This document shows, in pieces, positions 1 through 64,000 of a stretch of DNA of 64,000 nt. Numbering within the stretch: the stretch's first letter is position 1; every line of letters starts with the position of its first letter. The notes below the pieces were generated by a model, which searched no databases, had not been told where the DNA came from, and was given only the letters and a program-made list of their open reading frames with translations. Origin of the DNA: Geobacter sp. DSM 9736. Lineage in GTDB: Bacteria; Desulfobacterota; Desulfuromonadia; Geobacterales; Geobacteraceae. Where the stretch lies: positions 3,038,753 to 3,102,752 of the forward strand of contig NZ_LT896716.1 of NCBI RefSeq assembly GCF_900187405.1, read 5' to 3'. The position numbers and the translations under genes are program-made.

Positions 1-758
1 GGCACCGCGGCCTCAGGGTTGTGCTCGTGCATCGCAACACGCGGGTCCTGTCTCAGATGACCGACGAGGAGGGGGGGCTGTTTGCTACAGCCAGGCTCCG
101 TGAGAAAACAGGGATCGACATCCGGCTGAAAACGATGGTGGAAGGCATCGTCTCCTGCAACGGAGCACTCAAAGCGGTAACCTTATCCACTGGCGAGAGC
201 ATGGAGACCTCTCTCCTGATCCTGGCCATAGGTGTGTCGCCTAACTCGGAGCCGTTGAGCGGCAACGACAAGGGAATTGCAGGCAACGCTCAAATGATGG
301 CTGACCCGTCCATATATGCCGCCGGTGATGTAGCGGTCACTACCCATGCCGTCAGCGGTGCCACCGGAATCTACGCCACCTACCCGAACGCCATGCTCCA
401 GGCGCGTACCGCCGCCCGGCACCTGGTCCACGGCGAAGGCTGTTACCTCGGTTCCATCAACACTAATATATTGAGGAAGCATATCGAGTTTCCCATCGTT
501 TCGGCCGGGAGCTTCAATGGAGAAGCGGTCACATGGACGAGGGGGGACATCTGGCGCAGGGTCTACCTGACAGACGGGATGATCAACGGCTATCTCGTCA
601 TCGGCGATATGCGTATGTCCGGATACCTTTATCAGCTCTATGTAGCGCGCAAACGTGTCGACCGCACGATACGACAGGTGCTTTTCAGTCCGACCCACGA
701 CGGCTATTACCGGGAGATGCTCGGAATCGAACCATTAAGCCGACATGATCAGGCCTGA
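1..758 (+). CDS. FAD/NAD(P)-dependent oxidoreductase, 3' part
   Basis: This is the C-terminal part of a pyridine nucleotide-disulphide oxidoreductase family protein. The frame is open to the first base of the window, so the start lies upstream; a GTG at 21 is only an internal codon. The first residues (GLRVVLVHR) look like the beta-strand of the NAD(P)H-binding fold. The motif AIGVSPNSE and then YAAGDVA form the typical second FAD contact, where Asp binds the ribityl chain. A C-terminal domain of about 130 residues follows. Family members reduce NADH-linked acceptors such as nitrite-reductase partners, rubredoxin or oxygen; the acceptor cannot be told from this fragment. I am sure of the fold and unsure of the substrate. 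Confidence 0.8.
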   Translation, partial: HRGLRVVLVHRNTRVLSQMTDEEGGLFATARLREKTGIDIRLKTMVEGIVSCNGALKAVTLSTGESMETSLLILAIGVSPNSEPLSGNDKGIAGNAQMMADPSIYAAGDVAVTTHAVSGATGIYATYPNAMLQARTAARHLVHGEGCYLGSINTNILRKHIEFPIVSAGSFNGEAVTWTRGDIWRRVYLTDGMINGYLVIGDMRMSGYLYQLYVARKRVDRTIRQVLFSPTHDGYYREMLGIEPLSRHDQA

Positions 759-837
759 AACCTTTCCATTTTCCTCCGGCTGTGATACTAAGTGTTCATG
801 AAATAATGCTACTATTCAGAGTCGGTTCTCTCTGCCC

Positions 838-2037
838 ATGAACGTGCTTATCCTTAATTGCTGGACCTCTTCCATTGCGTTCCACCTCCTCGATGGAAAG
901 AAAAAAATCCGACTCGCAGACGGCACAGTCGAGCGGGTGACACTTGACGGAGGTTCCATCTCTCTGCGTCGCCCGGGGAGGGAAGTGCATGAAAGGAAGC
1001 TGGAATGCCCGACCCACGCCTCCGCGGTCGAAGCGGTCCTTGCTCTCCTTGCCGATCCGGACGCCAAACTACTGCAGAATCCACACGAAATCAGCGTCGT
1101 TGCCCACCGGGTGGTCCACGGTGGGGAAAAATTTCACTTCGGCTGCGTAATAGATCAGGAGGTCCTGGGCTCGCTGCGGAAGCTGCGGGCGCTGGCTCCC
1201 CTTCACGCCCCCTCCAACATCGCGGGGATAGAGGCCGCGATGAAACTGCTGCCGGGGGTTCCTCATCTGGCATTATTCGATACTGCTTTTCACCATACGA
1301 TGCCTCCCGAGGCATACCTCTACCCGCTTCCTTATGACTGGTACGAACAAAGGGGCATACGCCGGTACGGCTTCCACGGGCATGCTCACCAGCATGCCAC
1401 TATGCGGGCTGCTTCCATTCTCGGAAAGCCGCTGGACTACTGCAACCTCATAACCATTGCCATAGGCCGTGGAATTTCCGTCTGCGCCGTCAGGAATGGA
1501 AGGTCCATCGACACCAGCATGGGGCTCACTCCCCTCGAAGGTGTGGTGATGGATACCCGCTGCGGTGACCTCGACCCCGGGCTCACGACATTCATGATGG
1601 ATCGCCTGAACTTGTCGCCTCCCGAGATCCACCGTGTTCTCAACGAGAAAAGCGGCCTCTATGGAATAGCCGGGAGTGGCAGCAGGATCGAGCTGATTGA
1701 GAGGGCCGGGCAGGGTGAGTACCGTGCGCAGTTGGCACTCGATATCCAGTGTTATCGCTTGAAGAAACAGATCGGCGCCTATATCGCGGCAATCGGCAAA
1801 ACCGATGCGGTTGTATTTACCGCCGAAGAGGAGCTGACCGACTGGCGGCTGCGTGAGCAGGTCCTGAACGGGCTTGAGCTGATGGGCATAATAATCGACT
1901 CTGAAAAAGCTCGCCTTGCGCTTCCGCGAAAGGAGGAGGTGATTTCCGCCTCCGGGTCGCCTGTTACAGTGATCAACGTTCCGACACACCTGGAGACGGT
2001 GATGTGCGAGGAAGTTATGCAGATTCTTTCAGCATGA
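838..2037 (+). CDS. Acetate kinase-like protein with altered nucleotide-binding loops
   Basis: A 399-aa protein, full length for acetate kinase (ASKHA fold; acetate + ATP to acetyl phosphate). Residues known to be essential in AckA line up at nearly the same numbers: Asn7, Arg91 (HRVVHGG), Asp148 (FDTAFH), His180 (RRYGFHG), Arg241 (DTRCGD) and Glu386. The ATP-phosphate loop that normally reads HLGNG is AIGRG (208-212). The adenosine loop GIGEN is replaced by AEEEL (329-333), and the N-terminal NAGSSS is NCWTSS. It may therefore bind the acyl phosphate but use nucleotide differently, or have lost kinase activity. It sits just before the trehalose/glucan genes with a 213-bp gap, so co-function is only suggested. 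No clear ribosome binding site is seen before the ATG. Confidence 0.8.
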   Translation: MNVLILNCWTSSIAFHLLDGKKKIRLADGTVERVTLDGGSISLRRPGREVHERKLECPTHASAVEAVLALLADPDAKLLQNPHEISVVAHRVVHGGEKFHFGCVIDQEVLGSLRKLRALAPLHAPSNIAGIEAAMKLLPGVPHLALFDTAFHHTMPPEAYLYPLPYDWYEQRGIRRYGFHGHAHQHATMRAASILGKPLDYCNLITIAIGRGISVCAVRNGRSIDTSMGLTPLEGVVMDTRCGDLDPGLTTFMMDRLNLSPPEIHRVLNEKSGLYGIAGSGSRIELIERAGQGEYRAQLALDIQCYRLKKQIGAYIAAIGKTDAVVFTAEEELTDWRLREQVLNGLELMGIIIDSEKARLALPRKEEVISASGSPVTVINVPTHLETVMCEEVMQILSA

Positions 2038-2142
2038 AGCTGAGTCCTCTTCAGCGATTCCTCCGCCCGGTATACTTGGCACCCATGTAGCCGCAGTTCC
2101 ATCCGAAGTTCCTTCCATCCCCCTTCTCAACCCTGCCTCACA

Positions 2143-2170
2143 TTGCTCAACCATTCACATGTGTTAGAAT
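2143..2170 (+). promoter_or_regulatory. Candidate sigma70 promoter before treZ
   Basis: TTGCTC (2143-2148), a 16-nt spacer and TAGAAT (2165-2170) lie in the 213-bp gap between the acetate-kinase-like gene and treZ. The position suits a promoter for treZ-treY. It rests on consensus similarity only. Confidence 0.35.
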
Positions 2171-2250
2171 GACTTCATGCTGCAGCGCCGCAACCCCGGC
2201 TTTCCCATGCCACTGAGGCATTCCGTTCAATACTTTTTCCGGGATTTCAA

Positions 2251-4140
2251 ATGACTCCATCTACTGATGAAACATGTGTGGCAGAGGGTCCTGTCAGTCC
2301 CGGCTGGAGACTCAATATCGGAGGCATGGTGCTTCCGTGTGGAGCCGAGTTCCGTGTATGGGCTCCGAAAGCGAAGAAGCTGGAAGTCGTCCTCAAGGCG
2401 GAATGGGGGGAAAGGCTGTTTCCGCTGCGGGAGGGAGAGAAAGGCTACTTTACCGGCATCATCCCTGAAGCGGTGAGCGGGAACCGGTATATGTACCGTA
2501 TCGATGGAGCCCTGGACCGTCCGGACCCCGCCTCCATGTTTCAACCTGAAGGCGTCCATGGCCCTTCACAGCTGGTGGACCCACGCGGGTACGAATGGCG
2601 GAATCCTGTCTGGCACGCTCCCGCACTCTCAGACTACATAATTTACGAGCTGCATGTAGGTACCTTTACACCGGAAGGCACGTTCGAGGCAGTGATAGGG
2701 AAGATCCCCTATCTTCTTGAGCTCGGGGTGACGGCAGTCGAGCTCATGCCGGTGGTCCAGTTTCCGGGGGACCGTAACTGGGGGTATGACGGTGTTTTTC
2801 CATATGCACCCCACAACGGCTACGGGGGTCCCGAAGGGCTGAAGCGCCTCGTCGATGCCTGCCACGGAGCAGGTCTGGCAGTTATCATCGATGTGGTTTA
2901 CAACCACCTGGGCCCCGAAGGAAACTATCTCCGCGATTTCGGTTTCTATTTCACAGATCATTACCGCACTCCGTGGGGGGATGCCATTAACTTCGACGGT
3001 CCATGGAGCGATGAGGTCCGTGCCTATTTCATCGACAACGCCCTCTACTGGATCACCGAATTCAGGGCCGATGCCCTGCGGCTCGACGCCGTCCACGGCA
3101 TCTATGATTTCGGGGCCCGACATTTTCTCCGGGAGTTGGCCCGAGCGGTCCGCAAAGAAGGGGAGTCTTCCGGGCGGAGGGCATACCTGATAGCGGAGAG
3201 CGACCTTAACGATGTCCGCCTCATCACGGAGCCGCAACGAGGAGGATACGGTCTGGATGCACAATGGCTGGACGACTACCATCATGCCGTCCACTCCATC
3301 CTCACCGGAGAACGGGACGGGTACTACCAGGACTACGGAGTAGAGAAGCAGCTGGTGGCTGCGCTGCAGGAAAACTACATCTATTCAGGTCAATATTCGA
3401 TGGCACGAAAAAGGAGACACGGGAACAGTGCCGCCGAAAGCCCGTCGAAGAGCTTCGTTGTATTTTCCCAGAATCACGACCAGGTGGGAAACCGGATGCT
3501 GGGTGAGCGGCTTTCGAGTCTCATTTCGTTCGAATCGCTTAAACTGACTGCGGGCCTCATAATCCTCTCCCCGTTCATTCCGCTCCTCTTCATGGGAGAG
3601 GAATATGGTGAAAATAACCCCTTCCTTTACTTCGTGAACCACACGGATCAGGAGCTTGTGGCAGCAGTGCGGGCGGGAAGGCGGGAGGAGTTCAACGACT
3701 TCGCCTACAGGGGTGAGCCTCCCGATCCTGAGGACATGGCGACATTCGAGGCGTCCAAGCTCGACTGGCGCAGACGGACAGGGGGAAGCAACCTGACCCT
3801 GTACCGGTTCTATCAGCGTCTCATAGGGTTGCGGAAAAGCGTGCTGCCGCTGCGCCCGGAATCCGGGAGGGAGGCCGAGCTGGTGGGGGATGGACTTGTT
3901 CTTCTCAAGCGTAGATCGGGGAGGGAGGAAGCGATCTGCCTCTTCAACCTCGCAGAGCAGGACCGGGAAGCGGAATGGAGATTGCCGGGGGGGTGGGTGA
4001 AGCTGCTCGACTCGTCGGGAGAGGAATGGGGAGGGACAGGAAAGGTGCTGCCGGATCAGCTTGGCCCTGGAAGGTTCGTCATGAGGGGGCGCAGTTGCGG
4101 TGTGTTCCAGAGTCATGACAGGCCAATTTCCGGAATGTAA
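2251..4140 (+). CDS. treZ: Malto-oligosyltrehalose trehalohydrolase
   Basis: A 629-aa GH13 enzyme that releases trehalose from the maltooligosyl-trehalose made by TreY. An N-terminal E-set/CBM48-like domain (about 20-110, with FRVWAPKAKK) precedes the (beta/alpha)8 barrel. The four GH13 regions are visible: DVVYNHLG (about 214), the nucleophile in ALRLDAVHG (about 276), the acid/base Glu in LIAESDLND (about 315) and FSQNHDQVGNR (about 405). The EYGENNPF segment is typical of TreZ. Only 14 bp separate it from treY, the usual partner, so the two are almost surely co-transcribed and act in the cytoplasm on glycogen or malto-oligosaccharides. The length is a little above the common 580-600 aa. 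The ribosome binding site is weak. Confidence 0.95.
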   Translation: MTPSTDETCVAEGPVSPGWRLNIGGMVLPCGAEFRVWAPKAKKLEVVLKAEWGERLFPLREGEKGYFTGIIPEAVSGNRYMYRIDGALDRPDPASMFQPEGVHGPSQLVDPRGYEWRNPVWHAPALSDYIIYELHVGTFTPEGTFEAVIGKIPYLLELGVTAVELMPVVQFPGDRNWGYDGVFPYAPHNGYGGPEGLKRLVDACHGAGLAVIIDVVYNHLGPEGNYLRDFGFYFTDHYRTPWGDAINFDGPWSDEVRAYFIDNALYWITEFRADALRLDAVHGIYDFGARHFLRELARAVRKEGESSGRRAYLIAESDLNDVRLITEPQRGGYGLDAQWLDDYHHAVHSILTGERDGYYQDYGVEKQLVAALQENYIYSGQYSMARKRRHGNSAAESPSKSFVVFSQNHDQVGNRMLGERLSSLISFESLKLTAGLIILSPFIPLLFMGEEYGENNPFLYFVNHTDQELVAAVRAGRREEFNDFAYRGEPPDPEDMATFEASKLDWRRRTGGSNLTLYRFYQRLIGLRKSVLPLRPESGREAELVGDGLVLLKRRSGREEAICLFNLAEQDREAEWRLPGGWVKLLDSSGEEWGGTGKVLPDQLGPGRFVMRGRSCGVFQSHDRPISGM

Positions 4141-4154
4141 TTCATGGGAGGAGC

Positions 4155-7151
4155 ATGGAAAGGAATCACTTCACCGGACTGCGGATTCCGTCTGCTACCT
4201 ATCGCCTTCAGTTCAACGGGGGATTCGGCTTCAGTGCTGCGGCAGATACGCTGCCGTACCTGCAGGAGCTGGGAATAACCGATGTGTACGCAGCCCCCTT
4301 CTTCAAGGCTAAGGCAGGCAGCACCCACGGCTACGACATTGTTGATCATAACGTCATTAATCCGGAAGTTGGGTTTGAGGAAGATTTCGACCTTTATATC
4401 CGCCGGATCTCGGAGCTGGGGATGGGGCAGATCCTCGACATCGTGCCGAACCACATGTGTCTCGAAAGCCGCGACAACAGATGGTGGATGGACGTGCTCG
4501 AAAACGGCCCGGGGTCCATCTACAACAATTTCTTCGATATCGAATGGTACCCTGTCAAGCATGAGCTGATGAACAAGGTGCTCCTCCCGATCCTCGGCGA
4601 CCAGTACGGAGCAATACTGGAGAACCAGGAACTGCAGCTTGGCTTCGAGCAGGGCTCTTTCCATCTCCACTACTGGGAGCACCGTTTTCCCCTGGTGCCC
4701 CAAACATATAGCTCTATCCTCTCCCATCGCCTGGAAATTCTGGCCGGGATACTCTCTTCGGAGCATCCGGACTACGAGGAACTGCTCAGCATACTTACCG
4801 CTCTGGAGCATCTTCCGTCATATACGGAGCGGGACCGGCACAAGGTGGCCGAGCGCTGCAGGGAGAAGGAGATCATCAAGCGCCGTCTCGACAGGCTCTA
4901 CCGTGAGAGCCCCCGGGTCAGAGAACATATCGACGGCAACGTGACCATATTCAACGGCGAAAAAGCGGTCCCCGGGAGCTTCGACCTGCTGGAAAAGCTC
5001 CTGCGGGATCAGGTGTACCGCATATCCCATTGGCGCGTCGCCACCGAAGAAATCAACTACCGTCGGTTTTTCGATATCAACTCGCTGGGGGCCATCCGGA
5101 TGGAACTCCAGGAGGTTTTCAGCGAGACGCACCGCTTCCTCTTCAGCCTGATCCGGGAGGGGAAGGTTACGGGCCTGCGGGTGGACCATGCCGACGGCCT
5201 CTACAATCCGAGCGAATATTTCCGCAACCTGCAGAGCGGATGTTTTCTCCAGCTTTGCCTGAAGGCGGTGCAGGGAGAAGAGCCCGTTCAGGAAGAACAG
5301 GTTATGCGGGACTACTATAAAGAAGTTCTCGGCATGGATCCGAAGTTCAAGCCTTTCTACATCGTGGGGGAAAAGATACTCACCAAAGGGGAAAAGCTGC
5401 CGGAGGACTGGCCGATCTTCAGCGATACCGGGTATGGTTTTGCCAATCTGGTCAACGCTCTGTTTATAGACAACAGGAACGCCAAGGCCGTCGATGCCAT
5501 ATACAGCCGCTTCACCAAGACCCGCATGAATTTCCAGGATGTAGCATACGAGAAAAAAAAGCTCGTGATGCAATCCTCGATGGCAAGCGAGATCAACACC
5601 CTTGGGCACCACCTCAACACAATTTCCGAGAAAAACCGCCATACCCGTGACTTTACCCTCAACAGCCTCGTCAAGGCCCTGGTAGAGGTCATCGCCTTCT
5701 TTCCCGTCTACCGGACATACATAAACTCGTTCGATGTGGCCGAACGCGACCGTCAGTACATCGAGTACGCAGTATTGAAGGCGAAGCGGAAAAATCCCGC
5801 CACCAACGTATCGATCTTCGAATTCATCCGCGACGTCCTCATGCTGCGTTTTCCGGAGAGTATCGACTCGCACCAGCGGCGCGAGTGGCTCGATTTTACG
5901 ATGCGTTTTCAGCAGCTGACCGGGCCTGTGATGGCCAAGGGTGTGGAGGACACGGCCTTTTACGTCTACAACCGCCTCGTATCGCTCAATGAGGTAGGGG
6001 GAAACCCGGAGCGGTTCGGAATTACCATAGAGGCCTTCCACGGCCAGAACATAGAACGAAGCAAGGCGCGCCCACACAGTATGCTCGCCACTTCCACCCA
6101 CGACACCAAACGGAGCGAGGACGTGAGGGCACGCATCGACGTGCTGTCGGAGATACCCGAGCTTTGGCGGGAGGCGGTGGTGCGCTGGAGCAGGTTCAAC
6201 CGTAAGAGCAAAGTAGTGGTGGAAGGTCAGGCGGCTCCGGACCGGAATGAGGAGTACCTCCTCTACCAGACGCTGCTGGGAGCGTGGCCTCTCGACCCCG
6301 AAAAGGACCCGGGGTTGGAGTCGTTCAGGCTGCGCATCCGGACGTATATGCTTAAGGCGCTGCGGGAGGCGAAGGTGAATACGAGCTGGATCAGCCCGAA
6401 CGTACTCTACGAGGATGCGGTGCTGCTCTTCGTGGATACCATACTTACCGAACGTGCCGGGAACCAGTTCATGGGTGACTTCGGCAGATTCCAGCAGCTC
6501 TCTTCGCTGTGCGGCATGTACAACTCCCTCTCCATGACACTTCTAAAAATCACCTCACCCGGTGTCCCGGATTTCTATCAGGGGACGGAAATATGGGACC
6601 TGAGTCTCGTGGACCCGGACAACCGGGGACAGGTTGACTATGCACGTCGGAAGACGATGCTGGCCGAGATTAAAAAACAGGAAGTTCGTCGAGGGCAGCT
6701 GGCACTAGTAGGGGACCTGCTGGAGCGGTGGAGGGAGGGGGGAATCAAGCTCTATCTCCTCTACAAGGCCCTCAACTTCAGGCGAAGCAGTCGGGAGCTG
6801 TTCAGGGGGGGGAAGTACCTGTCGATCGAGGTGAAGGGGTCACGGCATGAGAATCTCTGCGCATTCGAGCGCTGTGCCGGAGAGGAGACAGTTGTGGTAC
6901 TTGCTCCCCGTTTCTTCGTCGGACTGACTGATGGAGGAAGGCGGCCCCCCCTGGGTTCGGAGACGTGGGGAGATACTTCATTGGTGCTTCCGTTCGACGT
7001 GCCGGGAAGCATCTACCGGAATGTCTTTACCGGCCAGGAGCATGTAGTGAGGGAAGGCGAGGGTAAGCCTGTATTGCCGGTGGGAGAGGTCCTGTCCGCT
7101 TTCCCGGTAGCACTCCTCGCGCGCTCGGGGAGCGGTCGGCAGGATTGCTGA
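4155..7151 (+). CDS. treY: Malto-oligosyltrehalose synthase
   Basis: A 998-aa GH13 enzyme that isomerises the reducing-end alpha-1,4 bond of maltodextrins to the alpha,alpha-1,1 bond of trehalose. The N-terminus (IPSATYRLQFNGGFGF) is the family signature. Catalytic regions include DIVPNHM (about 95), GLRVDHADGLYNP (about 340), YIVGEKIL (about 400) and TSTHDTKRSED (about 645). A good ribosome binding site (GGGAGGAGC) sits directly before the ATG. The length is at the upper end for TreY (usually 700-950) because of insertions in the middle section. The stop codon faces the stop of the minus-strand glycosidase gene with a single base between them. Confidence 0.95.
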   Translation: MERNHFTGLRIPSATYRLQFNGGFGFSAAADTLPYLQELGITDVYAAPFFKAKAGSTHGYDIVDHNVINPEVGFEEDFDLYIRRISELGMGQILDIVPNHMCLESRDNRWWMDVLENGPGSIYNNFFDIEWYPVKHELMNKVLLPILGDQYGAILENQELQLGFEQGSFHLHYWEHRFPLVPQTYSSILSHRLEILAGILSSEHPDYEELLSILTALEHLPSYTERDRHKVAERCREKEIIKRRLDRLYRESPRVREHIDGNVTIFNGEKAVPGSFDLLEKLLRDQVYRISHWRVATEEINYRRFFDINSLGAIRMELQEVFSETHRFLFSLIREGKVTGLRVDHADGLYNPSEYFRNLQSGCFLQLCLKAVQGEEPVQEEQVMRDYYKEVLGMDPKFKPFYIVGEKILTKGEKLPEDWPIFSDTGYGFANLVNALFIDNRNAKAVDAIYSRFTKTRMNFQDVAYEKKKLVMQSSMASEINTLGHHLNTISEKNRHTRDFTLNSLVKALVEVIAFFPVYRTYINSFDVAERDRQYIEYAVLKAKRKNPATNVSIFEFIRDVLMLRFPESIDSHQRREWLDFTMRFQQLTGPVMAKGVEDTAFYVYNRLVSLNEVGGNPERFGITIEAFHGQNIERSKARPHSMLATSTHDTKRSEDVRARIDVLSEIPELWREAVVRWSRFNRKSKVVVEGQAAPDRNEEYLLYQTLLGAWPLDPEKDPGLESFRLRIRTYMLKALREAKVNTSWISPNVLYEDAVLLFVDTILTERAGNQFMGDFGRFQQLSSLCGMYNSLSMTLLKITSPGVPDFYQGTEIWDLSLVDPDNRGQVDYARRKTMLAEIKKQEVRRGQLALVGDLLERWREGGIKLYLLYKALNFRRSSRELFRGGKYLSIEVKGSRHENLCAFERCAGEETVVVLAPRFFVGLTDGGRRPPLGSETWGDTSLVLPFDVPGSIYRNVFTGQEHVVREGEGKPVLPVGEVLSAFPVALLARSGSGRQDC

Positions 7152-7152
7152 G

Positions 7153-8346
7153 CTACGGGAGAAAACGCCGGCTGTTACAGAGAGCCTGGTAGGCAAGTAT
7201 GTAAAGAGCGGCATTCCACGACTGTCCCGGCATGCCTAGTGCCTCCCCGGTTCGCCCGTGAAGCCACTCGTTGAACTCCCAGCCGTTGAGGCTGCTTGCC
7301 CGGGCGAGCCCTTCGAGGCAGTGCCACGCGGCGCGTGACATGCCCAGTCTGTCAAGCAGCAGGACGAGAAACCCTCCTGCGAAGGGCCAGATGCCGCCAT
7401 TGTGGTAGTTCCAGGGGAGATTCTGCCGGTGACGCTGCATGTAAGTGCGCCAGAGCGGGTGGCCGACGGTAAGGGGAGATCCCACCACCCGGACGGGAAA
7501 GGGAGTATCCGCCTGCATGGCAATGATTGAGCGTGCGATGGCGGCGGCGCGTGACGTGTCCGCAAGCCCGGTGAGTCCCGCAAGGATGTTCCCGAGGATA
7601 TCCTGCTCCGTGCCGCAGACGGAGAGGTTGACGAAGCTTAGGTAGAATGGGGTGGGCCTTCTGTTCCTGCGGGTGTAGTGAACGAGTAGGCGCATCCGGC
7701 GTTCATCGGGCAGGTGCGTTGCGAAGGGATGAAGAAGGTGGTTGGCGGACCGGTGCGTATCGGAGGCGGAGGGATCGTCAACCAGCCGTTTCAGCCATCG
7801 CCAAAGGACGTTGGTGTAAAGGACGAAGCCGGACCGGGGCATGATGTCCGCCCAATCGCTCGCCTCGTTCTGCTGGAGGAGCCGCCATGACTGGTGCTCC
7901 TGGCAGGAAAGCCACTGGATTGCGGCAGCCGCCGGGTTCGCCAGCTCTTCCCTCAAGGGGATGCCGGGGGCGATCCTGTCGCAGACATGAAGAGCGATAA
8001 GCCACCAGATAGTGGCGTCGATACAGCCGGTGTACCAGAAATCCGCTTCGCCATCTTCAGGTCTTACGAACTTGGGGATCTGCCCGTTGGGTGCCTGGTG
8101 ATTGCCGAGAGTCATAAGACCTGCCCGGGCACATTCGATCAGGTCCGGTTCGCCTGAGGCCGCCATGCCGAGCGCACAGATTGCCGCATCCCGGCCGAAG
8201 ATGCACGTATAGTTCCGCCGGTGGGCACGGGATCCCGGCGAGGCCGCGAGAATTCCGGCGGGGGTGCTGTTCATACGCAGCAGCTCTACGGAACGCCGGT
8301 AAGCTTCTTCGATGAGCCTGATATCGGTGGACGCTGGGTTGTTCAT
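7153..8346 (-). CDS. (alpha/alpha)6-barrel glycosidase, amylo-alpha-1,6-glucosidase / GH100-like
   Basis: A 397-aa predicted cytoplasmic glycoside hydrolase. Motifs are RNYTCIFGRDAAI (about 43-55), GNHQAPNGQIPKF (about 87-99), DATIWWLIAL (about 117), NLPWNYHNGGIWPF (about 305) and FNEWLHGRTG (about 357). These resemble the six-hairpin catalytic domains of glycogen-debranching enzymes and neutral invertases, with Asp in GRDAA and Glu in EFNEWLHG as likely acid residues. It is shorter than two-domain debranching enzymes and lacks an N-terminal domain. Its place between treY and glgE argues for a role in trimming alpha-glucan branches or a related sugar, but the substrate is not proven. It is transcribed against the treZY and glgE-treS genes. 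Confidence 0.75.
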   Translation of the reverse strand: MNNPASTDIRLIEEAYRRSVELLRMNSTPAGILAASPGSRAHRRNYTCIFGRDAAICALGMAASGEPDLIECARAGLMTLGNHQAPNGQIPKFVRPEDGEADFWYTGCIDATIWWLIALHVCDRIAPGIPLREELANPAAAAIQWLSCQEHQSWRLLQQNEASDWADIMPRSGFVLYTNVLWRWLKRLVDDPSASDTHRSANHLLHPFATHLPDERRMRLLVHYTRRNRRPTPFYLSFVNLSVCGTEQDILGNILAGLTGLADTSRAAAIARSIIAMQADTPFPVRVVGSPLTVGHPLWRTYMQRHRQNLPWNYHNGGIWPFAGGFLVLLLDRLGMSRAAWHCLEGLARASSLNGWEFNEWLHGRTGEALGMPGQSWNAALYILAYQALCNSRRFLP

Positions 8347-8488
8347 AGGGAGCTATAATAAATAAAATGAAGAGTAGCTACAGGATCATACATCGTGGGT
8401 GGGGCGATCGCAAGTGACCTCGGTCACAGATCGAGGAAGAGCAGGTCCTGAGGAGGCCTCGGGACGAACCCGAACAGAGGAGAGTTCG

Positions 8489-10495
8489 ATGGAAGCTCAA
8501 TATGACAAAGGCGCAGCATTTCCTGCGGATGGGCGAAGGCGAGTTGTGATCGAAAAGGTGGCTCCGGAAGTTGACGGGGGGCGTTTTCCGGTCAAGCGGA
8601 TATCGGGTGACCGGGTAACCGTCACAGCCGATATCTTCGGCGACGGCCACGACAAGCTGGCTGCTGTGCTCCTCTACCGCAGGCAGGAGGAAACGTCCTG
8701 GATGACGGTACCGATGAGTTTTGCGGGAAACGACCGGTGGAAGGCCTCCTTCATTGTGGAGGAGCCGGGGGTATACTGCTACACCGTCAGGGGGCGGATC
8801 GACCATTTCGAGACATGGCGCCAGGACCTGTCAAAAAAGAGGGATGCGGGGCAGGATATCTCGGTGGACCTGCGGGTGGGGGCTGAGATGATACAGGCGG
8901 CGGCGGAACGTGCCCAGGGGGGGGACCGGGATGAGCTGCTGGCGATGGGGACATCCCTGAATCAGGGAGCGGATGCCGCGTTCGCAGCGGCCGGGAATCC
9001 GGCGCTGGCCCGCCTGATGGATACCTACGACGACCCGGAGTTGAGCTCCTGCTATGAACGGGTACTCACCCTGGTCGTCGAACGGCGAGAAGGCATGTGC
9101 GGAGCGTGGTATGAGCTCTTTCCACGCTCATGCACATCGTCAGGTAGCCATGGTAGCTTTGCCGACTGCAGGAACCTCCTGCCTAAGGTGGCAGCCATGG
9201 GATTCGACATCGTCTACCTTCCCCCGATACACCCCATAGGCCGAATCAACCGGAAAGGGAAAAACAATTCCACCACGGCTGGGGAAGGAGATCCCGGCTC
9301 GCCGTGGGCGGTAGGGGCCGCCGAAGGGGGGCACAAGGCGCTGCATCGGGAACTCGGGACGATTGAAGATTTCAGGAAGTTCGTTGCCGACGCGAAAAGG
9401 CTCGGCATGCAGGTGGCCATCGACGTCGCATTCCAGTGCGCCCCAGACCATCCGTACGTAAAGGAGCATCCCGAATGGTTTCGGTGGCGCCCCGACGGCA
9501 GCGTCCAGTATGCGGAAAATCCTCCCAAGAAGTATGAGGACATCATTCCCTTCGATTTCGAATGCAATGACTGGCGTGCGCTCTGGGAGGAATTGAAGAG
9601 CGTGTTTCTTTACTGGGTGGGGGAGGGGATCACGATTTTTCGAGTCGATAATCCCCATACCAAGCCCTTTCCCTTCTGGGAGTGGGTGATAAGGGAGGTT
9701 AAAAATGTGCATCCGGAGACGGTGTTCCTCTCGGAGGCATTCACGCGGCCGAAGGTCATGTACCGGCTCGCCAAGCTCGGCTTCAGCCAGTCGTACACCT
9801 ACTTCTCATGGCGAAACACGAAGTGGGAGCTGGAGCAGTACGTGAACGAGCTGGCAGGTCCTGAGCTGCGCGAATTTTTCCGTCCCAACTTCTGGCCCAA
9901 TACACCCGACATCCTCCCGGAGTTCCTCCAGATCGGCGGGAACGCCGCCTTCGCCATACGCTTTCTCCTGGCGGCTACCCTGTCGGCGAGTTACGGCATT
10001 TACGGTCCTCCGTTCGAGCTTTTCGTCAATGCAGCGGTTCCGGGTAAGGAGGAGTACCTCGATTCGGAGAAGTACGAAGTCCGCCGCTGGGACTGGGAGG
10101 ATCCGCAGAACCTGCGGGAGCTGATCACACGGGTAAACAGGGTACGGCGGGAGAACCCGGCCCTCCAGTCAACCTGGAACACCCGTTTCTGCGACTGCGA
10201 CAATGACAACGTCATCGCCTACGTCAAGATTAGCGAGGACCGCTCGAACATCATCCTCGTCGCGGTCAACCTGGACCCCTTCGGAAGTCAGGGGGGTGAA
10301 ATACGTATTCCTCTGGACGACGTCGGTATCCTTCCCGGCCATCCCTATCTGGTGCACGACCTTCTCGGGGGAGGAATGAATCTATGGCATGGGGAGCGGA
10401 ACCGGGTCGAGTTCCACCGGCAGGAGCTGCCGGGAAGGATATGGCGCCTCTACCCACGTCTGCGCCGTGAAAACGATTTCGACTACTACATGTAA
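8489..10495 (+). CDS. glgE: Alpha-1,4-glucan:maltose-1-phosphate maltosyltransferase
   Basis: A GH13 subfamily 3 enzyme that moves maltosyl units from alpha-maltose 1-phosphate to the non-reducing end of an alpha-glucan. I chose the ATG at 8489 (668 aa) because AGAGGAGAG lies just upstream; the same frame is open back to 8399. An N-terminal beta-sandwich with VTVTADIFGDGHDKL precedes the barrel. Diagnostic pieces are YLPPIHPIGRINRKG, HPYVKEHPEWF, the nucleophile in FRVDNPHTKPFPFWEW and the acid/base Glu in VFLSEAFTRPKVMY. Only 12 bp lie between it and the treS-maltokinase gene, whose product makes its donor, so the pair forms the GlgE pathway. Confidence 0.95.
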   Translation: MEAQYDKGAAFPADGRRRVVIEKVAPEVDGGRFPVKRISGDRVTVTADIFGDGHDKLAAVLLYRRQEETSWMTVPMSFAGNDRWKASFIVEEPGVYCYTVRGRIDHFETWRQDLSKKRDAGQDISVDLRVGAEMIQAAAERAQGGDRDELLAMGTSLNQGADAAFAAAGNPALARLMDTYDDPELSSCYERVLTLVVERREGMCGAWYELFPRSCTSSGSHGSFADCRNLLPKVAAMGFDIVYLPPIHPIGRINRKGKNNSTTAGEGDPGSPWAVGAAEGGHKALHRELGTIEDFRKFVADAKRLGMQVAIDVAFQCAPDHPYVKEHPEWFRWRPDGSVQYAENPPKKYEDIIPFDFECNDWRALWEELKSVFLYWVGEGITIFRVDNPHTKPFPFWEWVIREVKNVHPETVFLSEAFTRPKVMYRLAKLGFSQSYTYFSWRNTKWELEQYVNELAGPELREFFRPNFWPNTPDILPEFLQIGGNAAFAIRFLLAATLSASYGIYGPPFELFVNAAVPGKEEYLDSEKYEVRRWDWEDPQNLRELITRVNRVRRENPALQSTWNTRFCDCDNDNVIAYVKISEDRSNIILVAVNLDPFGSQGGEIRIPLDDVGILPGHPYLVHDLLGGGMNLWHGERNRVEFHRQELPGRIWRLYPRLRRENDFDYYM

Positions 10496-10507
10496 CCGGG
10501 GGAGCGT

Positions 10508-13500
10508 ATGGCCGATCTGCCACTCGACGACAATCCATTCTGGTATCGCGATGCCATCATCTACCAACTCCACGTCAAGGCCTTCTCCGACTCCAACGGT
10601 GACGGGATAGGCGACTTTCCGGGGCTGATCGGAAAGCTCGACTACCTCCAGGACCTGGGTGTGAGCGCAGTATGGCTCCTTCCTTTCTATCCGTCACCGC
10701 TCAAGGACGACGGCTACGACATCTCGGACTATTTCAATGTTCACCCCAGCTATCATACCCTCAAGGACTTCAAGGAATTCATGCGGGCCGCCCACAGCCG
10801 CGGGATACGCGTCATCACCGAACTGGTCCTCAATCACACCTCCGACCAGCATCCGTGGTTCCAGCGGGCCCGTCGCTCCCACGCCGGGTCCCGCTACCGG
10901 GACTACTACGTCTGGAGCGACAAACCGGACAAGTACCGGGAAGCCCGGATCATATTCCAGGATTTCGAAAAGTCGAACTGGGCATGGGATCCGGTGGCGC
11001 AGGCATACTACTGGCACCGTTTCTATTCACACCAGCCGGACCTCAATTTCGACAACCCACGCGTGCAGCGCGAGATGCTGCGGGTGATCGACTTCTGGCT
11101 GAGCCTGGGGGTTGACGGCATGCGCCTGGATGCCGTTCCCTACCTTTACGAGCGGGAAGGAACAAACTGTGAAAATCTTCCGGAAACCCATACGTTCCTG
11201 AAGCTCGTCAGGGCTCATATCGACAGGTCGTTCCGCAACCGGATGCTCCTATCCGAGGCGAACCAGTGGCCTGAGGATGCCGTCTCCTATTTCGGGGATG
11301 GGGACGAAACGAATATGGCCTTCCATTTTCCCCTAATGCCCCGCATGTTCATGTCGATCATGATGGAGGACAGGTTTCCAATCATCGACATCCTGGACCA
11401 GACCCCTGCCATTCCCGAAAACTGCCAGTGGGCGACCTTCCTGCGCAACCACGACGAGCTGACCCTGGAAATGGTGACCGACGAGGAGCGGGACTACATG
11501 TACCGGACGTATGCCATGGACCCGCAGGCGCGGATCAACCTCGGCATCCGGCGGCGGCTCGCTCCGCTCATGGGAAACAACCGGCGGCGCATCGAGCTTA
11601 TGAACATCCTCCTCATGTCGCTGCCGGGGACTCCAATCATCTACTATGGCGACGAGATCGGGATGGGGGACAACTACTACCTCGGGGACCGCGACGGCGT
11701 GCGCACTCCCATGCAGTGGAGCCCGGACCGGAATGCCGGATTCTCCCGGGCGAATCCGCACCAGCTCTATCTGCCGGTCATCATCGACCCGGAATACCAT
11801 TACGAGGCGGTGAATGTGGAGACCCAGGAGCGGAATTCCACTTCGCTTCTCTGGTGGATGCGTCGATCGATAGCGCTTCGCAAGAGATTCAAGGCATTCG
11901 GCCGCGGCAAGCTGGAAATGCTCTCCCCCGACAATCCGAAGGTGCTGGCCTTCATTCGAAGCCATGAGGAGGAGAAGGTCCTTGTTGCGGTGAATCTGTC
12001 CCGCTTTTCTCAGGCAGCGTCCATCGACCTCTCCCGTTATGCCGGGATGATCCCCGAGGAGCTGGTAAGTTCCAACAGGTTTCCCATCATCCGTGAGAGT
12101 CCCTACGTCTTCACCTTCGGCCCCCACGACTACTACTGGTTCGCGCTTCGGGCCGGTGAAGCCTCCATCGAGGTCGTGACGGAGGGGCCGAAGCTGAAAC
12201 TGAAGGAGGGGCAGAACTGGACTGACGTAATAACAGGAAAAGCGGGAAATCGGTTTTTCGACACCGTCATACCCCAATATCTCCACCGGGTGCGCTGGTA
12301 CCGCAGCAAGGGGAGGGTGATACGGCAGGCAAGCCTCTTGGACTCGTACCAATTCCGCCGCGGCGACAAGACATATCTGCTGCTGCTCATCCACGTGGCT
12401 TACACCCAGGACAACCCCGAAACCTATGTCCTGCCCGTGAGCTGGCTGCCGCTGGAGCGGGTTCCCGGAATAGCGGGAGAATCACCACAAGCTATCATAG
12501 CTCCGCTCTTCATCGGCGAGGAGGAGGGTGCCCTCTGCGATGCCCTCTTTGAGGAAGAGTTCAGGGAATTCGTACTCACGCTCATAAGCGACCGCAGGAG
12601 GCTCAGGAGCGAATCTGGAGGAGAGCTGACAGGGACTCCGGCTGGGACTCTCCGCAGAAGGACCAAGACCATGGAAGGGCTCTTTCCCGTCAAGCTCCTT
12701 TCCGGCGAACAGAGCAACACCTCGCTTCAGTACGGCGACAGCTTCATGTTGAAGCTCTACCGGAAACTGGAGGAGGGGGTGAATCCGGAAATCGAGATAA
12801 TACGGTTCTTCTCGGAGCGCACACGGTTCAGAAACGTCCCCGCCTACGCCGGCGGCCTGGAATTTCGGAGCGATGGAGGGCAGCCGTTGATACTCGGTGT
12901 AGTGCAGGAATTCATACCGAGCCATGGGGATGCCTGGAAGACGACCCTGACGGTACTTTCGCAGCTGGTGGAGCGGCTTCTTTCCTTGCGGGTGACCCTC
13001 CCCGATCCCCCCGCGCAGCTGCCGGGTCTCCTGGAGGCGGCAGCCGAAGAGCTGCCCGAGAACTACAGCGAGCTCATGGGGGGATTCTACCAGCAGATGG
13101 TGGGGGTGCTCGGAAAGCGTACGGCGGAGATGCACGCCGCCCTGGCTTCGGTAACGGACGATCCTTCATGGGCCGTGGAGGAATTCTCAACCCTCTATCA
13201 ACGATCTATATATCAGTCGATGCGGAGCCTCGTTCGGAGAAACCTGCAGCTGCTGGGGCGGATGAAGGCAAAGATGAAGGAGGAGGACCAGAGCCTGGCG
13301 GAAGATGTGCTGGGGGCGGAGAAGGAGATACTCGCCTGCCTTCACCGCATAACCGGAAAGCGTCTTCCCGCGGTGAAATGCAGAGTGCATGGAGATTTTC
13401 ATCTGGGGCAGGCCCTGTTTACCGGCAAGGACTTCGTCATCATCGACTTCGAGGGGGAACCGGCGCGCAGCATGAGCGAGCGGCGCCTCAAGCGCTCTCC

Positions 13501-13846
13501 TCTCATCGACGTTGCCGGCATGATCCGTTCATTCCACTATGCGGCTAAGGTTACACTCGGCAGCCATGGGGAGAATCACCCGGCCGACCTGCCGTTCCTC
13601 GAACCGTGGCTCGACGTATGGTACGTCTACACGAGCGGAGCGTTTCTCCGCTCCTACATCGAGACGCTGGGTGAATCTAACCTGATCCCCCGCGACCGCG
13701 GGGAACTGGACATTATGCTGCGTTGTTTCCTCATGGAGAAAGCGGTATACGAAGTAGGATACGAGCTAAACAACCGTCCCGAATGGGTGGGCGTCCCTCT
13801 GCGGGGGATCGAGATGGCCCTTCAGGAGTGCAGAGCAGAGAAGTGA
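10508..13846 (+). CDS. treS: Trehalose synthase-maltokinase fusion (TreS-Pep2)
   Basis: An 1112-aa bifunctional protein. Residues 1-550 are a GH13_16 trehalose synthase that interconverts trehalose and maltose: FWYRDAIIYQLHVKAFSDSN at the start, ELVLNHTSDQHPWFQ, the nucleophile in GMRLDAVPYLYERE, LLSEANQWPE and FLRNHDELTLEMV. Residues from about 725 to the end are a maltokinase, which phosphorylates maltose with ATP to maltose 1-phosphate. This part has KLLSGEQSNTS, VHGDFHLGQALF (about 960) and the metal-binding FVIIDFEGEPARS. Such fusions are known in many bacteria. The start has GGGGGAGCG upstream. The product is the substrate of GlgE, encoded 12 bp before. Confidence 0.95.
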   Translation: MADLPLDDNPFWYRDAIIYQLHVKAFSDSNGDGIGDFPGLIGKLDYLQDLGVSAVWLLPFYPSPLKDDGYDISDYFNVHPSYHTLKDFKEFMRAAHSRGIRVITELVLNHTSDQHPWFQRARRSHAGSRYRDYYVWSDKPDKYREARIIFQDFEKSNWAWDPVAQAYYWHRFYSHQPDLNFDNPRVQREMLRVIDFWLSLGVDGMRLDAVPYLYEREGTNCENLPETHTFLKLVRAHIDRSFRNRMLLSEANQWPEDAVSYFGDGDETNMAFHFPLMPRMFMSIMMEDRFPIIDILDQTPAIPENCQWATFLRNHDELTLEMVTDEERDYMYRTYAMDPQARINLGIRRRLAPLMGNNRRRIELMNILLMSLPGTPIIYYGDEIGMGDNYYLGDRDGVRTPMQWSPDRNAGFSRANPHQLYLPVIIDPEYHYEAVNVETQERNSTSLLWWMRRSIALRKRFKAFGRGKLEMLSPDNPKVLAFIRSHEEEKVLVAVNLSRFSQAASIDLSRYAGMIPEELVSSNRFPIIRESPYVFTFGPHDYYWFALRAGEASIEVVTEGPKLKLKEGQNWTDVITGKAGNRFFDTVIPQYLHRVRWYRSKGRVIRQASLLDSYQFRRGDKTYLLLLIHVAYTQDNPETYVLPVSWLPLERVPGIAGESPQAIIAPLFIGEEEGALCDALFEEEFREFVLTLISDRRRLRSESGGELTGTPAGTLRRRTKTMEGLFPVKLLSGEQSNTSLQYGDSFMLKLYRKLEEGVNPEIEIIRFFSERTRFRNVPAYAGGLEFRSDGGQPLILGVVQEFIPSHGDAWKTTLTVLSQLVERLLSLRVTLPDPPAQLPGLLEAAAEELPENYSELMGGFYQQMVGVLGKRTAEMHAALASVTDDPSWAVEEFSTLYQRSIYQSMRSLVRRNLQLLGRMKAKMKEEDQSLAEDVLGAEKEILACLHRITGKRLPAVKCRVHGDFHLGQALFTGKDFVIIDFEGEPARSMSERRLKRSPLIDVAGMIRSFHYAAKVTLGSHGENHPADLPFLEPWLDVWYVYTSGAFLRSYIETLGESNLIPRDRGELDIMLRCFLMEKAVYEVGYELNNRPEWVGVPLRGIEMALQECRAEK

Positions 13847-13955
13847 GGCATCGGATGGAACTGAACTGAAACGGCTGCTTAGATTGCCTGGCTTGAAACG
13901 ACCTGATGTGGAAAGTTTTGCCGGGGAAGAAGCCATCCGGTGGGATGACGGAAGG

Positions 13956-13986
13956 GGCTGCCGGCGGTGCGCGACTGCCGGCAGCC
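13956..13986. terminator. Hairpin between convergent treS and the OmpA-like lipoprotein gene
   Basis: A perfect 10-bp inverted repeat (GGCTGCCGGC / GCCGGCAGCC) with an 11-nt loop sits in the gap between two convergent genes. There is no T-run on either strand, so a simple intrinsic terminator is not certain, but the place suits a two-way transcription stop. Confidence 0.4.
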
Positions 13987-14006
13987 TGCATGCTTGAGCC
14001 CTGCTT

Positions 14007-15059
14007 CTATCTCATCGCCGTTTGCTGCCTTACGGCGGCCAGACGCTCCGTTTCCAGCGGGAGTACCGCTATCTCGATCCGGCGGTTGAGTTTCTTGTTT
14101 TTAGCACAATCGTTGGCAGCAGCCGGCAGATAGCATCCGTACCCGGCCATGGCCAGGAGTTCCGATTTCACCTTCCCCTTGCGCTCCAGATACTTCAGAA
14201 CGTTGGCTGCACGGGCAGCCGAAAGATCCCAGTTGGTGGGATACTTGGCGGAAATTTTTCGTCCGATGGGCACCGTGTCGGTGTGCCCTTCCACTATGAT
14301 CTGATTATTGTCTATCTTGTTGAGAACCTTGGCCATGCGATTGAGTGTCTTCTTTCCGCTCTTGGAGATCCTTGCACTCCCCGAGTCGAAGAGCACCTGT
14401 TCCTTCAAGGTAATGATCAGCTTGTCGCGGTACTCCTTTACCACGACCTCACCCGTCTCCATCTCGTCCGCGAGGAGTGCACGAATTGCGACGAGAGCGC
14501 TCTGTTGCTCTTCGCTGCCGCTTCTCTTTACGGAAAGCTCCACTGCATCCCTTTTCATCATGGCGACACGTGTTTCCAGATAATGAAGGGAGTCGGTCAG
14601 GTCCTTGATATGCTGTTCCCGCTCGGCCAGGGCCGTTTCAAGCATGGGTACTTTCCGGATGGCTTTTTCCCGGGCAGCAAGGGTTGCGGTTAGTTCCTTG
14701 ATCCTCACTTCAGCGTCCGAAAGCTTGGCGGTCAGTAACGCGAGCTCATTTGAAAACTCCATCTGTTGAAGGAGGAGAACCGGCCGCACCGGTCCTTCAT
14801 CTGATGTCGCAGTCATCGCCTTAGTTTTAAGGAGTTCATGCTCTTCCTGGAGCTTCGCCAGGTTTTGCCTTGTCTTCTGCAGCTCCGTCTCGATTTCCTT
14901 CCGCACCCTTTCCGATTTTTGCAGTGTTTGCTCCATTGAAGCTACTTCTCCGTTGAGCCCTCTGATCTGTTCGACCCGTTCGTTGTATTTCGACAAGGAG
15001 ACGCATCCACAGGCGAGCAGGGAGACGAAAATAAGGCTGCACCATCGTAACGTGCGCAT
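14007..15059 (-). CDS. OmpA-family lipoprotein with coiled coil
   Basis: A 350-aa predicted outer-membrane lipoprotein. The N-terminus carries a signal with a lipobox (SLLACGC, lipidated Cys about residue 17). Residues about 25-190 form a long, charge-rich coiled coil with regular Leu/Glu/Lys heptads. The C-terminal 120 residues are an OmpA/MotB peptidoglycan-binding domain: LFDSGSARISKSGKK, the diaminopimelate-contacting VEGHTDTVPIG, NWDLSAARAANVLKYL and KNKKLNRRIEI. It probably anchors the outer membrane to peptidoglycan. The start has AAAAGGAGG seven bases upstream and a strong promoter further up. It is a single-gene unit facing treS. Confidence 0.9.
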   Translation of the reverse strand: MRTLRWCSLIFVSLLACGCVSLSKYNERVEQIRGLNGEVASMEQTLQKSERVRKEIETELQKTRQNLAKLQEEHELLKTKAMTATSDEGPVRPVLLLQQMEFSNELALLTAKLSDAEVRIKELTATLAAREKAIRKVPMLETALAEREQHIKDLTDSLHYLETRVAMMKRDAVELSVKRSGSEEQQSALVAIRALLADEMETGEVVVKEYRDKLIITLKEQVLFDSGSARISKSGKKTLNRMAKVLNKIDNNQIIVEGHTDTVPIGRKISAKYPTNWDLSAARAANVLKYLERKGKVKSELLAMAGYGCYLPAAANDCAKNKKLNRRIEIAVLPLETERLAAVRQQTAMR

Positions 15060-15127
15060 GCAACACCTCCTTTTAATAAGACGATCCGGCAGGGAACCAG
15101 GATCGTGCTGAACTCATCAGCCCTCAA

Positions 15128-15155
15128 ATTATAAAACACTTTAATGGTGCGTCAA
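15128..15155 (-). promoter_or_regulatory. Strong sigma70-type promoter for the OmpA-like lipoprotein gene
   Basis: Read on the minus strand: TTGACG (15155-15150), a 16-nt spacer, then a perfect TATAAT (15133-15128). The start codon at 15059 is about 60 nt downstream of the predicted transcription start. It is one of the closest matches to consensus noted in the window. Confidence 0.65.
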
Positions 15156-15265
15156 CGATACCTCCGGCAGTCGTCCGGGTGTGACGGTGCGTATGGCAGG
15201 GCTCCATCTGGGATTTCGTCTCAGTTCTGCTACACTTGTAGCGAATCGGGACAAGGAGGAAAGTC

Positions 15266-16075
15266 ATGAAAGTGCGTGTGCTGGTGGTTCTGGTAACGAC
15301 ATGGATTCTGATTGCTTCTGCAGCGTGGGGGAAGGTGACGGGGCGCGAGGTTGAGTATCGTTCAGGAGATACGGTGCTCAAAGGCTACCTTTATGTGCCC
15401 CAAAAGACGAGAGTCAAGGGTCCTCGTCCAGCAGTCATGGTGGTGCATGAATGGTGGGGGCTTAACGACTATGCGCGGAAAAGGGCGCGGATGCTGGCCG
15501 AGCAGGGCTATACCGCACTGGCGGTCGATATGTTCGGGGATGGCAGGATCGCTTCCTATCCGGACGATGCCGGGAAGTTCGCCAACGAGCTGATGAAGAA
15601 CAAGGCCGAGGCGGAGGCCAGGTTCAATGCCGGTCTCGATTTCCTCAGGCGGCAGCCGTCCGTAGATCCAAGCCGCATTGCCGCCATCGGGTACTGCTTC
15701 GGAGGTGGAATAGTTCTTCATATGGCCCGGCAGGGAGCGGACCTGAGGGGGGCGGTGAGCTATCACGGTACTCTGGCCACCGATGAACCGGCCAAGCCGG
15801 GGAGGGTGAAGGCACGGATTCTTGTCTTCAACGGAGAGGCTGACAAGATGGTGCCACCTGAGCAGGTGGCTGCTTTCAACGAGGAGATGACAAAGGCAGG
15901 CGCACGCTACCGGTACGTGGGTTACCCCGGAGTAAAGCACAGCTTCACAAACCCCCAGGCGGACACCTACGCGAAGCAGTTCAACCTCCCCCTTGCCTAC
16001 GACCCGAACGCCGACCAGAACTCCTGGGCACAGACCCTGAGATTCCTGAAGGAGATATTCAGGAAGGGGAAATAG
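15266..16075 (+). CDS. Secreted dienelactone hydrolase family protein
   Basis: A 269-aa alpha/beta hydrolase with a signal peptide (MKVRVLVVLVTTWILIASAA, cleavage near AWG). The body matches the dienelactone hydrolase family: VMVVHEWWGLNDYARKRARM, the nucleophile Cys in IGYCFGGGI, the acid Asp in GEADKMVPPEQV and the catalytic His in GVKHSFTNP. All three triad positions are present, so it should be active on ester or lactone substrates in the periplasm; the natural substrate is unknown. AAGGAGGAAAG stands just before the ATG. It stands alone between a divergent and a downstream unrelated gene. Confidence 0.88.
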   Translation: MKVRVLVVLVTTWILIASAAWGKVTGREVEYRSGDTVLKGYLYVPQKTRVKGPRPAVMVVHEWWGLNDYARKRARMLAEQGYTALAVDMFGDGRIASYPDDAGKFANELMKNKAEAEARFNAGLDFLRRQPSVDPSRIAAIGYCFGGGIVLHMARQGADLRGAVSYHGTLATDEPAKPGRVKARILVFNGEADKMVPPEQVAAFNEEMTKAGARYRYVGYPGVKHSFTNPQADTYAKQFNLPLAYDPNADQNSWAQTLRFLKEIFRKGK

Positions 16076-16105
16076 CATCGCTCCTGTCCATCAGGCTCGC
16101 TACTG

Positions 16106-16199
16106 CCGAGCGGGGAAGAAGCAGTTGACAACCCGTGCCCCGCTCGGATACCCTCTGGCACGGCCGCACCTAGCCTCCGGATCGGCATCCGGGGAGGCT
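16106..16199. repeat. Two consecutive inverted repeats after the dienelactone hydrolase gene
   Basis: The first is CCGAGCGGGG (16106-16115) paired with CCCCGCTCGG (16138-16147), a perfect 10-bp stem. The second is AGCCTCC-GGAT / ATCC-GG-GGAGGCT (16172-16198), an 11-bp stem with a 2-nt bulge. Neither is followed by a clear T-run. They may end the upstream transcript or form the 5' leader of the next gene, which starts at 16238. Confidence 0.4.
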
Positions 16200-16237
16200 T
16201 CAGTCAGCGGTAGCAGGCCATTCAGGGGGGGTGTCTC

Positions 16238-17014
16238 ATGCTGTCAGCTAAAACCATTGTTCCCGCGCTAGTTTCTCTTGCTTTGCTCGCTTCGGCTTCC
16301 AACGCGGTGAGTCAGGCATGCCCTTCGCTTTCGCTGGCGCCGGCACCCTTGCCCCCGGCAGTAGACGGCACACCGTACGGCTACACCATCTCTGCCTACG
16401 GAGGGGAAGCGCCCGTCGGTTTCATGGTGACACGGGGGGCGCTGCCTCCGGGGATAACAATTTCCGCCGCAGGAAACATCACCGGTACCCCTGTTGCTTC
16501 CGGAACGTTCGGATTTACCGTCACCGCTACCGACAGCTGCCGCAGTGGGAGGCAGCGGGCTGAACAGCAGCTGACCCTGCAGGTCCTTCCACTTGGAACC
16601 GACCCCTCCTCGGCAGCTCCGAAGATGAAGGTGAGGGCGCCCCTCAAGCTGAGTGCATCCGTTTCGCCCGCAACACTTCCTCTCAAGGCCACACCTGCTC
16701 CCGGTCGGCAGGTAGTTTACAGGCTGGCGGCGCAGCCTCCGGAGACGGCAACGATGGAATCACCTGGCGGCACTTTTTCGGCGGGTGGACGGGTACTCGG
16801 ATCGGTGCCGGCTCCCATAACGGTTGTTCTGATCAACGGATCTGGCTCGGCGGAGGAATCGATTCTGGTTCCCGATAAAATCATTCGGCAGGCCAAAGAA
16901 ACCGGCGCCGCCACATTGGTGTACAGCCGCCCCTTCAGCGGCCGCGGTACGACGGCGCTTGCGGTCGTCGAGTTCCCCCTTGGGGGGGAAGGGGTTTTGC
17001 CACCTAAACAGTAG
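16238..17014 (+). CDS. Secreted protein with a putative Ig-like (He_PIG-type) domain
   Basis: A 258-aa exported protein. A signal peptide (VSLALLASASNAVSQA) is followed by an Ig-like repeat of the cadherin-related He_PIG type (about 30-115), with the hallmark LPPAVDGTPYGYTISAYGGE, GALPPGITISAAGNITGTP and GTFGFTVTATDSC. The second half is rich in Pro, Ala and Thr, looks weakly folded, and shows no catalytic motif. Two Cys (near the start and in DSC) could form one disulphide. The function is unknown; similar domains mediate adhesion or substrate binding at the cell surface. Confidence 0.75.
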   Translation: MLSAKTIVPALVSLALLASASNAVSQACPSLSLAPAPLPPAVDGTPYGYTISAYGGEAPVGFMVTRGALPPGITISAAGNITGTPVASGTFGFTVTATDSCRSGRQRAEQQLTLQVLPLGTDPSSAAPKMKVRAPLKLSASVSPATLPLKATPAPGRQVVYRLAAQPPETATMESPGGTFSAGGRVLGSVPAPITVVLINGSGSAEESILVPDKIIRQAKETGAATLVYSRPFSGRGTTALAVVEFPLGGEGVLPPKQ

Positions 17015-17095
17015 TACGTGCGCTCCGCACCGAAGGCGGTATACTTCATCAGGTACCCGGATACAACTGAACCTGAATGGAAAGGGGGAACTGCC

Positions 17096-17269
17096 ATGGC
17101 GGAATCTTGCGACACCAGGATCTGGTGCGAGGAGTGCAAGCGCAGCGATTACACCGATTCCGGCGACAAGTACCTGTGCAACGGGTGCGGGAAAATCATC
17201 AATCTCGACCATGAGGTTCACCACGAGATTTTTCCCCACATTTCGGGCGATACCGAAAACATGTCCTGA
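17096..17269 (+). CDS. Small zinc-ribbon protein
   Basis: A 57-aa protein starting at the ATG at 17096, behind AAAGGGGGA. The frame is open further upstream to 17018, but that part has no ribosome binding site and no conserved look. Two CxxC knuckles (IWCEECK and LCNGCGK) 18 residues apart form a likely zinc ribbon, followed by a His-rich tail (DHEVHHEIFPH) that might bind a second metal. No partner is evident. It lies convergent to guaC with 4 bp between the genes. Confidence 0.65.
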   Translation: MAESCDTRIWCEECKRSDYTDSGDKYLCNGCGKIINLDHEVHHEIFPHISGDTENMS

Positions 17270-17273
17270 CGGA

Positions 17274-18311
17274 TCAGGTGAAAAACCTGTTTTCCTGCTC
17301 TGCCACCTGAATGAAAGTGGTGCGTTTGGTGAACTCCCGGAGCGCTGCGGCGCCTACATAGGTGCAGGCGGAGCGGAGTCCGCCGAGGATGTCCCGTACC
17401 GTATCGGTCAGAGGTCCACGATACGGGACTTCCACCGTTTTCCCCTCCGAGGCCCGGTATTCCGCTACCCCGCCGGCATGTTTCGCCATGGCGGTGGTGG
17501 AACTCATCCCGTAGAAAAGCTTGTACTGCCTGCCATCGCGCTCGACGATCTGTCCGCCGCTTTCGTCATGCCCTGCGAACATTCCGCCGATCATGACGAA
17601 GTCCGCCCCGGCGCCGAATGCCTTTGCGACATCGCCGGCGCATGTGCAGCCGCCGTCGGAGATGATCCTGCCTCCGAGCCCGTGAGCGGCGTCGGCGCAT
17701 TCGATTACCGCCGAAAGCTGCGGATACCCAACGCCTGCCTTGACTCTCGTGGTGCAGACCGAGCCGGGGCCTATTCCGACCTTGACCACGTCCGCCCCTG
17801 AAAGAAGAAGCTCTTCGACCATCTCCCCCGTCACTACGTTTCCGGCTATGATCGTGCGATCAGGGTGAGCTTCCCTCACTCTGGAAACATACTCAACGAA
17901 AGCCTGCGCGTAGCCGTTCGCCACATCTATGCAGATGAACTGAACCTGAGGGTGGCTGGCGAGAACCTGCCCGAGCCGGAGAAAATCTTCCTCCGAACTG
18001 CCGGTGCTGACCATTATGCGGGAAAATATCTCCTCATCTTCCACGGTCAGGAATTCGCGCCATTCTTCCAGGGAATAGTGCTTGTGAATGGCGGTCAGCA
18101 TGAGGTGGGACGCGAGCACCCTTGCCACGGCAAAGGTGCCGGTTGTATCCATGTTGGCTGCGATGACCGGTATCCCTGTCCAGGTTTTACCGCTGTGCAG
18201 AAACGTGAAGGTCCGGTTGAGGTCCACCTGCGACCGGCTCTTGAGATTGGAGCGCTTTGGTCTTATAAGAACGTCCTTGAAGCCGAGCTTCAGATCCGAC
18301 TCTACGCGCAT
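17274..18311 (-). CDS. guaC: GMP reductase
   Basis: A 345-aa enzyme of the IMPDH/GMPR barrel family that reduces GMP to IMP with NADPH. I place the start at 18311 because GGGGGAGG lies just upstream and the protein then begins [20 protein letters not shown], as in the E. coli enzyme. The catalytic Cys loop [13 protein letters not shown] and the phosphate site [20 protein letters not shown], then [12 protein letters not shown], are almost identical to GuaC. There is no CBS pair, which separates it from IMP dehydrogenase. Its leader of about 160 nt before the start is unexplained. Confidence 0.95.
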
Positions 18312-18547
18312 GATGAACCTCCCCCTCTGGAATTGCAGGCTGTGGATCAGTATGCCGCAGCCGCCCTGCTGAAAGCTCGACGCTGCCAAGGCTCAGGCCT
18401 TGTCGTCTCGAACGCCCGGCATCCTGCGCTGAAGTTTTGCAACAACCTGATAGGTACATCTGAATTTTCGTGGTAAATATGCAGAGTGTCAACAGGGGCC
18501 GGTGCAAGAATTACCGACGGTGAAATCATAAGTTTCGGAAGGACAAG

Positions 18548-19534
18548 ATGGACAAATCGATGCATCCGTTCCATTCCCTTACGCCCGCCTTCATAATGGA
18601 CGCGGTGGAATCCCAGGGGTTTCTCTGCGACTGCCGCACCCTCGCGCTGAACAGCTACGAGAACAGGGTGTACCAGGTGGGAATCGAGGAGGGGGAGCCG
18701 CTTATCGCCAAGTTTTACCGCCCCGGCCGCTGGAGCGATGAGCAGATAGTCGAGGAGCACCGGTTCTGCCTGGAGCTGGCAGAGCACGAGCTGCCGGTCG
18801 TGGCGCCGTGGGTCAACTCCGCCGGTGAAACCCTCTTTCGCCATGACCGGTTCCGGTTCGCTCTTTACAGACGGCAGGGGGGGCATGCACCTGAGTTCGA
18901 CAATCTCGACAATCTGCAGATTCTCGGCCGCGTACTCGGGCGGATGCATCGCATCGGGGCGGTGCGCCCCTTTCTCCATCGGCCGGTTCTCGACAGCGTG
19001 AGCTTTGGCCATGACAGCGTACGGCTTGTAACCGAGCGATTCATTCCTTCCGAGAACCGGGAGAGTTATGTCGCGGTTACCGCACAGCTGCTGGCGATGA
19101 TCGACAGGATATTCGAGGAGACGGGGCCGGTGCGACTGATCCGGGCCCACGGCGACTGCCATTCGGGCAACATTCTGTGGCGGGGGGGCGCTCCCCATTT
19201 CGTGGATTTCGACGATGCCCGAACCGCCCCGGCAGTACAGGATCTCTGGATGATGCTGTCAGGAGACCGCCACCGCCAGTCTGCCCAGCTGGAGGCTCTC
19301 ATAGAGGGGTACAGCGAGTTCTTCGACTTCGACCCTCGGGAGCTGCGTCTGGTCGAAGCGTTGCGGGCGCTGCGCATGCTGCATCATAGCGCATGGCTTG
19401 CACGGAGGTGGGAAGACCCTATTTTCCCGCAGACTTTCCCATGGTTCAACACGGTCAGGTATTGGGGGGAGCAGATACTCGCGCTGCGTGAACAGCTTGC
19501 GGCGCTTGAGGAGCCTCCCCTGGAGCTGCCATGA
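18548..19534 (+). CDS. srkA: SrkA/YihE-like stress-response protein kinase
   Basis: A 328-aa APH-fold kinase, the usual length for SrkA (YihE), a Ser/Thr kinase that counters stress-induced death in E. coli. The ALNSYENRVYQVG segment is the family's nucleotide loop. EPLIAKFYRPGRWSDEQI carries the Lys of the N-lobe. The catalytic loop is IRAHGDCHSGNILW and the metal-binding Asp is in HFVDFDDARTAPAVQDLW. GGAAGGAC lies before the ATG. The next gene, a radical SAM protein, begins 55 bp later on the same strand and may be co-transcribed. Confidence 0.9.
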   Translation: MDKSMHPFHSLTPAFIMDAVESQGFLCDCRTLALNSYENRVYQVGIEEGEPLIAKFYRPGRWSDEQIVEEHRFCLELAEHELPVVAPWVNSAGETLFRHDRFRFALYRRQGGHAPEFDNLDNLQILGRVLGRMHRIGAVRPFLHRPVLDSVSFGHDSVRLVTERFIPSENRESYVAVTAQLLAMIDRIFEETGPVRLIRAHGDCHSGNILWRGGAPHFVDFDDARTAPAVQDLWMMLSGDRHRQSAQLEALIEGYSEFFDFDPRELRLVEALRALRMLHHSAWLARRWEDPIFPQTFPWFNTVRYWGEQILALREQLAALEEPPLELP

Positions 19535-19589
19535 AAGAGAAGATGGTGCAGCACGCCTCTGCCATCCCCCAACCGTATTTTACGCATCC

Positions 19590-21140
19590 ATGCTGCTGAT
19601 CTTTCCTCCTGTAGCCAAGCCCTCGGAACCTCCTGCGGGGATTGCCCGGCTTGCCGGAGCGCTCCAAGCGCACGGAATCCCCTGCCGCCTCCTCGATGCC
19701 AATCTGGAGGGTCTCCTTTGGCTCCTGGGCCAGCCTGTTCTGGACTCGGATACCTGGACCCGACGGGCGGAAAAAAACCGCTTCCGGCACCTGGCCGCGC
19801 TTGGGGATCCGCACACCTGCCGCGTCCCCAGCCGCTACAGCAGGGCTGTACATGACCTGAGCCGACTGCTCTCTGCAGCGTCGGGAAGCGCTGTGCGGGT
19901 CGGGCTGGCCGACTACCAGCACAGTCAGCTCTCCCCACTGAAAAGTGAGGATCTGATAGCTTCAGCCGAATGTCCTGAAGCGAATCCCTTCTTCCCCTAT
20001 TTCAGTGCCCGCCTTACAGAAGCAGTGGAGGGAGGGGAGGCGGCAGGGCCATCAGGTCCCACCGTCGGTTTTTCCCTTACCTATCTGAGCCAGGCCCTCA
20101 CCACTTTTGCCATGATCGGATTTCTCAAGAGGCGATTTCCTTCGGTGGCAATTGCTGCAGGGGGAGGGCTCGTGACGTCATGGGTGCGGAGTCCCCGCTG
20201 GCGAAATCCCTTCGGCGGGCTCATCGACCACCTGGTCGCCGGACCGGGGGAGGGGCCGTTACTGCAACTTCTGGGAGGAAAGGTAGAATCGAGGCTGCAT
20301 CATCTTCCTAAATACGATGGGTTACCGCTGAAAAGCTACCTGTCCCCAGGGTTCATTCTCCCATACAGCGCGTCGAGCGGCTGCTGGTGGAACAGGTGCT
20401 CCTTCTGTCCCGAACGGGCTGAAGGAAACGGGTACGTTCCGATCCCTGCGGAACAGGCGGCTGCGGGCCTGCACAGGCTTTCCGAGCAGCACCGGCCGGT
20501 GCTGCTTCATCTGCTGGATAATGCCTTGGCGCCGGCGTTCCTGGAAAAACTGATCCGGGAGCCGCCAGGTGTACCCTGGTATGGGTTTGCGCGTATCTCC
20601 CCCGAGCTGGCGGAACCTGATTACTGCCGGGAATTGAGGAGATCGGGATGCGTGATGCTGAAGCTGGGGCTCGAGTCGGGGGACCAGGGTGTCCTCGACA
20701 CGCTGCGGAAGGGGATTTGCCTGGGGACGGCGTCGAGGGCACTGGCTAACCTGCGGGAGGCGGGAATAGGCGTTTACCTCTACCTTCTTTTCGGCACTCC
20801 GGCGGAAGATGAGGCCGCCGCCCGGCGTACGCTCGATTTCGTCGAGCGGCACCGGGAAGCGGTGACGTTTCTGAACCTTGCGCTCTTCAATATGCCGCTC
20901 GAAGGGGAGGAGGCGGCGGAGTACGAGACGGAACCTTTCTACGCCGGCGATCTCTCCCTCTATACGGGTTTTCGCCACCCCGGCGGGTGGGATAGGAACC
21001 GTGTCAGGGCCTTTATCGAGCGCGAGTTCAAGCGTACTCCTTCCGTGGCCTCCATCCTGCGAAACGATCCCCCCGTATTCACCTCGAATCATGCCCCGTT
21101 TTTTTGCAAAAGCTGGGCAGGACCGGCTACTTCCGGATGA
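19590..21140 (+). CDS. Radical SAM protein, B12-binding type N-terminus
   Basis: About 516 aa from the ATG at 19590 (MLLIFPPVAKPSEPPAGIAR); the open frame runs back to 19398 but overlaps the kinase gene there. The N-terminal 180 residues look like the Rossmann-type domain found before many radical SAM cores, although no DxHxxG cobalamin motif is seen. The cluster-binding site is GCWWNRCSFC (Cx4Cx2C), a spacing known in some subfamilies beside the usual Cx3Cx2C. LKLGLESGDQGVLDTLRKG and VYLYLLFGTPAEDE follow, as in MiaB/HemN-like barrels. The substrate is unknown. The gene ends 14 bp inside the convergent sodC. Confidence 0.8.
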   Translation: MLLIFPPVAKPSEPPAGIARLAGALQAHGIPCRLLDANLEGLLWLLGQPVLDSDTWTRRAEKNRFRHLAALGDPHTCRVPSRYSRAVHDLSRLLSAASGSAVRVGLADYQHSQLSPLKSEDLIASAECPEANPFFPYFSARLTEAVEGGEAAGPSGPTVGFSLTYLSQALTTFAMIGFLKRRFPSVAIAAGGGLVTSWVRSPRWRNPFGGLIDHLVAGPGEGPLLQLLGGKVESRLHHLPKYDGLPLKSYLSPGFILPYSASSGCWWNRCSFCPERAEGNGYVPIPAEQAAAGLHRLSEQHRPVLLHLLDNALAPAFLEKLIREPPGVPWYGFARISPELAEPDYCRELRRSGCVMLKLGLESGDQGVLDTLRKGICLGTASRALANLREAGIGVYLYLLFGTPAEDEAAARRTLDFVERHREAVTFLNLALFNMPLEGEEAAEYETEPFYAGDLSLYTGFRHPGGWDRNRVRAFIEREFKRTPSVASILRNDPPVFTSNHAPFFCKSWAGPATSG

Positions 21141-21645
21141 CTATCCCGCAGGCGATCCGATCACCTGAATTACCGGAAGGGTCTGTTTTTTCGTCATCGG
21201 GACCGGCATGAATCATCAGGGCCGTCCCCTGCTCCTTTAGAAGCGATGCAGCGCCTTTCGACAACGTTGCTCCCGCGGCGACGGCGGTAAGCTCACCTGT
21301 CCCGTCAGGTTTCACGTCGAGGTTCGGAAGGTCTCCCGCATGCTTCCCTTCCGGGTTCTTCGCCCCGTGGCGTTTGGTAGTCGGGTTGAAGTGGCCTCCG
21401 GCTGTGGAGAAGCCCGGAGGGTCGCAAGCGCCCTTCTCGTGCAGGTGAATGCCGTGCTTGCCGGGAGGGAGTCCCGCCACCTTGACAGAGACCTCCACGC
21501 CATCATCCTTTTCAGTAAACGTTGCCGACCCGACAACGGTTCCGGATGCGTCTCTCATGGTGGCCTGTGCGGTGATGGGCTTCTCTGCGGCAGCCACCGT
21601 TGTTGCGGCGGCCAGAAGCACTGAGCATGTGACTATCCTGAGCAT
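21127..21645 (-). CDS. sodC: Cu/Zn superoxide dismutase
   Basis: A 172-aa periplasmic enzyme. The ATG at 21645 has GGGAGGATC upstream and starts a signal peptide (MLRIVTCSVLLAAATTVAAA). Metal ligands of the family are all visible: HGIHLHEKGACD, GGHFNPTTKRHG, HAGDLPNL and MIHAGPDD. The two Cys of the structural disulphide (GACD and RIACGIV) are present. It dismutes superoxide in the periplasm, useful to an anaerobe exposed to oxygen. Its last codons overlap the convergent radical SAM gene by 14 bp. Confidence 0.95.
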   Translation of the reverse strand: MLRIVTCSVLLAAATTVAAAEKPITAQATMRDASGTVVGSATFTEKDDGVEVSVKVAGLPPGKHGIHLHEKGACDPPGFSTAGGHFNPTTKRHGAKNPEGKHAGDLPNLDVKPDGTGELTAVAAGATLSKGAASLLKEQGTALMIHAGPDDEKTDPSGNSGDRIACGIVIRK

Positions 21646-21778
21646 GATCGATCCTCCCATATAAAGTGATTTCGTCCGGGAAAGTGTAGCGGGTTTGGTT
21701 TTCCTGTCAACGCCGCGTGTTCGCATGCCGCAGGTTATCCTGAGCTGCCGGAGAGGAACCTGCGAGCCCTCCCTTCCT

Positions 21779-22279
21779 CTACAGGATCTGCACCAGCTGC
21801 AGCTCATATGTCAGATCTTCCCCGGCCAGGGGATGATTGGCATTGAACGTAACCTCCCGGTCCGTTACCTCGATGACCGCGACACCCATCTCTTCGTCTT
21901 CGTCGTTGGAAAGCACCATCTCTTCTCCCACCTGAGGATCGAAACCCTCGGGCAGATTGCTGCGAGGCACGGTAAAGATTTTTTCGTCATCGACTTCCCC
22001 GAAAGCCTCAGCGGCGGGTATCATAACTTTTTTCTTTTCCCCCGGGCTCATTCCCACAAGAGCTTCCTCGATCTGCGGAAAGAGCTGCCCCGCTCCGATG
22101 GTGAGCTCCATGGGCCCCTCGCCGCAGCCGCAGCCGCAGTCTCCCGAGGCATGTTCATCCGCATCGCACTCGTCCGAGCATCCGTTTCCAGTTTCGATGG
22201 TTGAGTCAAAGACGGTGCCGTCGCTGAGCGTCCCGGTGAAATCGATGATTACCCTGTCTCCTTGCTGTGCATGTGCCAT
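21779..22279 (-). CDS. FKBP-type peptidyl-prolyl isomerase (SlyD-like) with Cys-rich insert
   Basis: A 166-aa SlyD-type protein starting at the ATG at 22279 behind AGGAGAAGG. The FKBP part begins GDRVIIDFTGTLSDGTVFDST and resumes ELTIGAGQLFPQIEEALVGM; the insert-in-flap domain (KVMIPAAEAFGEVDDEKIF to VIEVTDREVTFNANHPLAG) is complete. Between them, residues about 33-56 form an extra loop with five Cys and one His (CSDEC, CGCGC and HASGDC). SlyD homologues carry metal ligands at the C-terminus instead; here the C-terminus is short. The protein may be a metal-binding chaperone/prolyl isomerase. Confidence 0.88.
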   Translation of the reverse strand: MAHAQQGDRVIIDFTGTLSDGTVFDSTIETGNGCSDECDADEHASGDCGCGCGEGPMELTIGAGQLFPQIEEALVGMSPGEKKKVMIPAAEAFGEVDDEKIFTVPRSNLPEGFDPQVGEEMVLSNDEDEEMGVAVIEVTDREVTFNANHPLAGEDLTYELQLVQIL

Positions 22280-22328
22280 GGCTATCCTTCTCCTGATAAT
22301 GAAGTGTTGATCATACAGGCTGGGCATC

Positions 22329-22439
22329 CTATGCCTGTTGCAGGTCCGGCGTCCAGTACATTCTGCTGAACCAGTTGCTGTCGTGCCTGTACCTCCCCGA
22401 GATAATGATACCACCTCTGTTCTCGGCGAACAGGCCCAT
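22329..22439 (-). CDS. Possible 36-aa small protein upstream of the FKBP gene
   Basis: The frame starts at an ATG at 22439 with AAGGG about 10 nt upstream and ends at a TAG at 22329, about 50 nt before the FKBP start. It encodes a basic, aromatic-rich peptide (GLFAENRGGIIISGRY, then NWFSRMYWTPDL). The frame stays open for a further 50 nt or so upstream. It could be a small protein, a leader peptide or chance. It is the only coding candidate I see in the 300-bp gap between the FKBP gene and the next plus-strand gene. Confidence 0.25.
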   Translation of the reverse strand: MGLFAENRGGIIISGRYRHDSNWFSRMYWTPDLQQA

Positions 22440-22517
22440 CTGCAATTTCCCTTGTGAGGGAATGGTGCCGTCAGGTCTTCTGGCTGAAGCAAATATCCTA
22501 AAATAGACCCGCGGCTG

Positions 22518-22546
22518 CTGGAAAGTTGAGATTGATATTCTATAAT
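22518..22546 (+). promoter_or_regulatory. Candidate sigma70 promoter before the small ORF at 22582
   Basis: CTGGAA (22518-22523), a 17-nt spacer and a perfect TATAAT (22541-22546) lie 35 bp before the GTG start. The -35 is poor and the -10 is ideal. Confidence 0.45.
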
Positions 22547-22581
22547 GAAGTGGTCGAAATTACCGCGGTGAGGAGGGGCAT

Positions 22582-22779
22582 GTGAAAACCGAGGAACTTA
22601 TCCTTTTTTCGAAAGCGGTGGCGCCCGGCACCAGGCGTTATGTCCGGCATACCAAGAGCAGGCGCGAAGGAGTGGTGCTCTACCTTGACCACGAGGAGGT
22701 GGAAGTGCAGGTAGGGGGGCGGCGGGAGGTATGGAAGGCGGAGGAGTGCGAAGCGGTGGAGGAGGGAGGAACGGCCTGA
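22582..22779 (+). CDS. Small conserved-looking protein of unknown function
   Basis: A 65-aa protein with a GTG start at 22582 preceded by AGGAGGGG, a strong ribosome binding site. It is very rich in Arg, Glu and Val and reads like one small beta-barrel (RYVRHTKSRREGVVLYLDHE, then EVEVQVGGRREVWKAEEC). I recognise no named family. It is followed after about 130 bp by a HAD hydrolase on the same strand. Codon use fits the neighbourhood, so I consider it a true gene. Confidence 0.6.
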   Translation: MKTEELILFSKAVAPGTRRYVRHTKSRREGVVLYLDHEEVEVQVGGRREVWKAEECEAVEEGGTA

Positions 22780-22906
22780 CTGGCGGCTCTGCCGGTCGAT
22801 GCAGGCATGTCGGCCCTGCAGTGCATGACATCCGTTAAAAAGGTCATGCTTCGTCACGGTCATGCGTGCTATAAAGGAAGCACTGCATGATGAGATGAGG
22901 GGACGG

Positions 22907-23530
22907 ATGTTCAGGGCGATTTTCTGGGACAACGACGGTGTGCTCATGGAGACGGAGCACCTTTACTTCAGGGCCAACGCCGAAGCATTGGCCGGAGCCG
23001 GTGTCGATCTCACACCGGAACTTTTCCGGGAGATATCGCTCCGGCGGGGAGAAAGCGTTCTCGAATTGGCGGGGGAGAAGGAGGAGGTGCTTCGGCCGGT
23101 CCGTGATGCGCGTTACCGTGAGCTGCTTTCCGCTGAAGCGCGGGTTTTTCCGGGGGTGCCGGATACGCTGGCCCGGCTGAAGGGGAGGTTGCCCATGGCG
23201 ATCGTCACGAGCTGCCGCCGGGAGAATTTCCTGCGCATGCACCAGCGAAGCGGCTTGCTCACCTATTTCGATTTCGTTCTGACCAGGGAAGATTACGCCG
23301 CCTCCAAGCCTGACCCGGAACCGTATCTCACTGCATGTGCCCGCGCAGGGCTTGCTCCGGAGGAATGTCTTGCGGTTGAGGACTCCGAACGGGGTGTTAA
23401 GTCAGCCCTGCGGGCGGGTCTGGCGGTGGCGGCTATTCCCGGAGAACTGAACGCCGGCGGGGACTTTACGGCGGCGCGGTGGCATCTGGAGAATGTAGCG
23501 GATCTCCTCCCCCTCCTTGGACTGAACTGA
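22907..23530 (+). CDS. HAD-superfamily hydrolase
   Basis: About 207 aa from the ATG at 22907, which follows GAGGGGACGG; the frame is open to 22862. It has the four HAD motifs: FWDNDGVLMETE (motif I, DxD nucleophile), VTSCRR (motif II), the Lys in ASKPDPEPY (motif III) and VEDSERGVKSALRAG (motif IV), plus a helical cap in the first half. The closest types are phosphoglycolate phosphatase and beta-phosphoglucomutase. The second is tempting beside an alpha-glucan-rich genome section, but the substrate cannot be settled by eye. Confidence 0.85.
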   Translation: MFRAIFWDNDGVLMETEHLYFRANAEALAGAGVDLTPELFREISLRRGESVLELAGEKEEVLRPVRDARYRELLSAEARVFPGVPDTLARLKGRLPMAIVTSCRRENFLRMHQRSGLLTYFDFVLTREDYAASKPDPEPYLTACARAGLAPEECLAVEDSERGVKSALRAGLAVAAIPGELNAGGDFTAARWHLENVADLLPLLGLN

Positions 23531-23754
23531 CAGTCTTAGTTTCTGCAGCGCCTCTCCGGGCTTTTGTACAAGGTTCGGAATGAAGAAGGACCTTGCCAGG
23601 CTCTGTTCGGCACCCACCCTTAGGACGTCTATTTCCTGCTCCATGTTTTACATGCTTACGCGGTTGGACTCTCGGCGCCATTGAATTATTGATGAAGCCT
23701 TCCCTCCAGCCGCTACTCTGAATTGGAGCATGGTGATTGAGGTCGATTCGATTT

Positions 23755-24711
23755 TCAAGGAAGCCGGACCATCGGCACACCCCGAAGGATTTCCTGTACC
23801 GCTGCCACGGAGAGGCTGTTGCCGATGAGGTGCCACTGTTTCCGCAGGGAGACTTCAGAAGGGAAGCTGAAGGTGTCGGGGAAGTGGAGAAGCCGTGAGA
23901 TCTCCTGAGGCGAAAAATAGCGGACTCTGTCGCCGCAGCGCAGGTAGGAGCCAGCGTTTACGATGGACTTTCCGTATCCGGATGTGAAGCAGGTAGTATA
24001 GGCCGTCGGGTCTTCCCGATCCAGAATCCGGAGTCCCGACCCGAACTTCTCGATGATCTCCGGCGCAAGCAGAAGATGGTGGGGGACCTCATCGGTCCGT
24101 GGGAGGTATGAGCCTAGCAGTCGGGGGTTCGTGTTTACCGGTTGGAGATCTGCCAGGGGGAGCCGGGAAGCGGTAAGGTAGTATCGCGGGCGTCGTGACG
24201 GCACCCCTAGCTCGGAAGGGCACAGGAGGCGCTCCCGAAGGTAATAGCCCCGCCCTTCGAGGATTGAGACCAGTTGATGGCGCGCATTCGAATCGGCAAA
24301 GCCGGCGACGTTTTCGAGGGCGATACTCTGCGGAAGGCACTCCACAGCCATTGCACGGAGAATTTCCATCAGCCGGAGAAGGCTCCTGGCGCGCGAGTCT
24401 TGCAGGTCGCGCCTGATGCCTCGTTCACAGTAGGGCTGGCAGGGGGGAGATAGCCACCAGAGATCCGCAGCGCATGTCGTGAGTTCCCAGGCGGTTACCC
24501 GTTCCAGGTCCACCCGGCGCGCCTGATGCCCGGGGAAATTATGGCGGTAGACGGCAAGGGCCTGCGGACTATGGTCCAGAGCCGCTACTACCCGCACGTT
24601 GCTTCCCTCTACTGCCGCGGCAAACCCGCCGATTCCGCAAAAAAGCTCAAGTGCCCGAATGGCCCGGGCAGCCGGCTTTACCGGCTCAGTACTGCTTTCC
24701 GTAGTGGTCAT
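23755..24711 (-). CDS. Dnmt2-like cytosine-5 RNA methyltransferase
   Basis: A 318-aa C5-cytosine methyltransferase. Motif I is LELFCGIGGFAAAV, the catalytic Cys91 is in SPPCQPYCERG, ENV is at 133-135 and RPR at 174-176. It also carries the features that mark Dnmt2/TRDMT1 rather than DNA enzymes: the short target-recognition region with CFTSGYGK at 241-248, then GS, VRYFSPQEISRLLHFP and WHLIGNSLSV. Geobacter Dnmt2 homologues are known and one has been reported to methylate tRNA-Glu at position 38. No restriction enzyme gene is adjacent, which supports an RNA target. The ribosome binding site is weak. Confidence 0.88.
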   Translation of the reverse strand: MTTTESSTEPVKPAARAIRALELFCGIGGFAAAVEGSNVRVVAALDHSPQALAVYRHNFPGHQARRVDLERVTAWELTTCAADLWWLSPPCQPYCERGIRRDLQDSRARSLLRLMEILRAMAVECLPQSIALENVAGFADSNARHQLVSILEGRGYYLRERLLCPSELGVPSRRPRYYLTASRLPLADLQPVNTNPRLLGSYLPRTDEVPHHLLLAPEIIEKFGSGLRILDREDPTAYTTCFTSGYGKSIVNAGSYLRCGDRVRYFSPQEISRLLHFPDTFSFPSEVSLRKQWHLIGNSLSVAAVQEILRGVPMVRLP

Positions 24712-24769
24712 AGCTGCGCCGATTCTAAGGAGCTCCCTCCCGTTCTGTCAAGTCCGGCAGATAAAATTC

Positions 24770-24798
24770 ATGCAAACGTCTGAGGGTGCTGTTATACT
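24770..24798 (+). promoter_or_regulatory. Candidate sigma70 promoter of the yceH-like gene
   Basis: ATGCAA (24770-24775), a 17-nt spacer and TATACT (24793-24798) lie about 30 bp before the start codon of the next gene. Confidence 0.4.
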
Positions 24799-24828
24799 TG
24801 CTCTTCCGCAAATGAAAGGATGGAGCGC

Positions 24829-25485
24829 ATGTACCCGGTCCTCAACGACATAGAAGTACGGATTCTCGGCTGTCTAATCGAGAAGGAGCTTACGACACCC
24901 GAGTACTACCCCCTCACCCTCAATTCTCTAACCACCGCATGCAATCAGAAGTCGAACCGCGACCCCGTCATGAACATCGAGGAGGGGGAGGTGGTCGCCG
25001 CACTCGACAAGCTGCGCTTCAAGGGAATGGCCCGGCTTTCGGGAGTAGGTGGCAGAGTGCCCAAATATTGCCACTCGCTGGCGGAGCGTCTGCGCCTGGA
25101 CGAGCCCGAACTGGCCGTCCTTGCCGAACTTCTGTTGAGAGGTCCTCAGACCATGGGAGAGCTCCGAAACCGTGCGGACCGCATGTCCCGTTTTCCCGAC
25201 ATGGGAGCAATAGAAGCGGTGCTCAAGGAACTGATGGACATCGACCCTCCCCTCGTTAAGCTTCTGCCTCGCCAGCCGGGGAGAAAGGAGCAGCGGTACG
25301 CGCATCTTCTTTCAGGTGAACCGGTGGTGCCTTTGGAGGAAGTAGATGGACGTACTGCGGGGGCTGTCGGTAGAGGTGGGGAGTCCGAGCGGATGGCAAA
25401 GCTTGAGGAGGAGGTGTCGTTGCTGCGGAACGAAGTGGCCGAGCTTCGGAGGCTGGTGGAGGAATTCAAGTCCCAGTTCGAATAG
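24829..25485 (+). CDS. yceH: YceH family (DUF480) protein
   Basis: About 218 aa from the ATG at 24829, which has GGATGGAGCG upstream; another ATG lies at 24820. The family signature is present: LNDIEVRILGCLIEKELTTP and YYPLTLNSLTTACNQKSNRD, then VVAALDKLRFKGMARL. It consists of two winged-helix domains (about 1-80 and 90-165), followed by a C-terminal coiled coil (EEEVSLLRNEVAELRRLVEE). The family is widespread and its role is unknown, though DNA binding is possible from the fold. It is followed by a DUF169 gene after 8 bp. Confidence 0.9.
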   Translation: MYPVLNDIEVRILGCLIEKELTTPEYYPLTLNSLTTACNQKSNRDPVMNIEEGEVVAALDKLRFKGMARLSGVGGRVPKYCHSLAERLRLDEPELAVLAELLLRGPQTMGELRNRADRMSRFPDMGAIEAVLKELMDIDPPLVKLLPRQPGRKEQRYAHLLSGEPVVPLEEVDGRTAGAVGRGGESERMAKLEEEVSLLRNEVAELRRLVEEFKSQFE

Positions 25486-25493
25486 GAGGCGCC

Positions 25494-26309
25494 ATGGAAA
25501 GTGCAATTGCAAAAGCTATCAATCTTAAGTCTTATCCCGTGGCGATCTTGTGGACCGACGAAAAACCTGAAGGAGCCGCTCAATTCTCCCCCGGCAGTTG
25601 GGGATGTGTCATGGCGATGCTCGGTGCGGCGGCGACCAAGGCGAAATCCGCAGTATTCGACAGGGACAGCTTCGGTTGCGTCGGCGGCGGGTACGGACTT
25701 GGCTTCGGCAACACCTACGAGCAATTCCCCGGCGGGCTAGAAGGCTTCTCCCGGTTCCTTTCCAGCGGCAACGCCGGCTGGGAGCCAGGCGAGCGGATTG
25801 CGGAGGGAATGCGAGCCGGAGGGGCACGGGGGGAGTTTGTCGATCACTTCCTTCACGGCGAGCGCTACAAAAAGGACCCGGAGACGGTCCGCCGTTACCT
25901 GGAGGCCCTTCCTCCCATGGAAATACCCACCCGATATGTGGCTTTCCGTCCCTTGACACAGGTGGCGGAAGGTGTGGAGCCGGTTGCGGTGTCGGTGCTT
26001 GTTGACCCGGATCAGTTGGCTGCCCTTGTTGTCCTTGCCAACTACGACCGTCCGGGGTTGGAGAACGTGGCGATCCCATTCGTGGCCGGATGCCAGGCCG
26101 TAGCTCTTCTTGCTTTCCGGGAAGCTTCCTCTGAACATCCACGGTGTATCGTGGGGCAGACCGATCTTTCAGCGCGGAAGTACCTGCGGAGCCAGGCGGG
26201 AAAAGAGATTACGACCTTCACTATGCCGTTCCGCCGGTTCCGGGAGATGGAGTCCAACGTTCCGGGAAGTTTTCTTGAAGGCGATACGTGGCATTCGCTT
26301 CAGCAGTAG
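25494..26309 (+). CDS. DUF169 family protein
   Basis: A 271-aa protein with AGGAGGCGCC before the ATG. Residues LKSYPVAILWTDEKPEGA and the Cys/Gly-rich FGCVGGGYGLGFG (about 62-74) are typical of DUF169, a family seen in anaerobes and archaea. Cys are also found in GCVMAM and in CQAVALLAFREASSEHPRC. The family has no assigned reaction; conserved Cys suggest metal or cluster binding. It lies 8 bp after yceH and likely shares its transcript. Confidence 0.8.
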   Translation: MESAIAKAINLKSYPVAILWTDEKPEGAAQFSPGSWGCVMAMLGAAATKAKSAVFDRDSFGCVGGGYGLGFGNTYEQFPGGLEGFSRFLSSGNAGWEPGERIAEGMRAGGARGEFVDHFLHGERYKKDPETVRRYLEALPPMEIPTRYVAFRPLTQVAEGVEPVAVSVLVDPDQLAALVVLANYDRPGLENVAIPFVAGCQAVALLAFREASSEHPRCIVGQTDLSARKYLRSQAGKEITTFTMPFRRFREMESNVPGSFLEGDTWHSLQQ

Positions 26310-26372
26310 GAGTTGCCTTTGAACTGTGCAGGTGTAAACTATTCTGATCTCAGGATATGACGAGGAGGAATT

Positions 26373-26888
26373 ATGCAGGAGCGTAGAGGAATCATCACTT
26401 TCAAGGGAAACCCGATGACGCTTCTCGGCCCGGATTTGAGACCTGGAAATCCAGCACCCGATTTCAGGGTCGTGGACAATTCTCTGGCCCCGGTGACGCT
26501 GCGCACCTATGAAGGAAAGATCAAGGTCATCAGCTCAGTCCCGTCTCTCGATACCCCTGTCTGCGATCGGGAAACGAGGCGCTTCAACGAGGATGCCGCC
26601 CGCCTGCCTGAAAATGTAGTGGTGCTGACCATAAGCCTCGATCTTCCGTTTGCCCAGAAGCGCTGGTGCGGCGCAGCGGGGATCGACCGGGTCATCACTC
26701 TTTCCGACTATCAGGACCGCTCCTTCGCAGAATCCTACGGAGTCTTGATCAAGGAACTGAAGCTTCTCTCCCGCTCTCTGTTCGTAATCGATACCGAAAA
26801 CATTATCCGGTTCGTCCAGCACGTTCCCGAAGTCACCGAAGAGCCCGATTACGACACGGTCATATCGGCAGTGCAGGGGCTGCTCTGA
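26373..26888 (+). CDS. tpx: Thiol peroxidase
   Basis: A 171-aa Tpx-type peroxiredoxin that reduces peroxides in the cytoplasm with thioredoxin. The peroxidatic Cys64 is in PSLDTPVCDRETRRFN and the resolving Cys99 is in AQKRWCGAAG. The N-terminal FKGNPMTLLG and DNSLAPVTL strands fit the family. A strong ribosome binding site (GAGGAGGAA) precedes the ATG. A Nudix gene follows closely on the same strand. Confidence 0.95.
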   Translation: MQERRGIITFKGNPMTLLGPDLRPGNPAPDFRVVDNSLAPVTLRTYEGKIKVISSVPSLDTPVCDRETRRFNEDAARLPENVVVLTISLDLPFAQKRWCGAAGIDRVITLSDYQDRSFAESYGVLIKELKLLSRSLFVIDTENIIRFVQHVPEVTEEPDYDTVISAVQGLL

Positions 26889-26923
26889 CAGAGATACTTA
26901 CTGGAGCTAAGTCCTTCCCTTAC

Positions 26924-27538
26924 ATGCTGAGCATTGATAAGATAAAAACCCGGCTGGCAGCCCATGCCCCGGCGGTTCTTCCGGTAGATGATCGGGTGCG
27001 TGCCGCGGTTGCTCTCGTCCTGCGTTGCACGGAGCGGGGTCCTGAAGTCCTGTTCATAGAGCGGGCACTCCGCACCGGAGATCCCTGGTCCGGGGATATA
27101 GGCCTGCCTGGTGGAAAGGTGGAGCCATCCGACCCGGACGGTAGAGCTGCAGCCGAACGGGAAGCTGTCGAGGAGCTTGGACTCGATCTCGGACCAGCGA
27201 CTTACCTGGGTTTTCTGGGGGAAATAGCCGGGGCGACGTTGCCGGTCCGGGTGGGCTGCTACGTTTATCTGCTCGAAGAAGTCACAGAACTTGATCCGGG
27301 AGACGAGGTAACGGATGCATTCTGGGTCGCTCTGACCGATCTTCTCGATCCTGCCCGCCATGGCAGCGTTTCCATAACGTTTCAAGGTGAAAGCCTGCCA
27401 CGCCCTTCCATCCGCTTGCCGCAGACCGGTAAGCCGCCTCTCTGGGGGCTCACCTACAGGTTGATTGTCGAGCTCATCCAGCTGCTCGAACCGGAGCTCC
27501 AGTTCCCAAAACAGATTCGTCCTACCATCATGGCGTGA
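26924..27538 (+). CDS. Nudix hydrolase, CoA pyrophosphatase-like
   Basis: About 204 aa from the ATG at 26924. The Nudix box is GLPGGKVEPSDPDG followed by REAVEELGLDLG, with the metal-binding Glu pair in place. The upstream VLFIERALRTGDPWSGDIGL resembles the segment in CoA pyrophosphatases (NudL/YeaB). It probably cleaves a nucleoside-diphosphate-linked substrate. The open frame extends upstream inside tpx, but only the part from 26924 looks conserved. No good ribosome binding site is seen (GGAG lies 16 bases upstream). Confidence 0.82.
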   Translation: MLSIDKIKTRLAAHAPAVLPVDDRVRAAVALVLRCTERGPEVLFIERALRTGDPWSGDIGLPGGKVEPSDPDGRAAAEREAVEELGLDLGPATYLGFLGEIAGATLPVRVGCYVYLLEEVTELDPGDEVTDAFWVALTDLLDPARHGSVSITFQGESLPRPSIRLPQTGKPPLWGLTYRLIVELIQLLEPELQFPKQIRPTIMA

Positions 27539-27741
27539 TGCGGGCGACTCCGCATCAAGTTCTTTTACGGTGCCCTTTTTTTCCAGTTCCCGCAGTTTGC
27601 CCTGTCTTCTTCTCCCAGGTAAACTACTTTCATACATGAGAAATCGATCTTTGATTTGCTTGCTCAGGGGCGGCAAATCGGGTATCTTCTCGCGCATCGG
27701 CAACTGGTAATACGCCGTTGTTCAAGGTATCGAGGGGGCGT

Positions 27742-28479
27742 GTGGACGTCATATATCACGACGATCATCTGATAGCTGTCAACAAGCCCCCGGGTATGCT
27801 CGTCCACAGGACCAGCCTCGACCGGCAGGCAACAACATCAATTCTCCAGCAGGTGCGCGACCGGATCGGGAAGAGGGTTTACCCGGTACATCGTCTGGAT
27901 CGACCCACATCCGGCGTGCTTCTCTTTGCCCTTTCCCCGGAGACGGCGGGGGCTGTGGCCGCGCAGTTCACCGGGATGGAAGTTGTGAAACGGTACCTGG
28001 CCGTTGTCAGGGGTTTTATTCCCGAGGAGGGGGTCGTGGATTATCCGCTGCGAGACGATCCCGCTTCCTCTGCAGTCGCAAAACTTTCTCCGCTCCGCGA
28101 GGCCGTCAGCTTGTATCGCAGGATCGCCACGACCGAACTGCCGATTGGGGTCGGTCGCTATCCGACCAGCCGGTACTCGCTGGCAGAAATGCGTCCCATG
28201 ACAGGTCGCCGCCATCAGTTGCGGCGCCATCTCAAGCACATACTTCATCCCATTATCGGTGATACAAACTATGGCGAAGGTCGACACAACCGCCTTTTCC
28301 GGTGTGAGTTCGGCTGCAGCCGGCTTCTTCTTGCTTCGGTGGAACTTTCGCTGCGCCATCCGGTGACCGGGGAGAGGCTAATGCTTAATGCTCCCGTCGG
28401 ATCCGAATTTGCCGCGGTAATGGAGCGTTTCGGGTGGCGGCAGGCGCTGCCTGACGCATGGCTGGATACGAGACTGTAA
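27742..28479 (+). CDS. truC: tRNA pseudouridine synthase, TruC type
   Basis: About 245 aa from a GTG at 27742 behind GAGGGGGC; a TTG at 27718 is an alternative start. It begins MDVIYHDDHLIAVNKPPGML and has the catalytic Asp in YPVHRLDRPTSGVLLFAL. The later MRPMTGRRHQLRRHLKHI and HPIIGDTNYGEGRHNR match the RluA-type family, and most closely TruC, which modifies U65 in tRNA-Ile/Asp of E. coli. It has no S4 domain. The target is inferred from similarity. Confidence 0.88.
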   Translation: MDVIYHDDHLIAVNKPPGMLVHRTSLDRQATTSILQQVRDRIGKRVYPVHRLDRPTSGVLLFALSPETAGAVAAQFTGMEVVKRYLAVVRGFIPEEGVVDYPLRDDPASSAVAKLSPLREAVSLYRRIATTELPIGVGRYPTSRYSLAEMRPMTGRRHQLRRHLKHILHPIIGDTNYGEGRHNRLFRCEFGCSRLLLASVELSLRHPVTGERLMLNAPVGSEFAAVMERFGWRQALPDAWLDTRL

Positions 28480-28516
28480 CCTGGATAGCGATCTCACCCC
28501 GGCAGGAGGACGAGCT

Positions 28517-28879
28517 ATGGCTAGCGCGATCAACTGGTTCGAGATCCCGGTTTCCGACATCAAGCGTGCTGCAAGATTTTATGCCGCCGTGCTGGCTACC
28601 GAACTCTCGGTCCACGAGGTGATGGGGCGGCAGCGGGCGCTGCTCCCGTTCAAGGACGGTATAGGGGGGTCTCTCGTGGAGGGAGCGGGATACGTACCGG
28701 GCAGGGAGGGGGTGCTCCTCTATCTGAACGGCGGGGATGATCTGGATGTGCCGCTCCGGCGGGTGAAAACTGCCGGTGGCCGGGTACTGCAGAACAAGAA
28801 AGCAATCGGAGAGTACGGATTTACTGCCATCTTCCTCGATACGGAGGGGAACAGGATAGGTCTTCACTCCAAGGGGTAG
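28517..28879 (+). CDS. VOC (glyoxalase-fold) family protein
   Basis: A 120-aa single-domain VOC protein. It starts ASAINWFEIPVSDIKRAARF, the usual beta-alpha opening with the first beta strand ending in Glu. GVLLYLNGGDDLDVPLRRV and FTAIFLDTEGNRIGLHS form the second half. The Glu/His metal positions of glyoxalase I are only partly retained, so it may be a binding protein rather than an enzyme. AGGAGGAC lies before the start. The next genes follow on the same strand at 18- and 28-bp gaps. Confidence 0.85.
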   Translation: MASAINWFEIPVSDIKRAARFYAAVLATELSVHEVMGRQRALLPFKDGIGGSLVEGAGYVPGREGVLLYLNGGDDLDVPLRRVKTAGGRVLQNKKAIGEYGFTAIFLDTEGNRIGLHSKG

Positions 28880-28897
28880 GAGCCTGAAAGGATTGGT

Positions 28898-29185
28898 ATG
28901 GCATTACGGGAAGAACTGGCAGCTTCGGTCGACGAGGCGCGCTGGGAGTGGATGAGGGCGCATCTTGAGCGAGGAGGGCTGATTGTGGTGGCTGCTGATC
29001 TCGACCTTGCTTGGGCGGGGGAACGGGTTGCAGCCGATGATGCAGCCACCGTAGGAGGATGGATAGAGTCAGGCAAACTTGCCAAACCCTCGACCGAACA
29101 GATAGCGGCATGGGATGCTGCGTCGGACAAGCGGTTCCGTATGTTGATCGTGAGCCCCTACATACTGGTTCAGGAAATGGAATGA
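28898..29185 (+). CDS. DUF2288 family protein
   Basis: A 95-aa protein of the DUF2288 family. It begins LREELAASVDEARWEWMRAH and continues RGGLIVVAADLDLAWAGERV, then W in VGGWIESGKLAKP. The function of the family is unknown. It sits between a VOC gene and a DUF1847 gene with short gaps. Confidence 0.8.
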   Translation: MALREELAASVDEARWEWMRAHLERGGLIVVAADLDLAWAGERVAADDAATVGGWIESGKLAKPSTEQIAAWDAASDKRFRMLIVSPYILVQEME

Positions 29186-29213
29186 TCGTGACATCCGGCA
29201 AAGGAGAAATGGC

Positions 29214-29963
29214 ATGACATCTGGAGAAGAAGTACCATTGTCCTGCTCACGGTGCAGCGCCGTGTGGCAGAAGCAGGGCATGACGAACTGCTGGAGCGGC
29301 AACCCGGAAACCGCTCCTCCCCGTCCGGGAAACTGTCCATCCGCCAGGTATGGTGATGAGATCGGCGAGACCCTGGAACTTTATAAGGGTGACGAGGACG
29401 ATGCGAAGATGGCGCGAATCGCGGCGCGGGTGGAGGGGCTCTGCTATCAGCCGGTCCCTGGAAGCGACGCTGTGAATGCGCGCTGGACGAGAGTTGAAGA
29501 CACCATCGCCTTTGCAAAGCTGATGGGGTACTCCAGGATCGGAATAGCCACCTGCATAGGCCTTCTGGACGAGAGCGAGCGGCTTGCATCGATACTCCAG
29601 GCCCAGGGGCTGCAGCCTATGAGTGTCTGTTGCAAGGCCGGGAGCATAGACAAGCTGGAGATCGGGCTTAAGGAAGAGGAAAAGGTCCGGCCCGGGACGT
29701 TCGAGCCGGCATGCAACCCGGTGGCGCAGGCGGAAATCTGCAACCGGTGCGGTACCGACATGAATATCATCGTCGGCCTCTGCATCGGCCATGACATGCT
29801 CTTCACCAAGCACTCTCAAGCTCCGGTAACCACCCTCGTAGTTAAGGACCGGGTGACGGGCCATAACCCGGCGGCAGTTCTTTACGGGCAGAACTTCTAT
29901 TACAAGCGCCTGCAGAAGCAGCCGGTGGCAGTGCCGTCACCTGCGGAGCAGCAGACATTCTAG
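29214..29963 (+). CDS. DUF1847 family metal-binding protein
   Basis: A 249-aa protein with AAAGGAGAAA before the ATG. Cysteines come in clusters: CSRCSAVW near the start, NCW and NCPS, then CIGLLDE, SVCCKAG, CNPVAQAEICNRCGTD and LCIGHD. The middle (RVEDTIAFAKLMGYSRIGIA) and the end (TTLVVKDRVTGHNPAAVLYG) are typical of DUF1847, found mainly in anaerobes and thought to bind metal. The reaction is unknown. Its stop overlaps that of the convergent thpR by 4 bases. Confidence 0.85.
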   Translation: MTSGEEVPLSCSRCSAVWQKQGMTNCWSGNPETAPPRPGNCPSARYGDEIGETLELYKGDEDDAKMARIAARVEGLCYQPVPGSDAVNARWTRVEDTIAFAKLMGYSRIGIATCIGLLDESERLASILQAQGLQPMSVCCKAGSIDKLEIGLKEEEKVRPGTFEPACNPVAQAEICNRCGTDMNIIVGLCIGHDMLFTKHSQAPVTTLVVKDRVTGHNPAAVLYGQNFYYKRLQKQPVAVPSPAEQQTF

Positions 29964-30505
29964 TCCGGCACGCTGAGCGGGTAGGTGGCTTCCCGACGGT
30001 GCACGGCTCCTTTTTCTGAAAGGATGCTGGAATAGAGGTGAAACTCCTTTACGGGGAATGGAGGCAGGCTGAGCTCCCTATGACGACTCTCCAGGCGCTC
30101 GACGGCTCCTGGTGGCGTCTCTTTTAAACGGGCAAGGGTGATGTGAGGAGAGAATTTTCGATCCTCGGGAGGAAGGTCTGTAAGGCTGAGCGCGGATTCC
30201 ACCGATTTCTGAAGCATTGTCAGGTGCACGCATTCATCAATGCCTACCCAGAGGACCCTCGGGTGTCTGCCGGGGGGGAAGTGCCCTAAGCCCCGCAGGG
30301 AGAGAGTGAAGGCGCATCCTGGTACTTTTTCCAGCACATTTCTGACGCGGGAAAATGTGGCGCCGTCCACCTCTCCGATGAATCGAAGTGTCAGATGGAT
30401 TTGATCTGCCGGCACCAGCCGCGCTCCCGGCAGGTCAGCTGCAAGCCCCCCGATCATCCTCCGCACCTGATCGGGCAGGTCTACCGCCACGAAGAGCCGA
30501 TGCAT
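29960..30505 (-). CDS. thpR: RNA 2',3'-cyclic phosphodiesterase (LigT/ThpR)
   Basis: A 181-aa 2H phosphoesterase. Both HxTx motifs are visible: IHLTLRFIG (about 41) and PHITLARL (about 123). The start MHRLFVAVDLPDQVRRMIGG is typical. It opens 2',3'-cyclic phosphates on RNA; the RNA-ligase activity seen in vitro is probably secondary. It is followed downstream by the convergent DUF1847 gene and preceded by the capA-like gene on the same strand, 25 bp away. Confidence 0.93.
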   Translation of the reverse strand: MHRLFVAVDLPDQVRRMIGGLAADLPGARLVPADQIHLTLRFIGEVDGATFSRVRNVLEKVPGCAFTLSLRGLGHFPPGRHPRVLWVGIDECVHLTMLQKSVESALSLTDLPPEDRKFSPHITLARLKETPPGAVERLESRHRELSLPPFPVKEFHLYSSILSEKGAVHRREATYPLSVPD

Positions 30506-30530
30506 GCATTTCCCCTTGTCAGCGCACCTG

Positions 30531-31574
30531 TCACCTTATGACACGAGCGGTTCTGAGCTCTGGTAAGGCTAGCCATCTTCCCCCGTCGCTGACGATTACC
30601 GTGCCCATCCCGGCAGAAATTTTTGCTATGTGGTCGATTACTCTTTTCCCCCGGCGACCCGAAAGCGCCGCAGGCTGTAGTTTCACCTCGCTGTTCAGCA
30701 CGTTGAGAGGCAGAAGCTCGACCTCCTCCACCCCCTCGTCTAGCGTGATGCGCGCAATGACGCTTCTGTCCGAGCGAACGCTCGAGCTTGCGAAAGCGAA
30801 GTTTCCGAGGCTATAGAGAATCACCCCGTTCTTGTAATGTTCGATCCCCTGCAGCACATGGGGGTGATGCCCGAGTACCAGCACCGCTCCCGCATCGATG
30901 GCAGCCCGGGCGGCCGCCGCCTGGGTAGGCTTGGGCAGCGCTGCAAGCTCGTCCCCCCAGTGAAATGATACCACCACGTGGTCGGACTTGGAGCGCGCAC
31001 GCGCAATATCTTTCTTGATGTATCCGGGGAAGCCGGGAGCAGTGCCGCCGCGGAAGGGGGTGGCAAAGAATTCGGCGGGGAGGGTCAGGGAGTAGGCCAG
31101 AAAGGCTATGGTTTTGCCTTTAACGGAGATGAGGGCCGGTTGACGGGCGCTGCTCAGGTCGGCACCAGCCCCTGTGAATGATATGGCTGCCCTGGAGAGA
31201 TGGCTCAGCGTATGTTCCAGCCCGGCGATTCCATAATCAAGAATGTGATTGTTGGCCAGGGTGACGAGAGAAAATCCTGCATTCCTGAGTGCTGTGGCCG
31301 TTTTCGGGTTGCACCTGAAGCGGAACCTCTTATTGCGGAATTCCGTACCACCTGAGGTGATCGGCGCCTCCAGGTTTCCCATTGTGATGTCTGCGCTGCG
31401 CAGAAGCATCGCGGTGGCCGCGAAGGGGTAGTCGTAGCCCCGCTGCCGGAGAAGCTTAGAGCCTGCGTTTCCGCCGAGCATGACATCGCCGACGGCGTTT
31501 ATTACAATCTCGGATGCGGTGGTAATGGAAGGCTGAAACAGCAGGAGCGACAACAATAATACGGACAGCCGCAT
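30531..31574 (-). CDS. CapA family (poly-gamma-glutamate capsule-type) protein
   Basis: A 347-aa exported protein with a signal peptide (MRLSVLLLSLLLFQPSITTA). The metallophosphatase-like fold shows AVGDVMLGG, MGNLEAPIT, LANNHILDYG, VVSFHWGDE and VLGHHPHVLQGIEHY, each a metal-binding or active-site piece of the PGA_cap family. Members are linked to polyglutamate capsule formation, but many in Gram-negative bacteria have other, unknown roles. No capBC genes are adjacent, so a capsule role is doubtful here. Confidence 0.88.
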   Translation of the reverse strand: MRLSVLLLSLLLFQPSITTASEIVINAVGDVMLGGNAGSKLLRQRGYDYPFAATAMLLRSADITMGNLEAPITSGGTEFRNKRFRFRCNPKTATALRNAGFSLVTLANNHILDYGIAGLEHTLSHLSRAAISFTGAGADLSSARQPALISVKGKTIAFLAYSLTLPAEFFATPFRGGTAPGFPGYIKKDIARARSKSDHVVVSFHWGDELAALPKPTQAAAARAAIDAGAVLVLGHHPHVLQGIEHYKNGVILYSLGNFAFASSSVRSDRSVIARITLDEGVEEVELLPLNVLNSEVKLQPAALSGRRGKRVIDHIAKISAGMGTVIVSDGGRWLALPELRTARVIR

Positions 31575-31647
31575 GGGTGGGGAAATCCTCCTCGAAAATA
31601 CTGCCGGAGCTCAAGGGCCGATTCCCGGCTTGCAGGGATCATTCCTG

Positions 31648-32983
<1,336 letters not shown>

Positions 32984-32988
32984 TTTCC

Positions 32989-33074
32989 GGAGGGATGGCC
33001 GAGTGGTTTAAGGCGGCGGTCTTGAAAACCGTTGAACGAAAGTTCCGTGGGTTCGAATCCTACTCCCTCCGCCA
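32989..33074 (+). tRNA. tRNA-Ser (anticodon TGA)
   Basis: An 86-nt cloverleaf with acceptor GGAGGGA / TCCCTCC, anticodon loop CTTGAAAA with anticodon TGA, a long variable arm typical of tRNA-Ser, T-arm GGGTTCGAATCC and an encoded CCA. It starts 6 nt after the serS stop codon. Confidence 0.95.
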
Positions 33075-33140
33075 CTAGCTTTATGTTGAAGGTTCAGGTT
33101 TTGCGTCAGGATGTTCTTTAGAATTTGACGTGCAGGTTGA

Positions 33141-33233
33141 GGAGAGATGGCCGAGTAGGTCGAAGGCGCTCGCCTGCTAAGCGAGTATACTGGGAAACCG
33201 GTATCGAGGGTTCGAATCCCTCTCTCTCCGCCA
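33141..33233 (+). tRNA. tRNA-Ser (anticodon GCT)
   Basis: A 93-nt cloverleaf with acceptor GGAGAGA / TCTCTCC, anticodon loop CTGCTAA, a long variable arm, T-arm GGGTTCGAATCCC and an encoded CCA. It lies 66 bp after the first tRNA-Ser. Confidence 0.95.
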
Positions 33234-33283
33234 CTACCCGCACACTGTCAGGATCGGCATCGGTGGATGCTCCAGGAGGATGA

Positions 33284-33763
33284 GTGAGACGAGCAGTTAC
33301 TGTTTTTGCCGCCGCGGTAGTGGTTGTCGTGGCTGTAGTGGGTTGCAGCAGAAAGGAAGAGCAGAGGGAAAAGGTTTCTCCTTCTGGGCAGGTGACGAAG
33401 AAAGAGGCGGTAGTTGTAGTTCCTGAGAGCGTCAAAGGGAAGTGGAAAGCCGTAAAAATCGCCGTTACCGACAAAACGACCAACAAAGAATCCGTCTATA
33501 CCGTTAATATAGGTTCATCCTTCACGATTCCGAATTCGGATCTGTCCGTAAGTGTCGTGAATTTTCTTCCGCACTTCATGATGGAAGGTACAACCCTGAC
33601 GTCGCAATCCAATGAACCGAAAAACCCGGCAGCTCAGGTGAAGATATTGGAAGGCGGCAAAGACGTTTTCAAAGGATGGCTGTTCACGCTCTACCCGACG
33701 ACACATGCGTTTCAGCATCCCAAGTATGGTTTTACTCTGGTGGACTTCGTTCCAGCCGGTTAA
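33284..33763 (+). CDS. DUF2155 lipoprotein
   Basis: A 159-aa protein starting at a GTG behind AGGAGGATGA. The signal ends in a lipobox (VVAVVGC, Cys about 21). The rest (VYTVNIGSSFTIPNSDLSVS, then FLPHFMMEGTTLTSQSNEP and VFKGWLFTLYPTTHAFQHP) matches DUF2155, a small envelope family of unknown role common in Geobacter-type bacteria. It is set between tRNA genes, 3 bp before tRNA-Arg, so it probably shares their transcript without a shared function. Confidence 0.85.
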   Translation: MRRAVTVFAAAVVVVVAVVGCSRKEEQREKVSPSGQVTKKEAVVVVPESVKGKWKAVKIAVTDKTTNKESVYTVNIGSSFTIPNSDLSVSVVNFLPHFMMEGTTLTSQSNEPKNPAAQVKILEGGKDVFKGWLFTLYPTTHAFQHPKYGFTLVDFVPAG

Positions 33764-33766
33764 TAC

Positions 33767-33843
33767 GCGCTCGTAGCTCAGCTGGATAGAGCAACGGACT
33801 ACGAATCCGTAGGTCGGGAGTTCGAATCTCTCCGAGCGCGCCA
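33767..33843 (+). tRNA. tRNA-Arg (anticodon ACG)
   Basis: A 77-nt cloverleaf with acceptor GCGCTCG / CGAGCGC, anticodon loop CTACGAA (ACG) and an encoded CCA. In bacteria the A34 of this tRNA is changed to inosine by TadA, whose gene starts 18 bp downstream. Confidence 0.96.
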
Positions 33844-33861
33844 TTTTTTTTGCAGGAAGTA

Positions 33862-34380
33862 ATGAAGGACGATTCGTACTGGATGGGGATTGCGCTTCGT
33901 GAGGCCGTTAAGGCCGGCGACCGGGGTGAAGTCCCCATCGGCGCTGTAGTGGTGAAGGATGGGGCGGTCATCGGCCGGGGGTTCAACCTTCGGGAAAGCA
34001 GGAACGATCCCTCTGCACATGCCGAAATGGTCGCTATCCGCAAGGCGTCCCGGAAGATGGGAAGCTGGAGGCTTTCCGGGACCACGCTTTATGTAACGCT
34101 GGAACCGTGCATCATGTGCATGGGGGCGATCCTTCTGGCCAGGATCGACAGGGTTGTGTTCGGGTGCTTCGACCCGAAAGCGGGCGCCGCCGGTTCATTG
34201 TACGACTTGTCCAACGACCGGCGCCTCAATCACAGATTCTTCCTGCAGTCCGGCGTCCGGGAAGCCGAGTGTGCAGCGTTGCTGAGCGGTTTTTTTGCAG
34301 ACCTGCGGATGCGAAAGAAAACCGAAGCAGCTATAGAAGCCAGTTTGCGGAGAGATGGCCGAGAGGTCGAAGGCGCCTGA
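33862..34380 (+). CDS. tadA: tRNA-specific adenosine deaminase
   Basis: About 172 aa from the ATG at 33862 (AGGAAG just upstream); a TTG at 33850 is an alternative. The zinc site is complete: SAHAEMVAI carries the His and the proton-shuttle Glu, and LEPCIMCMGAIL gives the two Cys. It deaminates A34 of tRNA-Arg(ACG) to inosine, and that tRNA gene is directly upstream. The last ten codons and the TGA stop (34378-34380) lie inside the next tRNA-Ser gene, so the final residues (RRDGREVEGA) are read from tRNA sequence. Confidence 0.95.
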   Translation: MKDDSYWMGIALREAVKAGDRGEVPIGAVVVKDGAVIGRGFNLRESRNDPSAHAEMVAIRKASRKMGSWRLSGTTLYVTLEPCIMCMGAILLARIDRVVFGCFDPKAGAAGSLYDLSNDRRLNHRFFLQSGVREAECAALLSGFFADLRMRKKTEAAIEASLRRDGREVEGA

Positions 34381-34437
34381 CTCGAAATCAGGTATACCCA
34401 CCGGGTATCTAGGGTTCGAATCCCTATCTCTCCGCCA
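34349..34437 (+). tRNA. tRNA-Ser (anticodon CGA)
   Basis: An 89-nt cloverleaf with acceptor GGAGAGA / TCTCTCC, anticodon stem-loop CCTGA-CTCGAAA-TCAGG, a long variable arm and an encoded CCA. The first 32 nt are also the 3' end of tadA; the tadA stop codon falls in the 5' strand of the anticodon stem. Confidence 0.95.
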
Positions 34438-34443
34438 CAAAAT

Positions 34444-34475
34444 AAAGGGGTCACGGCATTTGTCGTGGCCCCTTT
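34444..34475 (+). terminator. Intrinsic terminator of the serS-tRNA-tadA block
   Basis: A 12-bp stem (AAAGGGGTCACG / CGTGGCCCCTTT, one G-T pair) with an 8-nt loop directly after tRNA-Ser(CGA), followed by CATTTTTACC. Confidence 0.85.
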
Positions 34476-34693
34476 CATTTTTACCGTGAGACGATACCTC
34501 GGCGTATTGGACGTAGCTGCAACCTTTCGTGCCATCGCTACAAGAACAACCCCTCGCCCCCCCCAGTATGAGCAGGCATGGAAGGCTTCCTCTGCATCAG
34601 CCGCAACGGGATCAATATCCCTTTTAAGGTATATTCCTCATTTATTCCTTAAAAGGTATATCTTGCTACTTTTCTGGCTATTGGCTGCCAGTT

Positions 34694-34954
34694 ATGGCCA
34701 TTAGTGGCAGAAACTGTCGATATGAACACGTCTCCATCCGCTACAGGCACTGGTTAACGACTGCACGGAGGAGCAAAGTATCCCCTGCGGAGATGGCGCT
34801 CATAGTCGATGAAGTCCTAGATCGAATGGACGATGTGATTACGGCTGTCGAGTCAGGATTGCCCCGTGATTTCCCCGAAGAAGTCGCTGCCGGCATATTT
34901 GGCGGGATGTGGCAGTCACGAGACCGGTTGGCGTCGCAGAAGCACGAACAGTGA
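34694..34954 (+). pseudogene. Remnant of a HipA-like C-terminus
   Basis: This 86-codon frame resembles only the last part of HipA-type kinase toxins: SPAEMALIVDEVLDRMDDVI, then LPRDFPEEVAAGIFGGM, where full-length proteins end with a helix pair of the form LP-DFP--VA--I. The kinase domain and any hipB antitoxin are absent. The N-terminal 30 residues look unrelated or degraded. I read it as a decayed toxin gene left in accessory DNA after the tRNA cluster. The flanking stretches 34476-34693 and 34955-35133 hold no other coding signal that I can support. Confidence 0.5.
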
Positions 34955-35133
34955 CATGTGTGAACAATCCGCAAAGCGCTGTAGGACATATTCGCGGCAC
35001 AACAACGATGGATTAGCTGATACCCTGAATCGATCTCTCGGGATCATTGGTTCATTCGTGAAAGGTCTTGTTTCTCTTTCACCTATTGCATGGTAGGGAG
35101 TTGTTATATTCCTGAATATTCATTGAATCTTTG

Positions 35134-35162
35134 TTGACCCTCCTCCCGGATCGTTATATATT
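35134..35162 (+). promoter_or_regulatory. Candidate sigma70 promoter of the large helicase gene
   Basis: TTGACC (35134-35139), a 17-nt spacer and TATATT (35157-35162) lie in AT-richer DNA about 75 bp before the helicase start codon. Confidence 0.5.
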
Positions 35163-35236
35163 TCGGGACATTTTAATCCAACTTGCAATCCCGACCCCAT
35201 TTGTTCCCCTCGACGGCTGAAAATCCTAGATGAGGA

Positions 35237-38200
35237 ATGCAAACCGGCATGTCATGCTCTGCGGACTATTACAGCGTCAACGCAATTGCCTTTTTCGACG
35301 ATACGGTCGGCGTTGACATGTCCGCTATCCATGAGCGGTTTCTTGCGCTTGTCCCGAAAGGCGGTCTTGTGCTGGATGCCGGTTGCGGCTCCGGCCGTGA
35401 TGCCAGGGAATTCAAGCTGCGCGGGTATCGCGTGGCTGCATTCGATGCTTCGCCTGAACTGGCAGCGCTGGCCGGCGCTCATATCGGGCAAGAGGTTTTG
35501 GTCCGCACTTTTGCCGATGTTGATGAGGTCGGGCTTTATGACGGGATCTGGGCCTGCGCGAGTCTGTTGCATCTGCCTTCGGCAGAATTGCCCGATGCCC
35601 TCAAGCGCCTGTGGCGGGCACTGAAACCGGGTGGCGTTTTTTATCTCAGCTTCAAGGAAGGCAGGGGCGAGCGAACCAAAGATGGTCGGCACTTTACGGA
35701 TTTGACAGAACTTGAATTACGCCGAATCATCAATGAATTGCAGGATGTGTTCAAAATTGATTGCTGGCAGTCCCGCGATGCCAGACCGGGTCGTAGCGAT
35801 GTATGGCTGAATGCCCTTGTCCGGCGCAAGCACCATAACGTTAGCCGTCTGATCACCGGCGGCAGCCAAAATCCCTTCCTCCCCTCCCTCCTTGAAGGCA
35901 TCCGTCAGGCTACCGAAATCGAAATGACGGTGGCGTTCATCAAGGCAACCGGTCTGCGCCTGCTGTTTGCCGATCTAAAAGATGCGCTCGCTCCCTCGCC
36001 TGAGAGTAATAGAGCCCCCGCGAGGCTACGCATCATCACCAGCGATTACCTGGATGTCACCGATCCTGAAGCCATGCGCAGTCTGATGCTGCTGCAGGAA
36101 CGGGGTGCGCAGGTCAAGGTGTATGAATCCGCCGGTTCCAGCTTCCACATGAAATCGTACATTTTCGTCCGCCAGGAAGGCAACGCCTTGGCGGGCATGG
36201 CCTTTGTCGGCTCCAGCAACATCAGTGCTGCGGCGCTCAAGGACGGTCTGGAGTGGAATTATCGCATCGATGTTCCCAACTGGAGCGACTCTCCCGATTA
36301 TGCAGGTTTTGCCGAAATCCGCAGCCGTTTCGAAGAGCTGTTTGCCGATCCCCGGGCGGTGCCACTCACGCACGACTGGATTGACGGCTATGAGCAGCGG
36401 CGACGGGTGCAGGCTCTGTCGGTCGCTCCGGGGAGCCACGAAAGCGAGCCGCCGCCATTACCGACCAGCATTCAGAATGAAGCGCTGCTGGCCTTGACCC
36501 TTACGCGGCAGGAAGGCTTTCGGCGCGGCCTCGTGGTCATGGCGACAGGCCTCGGTAAGACCTGGCTCGCGGCATTCGACAGTCATTTCATGCAAGCGAG
36601 GAGGGTACTGTTTGTCGCCCATCGCGAAGAGATACTGTTCCAGGCGGAAAACACCTTCCTTCGGATTCGACCCCACGCGCGAGTCGGCTTCTACACCGGC
36701 CAGGCGAAGGATGAAGAAGTAGATATCCTCTGTGCCTCGGTACAGACCCTGGGCAAGCTCGAACACCTCATCCGATTTCCTTCCCGCCATTTCGATTATG
36801 TCGTCGTGGATGAATTCCATCACGCGGCAGCTGCTACGTACCGGCGCTTGCTCAGTCACTTCGAGCCCCGTTTCCTGCTCGGCTTGACGGCAACTCCCGA
36901 ACGTTCCGATCAATCGGATATCCTTTCCCTGTGCGACGACAATCTGGTTTTCAGCAAGGATCTCTTTGTCGGTGTCACCAGTGGTCTGCTGGTCCCGTTT
37001 CATTACTACGGGATTTTCGACGAAGAGGTCGATTACCGCGAAATCCCGTGGCGCAGCGGCAAGTTCGATCCGGAGCAGCTTTCCAATAAACTGGCGACCC
37101 TGGCCCGTGCCCGACATGCCCACAGGAAATGGCAAGAGCTCTCACAGGAGCGCACCCTTGCATTTTGTGTCTCGATTCGTCACGCACAGTTCATGGCGGA
37201 GCGGTTTCGGCAATTGGGGGTAAAGGCCGAAGCGGTTTACGCCGGTTCGGCCATGGCGCGCAGTGAAGCGCTGGAACAGCTCACCGACGGGCGTTTGCAG
37301 GTGATCTTTTCCGTTGATCTGTTCAATGAAGGGGTGGACCTGCCGGGGATCGATACGGTGATGCTGCTGAGGCCGACTGAATCGAAAATCCTGTTCCTGC
37401 AGCAGATAGGTCGTGGCCTGCGCACTGCACCCGATAAAGATCATCTGGTGATCCTCGACTTTATCGGCAATCACCAGAGTTTTCTCCACAAGCCGCAGGC
37501 ACTGTTCAAGGTTGCGGCTAATTACAAGGCGCTGGCCCAGTTTGCCCGGCAGGTTGAACAGCAGCGTCTGACTTTGCCGGAAGGGTGTTTCGCCAACTAT
37601 GATCTGGAGCTGATCGACTTTCTCAAACAACTGGACAGCGGCGGCGCACAAAAGGAATACGAGGCGCTGCGTGAATCCCTGGGACGTAGGCCGACCCTAT
37701 CGGAGTTCTACCGCAGCGGCGCCCTGGTCAGTCGGGTAGGGCAGCAGTACGGCAACTGGTTTTCGTTTGTTGATGCCATGGGTGATCTCGGGGCCGATGA
37801 GATAGCTTGCGCAGAGCGGCATGGCAAGCTATTCCGCGAAGTCGAAATCACCCCGATGACCAAATCCTTCAAGATGGTGCTGCTCGAAGCGCTACTGGAG
37901 CATGACGGCCTGATAACAGCCCCTGCTCTGGATGTTCTGGCTGCACAATCGTTAGCCATTTTCCAGCGACGACGCCGGCTTATTCAGGATATCAGGCAGG
38001 ATCTGCAAAATATCGATCAGGTGAAACCTGCCGACTGGCGGCAGTATTGGGACAGCAACCCGGTCAATGCCTGGATTGGCGGTAATCGCCCCGGGACCAC
38101 CGACTCTTTCTTTCATGTTGTAGACGGCAGGTTCACGCCCCGATTCAAGGTCGCCGCCGATGAACTGGAGACATTGACGGCACTTCTGCAGGAGTTGGTC

Positions 38201-39109
38201 GATTTCCGGTTTGCTTCGTACGAAGCCAGAAGCGCTCCTGCATTACCGGGGAATGTCGTGCCGCTGAAGCGACCGGTTGACAGAGTCGAAGTTCCTTATT
38301 TCCCGAACATCCAAATTGCCTGCGGGCATTTCAAGTCGGGCAATGCCGACGCAGAGGAGTATCGCAGCCTCGGGGCTGGTCATGGCAAGCTCGATCCGGC
38401 ACGGCACTTCATCGCACGGGCATCGGGCAACTCGATGAATGGTGGCAAGAATCCGATTCATGACGGCGATTATCTACTGCTGGAACGGATCACGCCGGGA
38501 AGCGCCGGTTCGATCACGGGTCTGATCATGGCAATCGAGAGGCAGGATGCCGGAGGAGACAATCAATACCTTTTGCGTATGGTGACCAAACCGAGTGCAG
38601 GGCGCTATGTTCTCAAGGCGACCAATCCGGACTATGAAGAACTGGAAGCGAATGAAGAAATGCGCACCTTCGCCCGGTTGAAGGAGATTCTTGATCCGCT
38701 TGATCTGGCAATTGGCCGGTCCTTTATCCGGGAAGACATCCCGGCGCTCTTCGGTGAGGAATACAACCCCGGCAACTGGAATGTTGGCCATGTTGTACTA
38801 AAAGATCGGCCGATTCATGTGCTGCTGGTAACTCTCAACAAACAGGGAAAGGCGGAAGAGCATCGCTATCACGATTATTGGATCGATGAACAGACGTTCC
38901 ATTGGCAAAGCCAGAACAGCACCAGTCCGGAAAGCAAGCGGGGGCGCGAGTTGATTGACCATAAGAAGATGGGGATTGCCGTGCATCTGTTTGTCCGCGA
39001 CGGGAAGCTGGCTGGGAATAAGGCTGCGCCATTTACTTATCATGGTGAAGTTACCTATGCGGGGCATAAGGGGAGTGAGCCGATGAGTGTTGAGTGGCGG
39101 GTTGATTGA
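35237..39109 (+). CDS. Methyltransferase-PLD nuclease-SF2 helicase-S24 peptidase-like fusion (DUF3427 type)
   Basis: A 1290-aa multidomain protein. Residues 1-190: class I SAM methyltransferase (VLDAGCGSGRDAREF at about 43; FYLSFKEG). Residues 210-400: phospholipase-D-like nuclease (FHMKSYIFV at about 303 and FVGSSNISAAAL). Residues 415-760: SF2 helicase with Walker A ATGLGKTW (about 434), DEFHH box (about 524), LTATPERSD and QQIGRGLRTA (about 722). Residues 760-1035: DUF3427-like helical region. Residues about 1040-1160: an S24/LexA-like fold with the Ser in ASGNSMNGG, HDGDYLLLE and a Lys in LLRMVTK, the classic Ser-Lys pair. A C-terminal beta domain ends the protein. PLD-helicase-DUF3427 proteins are known but of unclear role; the domain set suggests nucleic-acid restriction or repair. 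No partner genes are adjacent. Confidence 0.85.
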   Translation: MQTGMSCSADYYSVNAIAFFDDTVGVDMSAIHERFLALVPKGGLVLDAGCGSGRDAREFKLRGYRVAAFDASPELAALAGAHIGQEVLVRTFADVDEVGLYDGIWACASLLHLPSAELPDALKRLWRALKPGGVFYLSFKEGRGERTKDGRHFTDLTELELRRIINELQDVFKIDCWQSRDARPGRSDVWLNALVRRKHHNVSRLITGGSQNPFLPSLLEGIRQATEIEMTVAFIKATGLRLLFADLKDALAPSPESNRAPARLRIITSDYLDVTDPEAMRSLMLLQERGAQVKVYESAGSSFHMKSYIFVRQEGNALAGMAFVGSSNISAAALKDGLEWNYRIDVPNWSDSPDYAGFAEIRSRFEELFADPRAVPLTHDWIDGYEQRRRVQALSVAPGSHESEPPPLPTSIQNEALLALTLTRQEGFRRGLVVMATGLGKTWLAAFDSHFMQARRVLFVAHREEILFQAENTFLRIRPHARVGFYTGQAKDEEVDILCASVQTLGKLEHLIRFPSRHFDYVVVDEFHHAAAATYRRLLSHFEPRFLLGLTATPERSDQSDILSLCDDNLVFSKDLFVGVTSGLLVPFHYYGIFDEEVDYREIPWRSGKFDPEQLSNKLATLARARHAHRKWQELSQERTLAFCVSIRHAQFMAERFRQLGVKAEAVYAGSAMARSEALEQLTDGRLQVIFSVDLFNEGVDLPGIDTVMLLRPTESKILFLQQIGRGLRTAPDKDHLVILDFIGNHQSFLHKPQALFKVAANYKALAQFARQVEQQRLTLPEGCFANYDLELIDFLKQLDSGGAQKEYEALRESLGRRPTLSEFYRSGALVSRVGQQYGNWFSFVDAMGDLGADEIACAERHGKLFREVEITPMTKSFKMVLLEALLEHDGLITAPALDVLAAQSLAIFQRRRRLIQDIRQDLQNIDQVKPADWRQYWDSNPVNAWIGGNRPGTTDSFFHVVDGRFTPRFKVAADELETLTALLQELVDFRFASYEARSAPALPGNVVPLKRPVDRVEVPYFPNIQIACGHFKSGNADAEEYRSLGAGHGKLDPARHFIARASGNSMNGGKNPIHDGDYLLLERITPGSAGSITGLIMAIERQDAGGDNQYLLRMVTKPSAGRYVLKATNPDYEELEANEEMRTFARLKEILDPLDLAIGRSFIREDIPALFGEEYNPGNWNVGHVVLKDRPIHVLLVTLNKQGKAEEHRYHDYWIDEQTFHWQSQNSTSPESKRGRELIDHKKMGIAVHLFVRDGKLAGNKAAPFTYHGEVTYAGHKGSEPMSVEWRVD

Positions 39110-39240
39110 GGGAAGGGAATTGCACGGCTTCAGGGGGTGATGGAGGTCGATCTCCAGGTTGATGTGCCGAGCGGATTGTCCCGTGTCAAAGGCAGCCCCC
39201 CACTGTCTTCTTGAGTTAATAAGCTGTATCAACCGCTGTT

Positions 39241-39318
39241 GCAAAATAAGATAAGAGCGTCCCCTTGCCTCCACTTGCCTCCACGCAAAATAAGATAAGA
39301 GCGTCCCCTTGCCTCCAC
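39241..39318. repeat. Tandem repeat, 34-bp unit twice (44-bp period)
   Basis: A 34-bp unit beginning GCAAAATAAGATAAGAGCG and ending TTGCCTCCAC occurs at 39241-39274 and, without change, at 39285-39318. The 10 bp between them repeat the last 10 bp of the unit. The core AAGGGGACGCTC (minus strand) resembles REP-type elements. Confidence 0.85.
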
Positions 39319-39440
39319 GGATGGGCTACCGCTTACATAGGAAAGACCTTCCTGGCTGACCAGACATCGTGCTACCTAAGTATAAGGCAGAGATTTTCGT
39401 ACATGGCTGCTTCTGGCATAGGCATAGTCGTGTATAACGG

Positions 39441-39765
39441 GGTCGGACCAAGCTAACCCCTTGAGGAGCCAACGAGATATTCCCAGAAATACCCATCCTC
39501 TGGCCTTAGAGCCTTGTTTTTGTAGTTAAAACAACAGTAATGCTCTGGTGGCACCGCAACTGGGGGAAAGCATACGTAATTCGAAATTCCTCCCTACCGA
39601 ACAGCGACGAGTAGGTGCCTTCCGACATGGGACGAGAGGAGAGGAAAATTTTCGTTACCGTAGACGTTACGAAAAGATAACGCCAGAACTTTACGCTAAC
39701 ATTCGACGTATGGCGGGGCTTCGGACCAAGCTAACCATCCCAGAGACACCCATCCTCCGGCGCGG
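39441..39765. repeat. Two diverged copies of a TCGGACCAAGCTAACC element
   Basis: The first copy, around 39441-39504, and the second, around 39720-39765, share TCGGACCAAGCTAACC and, further on, CCCAGA followed by CACCCATCCT or TACCCATCCT. The first copy carries about 22 extra bases between the two parts and is bounded by GGGGT/ACCCC, a short inverted repeat. Confidence 0.6.
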
Positions 39766-39824
39766 AATATAGGCTTCAGTGCCCACCTAAACCAATCTCC
39801 CGAATCCAATGCCGCTTCAAGGCT

Positions 39825-39876
39825 AGGGTCAGCCCCGACATGAAAAGGCACCATGCAGGGTCAGCCCCCGACATGA
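39825..39876. repeat. Direct repeat AGGGTCAGCCCC(C)GACATGA
   Basis: A 19-20 bp element occurs at 39825-39843 and 39857-39876, differing by one C, with 13 bp between. It belongs to the same repeat-rich stretch and resembles short mobile repeat units. Confidence 0.75.
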
Positions 39877-39960
39877 GACATTGGGGATAGCTACAAAGCC
39901 TCTCAAAAACTGGCAGTGATTACGAAGCTTGAAATGTGAAAAATCACTTGCCACCAACTT

Positions 39961-39989
39961 TTCACTTAAAAAACACATTTAAGTAATGT
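39961..39989 (+). promoter_or_regulatory. Candidate promoter with an overlapping palindrome before the AAA ATPase gene
   Basis: TTCACT (39961-39966), a 17-nt spacer and TAATGT (39984-39989). Between them lies the inverted repeat ACTTAAA-N7-TTTAAGT (39964-39984), placed like an operator. The local DNA is far more AT-rich than its neighbours. Confidence 0.4.
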
Positions 39990-40024
39990 ATATTTTACTA
40001 AAAATGATATTTTAAGGCGATTCC

Positions 40025-41491
40025 GTGATTGCAACATCCTCCGAACTCATCACCGTACTCCGTCAATACAACCCCTGGTGGCGCGGTGCCCCATCAGCCG
40101 ATCTGCCAAGCTGGCGACGGCGGGCCTTTCACGACATCCTTACCTGGATGCAGTCTCCCCCCGCGCCACGGGCGCTGCTCCTTTACGGCGCGCGCCAGGT
40201 CGGGAAGACAACTCTCTTTCTCCAGGTAATCCAGGAGCTGATCGACAGCGGAGTCCCTCCCAACAAAATTCTTTACGCAACCTTTGATCATCCGCTGCTG
40301 AAACTGCTGGGACTTGACGGACTGCTCAAGCTGTGGCGGGAATTCGAACCGGAGAGCGACGGCATCGAATACCTCTTTCTCGATGAAATCCAGAGCGTCC
40401 GCGACTGGCAGACCTGGCTGAAGCTGCAGGTGGATTTCGAGAAGAAGCGTCGCATCGCCGTAACCGGCTCGGCCACTCCGCTGGTGACGGAGGGGCAGGA
40501 GTCCGGCGTCGGGCGCTGGCACACCCTGCGGCTTTCGACCCTGTCGTTCTTTGAATATCTGCAACTCAAACAGATAAACGTGCCACCGCTGCCGGAAATC
40601 AATTCACTCGCCCGGCTTTTTGAATGGAAACCGGCAGAGTTTGCCGCCGTGGCAGCGGATGCAGCGCCGCTGGTGGCTCATTTTCATGAATACCTCCTGC
40701 GGGGCGGTTTCCCGCAAAGCGCACTGATGGGGAGCATAACCGCAGCGCAGAAGCTGTTGCGCGAAGATATCGTGGACAAGGTGCTGAAGCGGGACATGAC
40801 GGCGCTCTTCGGTGTGCGCCATGTGCTTGAGCTTGAACAGGTCTTTCTTTACCTCTGTCTGCACGGCGGCGGGTTGTTGGATATGCAGGTGCTGTGTGGC
40901 GATCTGGAGCTGAAGAAGCCGACGGTGAATAACTTCATCAATCTGCTGGAGTCGACCCATTTAATCTACAAACTTCCCCCTTTCGGTTACGGCAAGGAGA
41001 TTCTGCGCGCCCGTTACAAGGTCTATCTGGCTGATGCTGCCATCTCTCCATCGGTGCTGCTCAAGGGAACTTCACTTCTGGAAGACCCTCTTGCCTTGGG
41101 CGTAGCGGTGGAGACGGCTTTTTTCAAGCACATCTTTGCCCGCTATTATTCACGCAGTGTGGGCTTTTCCTACTGGCGCGGCAGGAATGAGCGGGAGGTT
41201 GACATTGTCGCCGAGGTCGAGGGGCGACTGACGCCGTTCGAGGTGAAATACCGCTCACAAAGTACTGGTGCGGGGGAATTGAAGGGTCTTACGGAATTTT
41301 GCGAAGCACGCAAGGCTCCCCACGGCTATGTGATCACCAAGGAGATGCAGGATTTTTCCCTCCTTTCTCCGGGGAAAAATGTGGAAACCGGAAACGGGCA
41401 AGTGGCGATCAGTATAGCCAAGATACCAGCGCCACTGGCCTGTTACTGGCTTGGGAAGACCGAACTGGATGAAATGCCCGAATATACCTAA
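40025..41491 (+). CDS. AAA-type ATPase with DUF4143 domain
   Basis: A 488-aa protein starting at a GTG. Walker A is LLLYGARQVGKTTLFL (about 50-65), Walker B is YLFLDEIQSVRDWQTWL (about 115) and sensor 1 is AVTGSATPL. The C-terminal third is DUF4143, a nuclease-like fold: VETAFFKHIFARYYS and FSYWRGRNEREVDIVAEVEG, followed by FEVKYRSQ, with Asp/Glu/Lys positions as in PD-(D/E)XK proteins. Such ATPases are common, often horizontally spread, and of unknown role. Its 3' end overlaps the start of the dus gene by about 23 bp, which may mark the right edge of the accessory segment. Confidence 0.85.
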   Translation: MIATSSELITVLRQYNPWWRGAPSADLPSWRRRAFHDILTWMQSPPAPRALLLYGARQVGKTTLFLQVIQELIDSGVPPNKILYATFDHPLLKLLGLDGLLKLWREFEPESDGIEYLFLDEIQSVRDWQTWLKLQVDFEKKRRIAVTGSATPLVTEGQESGVGRWHTLRLSTLSFFEYLQLKQINVPPLPEINSLARLFEWKPAEFAAVAADAAPLVAHFHEYLLRGGFPQSALMGSITAAQKLLREDIVDKVLKRDMTALFGVRHVLELEQVFLYLCLHGGGLLDMQVLCGDLELKKPTVNNFINLLESTHLIYKLPPFGYGKEILRARYKVYLADAAISPSVLLKGTSLLEDPLALGVAVETAFFKHIFARYYSRSVGFSYWRGRNEREVDIVAEVEGRLTPFEVKYRSQSTGAGELKGLTEFCEARKAPHGYVITKEMQDFSLLSPGKNVETGNGQVAISIAKIPAPLACYWLGKTELDEMPEYT

Positions 41492-42455
41492 CCAACCTTC
41501 AAGCCTCCCCTGGCCCACCGGCTCAACGCCGCTGATGCTGGCGCCTATGCAGGGGCTGACCAACCGCGCCCTGCGGGCTCATTTCATCGAGCAGGTCCGC
41601 CCCGACGTCGTCTTTACCGAATTCATGCGGGTAAATGCGGCGGCGGAGGTGAAGCGCCTCTCGGTGGTGGATCTGCGTGGGATTGCAGCTGCTGAGGAAG
41701 GAGTGCCACTGGTGGTCCAACTGGTCGGGCACGGCCGGGAACCGCTGGTGTCGGCAGCCCGGGAGGTCCAGGGGGCGGGCGCTGCGCATATCAACCTCAA
41801 TATGGGGTGCCCCTATGGCCGGATGACCACCGGCCTCACCGGGGGCGGCATGCTCCGCAAGCCGGAAGAGCTAGCCGGGATAATCTGCCCGCTGCGGGAC
41901 GCGGTGCGAGGGACGTTTTCCGTCAAGCTGCGAGCCGGATATGATGATCCTGAACTGGTGTTAGAACTGCTGCCGTTGTTCGAGGCGGCCGGGGTCGATT
42001 TTCTCGTCCTTCACCCCCGCACCGTTGTACAGAAATACACCGGTTGCGCCGATCACACCGTCACGGACAGGGTGGTTCGGGAGACCCGGCTGCCGGTGAT
42101 CGCCAACGGGGATATCAGAACAGCGGCCTATGGCGAGCAGGTTCTGCGGGAGACCGGTGCGGCGGGGTTGATGCTGGGACGTGGAGCTATTGCCGACCCG
42201 CTGCTGTTCCATCGCCTGCGCGGAAATGCGCCGGCTGTGCCGGGGCTGGCGGAGCAGCGCACGGAACTCCGGCGTTATCTGCAGGCGATGCTGGTCCGAT
42301 ATGGCCGCTTGTTTTGTGGAGGGATGCAGGTTCTGGCCAAGCTTAAAGAGATAACTTCCCACATAGATACTCCTGAACTGGCGAAGCCTCTCAAGGAGCT
42401 GCGACGGGCAAAGACCCTGGAAGCTTTCGAAGCGGCGCTGGCTCTGCTTGACTGA
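41469..42455 (+). CDS. tRNA-dihydrouridine synthase family protein
   Basis: About 328 aa from an ATG at 41469, inside the end of the upstream ATPase gene; an ATG at 41535 (MLAPMQGLTNRALR) gives the minimal start. The FMN-dependent barrel shows LAPMQGLTN, the catalytic Cys in INLNMGCPYGRMTTGL, SVKLRAGYDD, LVLHPRTVVQKYTG, VIANGDIRT and LMLGRGAIADP. It reduces uridines in the tRNA D-loop and most resembles the DusC type. The true N-terminus is unclear because accessory DNA may have replaced the native upstream region. Confidence 0.9.
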   Translation: MKCPNIPNQPSSLPWPTGSTPLMLAPMQGLTNRALRAHFIEQVRPDVVFTEFMRVNAAAEVKRLSVVDLRGIAAAEEGVPLVVQLVGHGREPLVSAAREVQGAGAAHINLNMGCPYGRMTTGLTGGGMLRKPEELAGIICPLRDAVRGTFSVKLRAGYDDPELVLELLPLFEAAGVDFLVLHPRTVVQKYTGCADHTVTDRVVRETRLPVIANGDIRTAAYGEQVLRETGAAGLMLGRGAIADPLLFHRLRGNAPAVPGLAEQRTELRRYLQAMLVRYGRLFCGGMQVLAKLKEITSHIDTPELAKPLKELRRAKTLEAFEAALALLD

Positions 42456-42500
42456 TCGGATGGACAGCATGGAGTTCGGCAAGGGGGAGACTGCAGCATC

Positions 42501-42800
42501 ATGAGATGGAACGTGTACATCATACTCTGCTCCGACGACACGCTCTATACGGGGATCACCACCAACATCGATCGACGCTGCCGCGAGCACGCGGCGGGAA
42601 GGGGCGCCAAGTATTTCCGGGGGCGCCAGCCGCTGCGGATCGTGTACCGGGAAGGCGGGCACACCCGGAGCAGTGCCGGGAAGCGGGAAGCCGGGATAAA
42701 ATCGCTGTCCCGGGAGGAAAAACTTCTCCTCATAGCTTCTGCGGGCACCGGGAGCCTGTCGGACGCAGGAAATCGTAGCGAATTGCACGATATGTCGTGA
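42501..42800 (+). CDS. GIY-YIG domain protein (UPF0213 type)
   Basis: A 99-aa single-domain protein. The motif is VYIILCSDDTLYTGITTNID with the catalytic Arg in DRRCREH and a Glu in KREAGIKSLSREEK. Stand-alone members of this family (YhbQ-like) have been linked to DNA maintenance, but their function is not settled. The next gene, a GNAT, follows on the same strand. Confidence 0.88.
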   Translation: MRWNVYIILCSDDTLYTGITTNIDRRCREHAAGRGAKYFRGRQPLRIVYREGGHTRSSAGKREAGIKSLSREEKLLLIASAGTGSLSDAGNRSELHDMS

Positions 42801-42893
42801 CATGCTATGGTGCCTTGCTTCCGAGACGCCTTGGCGGCAGGCATAGTTGAACGGTCCACTTCTGCACGACCGACAGATTTTCAGGGATTACAT

Positions 42894-43409
42894 ATGAAAA
42901 TACAGAAGGTGACCGAAGAGCATCACCCGAAGATCGACGCGCTCCTGCGCAGCGCCTTTCCCGGCAGCGAGTACGAAGCCGAGCTGGTGCGGCAATTCCA
43001 TGCAAACGGAAGACCCGTGCACGAGTGGGTCTGCCTGCATACCAACAGGGTCATCGCCTACATAGCTTTTTCCAACGCCTACCATGGTCGTGATGTCTGC
43101 GGATTGCACCTTGCGCCCATGGCCGTGGCACCCGACTTCCAGGGGAAAGGGGTCGGTTCGGAACTGCTCAGATTCGCCCTGCGGCAGGAGCCCATAAAAA
43201 CCCGGGCGCTGTTCGTGTTGGGGGAGCCCGGATATTACGGGAGGTTCGGCTTCGAACCGTGCAGCCAGCCTGCCTGCCCGTACGACAAGAACAACTCGCA
43301 CTTCCTGAGTATGAGGAACACGACCACCATCCCGTTTGTGGTAGGGTATGAGCCGGAGTTCAAGACAGCGGAGAAAACGCCGAAGCCCCAAGGGAAGAAG
43401 CGCCCTTGA
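42894..43409 (+). CDS. GNAT family N-acetyltransferase
   Basis: A 171-aa protein starting at 42894 behind CAGGGA; the frame is open further upstream to 42807. The acetyl-CoA-binding core is LAPMAVAPDFQGKGVGSELLRFAL, followed by FVLGEPGYYGRFGFEP, typical of YhbS-like acetyltransferases. The substrate is unknown. Its stop overlaps the TTG start of the next gene, which suggests translational coupling. Confidence 0.9.
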   Translation: MKIQKVTEEHHPKIDALLRSAFPGSEYEAELVRQFHANGRPVHEWVCLHTNRVIAYIAFSNAYHGRDVCGLHLAPMAVAPDFQGKGVGSELLRFALRQEPIKTRALFVLGEPGYYGRFGFEPCSQPACPYDKNNSHFLSMRNTTTIPFVVGYEPEFKTAEKTPKPQGKKRP

Positions 43410-44854
43410 GGACTCCCCAGGCCCCGACACTCTATCTGCTGGATGGCTCCAGCTACATCTACCGCGCCTATTACGGGATCCGTGACGGTGCCACCTCCGG
43501 CGGGATGCCCACCAATGCCATTTTCGGTTTCACGCGGATGCTCCTGGGGCTTCTGCAGGAGAACAAGCCCGACCGTCTGGCCGTCGTCTTCGACCCTCCA
43601 CGTGAAGAAACCTTCCGCCGTGACATCTATCCTGCCTACAAGGCCCACCGTGACGCCATGCCCGAGGATCTGGTGATCCAGGTCCCGTACATCAGAAGGA
43701 TAGTGCAGGCCCTCAATATCACCGCCGTCGAAGCTCCCGGGTTCGAAGCCGACGATGTCATTGCCACCCTGGCACGGGCCGGCGCCGCGGAAGGTTTCGA
43801 GGTCACGGTCGTCACCGGAGACAAGGATCTGCTACAGATCGTCACCGACAGGATCGGCCTCCTTGATACCATGAAAGGCATCCGCTCCGGGCCGCAGGAG
43901 GTACTGGATCGTTTCGGCGTCCCGCCGGAACGGGTGGTGGACGTGCTGGGTCTGGCGGGGGACGCCGCAGACAACATTCCCGGTGTTCCGGGCATCGGGG
44001 AGAAGACCGCTGCCGGTCTCGTCCAGCGGTTCGGCTCCCTGGAAGGGGTGCTGGAGTGGACAAGTCTCGTCAGCGGGAAAGCCCGCCGGGAAAGCCTCCG
44101 TTCCCACGCCGGGCAGGCCAGGCTTTCCAAAACGCTCGCTACGGTCCGTTATGATGTCCCGCTCGGGTTGTCCCCTGCCGACCTGCAGAGGCGGCCGCCG
44201 AACCTTGCGGAGCTGATTCCCCTGCTCCGCGAGCTGGAGTTCGCGCCCCTTGAGGCGGCATTCACCCCGCCACCGCCGGGAGTGGTGGAGATATACAGCG
44301 ACGGGTCGGGAAGGGATTCCGGGCCCGGCGGCTATGGCGTCATTTTGCGCTACGGAGCGCATGAGAAAGAACTGAGCGGTTTCGAGCCGGAGGCAACCTC
44401 CCAACGGATGGAGCTCATTGCGGCGATCAGGGGGCTGGAAGCGCTGAATGCGCCGAGGAAAGTGCGCCTCTTCAGCGATTCCCAGTATCTGGTCCGGGGG
44501 ATGAGCGAGTGGCTTCAGGGATGGATCCGCACCGGCCGACTTGAGACCCCGGATGCGCTGAAAAACCAGGATCTCTGGCTGGAGCTTGCTGCTCTCTCCC
44601 GGAAGCACCAGGTCACCTGCCAATGGGTGCCCGGTCACGCCGGGCATCACTTCAACGAGAGGTGCGACAAGCTGGCAAAGCGGGCCGCCGAGGAGGGTGC
44701 GCGGGCGGCCGTGACGGCACAGCCGCCGAAAGAAGTCCTCGAAGTTGAGAAAGCCTTACCTCTGCCAGTGGCTCTCGATTCCCACGATCCGGGGTGTGGA
44801 TGTGAAGTGACCACGTTTGAAGCCGATGCCGATGGTCAGCTCACTTTCTGCTAG
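43406..44854 (+). CDS. Fusion of 5'-3' exonuclease (FEN/PolI N-terminal type) with RNase HI
   Basis: A 482-aa protein with a TTG start behind GGGAAGAAG. Residues 8-285 are a PolI-type 5' nuclease: Asp13 (LLDGSSYIYRAYYG), Asp63 (VVFDPPREETFRRD), the acidic run FEADD at 113-117, TGDKD at 137-141, Asp186 and Asp189, then the H3TH segment GVPGIGEKTAAGLVQRFGS. Residues 292-432 are RNase HI with all four carboxylates: Asp299 (YSDGSG), Glu336 (RMEL), Asp358 (FSDSQ) and Asp421 (ERCDKLAK). There is no polymerase domain. Both activities remove RNA primers, so Okazaki fragment maturation or R-loop repair is a natural role. The C-terminal 50 residues end in a Cys-containing acidic tail of unknown use. 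Confidence 0.92.
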   Translation: MRTPQAPTLYLLDGSSYIYRAYYGIRDGATSGGMPTNAIFGFTRMLLGLLQENKPDRLAVVFDPPREETFRRDIYPAYKAHRDAMPEDLVIQVPYIRRIVQALNITAVEAPGFEADDVIATLARAGAAEGFEVTVVTGDKDLLQIVTDRIGLLDTMKGIRSGPQEVLDRFGVPPERVVDVLGLAGDAADNIPGVPGIGEKTAAGLVQRFGSLEGVLEWTSLVSGKARRESLRSHAGQARLSKTLATVRYDVPLGLSPADLQRRPPNLAELIPLLRELEFAPLEAAFTPPPPGVVEIYSDGSGRDSGPGGYGVILRYGAHEKELSGFEPEATSQRMELIAAIRGLEALNAPRKVRLFSDSQYLVRGMSEWLQGWIRTGRLETPDALKNQDLWLELAALSRKHQVTCQWVPGHAGHHFNERCDKLAKRAAEEGARAAVTAQPPKEVLEVEKALPLPVALDSHDPGCGCEVTTFEADADGQLTFC

Positions 44855-44860
44855 CCCGTT

Positions 44861-44880
44861 GCTGAAAACGAAGTTTCAGC
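44861..44880 (+). terminator. Short hairpin after the exonuclease-RNase HI gene
   Basis: A 7-bp stem (GCTGAAA / TTTCAGC) with a 6-nt loop starts 7 bp after the stop codon. There is no proper T-run, so termination is uncertain. Confidence 0.35.
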
Positions 44881-44991
44881 GAAGCTAAAAACAGCCATCA
44901 CGGCGCCCTCCTCATCCGATGAAACTCGACCCACTTCCAGTATTGCCCGATCTGAACCCCATCCCACCCACAAGCGACTGATCCTGCTGTC

Positions 44992-46194
44992 TCACACCGT
45001 AGAGGACTCTTCCCCCATTTTGCATCTGACGCTCCGAAGGAAGAGGAACATGAGAGGTGGGAGGGTGAGCGAGAAGGCGAGGAGTAGCGCCTGAAATGCC
45101 CTGTTGACTCCTGTGGAGTCGGCAAGCTTTCCGAGAAGAGGTCCGGTGCATGCAAAGGCGAGCCTGAAACAGAGCGACTGCAGCGAGAGGATGCTCGCCC
45201 GTCTTCCTGAAGGGATCTCACGCTGTGAATGAGCGAGCATCATCGGTCCCCGCATTCCCCTCACGCTCGTCAGCAGGTAATAGAACAGGAACCCCCAGAT
45301 CCAGACGGTGAAACCCAGCCCCAGATATCCGGCCATGATCAGAATCAGAAAGAGGATCAGAATTCTGCGGTCGCCGAGCCCGCCGGTTATCCTGTGACTG
45401 ACGACGGCGAAAACGGCCACACTCAGATTGGCGCCTGTCCAGATGGGGCCGAACCATGCCACGGGAACGCCAGCATTCTGCATGTATGGCTGTATCAGCC
45501 AGACCGGATAGAACGATGCAAGTCCGAGCACTGTATTGAGCAGGATGCTCCATCGCAGAAAAGCATTCTCGCTGAACGCGTAACGAGCCGTATGGATTGC
45601 CTCGGAAAGATGGTTGACGATAGGTGCGTGGTGCCGGGGAGGTTCCACCATGGATCGCGTCAGGAGCAGGGCGCACAGCCACACGGCCACCTGCAGGATG
45701 AAGGGGAGGAGTGGAACCCATGAATAGAGCATGCCGGCAAATATGGCGCCGAACGCTTCGCCGAATTGACCGTAGCCGCTCATGCGTCCCTGGTGTCGGG
45801 CATACTCCTGCTCGTTTTCTTCAGCCTTGAGCGTTTCGTATAACAGCGCACTGTCGGAGCCGCTGATGAACGCGAGGGAGATGCCGAGCAGGATCTCGGC
45901 GATGAGCACCCCCGTGAAGGAGTCGGCGAAGGAATACATGCCCCATCCGGCCATTCCCATCACCGACGCAATGTTGAGTGTGACGCGGTAGCCGACCCGG
46001 TCGCTTACATACCCGGTGGGATACTCCATCACCACCATCACGATGGAGAGAATGCTCTGCAGGAGGAGGATCTGGGTAAGCGAGAGCCCGATCTGGTCTT
46101 TCCAGAAAAGTGTGATGATCGCCATGGGGAAGAGCGTCATCTGCAGGAAGGAGAAGGCGTACAGTTTCCTGGTGTTCCGGGAGAGAGATTTCAT
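44992..46194 (-). CDS. MFS transporter
   Basis: A 400-aa major facilitator protein with about 12 predicted membrane segments. The first loop reads TGYVSDRVGYRVTL, the usual GxxxDRxGRR-like motif between helices 2 and 3. The SGSDSALLYETLKAEENEQEY segment in the middle is typical of a group of uncharacterised bacterial MFS proteins. The substrate is unknown. The gene is convergent to the exonuclease-RNase HI gene with a gap of about 140 bp. Confidence 0.88.
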   Translation of the reverse strand: MKSLSRNTRKLYAFSFLQMTLFPMAIITLFWKDQIGLSLTQILLLQSILSIVMVVMEYPTGYVSDRVGYRVTLNIASVMGMAGWGMYSFADSFTGVLIAEILLGISLAFISGSDSALLYETLKAEENEQEYARHQGRMSGYGQFGEAFGAIFAGMLYSWVPLLPFILQVAVWLCALLLTRSMVEPPRHHAPIVNHLSEAIHTARYAFSENAFLRWSILLNTVLGLASFYPVWLIQPYMQNAGVPVAWFGPIWTGANLSVAVFAVVSHRITGGLGDRRILILFLILIMAGYLGLGFTVWIWGFLFYYLLTSVRGMRGPMMLAHSQREIPSGRRASILSLQSLCFRLAFACTGPLLGKLADSTGVNRAFQALLLAFSLTLPPLMFLFLRSVRCKMGEESSTV

Positions 46195-46354
46195 CGAGGA
46201 CTGTTCCTGTTTTTCAAGCTTTGCGAAGCATATGGCACAGTAGCAGATTTACGTTGTAATCACCTCCGATTTGATCGGACGCGGTTATTGTGCTGTTGCT
46301 TCATCTGATCGCATGGGAGTAGGGGGTGATGTTCCTGAAGGTTTATGAGGGGAG

Positions 46355-46389
46355 TAAAAAGGGGGTCACAGCACCAGCCGTAACCCCCT
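46355..46389 (-). terminator. Intrinsic terminator of the monoheme cytochrome operon
   Basis: Read on the minus strand, GGGGGTTACGGC pairs with GCTGTGACCCCC (two G-T pairs, loop TGGT) and is followed by TTTTTACT. It lies about 30 bp after the stop of the small cytochrome gene. Confidence 0.85.
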
Positions 46390-46419
46390 CGCCTTGCCTG
46401 CTTTGCCGCCGGACAAGCT

Positions 46420-46782
46420 TCAGCGAGCAGCCTGATCCAGCAAGTAGTTCATCAGGTCCACGGAAGATTTAATTTCCTGCTTGTTCATGTTGGAATCGGG
46501 CTTACGCATCATCTTTATTCCGTAGGCTTTAGTTTCGCTGCGGGTGAAAGGCTGTCCCGTTATGGGCGCGACCCCCGTGGTAATTGCCACGACTGTTCTT
46601 TCCATTGTGTGACACTTCACGCACTTCACCTTCATGACCTGAAAGTTGGCTTTCATGTCGGGCGGGTAAGCGGATGGATCGAAGGTCATGGTGTCCCCCT
46701 TGCCTACGATTTTCAATCCTGCGTGCGCTTCAACTGCGGCCAGGCTAAGCGCCGCGATCGCCCATACAATGTGTCTTCTCAC
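46420..46782 (-). CDS. Small monoheme c-type cytochrome
   Basis: A 120-aa periplasmic protein with a signal peptide (MRRHIVWAIAALSLAAVEAHA). A single heme-binding CVKCH lies about residue 54, followed by Met-rich GIKMMRKPDSNMNKQEI, any Met of which could be the sixth heme ligand. The helical end (VDLMNYLLDQA) resembles class I cytochromes. It lies 24 bp downstream of the heme-porin gene on the same strand, so the pair probably works together in electron transfer across the periplasm. Confidence 0.85.
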   Translation of the reverse strand: MRRHIVWAIAALSLAAVEAHAGLKIVGKGDTMTFDPSAYPPDMKANFQVMKVKCVKCHTMERTVVAITTGVAPITGQPFTRSETKAYGIKMMRKPDSNMNKQEIKSSVDLMNYLLDQAAR

Positions 46783-46806
46783 AACTAATCCTCCTGGAGC
46801 ATGCCT

Positions 46807-48141
46807 TTAGAAGCTGAACGTAATGCCGATCTGTCCAAGTCTGTTGGTCGCCGGCGCTGATATTTCATGCTTGTACTCCGCTACGAGCCGTATATTCTGC
46901 AACGGTGCATAGGCTACCGCAGGTATATACCGGCGTGTGATCCCGGTACCGTCATCCTGATGCTCGTAACGAAACGTCGTGATGACTTCTGAGCCTATGA
47001 GCAATTCGGCTTCCGCTGCCATTACCGTTGAGTCCACCTCCTGCGGCACCGATATGAAATCGGGGTTGTCATCCTTCCCCTTTACACCCGACAACCTCAG
47101 CCTGAGGCGCTTATAGCTCAGATCAACATCGGCGCCCGCCCGATAGAACTTATTGGTCTTATCGGCAACGGATGCTATTACAGAAGCGTTACGTCCATAA
47201 TATCCGTAGACCCCGCAGGTAAGCATGAGATAGTCGAAGATGCTTTCCTCCTTCTCGAAGTCTATCTCCGGCTCGTTTCCGACGAAGTCTGCTCCTCCTA
47301 CCTTGAATGATACGTGGCCGTATCCCTCCTTGCTGTCCTGCCCGTTCCTGTCAACTACCCCCGCTGCTACAAATAGGCGGTTCGCAAGGACCGCATTGGC
47401 TTCGAGTGCATCGGCGGGAGAATCCAGAGTGAACTGTGAACGTCCGACCCTGTAAACGTGAGGTGCGAAGGAGGTGACGGTTGCCCTGTTGCTCGATTTC
47501 CAGAGGCTTAGCTTTGGCTTCAATCTTCCTATCCTTATGTTTACCGGTGTGTCAAAGGCATGACGCCATACAAGAAACAGTTCGCGAACTGTCGACGAAT
47601 TGTTTCCGGGAACGTTGCTGGTGAAGGGATCATATCTGCCTTCCGTGTAGAGGTTGAAGGTTCCGAAAAAACCTGCCTTGTCACGGAAGGCGCCTCCAAC
47701 CTGAAGCACCAGCGCACGTGTAGCCAGATCCAGTTTGTCCGCCGCGTTGTCGTCATAGGCTATGTCCTGCGAGGCGGAGAAAGAGATGGGAAGAAAGTCG
47801 GGGATGCCGGAAAGCAGAATGGCCTCATTCGTTTCCTTGGCTGTATTGCCTGACTGTGGAATCGCCGCATTGCGCTTGAGGAATTCCAGCTGGGACGGAT
47901 CTCCTTCCCCCTGAATCGCCGGTAGTGCGGGTTTCTCAGCTGCCCGATGGTTCACATAAACGTACCCGTTTTTGAGGAATACCTCACCGTATTCATTCAG
48001 CTCCGGGTAGATGGTGTGGCATGTGGAGCATTCCGTTTTGTACTGCCTGGTGAAGGCGGGGATAGCATGAGCGGAGTCGAAGGGAATCAGCGGCGCCATT
48101 GCTGCCGCAATAAGGACTAGTTTATGGAACTTCTTTTGCAT
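46807..48141 (-). CDS. Fused monoheme cytochrome-outer membrane porin (Cyc2-like architecture)
   Basis: A 444-aa protein with AGGAGG before the ATG and a signal peptide (LVLIAAAMAPLIPFDSAHA). Right after cleavage comes one heme site, FTRQYKTECSTCHTIYPELN, followed by NEYGEVFLKNGY. The rest is a beta-barrel: alternating strands such as FFGTFNLYTEGRYD, VNIRIGRLKPKLSLW and VITTFRYEHQDD, ending in a terminal Phe (GQIGITFSF), the usual outer-membrane signature. The layout (N-terminal heme, then about 400-aa porin) is that of Cyc2-type iron oxidases and their relatives. It may pass electrons through the outer membrane. Direction and partner are not known. Confidence 0.82.
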   Translation of the reverse strand: MQKKFHKLVLIAAAMAPLIPFDSAHAIPAFTRQYKTECSTCHTIYPELNEYGEVFLKNGYVYVNHRAAEKPALPAIQGEGDPSQLEFLKRNAAIPQSGNTAKETNEAILLSGIPDFLPISFSASQDIAYDDNAADKLDLATRALVLQVGGAFRDKAGFFGTFNLYTEGRYDPFTSNVPGNNSSTVRELFLVWRHAFDTPVNIRIGRLKPKLSLWKSSNRATVTSFAPHVYRVGRSQFTLDSPADALEANAVLANRLFVAAGVVDRNGQDSKEGYGHVSFKVGGADFVGNEPEIDFEKEESIFDYLMLTCGVYGYYGRNASVIASVADKTNKFYRAGADVDLSYKRLRLRLSGVKGKDDNPDFISVPQEVDSTVMAAEAELLIGSEVITTFRYEHQDDGTGITRRYIPAVAYAPLQNIRLVAEYKHEISAPATNRLGQIGITFSF

Positions 48142-48346
48142 TTAGTAACCTCCTGAGTTGCCCGCACGAGAACTGGCCATTCCAGAGTGCACAAAAGATA
48201 CCATCTTCTGTCTCAATGACAGTGCCATCAGCAGGTATAAAAGAATAATTAGAGTCAGCTATGTCAGCCAACTGAATGAGAGATGGAAGCTATATGGTTG
48301 TACTGCAAGAGCCAGTTATGGTTATGTATGAAACGGAGCGAAAAAC

Positions 48347-50176
48347 GTGAAACCAGTCTCATTGATGTCTTTAATGCTGCTTGTCCCATTGGCTTTTACA
48401 GGATGCGGCAATACTACTGTTGAAGTGGGGGCATCGTCCGCTCTGCTTGATTCGGAATCCTGCACAAGTTGTCATGACACTGCAATATCCCGTGTTACCG
48501 GCGAACTCGTGGCGGAACAATGGAAGCGGTCGGTCCATGCAACCAGGAACGGTGCCGGATGCCGCGACTGCCATGAGCCGGCGCCCGGCCACCCAAACAG
48601 CTGCTGGGGGTGCCATGGAGGCATCCCTGCCCCTTCGTCAAGAACTCATGACGTGGTCCAGAATCCGGACACCTCCCTGAAGTGCCTGGTCTGCCACAGC
48701 GCCCAAACCCTCGGCGCGCCCCACTTCAGCACGGTGACAGTTCTCAATGCCGGAACAGCCGCTTATCCTGCTTCCTTTGCCGACGGCCGCTATGTGGGAA
48801 ACTGCCTTGCCTGCCACGACCCCCACGACCCAACCACGGAGATGCCGCTGACACGCCAGTGGGCTGCGTCTGGGCATGGCGAAACGACAGCCGCTGCATG
48901 GGCGGCACATGATTTCAAGGCAAGGGGCACTTCAGGTGCGATCCCTGCCGCAAGCGTTGCAGAGGATTGTGTAAGGTGCCACACCACGACCGGATACATA
49001 AACTACGTAACATCCGGGTTCAAAAACATCTCCGGCTGGGGCCGGCAGAACCTCGTAAACCTGCCGGATGGTAACGGAACGCCAAACCATTTCAATGCTT
49101 CGGACCTGACAAAGCAGGTACTGGCTTGCAACGGTTGCCATGATGATGGAAGCGGGAACGCCTACAACTGGAAAAGGCTGCGCAGCGTGGGAAGAGTACC
49201 TGCATACGTAAATTACTCCTCCAGGTTCGGAAAGGTGCTCATCAACGATCTGCTACCTGACCTTGCCGCTTCGAACACCTGCGTCCCCTGCCACACGAGC
49301 CGCCAGAGCGGCAGGTCGATCAAAGCACTGGAGACGGCGGAAGCGGCTTCCGGTGTCTTTGCGGTCTTCTCCTCGGCTGGAGGACTTCCCTTTGTGGATG
49401 CCCACGATATGACAGCTGGTTCGACCGTCTACAGAACCTCGGGTTACGAATATGTCGGGCGGGATTATACGAATCTGCCTCATTACGAACATGATGAGAT
49501 AGGTCTTCGCAGCTCCGGCCTCGAAAGCAACGGAACCGGCACGAACGGCCCCTGCATCGGATGTCACATGACGTCGGCGGAAGGGCACTCTCTTAAGGTC
49601 GTTCAGGAAGAAAATGACGCAGCCAAAGTTTTGACTGGAGGTGTGGGGATTACGGCGATCAGCAGCCGGATGTGCGTAGTATGCCATTCCGGAGCGGATG
49701 CACGGACTGCTTCCTCAATGCAGCGCGAGAAAGAAGGCTTCAACGCCGCTCTGGCTGCGCTGGCAAAAGCGTTGAAAAACCGCGGGTTCGTGTTCCGTGG
49801 CAATCCGGCGAGCTTCAGCAACAAAAACTGGCAGACCGACAGAGGGGGGATAGGCGGTTTTGGAGCGGGAACTGGTGGCAGAACCCTTGGAGCTGCCTTC
49901 AACTTCAACCTTCTCCGCAGGGATACGGGCGCTTATGTGCACAACAATATTTATGCGAAACGCCTGATTCACGACTCGATCCATTGGATCGTCAATGGCC
50001 CCAACGGTGCCGTATCCGTTGAAAATGCCATCAGGAGCCTACCGAACGACCCTGCTCTTATATTCGGACTGGACGGGAGCACCATCAACTTCGACAATGC
50101 GGTTAAATCCGCAGCCATCGCCTATCTGCTGGGGACCGATCTTAATCCCACAGGTACCGGAGGCGCTCGCCCGTGA
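48347..50176 (+). CDS. Decaheme c-type cytochrome lipoprotein
   Basis: A 609-aa protein starting at a GTG. The signal has a lipobox (LAFTGC, Cys about 20), so it is anchored to a membrane, possibly facing the outside. Ten CxxCH motifs are present: CTSCH, CRDCH, CWGCH, CLVCH, CLACH, CVRCH, CNGCH, CVPCH, CIGCH and CVVCH. Single His residues between them (for example in KRSVHAT, GHGETT and PHYEHDE) can act as distal ligands. The C-terminal 150 residues have no heme. It diverges from the heme-porin gene with 205 bp between, and may form an electron conduit with it. It does not look like a known OmcB, OmcS or OmcZ. Confidence 0.88.
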   Translation: MKPVSLMSLMLLVPLAFTGCGNTTVEVGASSALLDSESCTSCHDTAISRVTGELVAEQWKRSVHATRNGAGCRDCHEPAPGHPNSCWGCHGGIPAPSSRTHDVVQNPDTSLKCLVCHSAQTLGAPHFSTVTVLNAGTAAYPASFADGRYVGNCLACHDPHDPTTEMPLTRQWAASGHGETTAAAWAAHDFKARGTSGAIPAASVAEDCVRCHTTTGYINYVTSGFKNISGWGRQNLVNLPDGNGTPNHFNASDLTKQVLACNGCHDDGSGNAYNWKRLRSVGRVPAYVNYSSRFGKVLINDLLPDLAASNTCVPCHTSRQSGRSIKALETAEAASGVFAVFSSAGGLPFVDAHDMTAGSTVYRTSGYEYVGRDYTNLPHYEHDEIGLRSSGLESNGTGTNGPCIGCHMTSAEGHSLKVVQEENDAAKVLTGGVGITAISSRMCVVCHSGADARTASSMQREKEGFNAALAALAKALKNRGFVFRGNPASFSNKNWQTDRGGIGGFGAGTGGRTLGAAFNFNLLRRDTGAYVHNNIYAKRLIHDSIHWIVNGPNGAVSVENAIRSLPNDPALIFGLDGSTINFDNAVKSAAIAYLLGTDLNPTGTGGARP

Positions 50177-50185
50177 GGTGCCCGG

Positions 50186-50689
50186 TTACCTGCCGGGAAT
50201 GACGGCTGTTTCCTGTATCAGCCAGCGGCCGTTATCATCAACCAGGGTGTATTCCATCAGGTACAGGAAATCCTTTACGTCATCCTTACGCTTTTCCGTC
50301 CTGATGTCGCTGTAGGAAAAATCCCACACTTCCCGGGTCCTTACCACGGCCTTCCTGTCGGAAAGATCCATCTTCTCAAAATCGATTTGCTTCAGGTGCG
50401 AGAGCATTCGCACTCCACCTTCGCCGAGTGCCGCCATGTGGTGGTAAGCCTTCTCCGCCTGGCGTACGGACGCGACCTCCTGAAGGGGGTTCATGTTGAG
50501 GTTTTGGTACCCGTAGGCCAGCAGTTGGTTGTAACGCATGATCACCTCTTTTACTCGGGCCTCCGGATCGGCAGAAGTGGAGGGATTCCCGACCGGAGAT
50601 GCCGGATTCTTAACCGGCGGCGCGGGTTCCTTGCTGCAGGCGGTGAAAAGCATGCTGAGCGCGATGAGAACAACCAGCGGACGGGTCAT
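50186..50689 (-). CDS. Lipoprotein of unknown function in the cytochrome maturation operon
   Basis: A 167-aa protein from the ATG at 50689, which overlaps the ccsB stop codon (ATGA). The signal ends in a lipobox (SMLFTAC, Cys about 16), followed by a Pro-rich linker. The folded part (EARVKEVIMRYNQLLAYGYQ, then LQEVASVRQAEKAYHHMAAL and WDFSYSDIRTEK, ending WLIQETAVIPGR) looks like an NTF2-like or SCP-like small domain. Translational coupling with ccsB suggests a role in cytochrome c assembly or in handling apocytochromes, but this is inference. Confidence 0.75.
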   Translation of the reverse strand: MTRPLVVLIALSMLFTACSKEPAPPVKNPASPVGNPSTSADPEARVKEVIMRYNQLLAYGYQNLNMNPLQEVASVRQAEKAYHHMAALGEGGVRMLSHLKQIDFEKMDLSDRKAVVRTREVWDFSYSDIRTEKRKDDVKDFLYLMEYTLVDDNGRWLIQETAVIPGR

Positions 50690-51513
50690 TTGAAATACTC
50701 TGAATGAATCGATGAGCTGAGAAGCGGAGTCAAAAACTTGGCGGCGACCGCAACGACAAATGCAGCAAACAGCAACCCGGCGGCCTTTTCCTCCCTCCAG
50801 TTGAAGAAGCGGCGGAGGTGCAGATAAATCCCCATGACCCCCCATGTTATGAGTGACCAGGTTTCCACCGGGTCCCATCCCCAAAAACGTCCCCAGGATT
50901 GATAGGCCCATATGGAACCGGCAAGCATGCCCGTTGCCCAGAAAGTGAATCCGAAACCCGCGAAACGGTAGCTGAGAAGGTCCGCGTCCGACGCGTCCGG
51001 AAAGCGATCCAGCCACGATACGTTCCGGTGTTTTTTCAGCAGGAACACAATGGCGAGAGCGAGGGAAATGACGAGGGTTCCGAAGGCTATCTTGTAGAAA
51101 AGGACATGTATGACGAGCCAGATGCTGCGCAGCGTGGGAGGCAGGTTGTGGATCTCGGGTGCGGAAAACAGGGCCAGCGCTGTCATCAGGAACGTTGAGG
51201 GAAATGCCACGAGAGCAGCAGGTTTAAGGCGGGGGAATTTCCGGCAGAAGAGGAGGAATGTCGCCATGAGAACCCAGGCATCGGAAGAGAGGACCTCATG
51301 TCTGGCCATGTAAGGTCCGTGGCCGGTTACGCTCCACCAGTAAATAAGGACTCCGCCGTGAAGGATCAGCCCCGCCGCGGCTATCTTGACCGAGAGCTGT
51401 CGCGCCTTCTCCTTGTCGAAAATGTGCCCTGTCACGTTGAATATGAAGGCAGCGATGTAGATGACCACTGCCCCCCAATGGCCGGTGACACTCACCGCGA
51501 ATAGATCGTTCAT
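50686..51513 (-). CDS. ccsB: Cytochrome c biogenesis protein CcsB (CcsA/ResC type)
   Basis: A 275-aa membrane protein with about 8 helices. The Trp-rich heme-handling motif is WGRFWGWDPVETWSLITW (about 205-222). His residues in ARHEVLSSD and VIHVLFYK match the conserved external His of this family. It forms the System II heme-export and attachment complex with ResB. Its ATG overlaps the resB stop by 4 bases and its own stop overlaps the next gene's start, so three proteins are translated in series. The giant cytochromes of the same operon are the likely customers. Confidence 0.93.
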   Translation of the reverse strand: MNDLFAVSVTGHWGAVVIYIAAFIFNVTGHIFDKEKARQLSVKIAAAGLILHGGVLIYWWSVTGHGPYMARHEVLSSDAWVLMATFLLFCRKFPRLKPAALVAFPSTFLMTALALFSAPEIHNLPPTLRSIWLVIHVLFYKIAFGTLVISLALAIVFLLKKHRNVSWLDRFPDASDADLLSYRFAGFGFTFWATGMLAGSIWAYQSWGRFWGWDPVETWSLITWGVMGIYLHLRRFFNWREEKAAGLLFAAFVVAVAAKFLTPLLSSSIHSEYFK

Positions 51514-52823
51514 GCCGTTTCTCCGTTACCGGCAGAGTGAAGCACCCTCGCGCACTCCTCCCGGTAAAGCTCGTACGCATTCGTGGCGCCCCATGAAACC
51601 AGAATGCCGGAGCCGCTTTGCCTGAAGAGGCATTCGAGTGGAGGTGTGAAGTAGCTCAAGCCGGCACCGATGATGATACCCAGAAACCCGATGAAGACGC
51701 CAGACATTCCATGAATCCTGGTGAAAGTGAGTTTCGTCCAACGGGAGGCTCCGACGCACCGGACCTGGTAGGGGCCGAGCCCTCCTTCTGTTCCTATGCG
51801 GAAGGACGCTTCCCCTGCAACTTTTCCCAGATCAACAAGGCGAAGCACGAGCAGCGGATCGATTCCGCTCATGGAACTGCGGGCGGCATCGGCATAAAAC
51901 TTGGCTTTGATCCTGTGACCAGGCAGGTTGAAGTTGCCGTAGGAGGCCTTGTCGCGACGCGCCGGGTTCTGGAGAAGAAAAGTCCTGTATATAGGTTCCC
52001 CCGCCGGAGGAACGAATTCCAGGTGGAAGGCGGTTCCGTGGTCGGCCGGCTGATAGAGGGTAATATCGTTGCGCCGCAGAGGGTTATTGATAGACAGGGT
52101 CTCTTCTTCCCTCGCCCCCTCGGCGGTCTGAAATGCAACATTGGACGTAACCTGCTTCAAGTCGTCATTGCTCCAGAACTCGGGCATAACCTGATTCAAG
52201 GTCACAGAGTCGGGAAGTATGAGCTTCTTCGCAAGCAGGCCCTTTTCCTCGAAAGTCCACTCCGCACCGGATGGAAATGTCTCTCCCTCCACCAGCTGCA
52301 CGGACCCCCGCTGCTGGGTCAGGGTTATGACGAGTGATGCAGCTATCGTGACTACCATTGCGGCATGCAGAACCGTTCCGGCGAAATATCCCCAGGGATT
52401 CTTTACATACTTCGTTACCCCCCCGTTGGTTGCTGCTGGGCGAAATCCGGCCCGGCGCAGCCGGCTTGCGAACCCGGCTGCATCGACGGCTGTTTCCGCT
52501 CCCGAGATATCCGCGGGACAGGAACCAAGGCGCTGCAGCGCGCGTCGGAACTGTTCCCCCGAGGAGACCAGAAGGCAGAGGGTAAACAGTCCGACGAGGA
52601 TTGCGAACCAGGGGGAAGTATAGATGTGATCAAGTGCCAGAGGTTCTCTGAGGGCTTCCCAAAAGGGGTGAGAATCATACCAGTCCCGCACCTTTTCCGG
52701 GTTTGTCAGGAAGCGCTGGGGGAAAATGAAGGTGAGTCCGAGCGATGCGACGAGCAGCGCGGTGAGGGCCAACACGGTTCTTCGCGAAAGTAGGAATTTA
52801 TTGAGTGATGTGAAAACCTGCAT
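51510..52823 (-). CDS. resB: Cytochrome c biogenesis protein ResB
   Basis: About 437 aa from the ATG at 52823 (MQVFTSLNKFLLSRRTVLAL); an ATG at 52868 is also in frame. Three membrane helices near the N-terminus (LALTALLVASLGLTF; WFAILVGLFTLCLLV; FAGTVLHAAMVVTIAASLV) and one near the C-terminus (GVFIGFLGIIIGAGLSYF) flank a large periplasmic domain, as in ResB/Ccs1. It presents apocytochrome thiols to CcsB. The gene is placed just after the giant cytochrome gene and translationally coupled to ccsB. Confidence 0.92.
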   Translation of the reverse strand: MQVFTSLNKFLLSRRTVLALTALLVASLGLTFIFPQRFLTNPEKVRDWYDSHPFWEALREPLALDHIYTSPWFAILVGLFTLCLLVSSGEQFRRALQRLGSCPADISGAETAVDAAGFASRLRRAGFRPAATNGGVTKYVKNPWGYFAGTVLHAAMVVTIAASLVITLTQQRGSVQLVEGETFPSGAEWTFEEKGLLAKKLILPDSVTLNQVMPEFWSNDDLKQVTSNVAFQTAEGAREEETLSINNPLRRNDITLYQPADHGTAFHLEFVPPAGEPIYRTFLLQNPARRDKASYGNFNLPGHRIKAKFYADAARSSMSGIDPLLVLRLVDLGKVAGEASFRIGTEGGLGPYQVRCVGASRWTKLTFTRIHGMSGVFIGFLGIIIGAGLSYFTPPLECLFRQSGSGILVSWGATNAYELYREECARVLHSAGNGETA

Positions 52824-52885
52824 CGGCCTTGATTGTAGCTCCTTTGGTAACGAAACGCGAACTTCCATTCACATTATGTCTCTTG

Positions 52886-55800
52886 TTACCATGCCTCTCC
52901 CGCAATGTTGCTGCTGTGGTCTCCGCAGCTGCCATTGGTCGAATAGCAGTCGGACTTTGAGTAATCCCCACCGGACTGCTTTATGAATTTGTTGATATAG
53001 ATCGTCCCCCCGTTCTGGCCGTTGGGGGAGTAACGCGGTACCCGGCCGGCGGAGTTGGTGTTGATGAGCCGCGACACCTTCCCCCCGTGGGGGACCCTGA
53101 TATGGCACCCGACGCAGGGAATGACCTGGTGGGCCGCCTTCGCGTTGTGGGCGTTATTGTTGACGGCATGGCAGTTGAGGCAGAAGAGGCCGTCGTTGGT
53201 TCCTTGGTTGTCGGTCTTGGTATCGACCGTCCAGAATGTCCCGGCTGTTCCGCCGTTGTTGGCGGCTCCCTTGTAAGGCCAGGCCTTGTTCGCACCCGTC
53301 AGCAGCCACTTCACCGATGAACCGTGCGGCCCCTTGGCTGCGGGGGAATCGCCGGCATGGCAGTCGCTGCACGTCATGGTCGTACCATGCGACCAGCCTC
53401 CTGCCATTGATTGAGGCAGGACGGAGGAGCCGCTCCCGGCCGAGTTCAGGGCCGCAACCACCGGATGAAAGGACTTGTTTTTCGGGTTGAACTCAAGCCC
53501 CAGGTCGGTCCAGGCTTTCGCACTGGGTGGAGTCGCTCCCCACATGGTGACGTTTGCATTGGCCCCCGAATGGCATTTGAAGCAGATCTGCCATTCGGCC
53601 GTAGCGGTGATGAGGGGAGCCGTGGTGGTGGCGGGATTATATGTGGTAACCCCTGCCCAGTTCGCTCCCCAGGTGGTTACCCCGACGCCGGTAGCCCCTC
53701 TGAGCACTCCGGCGAAGGCTCCGGGAACTGAGGCTTTGAACGGCACCGGAAATGGGAGCACAAGCCGCGAGTCGGTTGCACCGTTCCCCCAGTACATTGT
53801 CATCGTAGCGAAGTCGGTCCCTGATGTTTCGAATGTTTCAATCTCGACTACCAGCTTGTCCCCCGGAAGGAATGTGAGCGTGCTTCCTGGATTGAAGGTG
53901 ACGGTGTTGGTGTAGACGGTATTGGCAACATTGTTACCAAATTCATTTGCTATCGTGGCTGGAGCGCGGAGCACGGTTGTGCTGCTATCCGACGCGTTAA
54001 ACCGGTACACCGCGTACCGCAGGAACGGGTTAAGGGAGGTGCTGGATTGCGCGCCTCTGACATAGAGGGTGAATGTGTCGGAAGTACTGAAAGTGGCGCT
54101 CCTTGCAAAGGGGGGCGAGACGAACTGCCCGAATCGGTAATAGCGATTTGTCGCCGCACCGAAGGGCAGACTCTGAGCCGTCGAGTCTGCTGAGCTTCCA
54201 GCTCCGGGTGACATGGACATCGCCCCGTTGAGCGTGGCGTAGGTCGTGGTGCCGGCATATGACACCGAGTTGGTGATGAACGCATTCGGTTTCGGAGAGG
54301 TTGCAGCGGCGGTTTTGAAGTAGAGGTTTGCGTCGGAGACTAACGCTTCTCCGTGAAGACCTGATCGGGCCGCATGGACATTATGGCAGTCGGCACACTC
54401 GACGTGCTTGTTGTCGGTGATGTACTGCCGCGTCTCGTCCGTCGGCGACGGCTTGTGGACGCCGTTGTAGAGGTTCACGTTGTGGCCGTTTCCGGCCTGG
54501 CCGGGGTCGGCATAGGCGAATGGAACCGCCACCGGGAGCGTCAGGTTGCTCGGGGCATTCTTGCCGAAGTAGAAGGAGGCGGTGTAGGGGCCGGTCCGTA
54601 ACGACGTTGTCTGGATCGTCAGATCGACTACGATCTTGTCGTTTGCATGAAGCGTAACCGCGGGAACGCTTATTCCGATGGTCCGCACCAGCCCCGGTGC
54701 CGAGTTTACGGGAAGCTCGCTCGTGAAGGTCCGAGTGGAGACGATCTCCTGGTCGAAGCCGCCGGCGTTCCAGGTGTAGATCCGGTAGCGTATCCGGGCG
54801 TTCTGATAGAAGCTGCTTTCCCGGGAGAAGAGGTTTATCACCCAGGTTCCCGCGGGGATGGGGGTGTCCGAGGAAACTGCCGGAGATGTGAAGGTGCCCA
54901 TCTGCCAGTACCTGGTGCCGATCTGGTTGGTGGCTACGTTCTTCGTTTCGTATGCCGTGCTTGGCGTCCAGGGCGACATGGAGCGCTCCACCCAGGCGCC
55001 TCCGGCAAAGGCATCACCTGTGTTGTGCCCCGCAGGTTTCGGAGCGGCGGGAGTTTCCGCCGCTGCCGGCTTGAAATAGAGCCGTGATGTCGTGCTTGTA
55101 GTCGGATTCGCGGGACGATAGGAGGTGAGGAGCGCGGTGGTTATATCCTCGGCAGCCGCCGACATGCCTGCATACCCGTACCAGTCCTTGCCTGCTGTCG
55201 GTTTGGGTGGCCCGCCGCCGGGGTCGGAGTCGGTGGTCTTGCTGTGACACCGGATGCAGATCTGCTCTTCTGCGGTTTCGCCTGCGCTGGAATCGAGCTC
55301 TCCCTGCAGCCGCCTGATGCCGCCGTTGTGGTTGCCGAACTGCCACCTGGCGGTGTAGCCCTGGAACGTCGTGGACTCGTTGAACTTGGTGTTATGGCAC
55401 TTGGAGCAGTTGCCGTAGAAGGTGCTGCCGTCCCCCATCATCGTAGAAGGCACCGCATACTGGTGTGCGCTTCCCGTGTAGCTGTCGAAGCTTATCACCG
55501 GCGTGACCGTTGTCTGCTGTGCCGCCGGCTGCTCGACCCTACGCCGGACGGTGTCCTTGGTCCGCTCCTGATAGTGGCAGCTTATGCAGATGCCTCCGTT
55601 ATTGGGGCCGGAACCTTTGATGAAGTCGGCGTTGTAGTAGCCGCTGGCGAGACCTGGTGCCTGGGCGGCATTGGGTGTGACCGTTATCCCGGTGCGGAGG
55701 TTCGCTGCCCGTCCAACGTTATTGTTGCCGTTGAGGAACGGGCTGAAGATATTGTGATCCACGTGGCACATGGTGCAGCGCCTCGAATTGTAATTCGTCC

Positions 55801-58800
55801 CATTGTCCGAGCTACCGCTGGGGATGCCGGTGGGATAGGCCGCTGTTTGAGCCGACGAGAAGTTGCGCATGGCGTGGTGATAGCCGGTGGTGCTTTGCAT
55901 GTCGATATCATGGCAGTCGATGCACTGGTAGGAGTTGTTCCATTTAACGCTTGTTGTTGCCTGGGTCTTTCCGAGTCCCACCGGATGGCAGGAAACGTTC
56001 GCACAACTTCCTGTTCCGCCTGCGGTGCTGAAGTTGATGGTGGTCGTATATTCGGCAAAGGCGACGTCGTCTCCGCTTTTGTAGGTGCTGGTCCCGCCGC
56101 TGACGTCGTAGGTTTTGTCTACGTGCTTTGTCTTGTCCTCGATGGAGGTGTTGGCTGTAGTGGTCTCGTTGTGGCAGTGGCGGCACTGGATCTCCCCGGC
56201 GGGTGAGGCGGTTACGGCGATGTGGAACTGGTGGGCGTTCCCTTTCGGCGAGCCTGAAGCATAGAGGGGGGCAGCTTTCCGGTAATCGCTGTAGGTGGTC
56301 TGCCCGTGGCAGCTGTTGCAGGCAAGGGCGCCGGAGCCCCAGTTGACACCTGTTGCTGGGGCGGGATACGGCTGGCTCATCGCCGTGCCGTTGCTGTGGC
56401 AGTAGATGTTCGAGCAGTTGGTCCCGGCGTTGACGTAGGCATTGCCGTCGCTGTTGGTGGCGTCCCACACGATGTTTTTCGTCTTGTTGATGTGAAGCCG
56501 CTTGTCGGCAATGCTGCTCCCGTCATTGGTGGTGCTCTGGTGGCATTTTCCGCAGCTGTATCCGTAGGTTCCGGCGTGAATCCCGTGTTTGCCGGTGGCG
56601 ATGGCGGTGTAGGGGTGGCAGGAGGCGCAGCGGACGGCCGGGTCTGCGGTTCTGGCAGCGGTTGCCCAGTTGACGGCGGTTGCACCGTTGCCGCCGTTTC
56701 CATTGCTGTGGCAATAGGTAGCGGTGCAGACCGCGCTGCCGTTTGACCACTCGAATCCGTTGTCGGAGGTGCTCGGTGCCACTCCGTAGGAATAGACAGG
56801 CTTTTTCCCGGGGGAGGTGTAGCCGAAGAAAACCTGTGCTGCACCGTTGGCATGGGCAGGGCCGTTCAAATGGACGGCCAGGCCGGCTCCCGGAAGATGG
56901 CACGAGGCGCAGGCGAAGCGGTAGCTTGCAGCGGTGCCGATGTTGCCGGTTGTGGAGTCGGAGTAGGTGGCGGCAAGCGTCGCATCTTCCCAATGTAGCT
57001 TGTGTGCGGTGGATGCGTTCCAGGGACCGGTATTACCGGCGCTGTGGCAGGAGTCGCAGGCGGTGGTCCCTCCCCATGCGGGGGAGGCGGCGGTGCCGTG
57101 GCAGTATGTGGCGGAACATGTACGTGCTCCGGAGTCGTACACGGCATCCTTGCTGTTACCGCTCAGGTTGAAGAAGATGTCGTTCCTCGTGTTGTTGACG
57201 TGGAAGCTGGGGGTGCTCCTTATGCTCGTTCCCTGTTTCGTGGTCTTCTCGTGGCACTCGCCGCAGGAGATGGCGCTGCTTACGACATGCTTGCTATGGC
57301 TGTTGGAGGTGACGCTGCCGGGAGCCCCGGAATTGGGATAATCGGGTACTCCGCTGGCGGTGGAGCGGCCATGGCAGGCGTTGCAGGCGAGGGTGCCGGA
57401 CCATGCCGGAGAGGCGTAGAGCGAACCCCCATAGGCACCTGGAAGCGTTCCCGGATCGATGGCGGGATCGCCCAGGCTGTGGCAGTAGACGGTGCTGCAA
57501 TTGGGGGTGCTCCAGCCTGCGCCGGGATTGTCTCCGTCGAAGGAGACGTCCTTCACTTTGTCGGCATGGATCCGTTTGTCCGCGATGCTGCTGCCGTCGT
57601 TGGTTGTGCCCTGGTGGCACTTCCCGCAGCTGAAGCCGTAGCTACCCACGTGACGCCCGTGCTTCCCGGTGGCGATTGCACTGTAGGGGTGGCAGGAGGC
57701 GCAGCGGCCAGCAGGATCGGCATTCCTTGTGGTGGCAGCCCAGTTTACGGCGGTTGCACCGTTTCCCCCCGCTCCGTTGCTGTGGCAGTAGGTGGCGGTA
57801 CAGGCAGCGCTGCCGTTGGACCACATGAAACCGTTGTCGGATGTGCTCGTGGTTCCCCCATAAGTGTAGACGGGTTTTTTCCCGGGGGAGGTGTAGCCGA
57901 ACTGTATCTGGGCCCGCCCATTGGCATGGGCAGGACCGCTTACGTGGACTGCGAGGCCGCTTCCGGGGAGGTGGCATGAGGCGCAGGTGAAGCGGTAACT
58001 GACGGCGGTGCCTACGTTTCCGACTGTGGTATCGGAGTACGCTGCCGGTAGAATCGCCCCATCCTCCCAGTGCAGCTTGTGGGCAGTCGAGGTGTTCCAG
58101 GGGCCGCTGTTGTTGGCGCTGTGGCAGGAGTCGCAGTTCGTGGTGCCGCCCCAGGCGGGAGAAGCTCCCGTTCCATGACAATAGGTGGCGGAGCATCTGC
58201 GTGCCCCGGTGTCGTAGGCGGCGTCCTTGCTGTTGCCGCTCAGGTTGAAGAAGATGTCATTCCTTGATTTGTCGACGTGGAAGCTAGGGGTGGTGCTTCT
58301 TATGCTGGTGCCCTGTTTCGTGGTCTTCTCGTGGCACTCCCCGCATGAGATTGAGCTTGTAACCACATGTTTAGGGTGGCTGTTGGACGTGGCGCTGCCG
58401 GGGGCTCCTGCATTCGGGTAATCAGGTGAGCCGCCGGCGGTGGAGCGGCCATGACAGGCGTTGCAGCCAAGAGTCCCGGACCATGTCGGCGACGCATAGA
58501 GCGAACCACCGTAGCCTCCGGGGAGGGTGCCGGGATCGATGGCGAGGTCCCCGATGCTGTGGCAGTAGAGGGTACTGCAGTTGGGGCTGCTCCATCCGGC
58601 CCCTGCGTTGTATGAATCGAAGGATAGGTCCTTCTCTTTGTTGACATGAAGTGCCCGGCTGGAGATGTTGGCGAATGTGGTGGAGTCGGTCGTGTCCAGC
58701 GCCGTCGTGCTGTGGCATCTTGCGCAGGCAAAGCGGTAGGGGGAACTGCTTCCCACATGCTTGGCGTGGGGGGCGGAAGCAGGGGGGGTCGAAGCATTGC

Positions 58801-60400
58801 TGCCGTGACAGCCGTTGCAGTCGAGGGTGCCGGACCAGGTAACGGTGACCGTCGGGGTCGCCGTTGTTCCGTTCCCATGGCAGTAGACATTCCGGCACTG
58901 ATGAGTGCTCAGGTTGTATGCGGGAGCGGCGTTATTGGCAAAGGCGTTCCATGCAACCGTCTTTATGCCATCGACGTGCTTGGCCGGACCGGAAATGGTG
59001 TCATTGTCGGAGGCGGTCTGGGCATGGCACGCATTACAGGTAATGTTTCCGTTTGTGCCGTACGTGTTGACGTGCTTAGTGTGTGGGGCGGACCAGGCCT
59101 TGGCTCCGGCGATCGTGTCGCCGGCCTTGTTGTGGCATCCGTCGCAGTCCAGTGCCCCGCTCCACCCCTGGGTCACCGGAGTATTCGAGCCGAGATAGGG
59201 AGCTGCATTGCTGTGGCAATAGGTCGAAGCGCAGTTTGCACCGTTCCAGGACCCCGCAGGATTAAGAGGATCGAAGAGAACATCCTTCACCTTGTTGACG
59301 TGAAGGGTATAGCTGGATATGTTGGCGTAAGTGGTGGAGTCTGGTGTTGTTTCGACGGTCCCGCTGTGGCACTTGACGCAGGCGAACTTGTAGCCGCTTG
59401 CCGTCGCCACATGCGTTGCATGAGGGGAAGCCGGCGAGGGGGGGGAGTCGTTCCGGGCGCCGTGACAGGTTCCGCATGCGCCGGTTGCGGCACTTCCCCA
59501 TGTGGGTGTGACATAGTTGCCTTTGCCGTCGCTGTGGCAGTAGCTGGATGAGCAGTCGCCGAAAACGGGGCTCTGGCTGGGAAGGAAATTCTCTCCCGTT
59601 CCTGAATAAGTACCCCCGGCGACATCCGCGGGGTCGTGAAGGTCGACCAGTATTACCCTGCCTGCTTTACCGGCACTGGTGGCGTGTGCGAATTTTGCAG
59701 CCCCGGCCAGATGGTTGAAATGACACTTCTTGCACTGGGCGGCACCGGGGTAATAGGCCTGATGTCTGGCATGGCTGCCCGCTGCGCCGCTGCCGCCGCC
59801 GGAGGGGGGCGCCCCGTGGCACTGGTCGCAGTCGTTGGTGGTATTGTCGGTGTACGTGAAGGGGGCCGTCCCCCAATTTGGGGTAAGGGCCTGAAAGTGG
59901 CAGTTTACGTTCGAACATTTTCCCAGCGAGGACTGGTTCGAAGTCCAGTTGAATTGTACACCCCTGCTGTAGGTAGCGCCGCCGGGAGAGGCATTGATGT
60001 TGGCCGCCAAGTCGATCTTCTCGTCCATGTGCGCGGTCGTGTAGGCGGAGAGGTCCCCATGGCATTTTTCGCAGGTGTCGGGATCGGTTGTCGGGGAGAT
60101 ATGGGTGCGGTGGCTTCCTTTGAATCCGCCGGTGGTGAGGTTACGGTACGCCGAATCCAGCGGCCGGACGTCGTCCGGCGGGTTCCCCGGATCGGTGGAT
60201 GCGGTTCCGTGGCAGTCGTAGCAGGCATTAGCGTGCTGATACTGCTGTGCTGCCGCGTGCGCGGCAAGGGGGGAAAAGAACAGCATTCCCGGTACAAGAA
60301 AAGCGGCGGCAAGCGCTGCTCTCGTTTTCGAGAAGAAGGAGGTCATGCCGTGCCGGCTTCTCCGGGGCTGCTGTTCAACAATGTCTTCAGGTGCTGTCAT
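52886..60400 (-). CDS. Giant multiheme c-type cytochrome with 46 heme-type motifs
   Basis: A protein of about 2504 aa. I place the start at the ATG at 60400, two bases after the stop of the upstream cytochrome; an ATG at 60346 with GGAGAAG upstream is an alternative. The signal peptide (ALAAAFLVPGMLFFSPLAAHA) directs it out of the cell. I count 34 CxxCH and 12 CX4CH motifs (for example CSNVNCH, CSATYCH and CTATYCH). The CX4CH type alternates with CxxCH as in the Geobacter CxxxxCH/CxxCH repeat family; whether CX4CH binds heme is not certain. Hemes 15-23 and 24-32 are a 1080-bp tandem duplication. After heme 41 two related non-heme beta domains of about 190 aa are inserted. The role is probably extracellular electron transfer. 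Confidence 0.93.
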   Translation of the reverse strand: MTAPEDIVEQQPRRSRHGMTSFFSKTRAALAAAFLVPGMLFFSPLAAHAAAQQYQHANACYDCHGTASTDPGNPPDDVRPLDSAYRNLTTGGFKGSHRTHISPTTDPDTCEKCHGDLSAYTTAHMDEKIDLAANINASPGGATYSRGVQFNWTSNQSSLGKCSNVNCHFQALTPNWGTAPFTYTDNTTNDCDQCHGAPPSGGGSGAAGSHARHQAYYPGAAQCKKCHFNHLAGAAKFAHATSAGKAGRVILVDLHDPADVAGGTYSGTGENFLPSQSPVFGDCSSSYCHSDGKGNYVTPTWGSAATGACGTCHGARNDSPPSPASPHATHVATASGYKFACVKCHSGTVETTPDSTTYANISSYTLHVNKVKDVLFDPLNPAGSWNGANCASTYCHSNAAPYLGSNTPVTQGWSGALDCDGCHNKAGDTIAGAKAWSAPHTKHVNTYGTNGNITCNACHAQTASDNDTISGPAKHVDGIKTVAWNAFANNAAPAYNLSTHQCRNVYCHGNGTTATPTVTVTWSGTLDCNGCHGSNASTPPASAPHAKHVGSSSPYRFACARCHSTTALDTTDSTTFANISSRALHVNKEKDLSFDSYNAGAGWSSPNCSTLYCHSIGDLAIDPGTLPGGYGGSLYASPTWSGTLGCNACHGRSTAGGSPDYPNAGAPGSATSNSHPKHVVTSSISCGECHEKTTKQGTSIRSTTPSFHVDKSRNDIFFNLSGNSKDAAYDTGARRCSATYCHGTGASPAWGGTTNCDSCHSANNSGPWNTSTAHKLHWEDGAILPAAYSDTTVGNVGTAVSYRFTCASCHLPGSGLAVHVSGPAHANGRAQIQFGYTSPGKKPVYTYGGTTSTSDNGFMWSNGSAACTATYCHSNGAGGNGATAVNWAATTRNADPAGRCASCHPYSAIATGKHGRHVGSYGFSCGKCHQGTTNDGSSIADKRIHADKVKDVSFDGDNPGAGWSTPNCSTVYCHSLGDPAIDPGTLPGAYGGSLYASPAWSGTLACNACHGRSTASGVPDYPNSGAPGSVTSNSHSKHVVSSAISCGECHEKTTKQGTSIRSTPSFHVNNTRNDIFFNLSGNSKDAVYDSGARTCSATYCHGTAASPAWGGTTACDSCHSAGNTGPWNASTAHKLHWEDATLAATYSDSTTGNIGTAASYRFACASCHLPGAGLAVHLNGPAHANGAAQVFFGYTSPGKKPVYSYGVAPSTSDNGFEWSNGSAVCTATYCHSNGNGGNGATAVNWATAARTADPAVRCASCHPYTAIATGKHGIHAGTYGYSCGKCHQSTTNDGSSIADKRLHINKTKNIVWDATNSDGNAYVNAGTNCSNIYCHSNGTAMSQPYPAPATGVNWGSGALACNSCHGQTTYSDYRKAAPLYASGSPKGNAHQFHIAVTASPAGEIQCRHCHNETTTANTSIEDKTKHVDKTYDVSGGTSTYKSGDDVAFAEYTTTINFSTAGGTGSCANVSCHPVGLGKTQATTSVKWNNSYQCIDCHDIDMQSTTGYHHAMRNFSSAQTAAYPTGIPSGSSDNGTNYNSRRCTMCHVDHNIFSPFLNGNNNVGRAANLRTGITVTPNAAQAPGLASGYYNADFIKGSGPNNGGICISCHYQERTKDTVRRRVEQPAAQQTTVTPVISFDSYTGSAHQYAVPSTMMGDGSTFYGNCSKCHNTKFNESTTFQGYTARWQFGNHNGGIRRLQGELDSSAGETAEEQICIRCHSKTTDSDPGGGPPKPTAGKDWYGYAGMSAAAEDITTALLTSYRPANPTTSTTSRLYFKPAAAETPAAPKPAGHNTGDAFAGGAWVERSMSPWTPSTAYETKNVATNQIGTRYWQMGTFTSPAVSSDTPIPAGTWVINLFSRESSFYQNARIRYRIYTWNAGGFDQEIVSTRTFTSELPVNSAPGLVRTIGISVPAVTLHANDKIVVDLTIQTTSLRTGPYTASFYFGKNAPSNLTLPVAVPFAYADPGQAGNGHNVNLYNGVHKPSPTDETRQYITDNKHVECADCHNVHAARSGLHGEALVSDANLYFKTAAATSPKPNAFITNSVSYAGTTTYATLNGAMSMSPGAGSSADSTAQSLPFGAATNRYYRFGQFVSPPFARSATFSTSDTFTLYVRGAQSSTSLNPFLRYAVYRFNASDSSTTVLRAPATIANEFGNNVANTVYTNTVTFNPGSTLTFLPGDKLVVEIETFETSGTDFATMTMYWGNGATDSRLVLPFPVPFKASVPGAFAGVLRGATGVGVTTWGANWAGVTTYNPATTTAPLITATAEWQICFKCHSGANANVTMWGATPPSAKAWTDLGLEFNPKNKSFHPVVAALNSAGSGSSVLPQSMAGGWSHGTTMTCSDCHAGDSPAAKGPHGSSVKWLLTGANKAWPYKGAANNGGTAGTFWTVDTKTDNQGTNDGLFCLNCHAVNNNAHNAKAAHQVIPCVGCHIRVPHGGKVSRLINTNSAGRVPRYSPNGQNGGTIYINKFIKQSGGDYSKSDCYSTNGSCGDHSSNIAGEAW
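53725..55085 (-). repeat. Two related non-heme beta domains within the giant cytochrome
   Basis: The first (about 54510-55085) starts RLYFKPAAAETP and ends NLTLPVAVPFAYADPG. The second (about 53725-54335) starts NLYFKTAAATSPKP and ends RLVLPFPVPFKASVPG. Both have YF, G-F-SP and DK-VV elements at matching places and are separated by a single heme site (CADCHN). They look like beta-sandwich modules. Confidence 0.7.
56463..58622 (-). repeat. Tandem duplication of 1080 bp inside the giant cytochrome gene
   Basis: Two adjacent units, about 57543-58622 and 56463-57542, each encode nine heme motifs in the same order and spacing. The DNA lines up at an offset of exactly 1080 bp around 57241 and 58321. 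Protein differences are scattered substitutions and small indels (for example STTPSF versus STPSF). Confidence 0.85.
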
Positions 60401-60402
60401 GG

Positions 60403-63400
60403 TTACTTCTCGTTGCTCCACTTTTTGGAAGGCTTGAAGTGGCACTTGATGTTCGAGCAGGTTCCGGTCTCGTTGTCGTGGTTGTCCAGGAGCTTACCGG
60501 TGTAGCGGGCAGCTCCGAGCTGGCGTTTGTAATCATATTTGTATTGCCTGTCCACCGTTACGGTGATCTTGCTCGGTTTAACCGGGATATTTCCTGTATG
60601 GGTGACGGGATTGTGGAGACCCCTGCTGTGGCAAACGGCACAGTTTTCCCATCCCTCGGAAGCCCGGGCGGTGGATTTGACATGTTTTTCGATAGTGTGG
60701 GCGCCCCCCCCTCCACTGTAATCTTCGTAACGTGCGCTGGAGTAGTTTCCCTGGAAGAAAACGGTGCCCACAGCCAGCCCCCGACGTACGGGAGGATATC
60801 CGTGGCAGAAGTCGCAGCTGCCGATGGAGGTGAAACCCTCGGTGCGATCGCTGTTGTCGTGGCGATGGCATTCCACGCACATCGTGCCGGAGTTGTGGCC
60901 GTCGCCGGCGGCTGCGGTGTAGTGATCTGTGGCGGTATGGCAGACGTTGCAGATACCGTTATAGGGTGCTGAAGACTTCGCAAAATCGGTGCCGGTTTCG
61001 GCGGACGTAAATATGGTCGCTCTTGTATCCACCGGTGCGCCGGTAACAGGGTCCGAGGTGCGGGCAACCTGGTCGTGGATCATATAGATATTGCCGTCAC
61101 CGTGGGGGTCGTGGCAGTCCCAGCAGAAACGCCCGCCGGTGCCGTTGGCTCCGCCGTGCTTGGCCCCGAAGTGCTGGGAGTCGATGCTTGCTACAGCGGT
61201 GTGGATTCGCAGGGTGCTGTCAATAGTTACCCCTGTCGCGTCGGTGGAGTGACAGACGAGGCAGGGGGCGTTGCGTCCCCAGGCTGCGGTGGAGTAATGC
61301 TTGAGCCTGAAGGGGTTGGCGCCGTTTTCATGGGAAACACCCGGATCGTGGCAGTACTCGCAGGCATTGTCGGCGGTGAAGGCGGCGGCAGGGTTTCCCG
61401 ATGCGTAAGATCCGGAAGGCCTTCCGTGCCCGGTGGTGTCCCAGTGCCCGCCCAGCCTGATTTTTCCGACGGTGCCGTCGCTCCAGAATGTGGCGGCGAA
61501 GTTCGCCACATCTGCAGGCCCTCCATGGCAGTCTTCGCAGCCGAGCGTTCCCCCCCATGTGGCGTTGTTGCCGCCGTGGCAGGAGATGTTGGTGCATTCG
61601 GCAGGACTGGAAGGCGTGCCGGTGCCGGCGGTGACCGAGAAGGAAGCCCCTGGGCCGGCCGCGAGGTCGTACGCCTTGTTCACGTGGAGCGCTCTGCCTA
61701 TCACGCTGTTCGCACCGTCGACTACCGTATTGTGGCAGGTACGGCAGGTGTAGTCGGCGACATGTACCGCATGGCTGTTCGCTTTCGGAGAGCCGTTGGC
61801 GTAGGCGGGGCCGCTGGCCGTGCCTCCGTGGCAGCTGGCACAGGTGATGGCCGGGGGTGAGCTCCAGGAGATCGAGCCGTGTGCGGGAGCGGATGCGGAC
61901 GTAGCATTGCTGTGGCACCACGTGTTGCTGCAGGCACCCGCGGACCATGAACCCCCTGCAAAAGTATTGAAGAGGACATTTTTCACCCCGTCGGGGTGCT
62001 GGTTTCTTCCCGCAGCTCCGTTGATAGTCCCGTTATCGGATGCGGTGCCCGCGTGACAGGCATTGCAGGTGAGGTTCGGGTTGGTGCTGTACGTGTTTAT
62101 GTGTATGGTATGCGCCGCTGACCACGTCGGTACGGCATCTCCGGCTTTGCTGTGGCAAACGCCGCAGTTGCCGGCGGTCTTCAAGCCGTTCCATGTGGCA
62201 GCCGCGTTGGCCGAGCCTTCTGTCGCGCCGTCCCTGGAATGGCAGAGCGTCAGGCAGGTGCCGTTGGTGTAGGTGAATCCGCGCGGGTCGGTCAACGATC
62301 CTCCTCCCGCGGTGTATTGTGCCGGGGTCAGTCTCGTTCCGTTGATCTCCGCGGTTCTGGAGGCGCTTACGGGACCGCTCGCATGGGATGCGGTAGGATG
62401 GCATGTGCGGCAGCCGAAGACATACGCTGTTGCGGTATGGGCATTCCCTCCGGTAATAACCGTAGGGGCGGTTGCGCTGTCGAAGTGGAGCGCATGTCCC
62501 GACGGAAAACCTCCGGTGGCGCCGGACAATTCACCTCCGTTGCTTGCGTCGTGGCATGACTCACAGGTCGCATTGCCCCCCCAGGCGGGTGATGTCTGTG
62601 TGCTGCCATGGCAGTAAGTTGCGGAGCATTTTTGGGTAGCGCTGTCGTATACACCTGAAAAGGTCGTGAAGGCTGAGATGGCTGCCAGGTTGACGTCATG
62701 AGTCTGATTCGTATGCTTTGCGGACCCGGCGACGATTGCTGTGCCGGTGATGGTGGTAGTCCGATGGCAGCGGGCACAGTCGGCTGCGGAGGCGACGTGG
62801 ACGGCGTGGCTGTCGGGGGCGGAATTGTCCGGCGTGCCGAACGCGTTGCCGGTACCGTGGCAACCGTTGCAGCCTAACGTCGTGACGCTGCTCCACGCTG
62901 GCGGGTTTACGAATATTCCTTTCCCGTTGCTGTGGCAGTAGACATTGGTGCAGTTCTCCCCGCCGGAGTTCCAGGTGCCTGATGGAAGCATATCTACGTC
63001 TTTGACTCCGTCCACATGCGCGACTCCCGATATCGTGCGGTCGTTGCCTGAGGCCACCGTCGCGGCGTGGCAGGTGCCGCAATCATAGTTTTTTCCTAAA
63101 ACGGCTGCATTGTTGACATGGGCCTGGTGCCGCCCCTGGACGATCGGAACGGTAGAAGATGCGTTGTTGCCATGACACCAGGTACAGTCTGCTTTCGGGT
63201 TGGCGGCACCCCATGCAGGGGTCGCCGAACCATGACAGTAAACGCTGCATGTGCCGTATGATGAGCTGGGAGCCAGGTTGCCGGTTGCGCCGGTCCGGGC
63301 GCCACGGTATCGTGCGGAGCTGCCGAATCGCGGGTCGGTGGAGTCGAGAGACCAGGTCACGCTGCCGTTTACATGGGCATTGTCGGTAATGTTCGTGTGA

Positions 63401-64000
63401 CACGCGGCACAGGCAAGGCCGAGGTTGCCGCCTCCCGTCCCGGCATGATGCACATGGCTTCCGCCGGGGGGCGGGCTTGCGCCGGTTGCGCCGTGACAGG
63501 CTCCGCAGGCTGCCTGGGAGGCTCCTCCGAGCCAGGAGGGCGCCGGCACTGACCCTCCCGCAAGGGTGGTCCCATGGCAATAGACGCTGCAGGTAGCCGC
63601 GCCCGGCGCGGTGGCTATGATCGTTCCCGGTGAAGAAGCACGCCAGGTGTAGCCTGTGAGGGAGTCGGTGCCGGTGAAAGTGCCTGCAGAGACACTACCC
63701 CCGAAACCCGGAAACGTCTGGCTGTTGATGGCGAAGCCGATTTCGATGCGGGTGTCACCCATCTGGGTGGCGGTGAATCCGCTGTGGCAGGCCTCACAGT
63801 TCATGGTCCGGATGTTTACATGGGCCGGATGCGCGCCGGGGCCGGCCGGCACGCCCCCCAGCGCACCCGTGGATGGCTGGGCAAGTCCGGCACCCCCGCC
63901 GATTGCCGCGGTGGCCGGCGGGTAGCCGTGGCACAGGGCGCATCCGCCGCCGGAGAAGGAGCCCTCTTCATTGTCATGGGTATGGCACTCGTTGCATACC
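60403..64000 (-). CDS. Giant multiheme c-type cytochrome, 3' part, at least 31 heme-type motifs
   Basis: The frame is open through the right edge of the window, so the start lies outside; about 1198 codons are visible. Counting from the edge (CNECH and CALCH come first), I find 23 CxxCH, 5 CX4CH (CTNVYCH, CSATYCH, CSNTWCH, CTNISCH and CSNIKCH) and 3 CX3CH (CSVYCH twice and CLTLCH). The CX3CH spacing is rare and each case sits where a CX4CH would be expected in the repeat. The last 250 residues have plain CxxCH sites near HDPHG- and CHGYPP-like segments. The stop is 2 bp from the start of the next giant cytochrome, so both are made from one transcript. Confidence 0.92.
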   Translation of the reverse strand, partial: VCNECHTHDNEEGSFSGGGCALCHGYPPATAAIGGGAGLAQPSTGALGGVPAGPGAHPAHVNIRTMNCEACHSGFTATQMGDTRIEIGFAINSQTFPGFGGSVSAGTFTGTDSLTGYTWRASSPGTIIATAPGAATCSVYCHGTTLAGGSVPAPSWLGGASQAACGACHGATGASPPPGGSHVHHAGTGGGNLGLACAACHTNITDNAHVNGSVTWSLDSTDPRFGSSARYRGARTGATGNLAPSSSYGTCSVYCHGSATPAWGAANPKADCTWCHGNNASSTVPIVQGRHQAHVNNAAVLGKNYDCGTCHAATVASGNDRTISGVAHVDGVKDVDMLPSGTWNSGGENCTNVYCHSNGKGIFVNPPAWSSVTTLGCNGCHGTGNAFGTPDNSAPDSHAVHVASAADCARCHRTTTITGTAIVAGSAKHTNQTHDVNLAAISAFTTFSGVYDSATQKCSATYCHGSTQTSPAWGGNATCESCHDASNGGELSGATGGFPSGHALHFDSATAPTVITGGNAHTATAYVFGCRTCHPTASHASGPVSASRTAEINGTRLTPAQYTAGGGSLTDPRGFTYTNGTCLTLCHSRDGATEGSANAAATWNGLKTAGNCGVCHSKAGDAVPTWSAAHTIHINTYSTNPNLTCNACHAGTASDNGTINGAAGRNQHPDGVKNVLFNTFAGGSWSAGACSNTWCHSNATSASAPAHGSISWSSPPAITCASCHGGTASGPAYANGSPKANSHAVHVADYTCRTCHNTVVDGANSVIGRALHVNKAYDLAAGPGASFSVTAGTGTPSSPAECTNISCHGGNNATWGGTLGCEDCHGGPADVANFAATFWSDGTVGKIRLGGHWDTTGHGRPSGSYASGNPAAAFTADNACEYCHDPGVSHENGANPFRLKHYSTAAWGRNAPCLVCHSTDATGVTIDSTLRIHTAVASIDSQHFGAKHGGANGTGGRFCWDCHDPHGDGNIYMIHDQVARTSDPVTGAPVDTRATIFTSAETGTDFAKSSAPYNGICNVCHTATDHYTAAAGDGHNSGTMCVECHRHDNSDRTEGFTSIGSCDFCHGYPPVRRGLAVGTVFFQGNYSSARYEDYSGGGGAHTIEKHVKSTARASEGWENCAVCHSRGLHNPVTHTGNIPVKPSKITVTVDRQYKYDYKRQLGAARYTGKLLDNHDNETGTCSNIKCHFKPSKKWSNEK

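Follow-up and report, generated by a model that had tools for sequence, protein, structure and literature searches.

The locus at positions 43406–44854 of the window (the whole stretch of DNA that was analysed, 64,000 nucleotides long) raises the question whether a Pol I-type 5′ nuclease (FEN) and an RNase HI can be joined in one genuine bacterial enzyme and, if so, what such an enzyme would do in a cell. A preliminary description of this DNA, made from its letters, had read the frame as a single protein of exactly this kind, without a polymerase domain, and had regarded it as a plausible self-contained primer-removal enzyme. The features of the locus are the following:

42894–43409, + strand: GNAT acetyltransferase gene, overlapping the start of the fusion gene by 4 bp (TTGA, shared by the GNAT stop and the TTG start of the fusion); a longer frame begins at 42807
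43406–44854, + strand: fusion gene in full, 482 aa and a stop codon, with a predicted TTG start; supported by Pfam and by 62 relatives
43427–44203, + strand: Pol I-type 5′ nuclease (FEN), residues 8–266, with nine metal carboxylates
44204–44284, + strand: junction, residues 267–293; the Pol I-like stretch reaches about residue 284
44285–44689, + strand: RNase HI domain, residues 294–428, with D299, E336, D358, H411 and D421
44510–44578, + strand: handle region of RNase HI, residues 369–391, with its basic charge lost and R378 replacing W
44702–44815, + strand: variable linker, residues 433–470, with disorder predicted from residue 442
44816–44851, + strand: conserved C-terminal tail, residues 471–482 (FEADADGQLTFC), resembling a clamp motif

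Two complete nuclease domains in one protein

The predicted TTG start of the fusion gene is preceded by AAGGGAAG, which ends 8 nt 5′ of it. In the encoded protein, Pfam identified the families 5_3_exonuc_N (residues 8–171, E 4.7e-57), 5_3_exonuc (residues 172–266, E 4.3e-30) and RNase_H (residues 294–428, E 6.1e-36; 124.1 bits against a cut-off of 25.8). A scan at E 0.001 yielded no fourth family, and with neither a polymerase domain nor a 3′-5′ exonuclease found by Pfam, the proposed absence of a polymerase domain was confirmed. All three families were also present in each of the 44 relatives (of 62 fusions) that were scanned at E 0.001. The reading as one protein is borne out both by Pfam and by the 62 relatives. 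The NCBIfam model of DNA polymerase I matches residues 8–284 of the fusion with its positions 2–279 of 889 (326.9 bits against a cut-off of 720). As the FEN half stops at the FEN boundary of Pol I itself, RNase HI occupies the place of the Klenow part. The NCBIfam RNase HI model matches residues 294–432 with 158.6 bits, which is just below its cut-off of 160.

A predicted model of the fusion, based on a 46-row alignment (mean pLDDT 85.2, pTM 0.79), is confident across most of FEN and RNase HI, and its pLDDT drops below 50 at residues 373–379 and 442–482. In a sequence comparison with solved structures, the best relatives are Pol I of M. smegmatis and Taq polymerase (both with their N-termini), a 5′-3′ exonuclease family protein (9l55, 9l56), the FEN of M. 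smegmatis and RNase HI of the E. coli type. A Foldseek search with the predicted model agrees with these sequence-based relatives, and its matches include the discrete-FEN structures 6c33 and 3zdb.

The nine FEN and four RNase HI carboxylates named in the preliminary description are all present in the frame 43406–44854, and they are almost invariant among its relatives. D13, E114, D116, D117, D139, D141 and D189 of FEN as well as D299 of RNase HI are kept in 62 of 62 fusions, D63 is kept in 60 (E in the other two) and D186 in 61 (A in one). Where the copies cover the respective positions of RNase HI, E336 and D358 (61 of 61 each) and D421 (59 of 59) are kept without exception. The same holds for H411 (59/59), which, from its GHAGH context, we take to be the catalytic histidine of RNase HI. 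Over 11 close pairs of fusions, dN/dS ranged from 0.05 to 0.19 for FEN and from 0.03 to 0.18 for RNase HI, in comparison to 0.20 to 1.30 for the linker. For the last 12 residues, a short stretch for which the estimate is rough, dN was zero in seven of the 11 pairs. Both the FEN and the RNase HI domain are under purifying selection, and the linker is relaxed. That 62 of the 277 genomes from the class have the fusion and that dN/dS is low in both domains excludes a chance joining as well as a frameshift artefact, which had initially been considered as an origin of the frame. The one copy in which the metal ligand D186 is replaced by A (L205, genome G204) might have a FEN activity that is being lost, or it might reflect a sequencing error.

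With regard to known proteins, the N-terminal FEN of bacterial Pol I (PolA) has the same two Pfam domains, the same nine carboxylates and the same boundary as the FEN of the fusion, and the one encoded in the same genome is 56% identical to it. PolA differs, however, in that it carries a 3′-5′ exonuclease and a polymerase where the fusion carries RNase HI, and its FEN belongs to a separate group of the tree. The discrete FENs, i.e., FenA/YpcP of B. subtilis, the M. smegmatis FEN and ExoIX/Xni of E. coli, are like the fusion in being FENs without a polymerase. Yet, FenA is a single-domain protein (PMC10191290, available part), and ExoIX has only one of the two metal sites (PMC3783174, available part). 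With the NCBIfam models PRK14976 and Xni, the fusion also scores under the respective cut-offs (151.3 against 261 for Xni). The RNase HI domain is of the same family as RnhA, with which it shares the D-E-D-H-D residues, and it is 49% identical to the RnhA of its own genome. Unlike the fusion, RnhA has kept the basic handle with its tryptophan and is not joined to a FEN.

Distribution, neighbours and housekeeping enzymes

With matches better than 1e-139 taken as fusions, the class to which the window belongs has the fusion in 62 of its 277 genomes (four of the copies, from G007, G201, G203 and G268, are not full-length as fetched). These genomes are scattered patchily over 16 of 25 families, and the remaining 215 show no fusion. 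It was found in none of the 375 genomes that were sampled in the phylum's other classes, where the best match (3.2e-102) covers the FEN part alone (residues 7–287). In a sample of 394 genomes from the phylum, the fusion occurred only in the window's genome and in two more of its family. A pattern-limited scan of contigs yielded 16 fusions among 80 of 119 matching loci, and the records of these 16 are titled Geobacteraceae, Desulfuromonadales, related names or just Deltaproteobacteria; given the pattern limit, other lineages may have fusions of independent origin. Among plasmid and phage records, none contains 80% of the fusion in one place, and a pattern-limited search of viral contigs gave three partial matches, each to one domain or the other. 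A match on a Caballeronia plasmid that runs beyond FEN was taken as an ordinary Pol I; it carries the Pol I exonuclease domain.

A search of the published literature by titles and the beginnings of abstracts, with subscription papers and domain databases outside its reach, found no study of the fusion. Standalone FENs were counted in a survey from 2026 that dealt with bacterial DNA polymerases, and in its available part 'RNase H' occurs only in the reference list, so the fusion is not discussed there in those words (PMC12926913). The earlier caveat that such a fusion might turn out to be widespread and already characterised does not fit these results, as it was encountered in one class only (with a pattern-limited search elsewhere) and no paper on it was found. 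The fusion combines known domains in an arrangement that is lineage-specific, selected and apparently undescribed.

In a quick tree of the FENs from 62 fusions and 41 Pol I proteins, for which a midpoint root was used for drawing only, the fusion FENs cluster together, separately from those of Pol I (SH-aLRT 100, branch 0.54). For the 34 genomes with both proteins, the mean identity between families is 76% for the fusion FEN versus 64% for the Pol I FEN, and the identity within families is alike (82% and 81%, respectively), with a correlation of 0.53. This higher identity between families, taken with a few moderately supported placements across family borders in the tree, suggests a history of transfer between families plus loss; slower evolution of the fusion is an alternative.

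The genome of the window (one contig, 3.96 Mb) also carries polA (a 916-aa frame), a separate rnhA and RNase HII. A lack of a separate rnhA, for which the preliminary description had suggested a check, was therefore not borne out, and the fusion as a replacement of rnhA was rejected for this genome. Across the class, 42 of the 62 fusion genomes were tested for a separate RNase HI, which 37 of them have, and a Pol I FEN with all nine carboxylates was found in each of the 34 fusion genomes that were checked for it. From these counts the fusion is mostly an extra enzyme. The five genomes without a separate RNase HI are G160 (100% complete, 420 contigs), G024 (93%) as well as G025, G047 and G074 (78–85%), and with such completeness and contig counts the missing gene may reflect gaps in the assemblies. 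In G160, which is listed as 100% complete, the fusion (L155) is the only RNase HI found, which makes this genome a natural test case for a fusion standing in for RnhA.

Close relatives of the GNAT acetyltransferase lie in the flanks of 28 of the 62 fusion loci, each of them on the strand of the fusion; the search extended over up to 6 kb of flank at 42 loci and 2 kb at 20, with shorter flanks near contig ends. At 21 of these 28 loci the GNAT gene is within 300 bp of the fusion, and it is located upstream at eight and downstream at 20. Of the 62 fusion genomes 40 have GNAT, versus 49 of the 215 others, counts that are uncorrected for kinship, and GNAT is a possible partner of the fusion.

Immediately upstream of the GNAT gene, the window contains a GIY-YIG gene (42501–42800, 99 aa), for which a match was found in the flank of just one other of the 62 fusion loci (L128); the GIY-YIG and GNAT pair resembles yhbQ-yhbS of E. 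coli. An AAA_14/DUF4143 ATPase at 40025–41491 has relatives near the fusion at two other loci (L125 and L127). In the region 46420–50176, a 444-aa frame that Pfam does not match has CSTCH close to its N-terminus; it is accompanied by a small frame containing CVKCH and by a multihaem cytochrome of the MtrC/MtrF-like kind, and the region is perhaps an outer-membrane electron-transfer cluster.

Handle of RNase HI and C-terminal tail

The basic protrusion of E. coli RNase HI holds the RNA-DNA hybrid. The corresponding handle region of the fusion (residues 369–391) has a net charge of −3 to +2 (mean −0.71) among 59 fusions, three of the 62 being too short for inclusion, whereas the same region of separate RnhAs from fusion genomes has a net charge of +3 to +5 (mean 3.47; n = 30 of 37), without any overlap between both groups. 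The handle tryptophan is present in 30 of 30 RnhAs, and in the 59 fusions it is replaced by R in 58 and by K in one. A basic handle of the E. coli type, which some RNases HI do without, is hence absent from the fusion, and judging from the aligned sequences its RNase HI domain has lost the basic handle charge. For one group of published RNases HI without this basic protrusion, an added hybrid-binding domain has been proposed as compensation, and archaeal handle-less RNases HI retain weak activity alone (PMC1950709, available part). Because of the latter, a dependence of the RNase HI domain on FEN is not forced. The B. halodurans-type RNase HI with its dsRHbd is similar to the fusion in being handle-less and joined to a module that possibly holds the substrate (as described in the same part of PMC1950709). 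However, this module is a small binding domain, whereas the partner in the fusion is a complete nuclease.

Beyond the RNase HI domain, the mean modal frequency is 0.45 in the linker (residues 433–470) compared to 0.89 in the last seven residues (41 fusions; one truncated row excluded). Each of the 58 full-length copies, the most diverged ones included, carries the pattern [DE]GQ[LFYQ]x[LF][CYV] at its C-terminus or one residue short of it, and when everything beyond residue 432 was shuffled, GQ fell within the last eight residues in at most four of 58. The bacterial clamp-binding motif has been given as Q-aliphatic-x-[L/M]-[F/L], or with one extra residue before the last; its flanks are mostly acidic, it is located in the C-terminal tail of Pol II and Pol IV, and its last position has strong requirements according to a review (PMC11139829, available part). 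The tails of the fusions carry Q at position 1 in 58 of 58 copies, an aliphatic residue at position 2 in 52 and L/M at position 4 in 57, and the eight residues before GQ include two to six acidic ones (mean 4.0), followed by a hydrophobic free C-terminus. The final F/L/I of the motif, however, is found at position 5 in none of the 58 tails, the last residue being C, Y or V, and the single tail with a sixth residue has R there. The window's own tail (QLTFC) departs from the motif also at position 4, where it has F. Regular clamp motifs occur in DinB (QLSLF) and ImuB (QMELF) of the same genome, names that reflect the author's reading of two IMS_C matches. With the final F/L/I in none of 58 tails and the window's copy deviating at position 4 as well, the tail is not classed as a canonical clamp motif, although it may work like one.

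Among other proteins of the genome ending in GQLxL[FCY], one further DNA match was found (L256), and a backward control pattern also gave two matches. L256, which lies in a 147-aa frame opposite a 346-aa frame, was taken as spurious. An EF-hand reading of DADADG was dropped, as the first acidic residues are not conserved and the chain stops short of the end of such a loop. Metal-binding cysteines were likewise rejected, the CGC pair of the window being present in no other of 41 rows. In the predicted model, the tail makes no confident contact.

A possible function in primer removal

The conserved fusion, its two complete active sites and the lack of a polymerase make a primer-removal enzyme plausible, and to this extent the initial proposal of a self-contained enzyme stands. 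It does not stand as far as the fusion would substitute for missing enzymes, since polA, rnhA and RNase HII are kept, and the intact Pol I FENs and the mostly present separate RNases HI leave no gap for the fusion to fill. The lost handle charge, the C-terminal motif and the recurrent GNAT neighbour had not been noted in the preliminary description. The reading preferred here, which seems to us about equally balanced between right and wrong and is drawn from sequence comparison, is that of an accessory nuclease that would act behind the replication fork and remove RNA primers or 5′ RNA-DNA junctions of a similar kind, with FEN docking on the substrate and the tail acting in recruitment. At the 5′ end of the downstream fragment, FEN would recognise a nick, gap or flap and so position RNase HI on the primer. 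RNase HI would cut inside the primer RNA, and FEN would clear the leftover ribonucleotides and the flap, leaving a gap that Pol I could fill and a nick that ligase could seal. The tail would bring the enzyme to the fork, most simply via the beta clamp, and the fusion would act beside Pol I and RnhA, not in their stead. Points against this reading are the last tail residue, which is never F, L or I, the housekeeping enzymes kept alongside the fusion, the 215 of 277 class genomes that show no fusion, and the weak activity that archaeal handle-less RNases HI have alone. A more specific form, in which a docking FEN, a handle-less RNase HI that depends on it and a noncanonical GQLxL-C/Y peptide on the sliding clamp make up a fork-tethered primer remover with two sites, is conceivable but should be regarded as tentative.

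The chief rival concerns the tail, which might be an acidic-hydrophobic end similar to the tip of SSB (DDDIPF), folding back on RNase HI or binding a partner of SSB and thereby serving regulation. The acidic stretch before GQ and the hydrophobic free C-terminus of the 58 copies would suit such an end, as would the missing final residue of the clamp motif, and the C-terminus of SSB is indeed bound by E. coli RNase HI (PMC11253446, available part). However, the invariant Q, the leucine at position 4 in 57 of 58 tails and the Lxx-L spacing suit the clamp motif better, and a confident tail contact is missing from the predicted model, so that this explanation appears possible, yet doubtful. Somewhat less probable still, but to be reckoned with, is a function of the whole protein in clearing R-loops and hybrids or in repair, for example at transcription-replication conflicts or at ribonucleotides left in DNA, where RNase HI would cut the RNA and FEN would trim the 5′ flap. 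A fusion that is patchily distributed and supplementary to a full housekeeping set is what would be expected of a stress function, and the removal of R-loops is the main task of E. coli RNase HI (PMC11253446, available part). The 5′ ends on which the FEN partner works, on the other hand, are those of nicks, gaps and flaps, which are typical of Okazaki fragments, and the neighbouring genes contain no pointer to R-loops.

The patchy spread, the identity between families that suggests transfer and the frequent same-strand GNAT neighbour could also be explained by a mobile or defensive module of two genes, the fusion and the adjoining GNAT, that is not part of the replication equipment. This is very unlikely, as PADLOC matched neither of both proteins, no plasmid or phage record covers the fusion to 80%, GNAT is missing in 22 of 62 fusion genomes and 49 genomes without the fusion have it (kinship uncorrected). 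That the fusion is neutral or redundant and has no task of its own might be argued from the housekeeping versions of both activities; purifying selection on both domains and catalytic residues kept throughout 62 genomes and 16 families render this explanation hardly credible.

In archaea and eukaryotes, FEN1 and RNase H2 are tethered to PCNA by a short peptide and cut the 5′ flap and the RNA, respectively. Unlike the fusion, these are separate proteins with another type of RNase H and a PIP box, and the tethering of the fusion is putative. If the fork-tethered form of primer removal is true, the fusion would be a one-chain bacterial counterpart of the PCNA-tethered FEN1 and RNase H2. In bacteria, the respective shares of Pol I, discrete FENs and RNase H in primer removal are under re-examination (PMC10191290, available part), and the fusion makes this division of labour testable within one chain. 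As for the tail, binding to the clamp would widen the known motif, and otherwise the tail would point to another partner at the fork.
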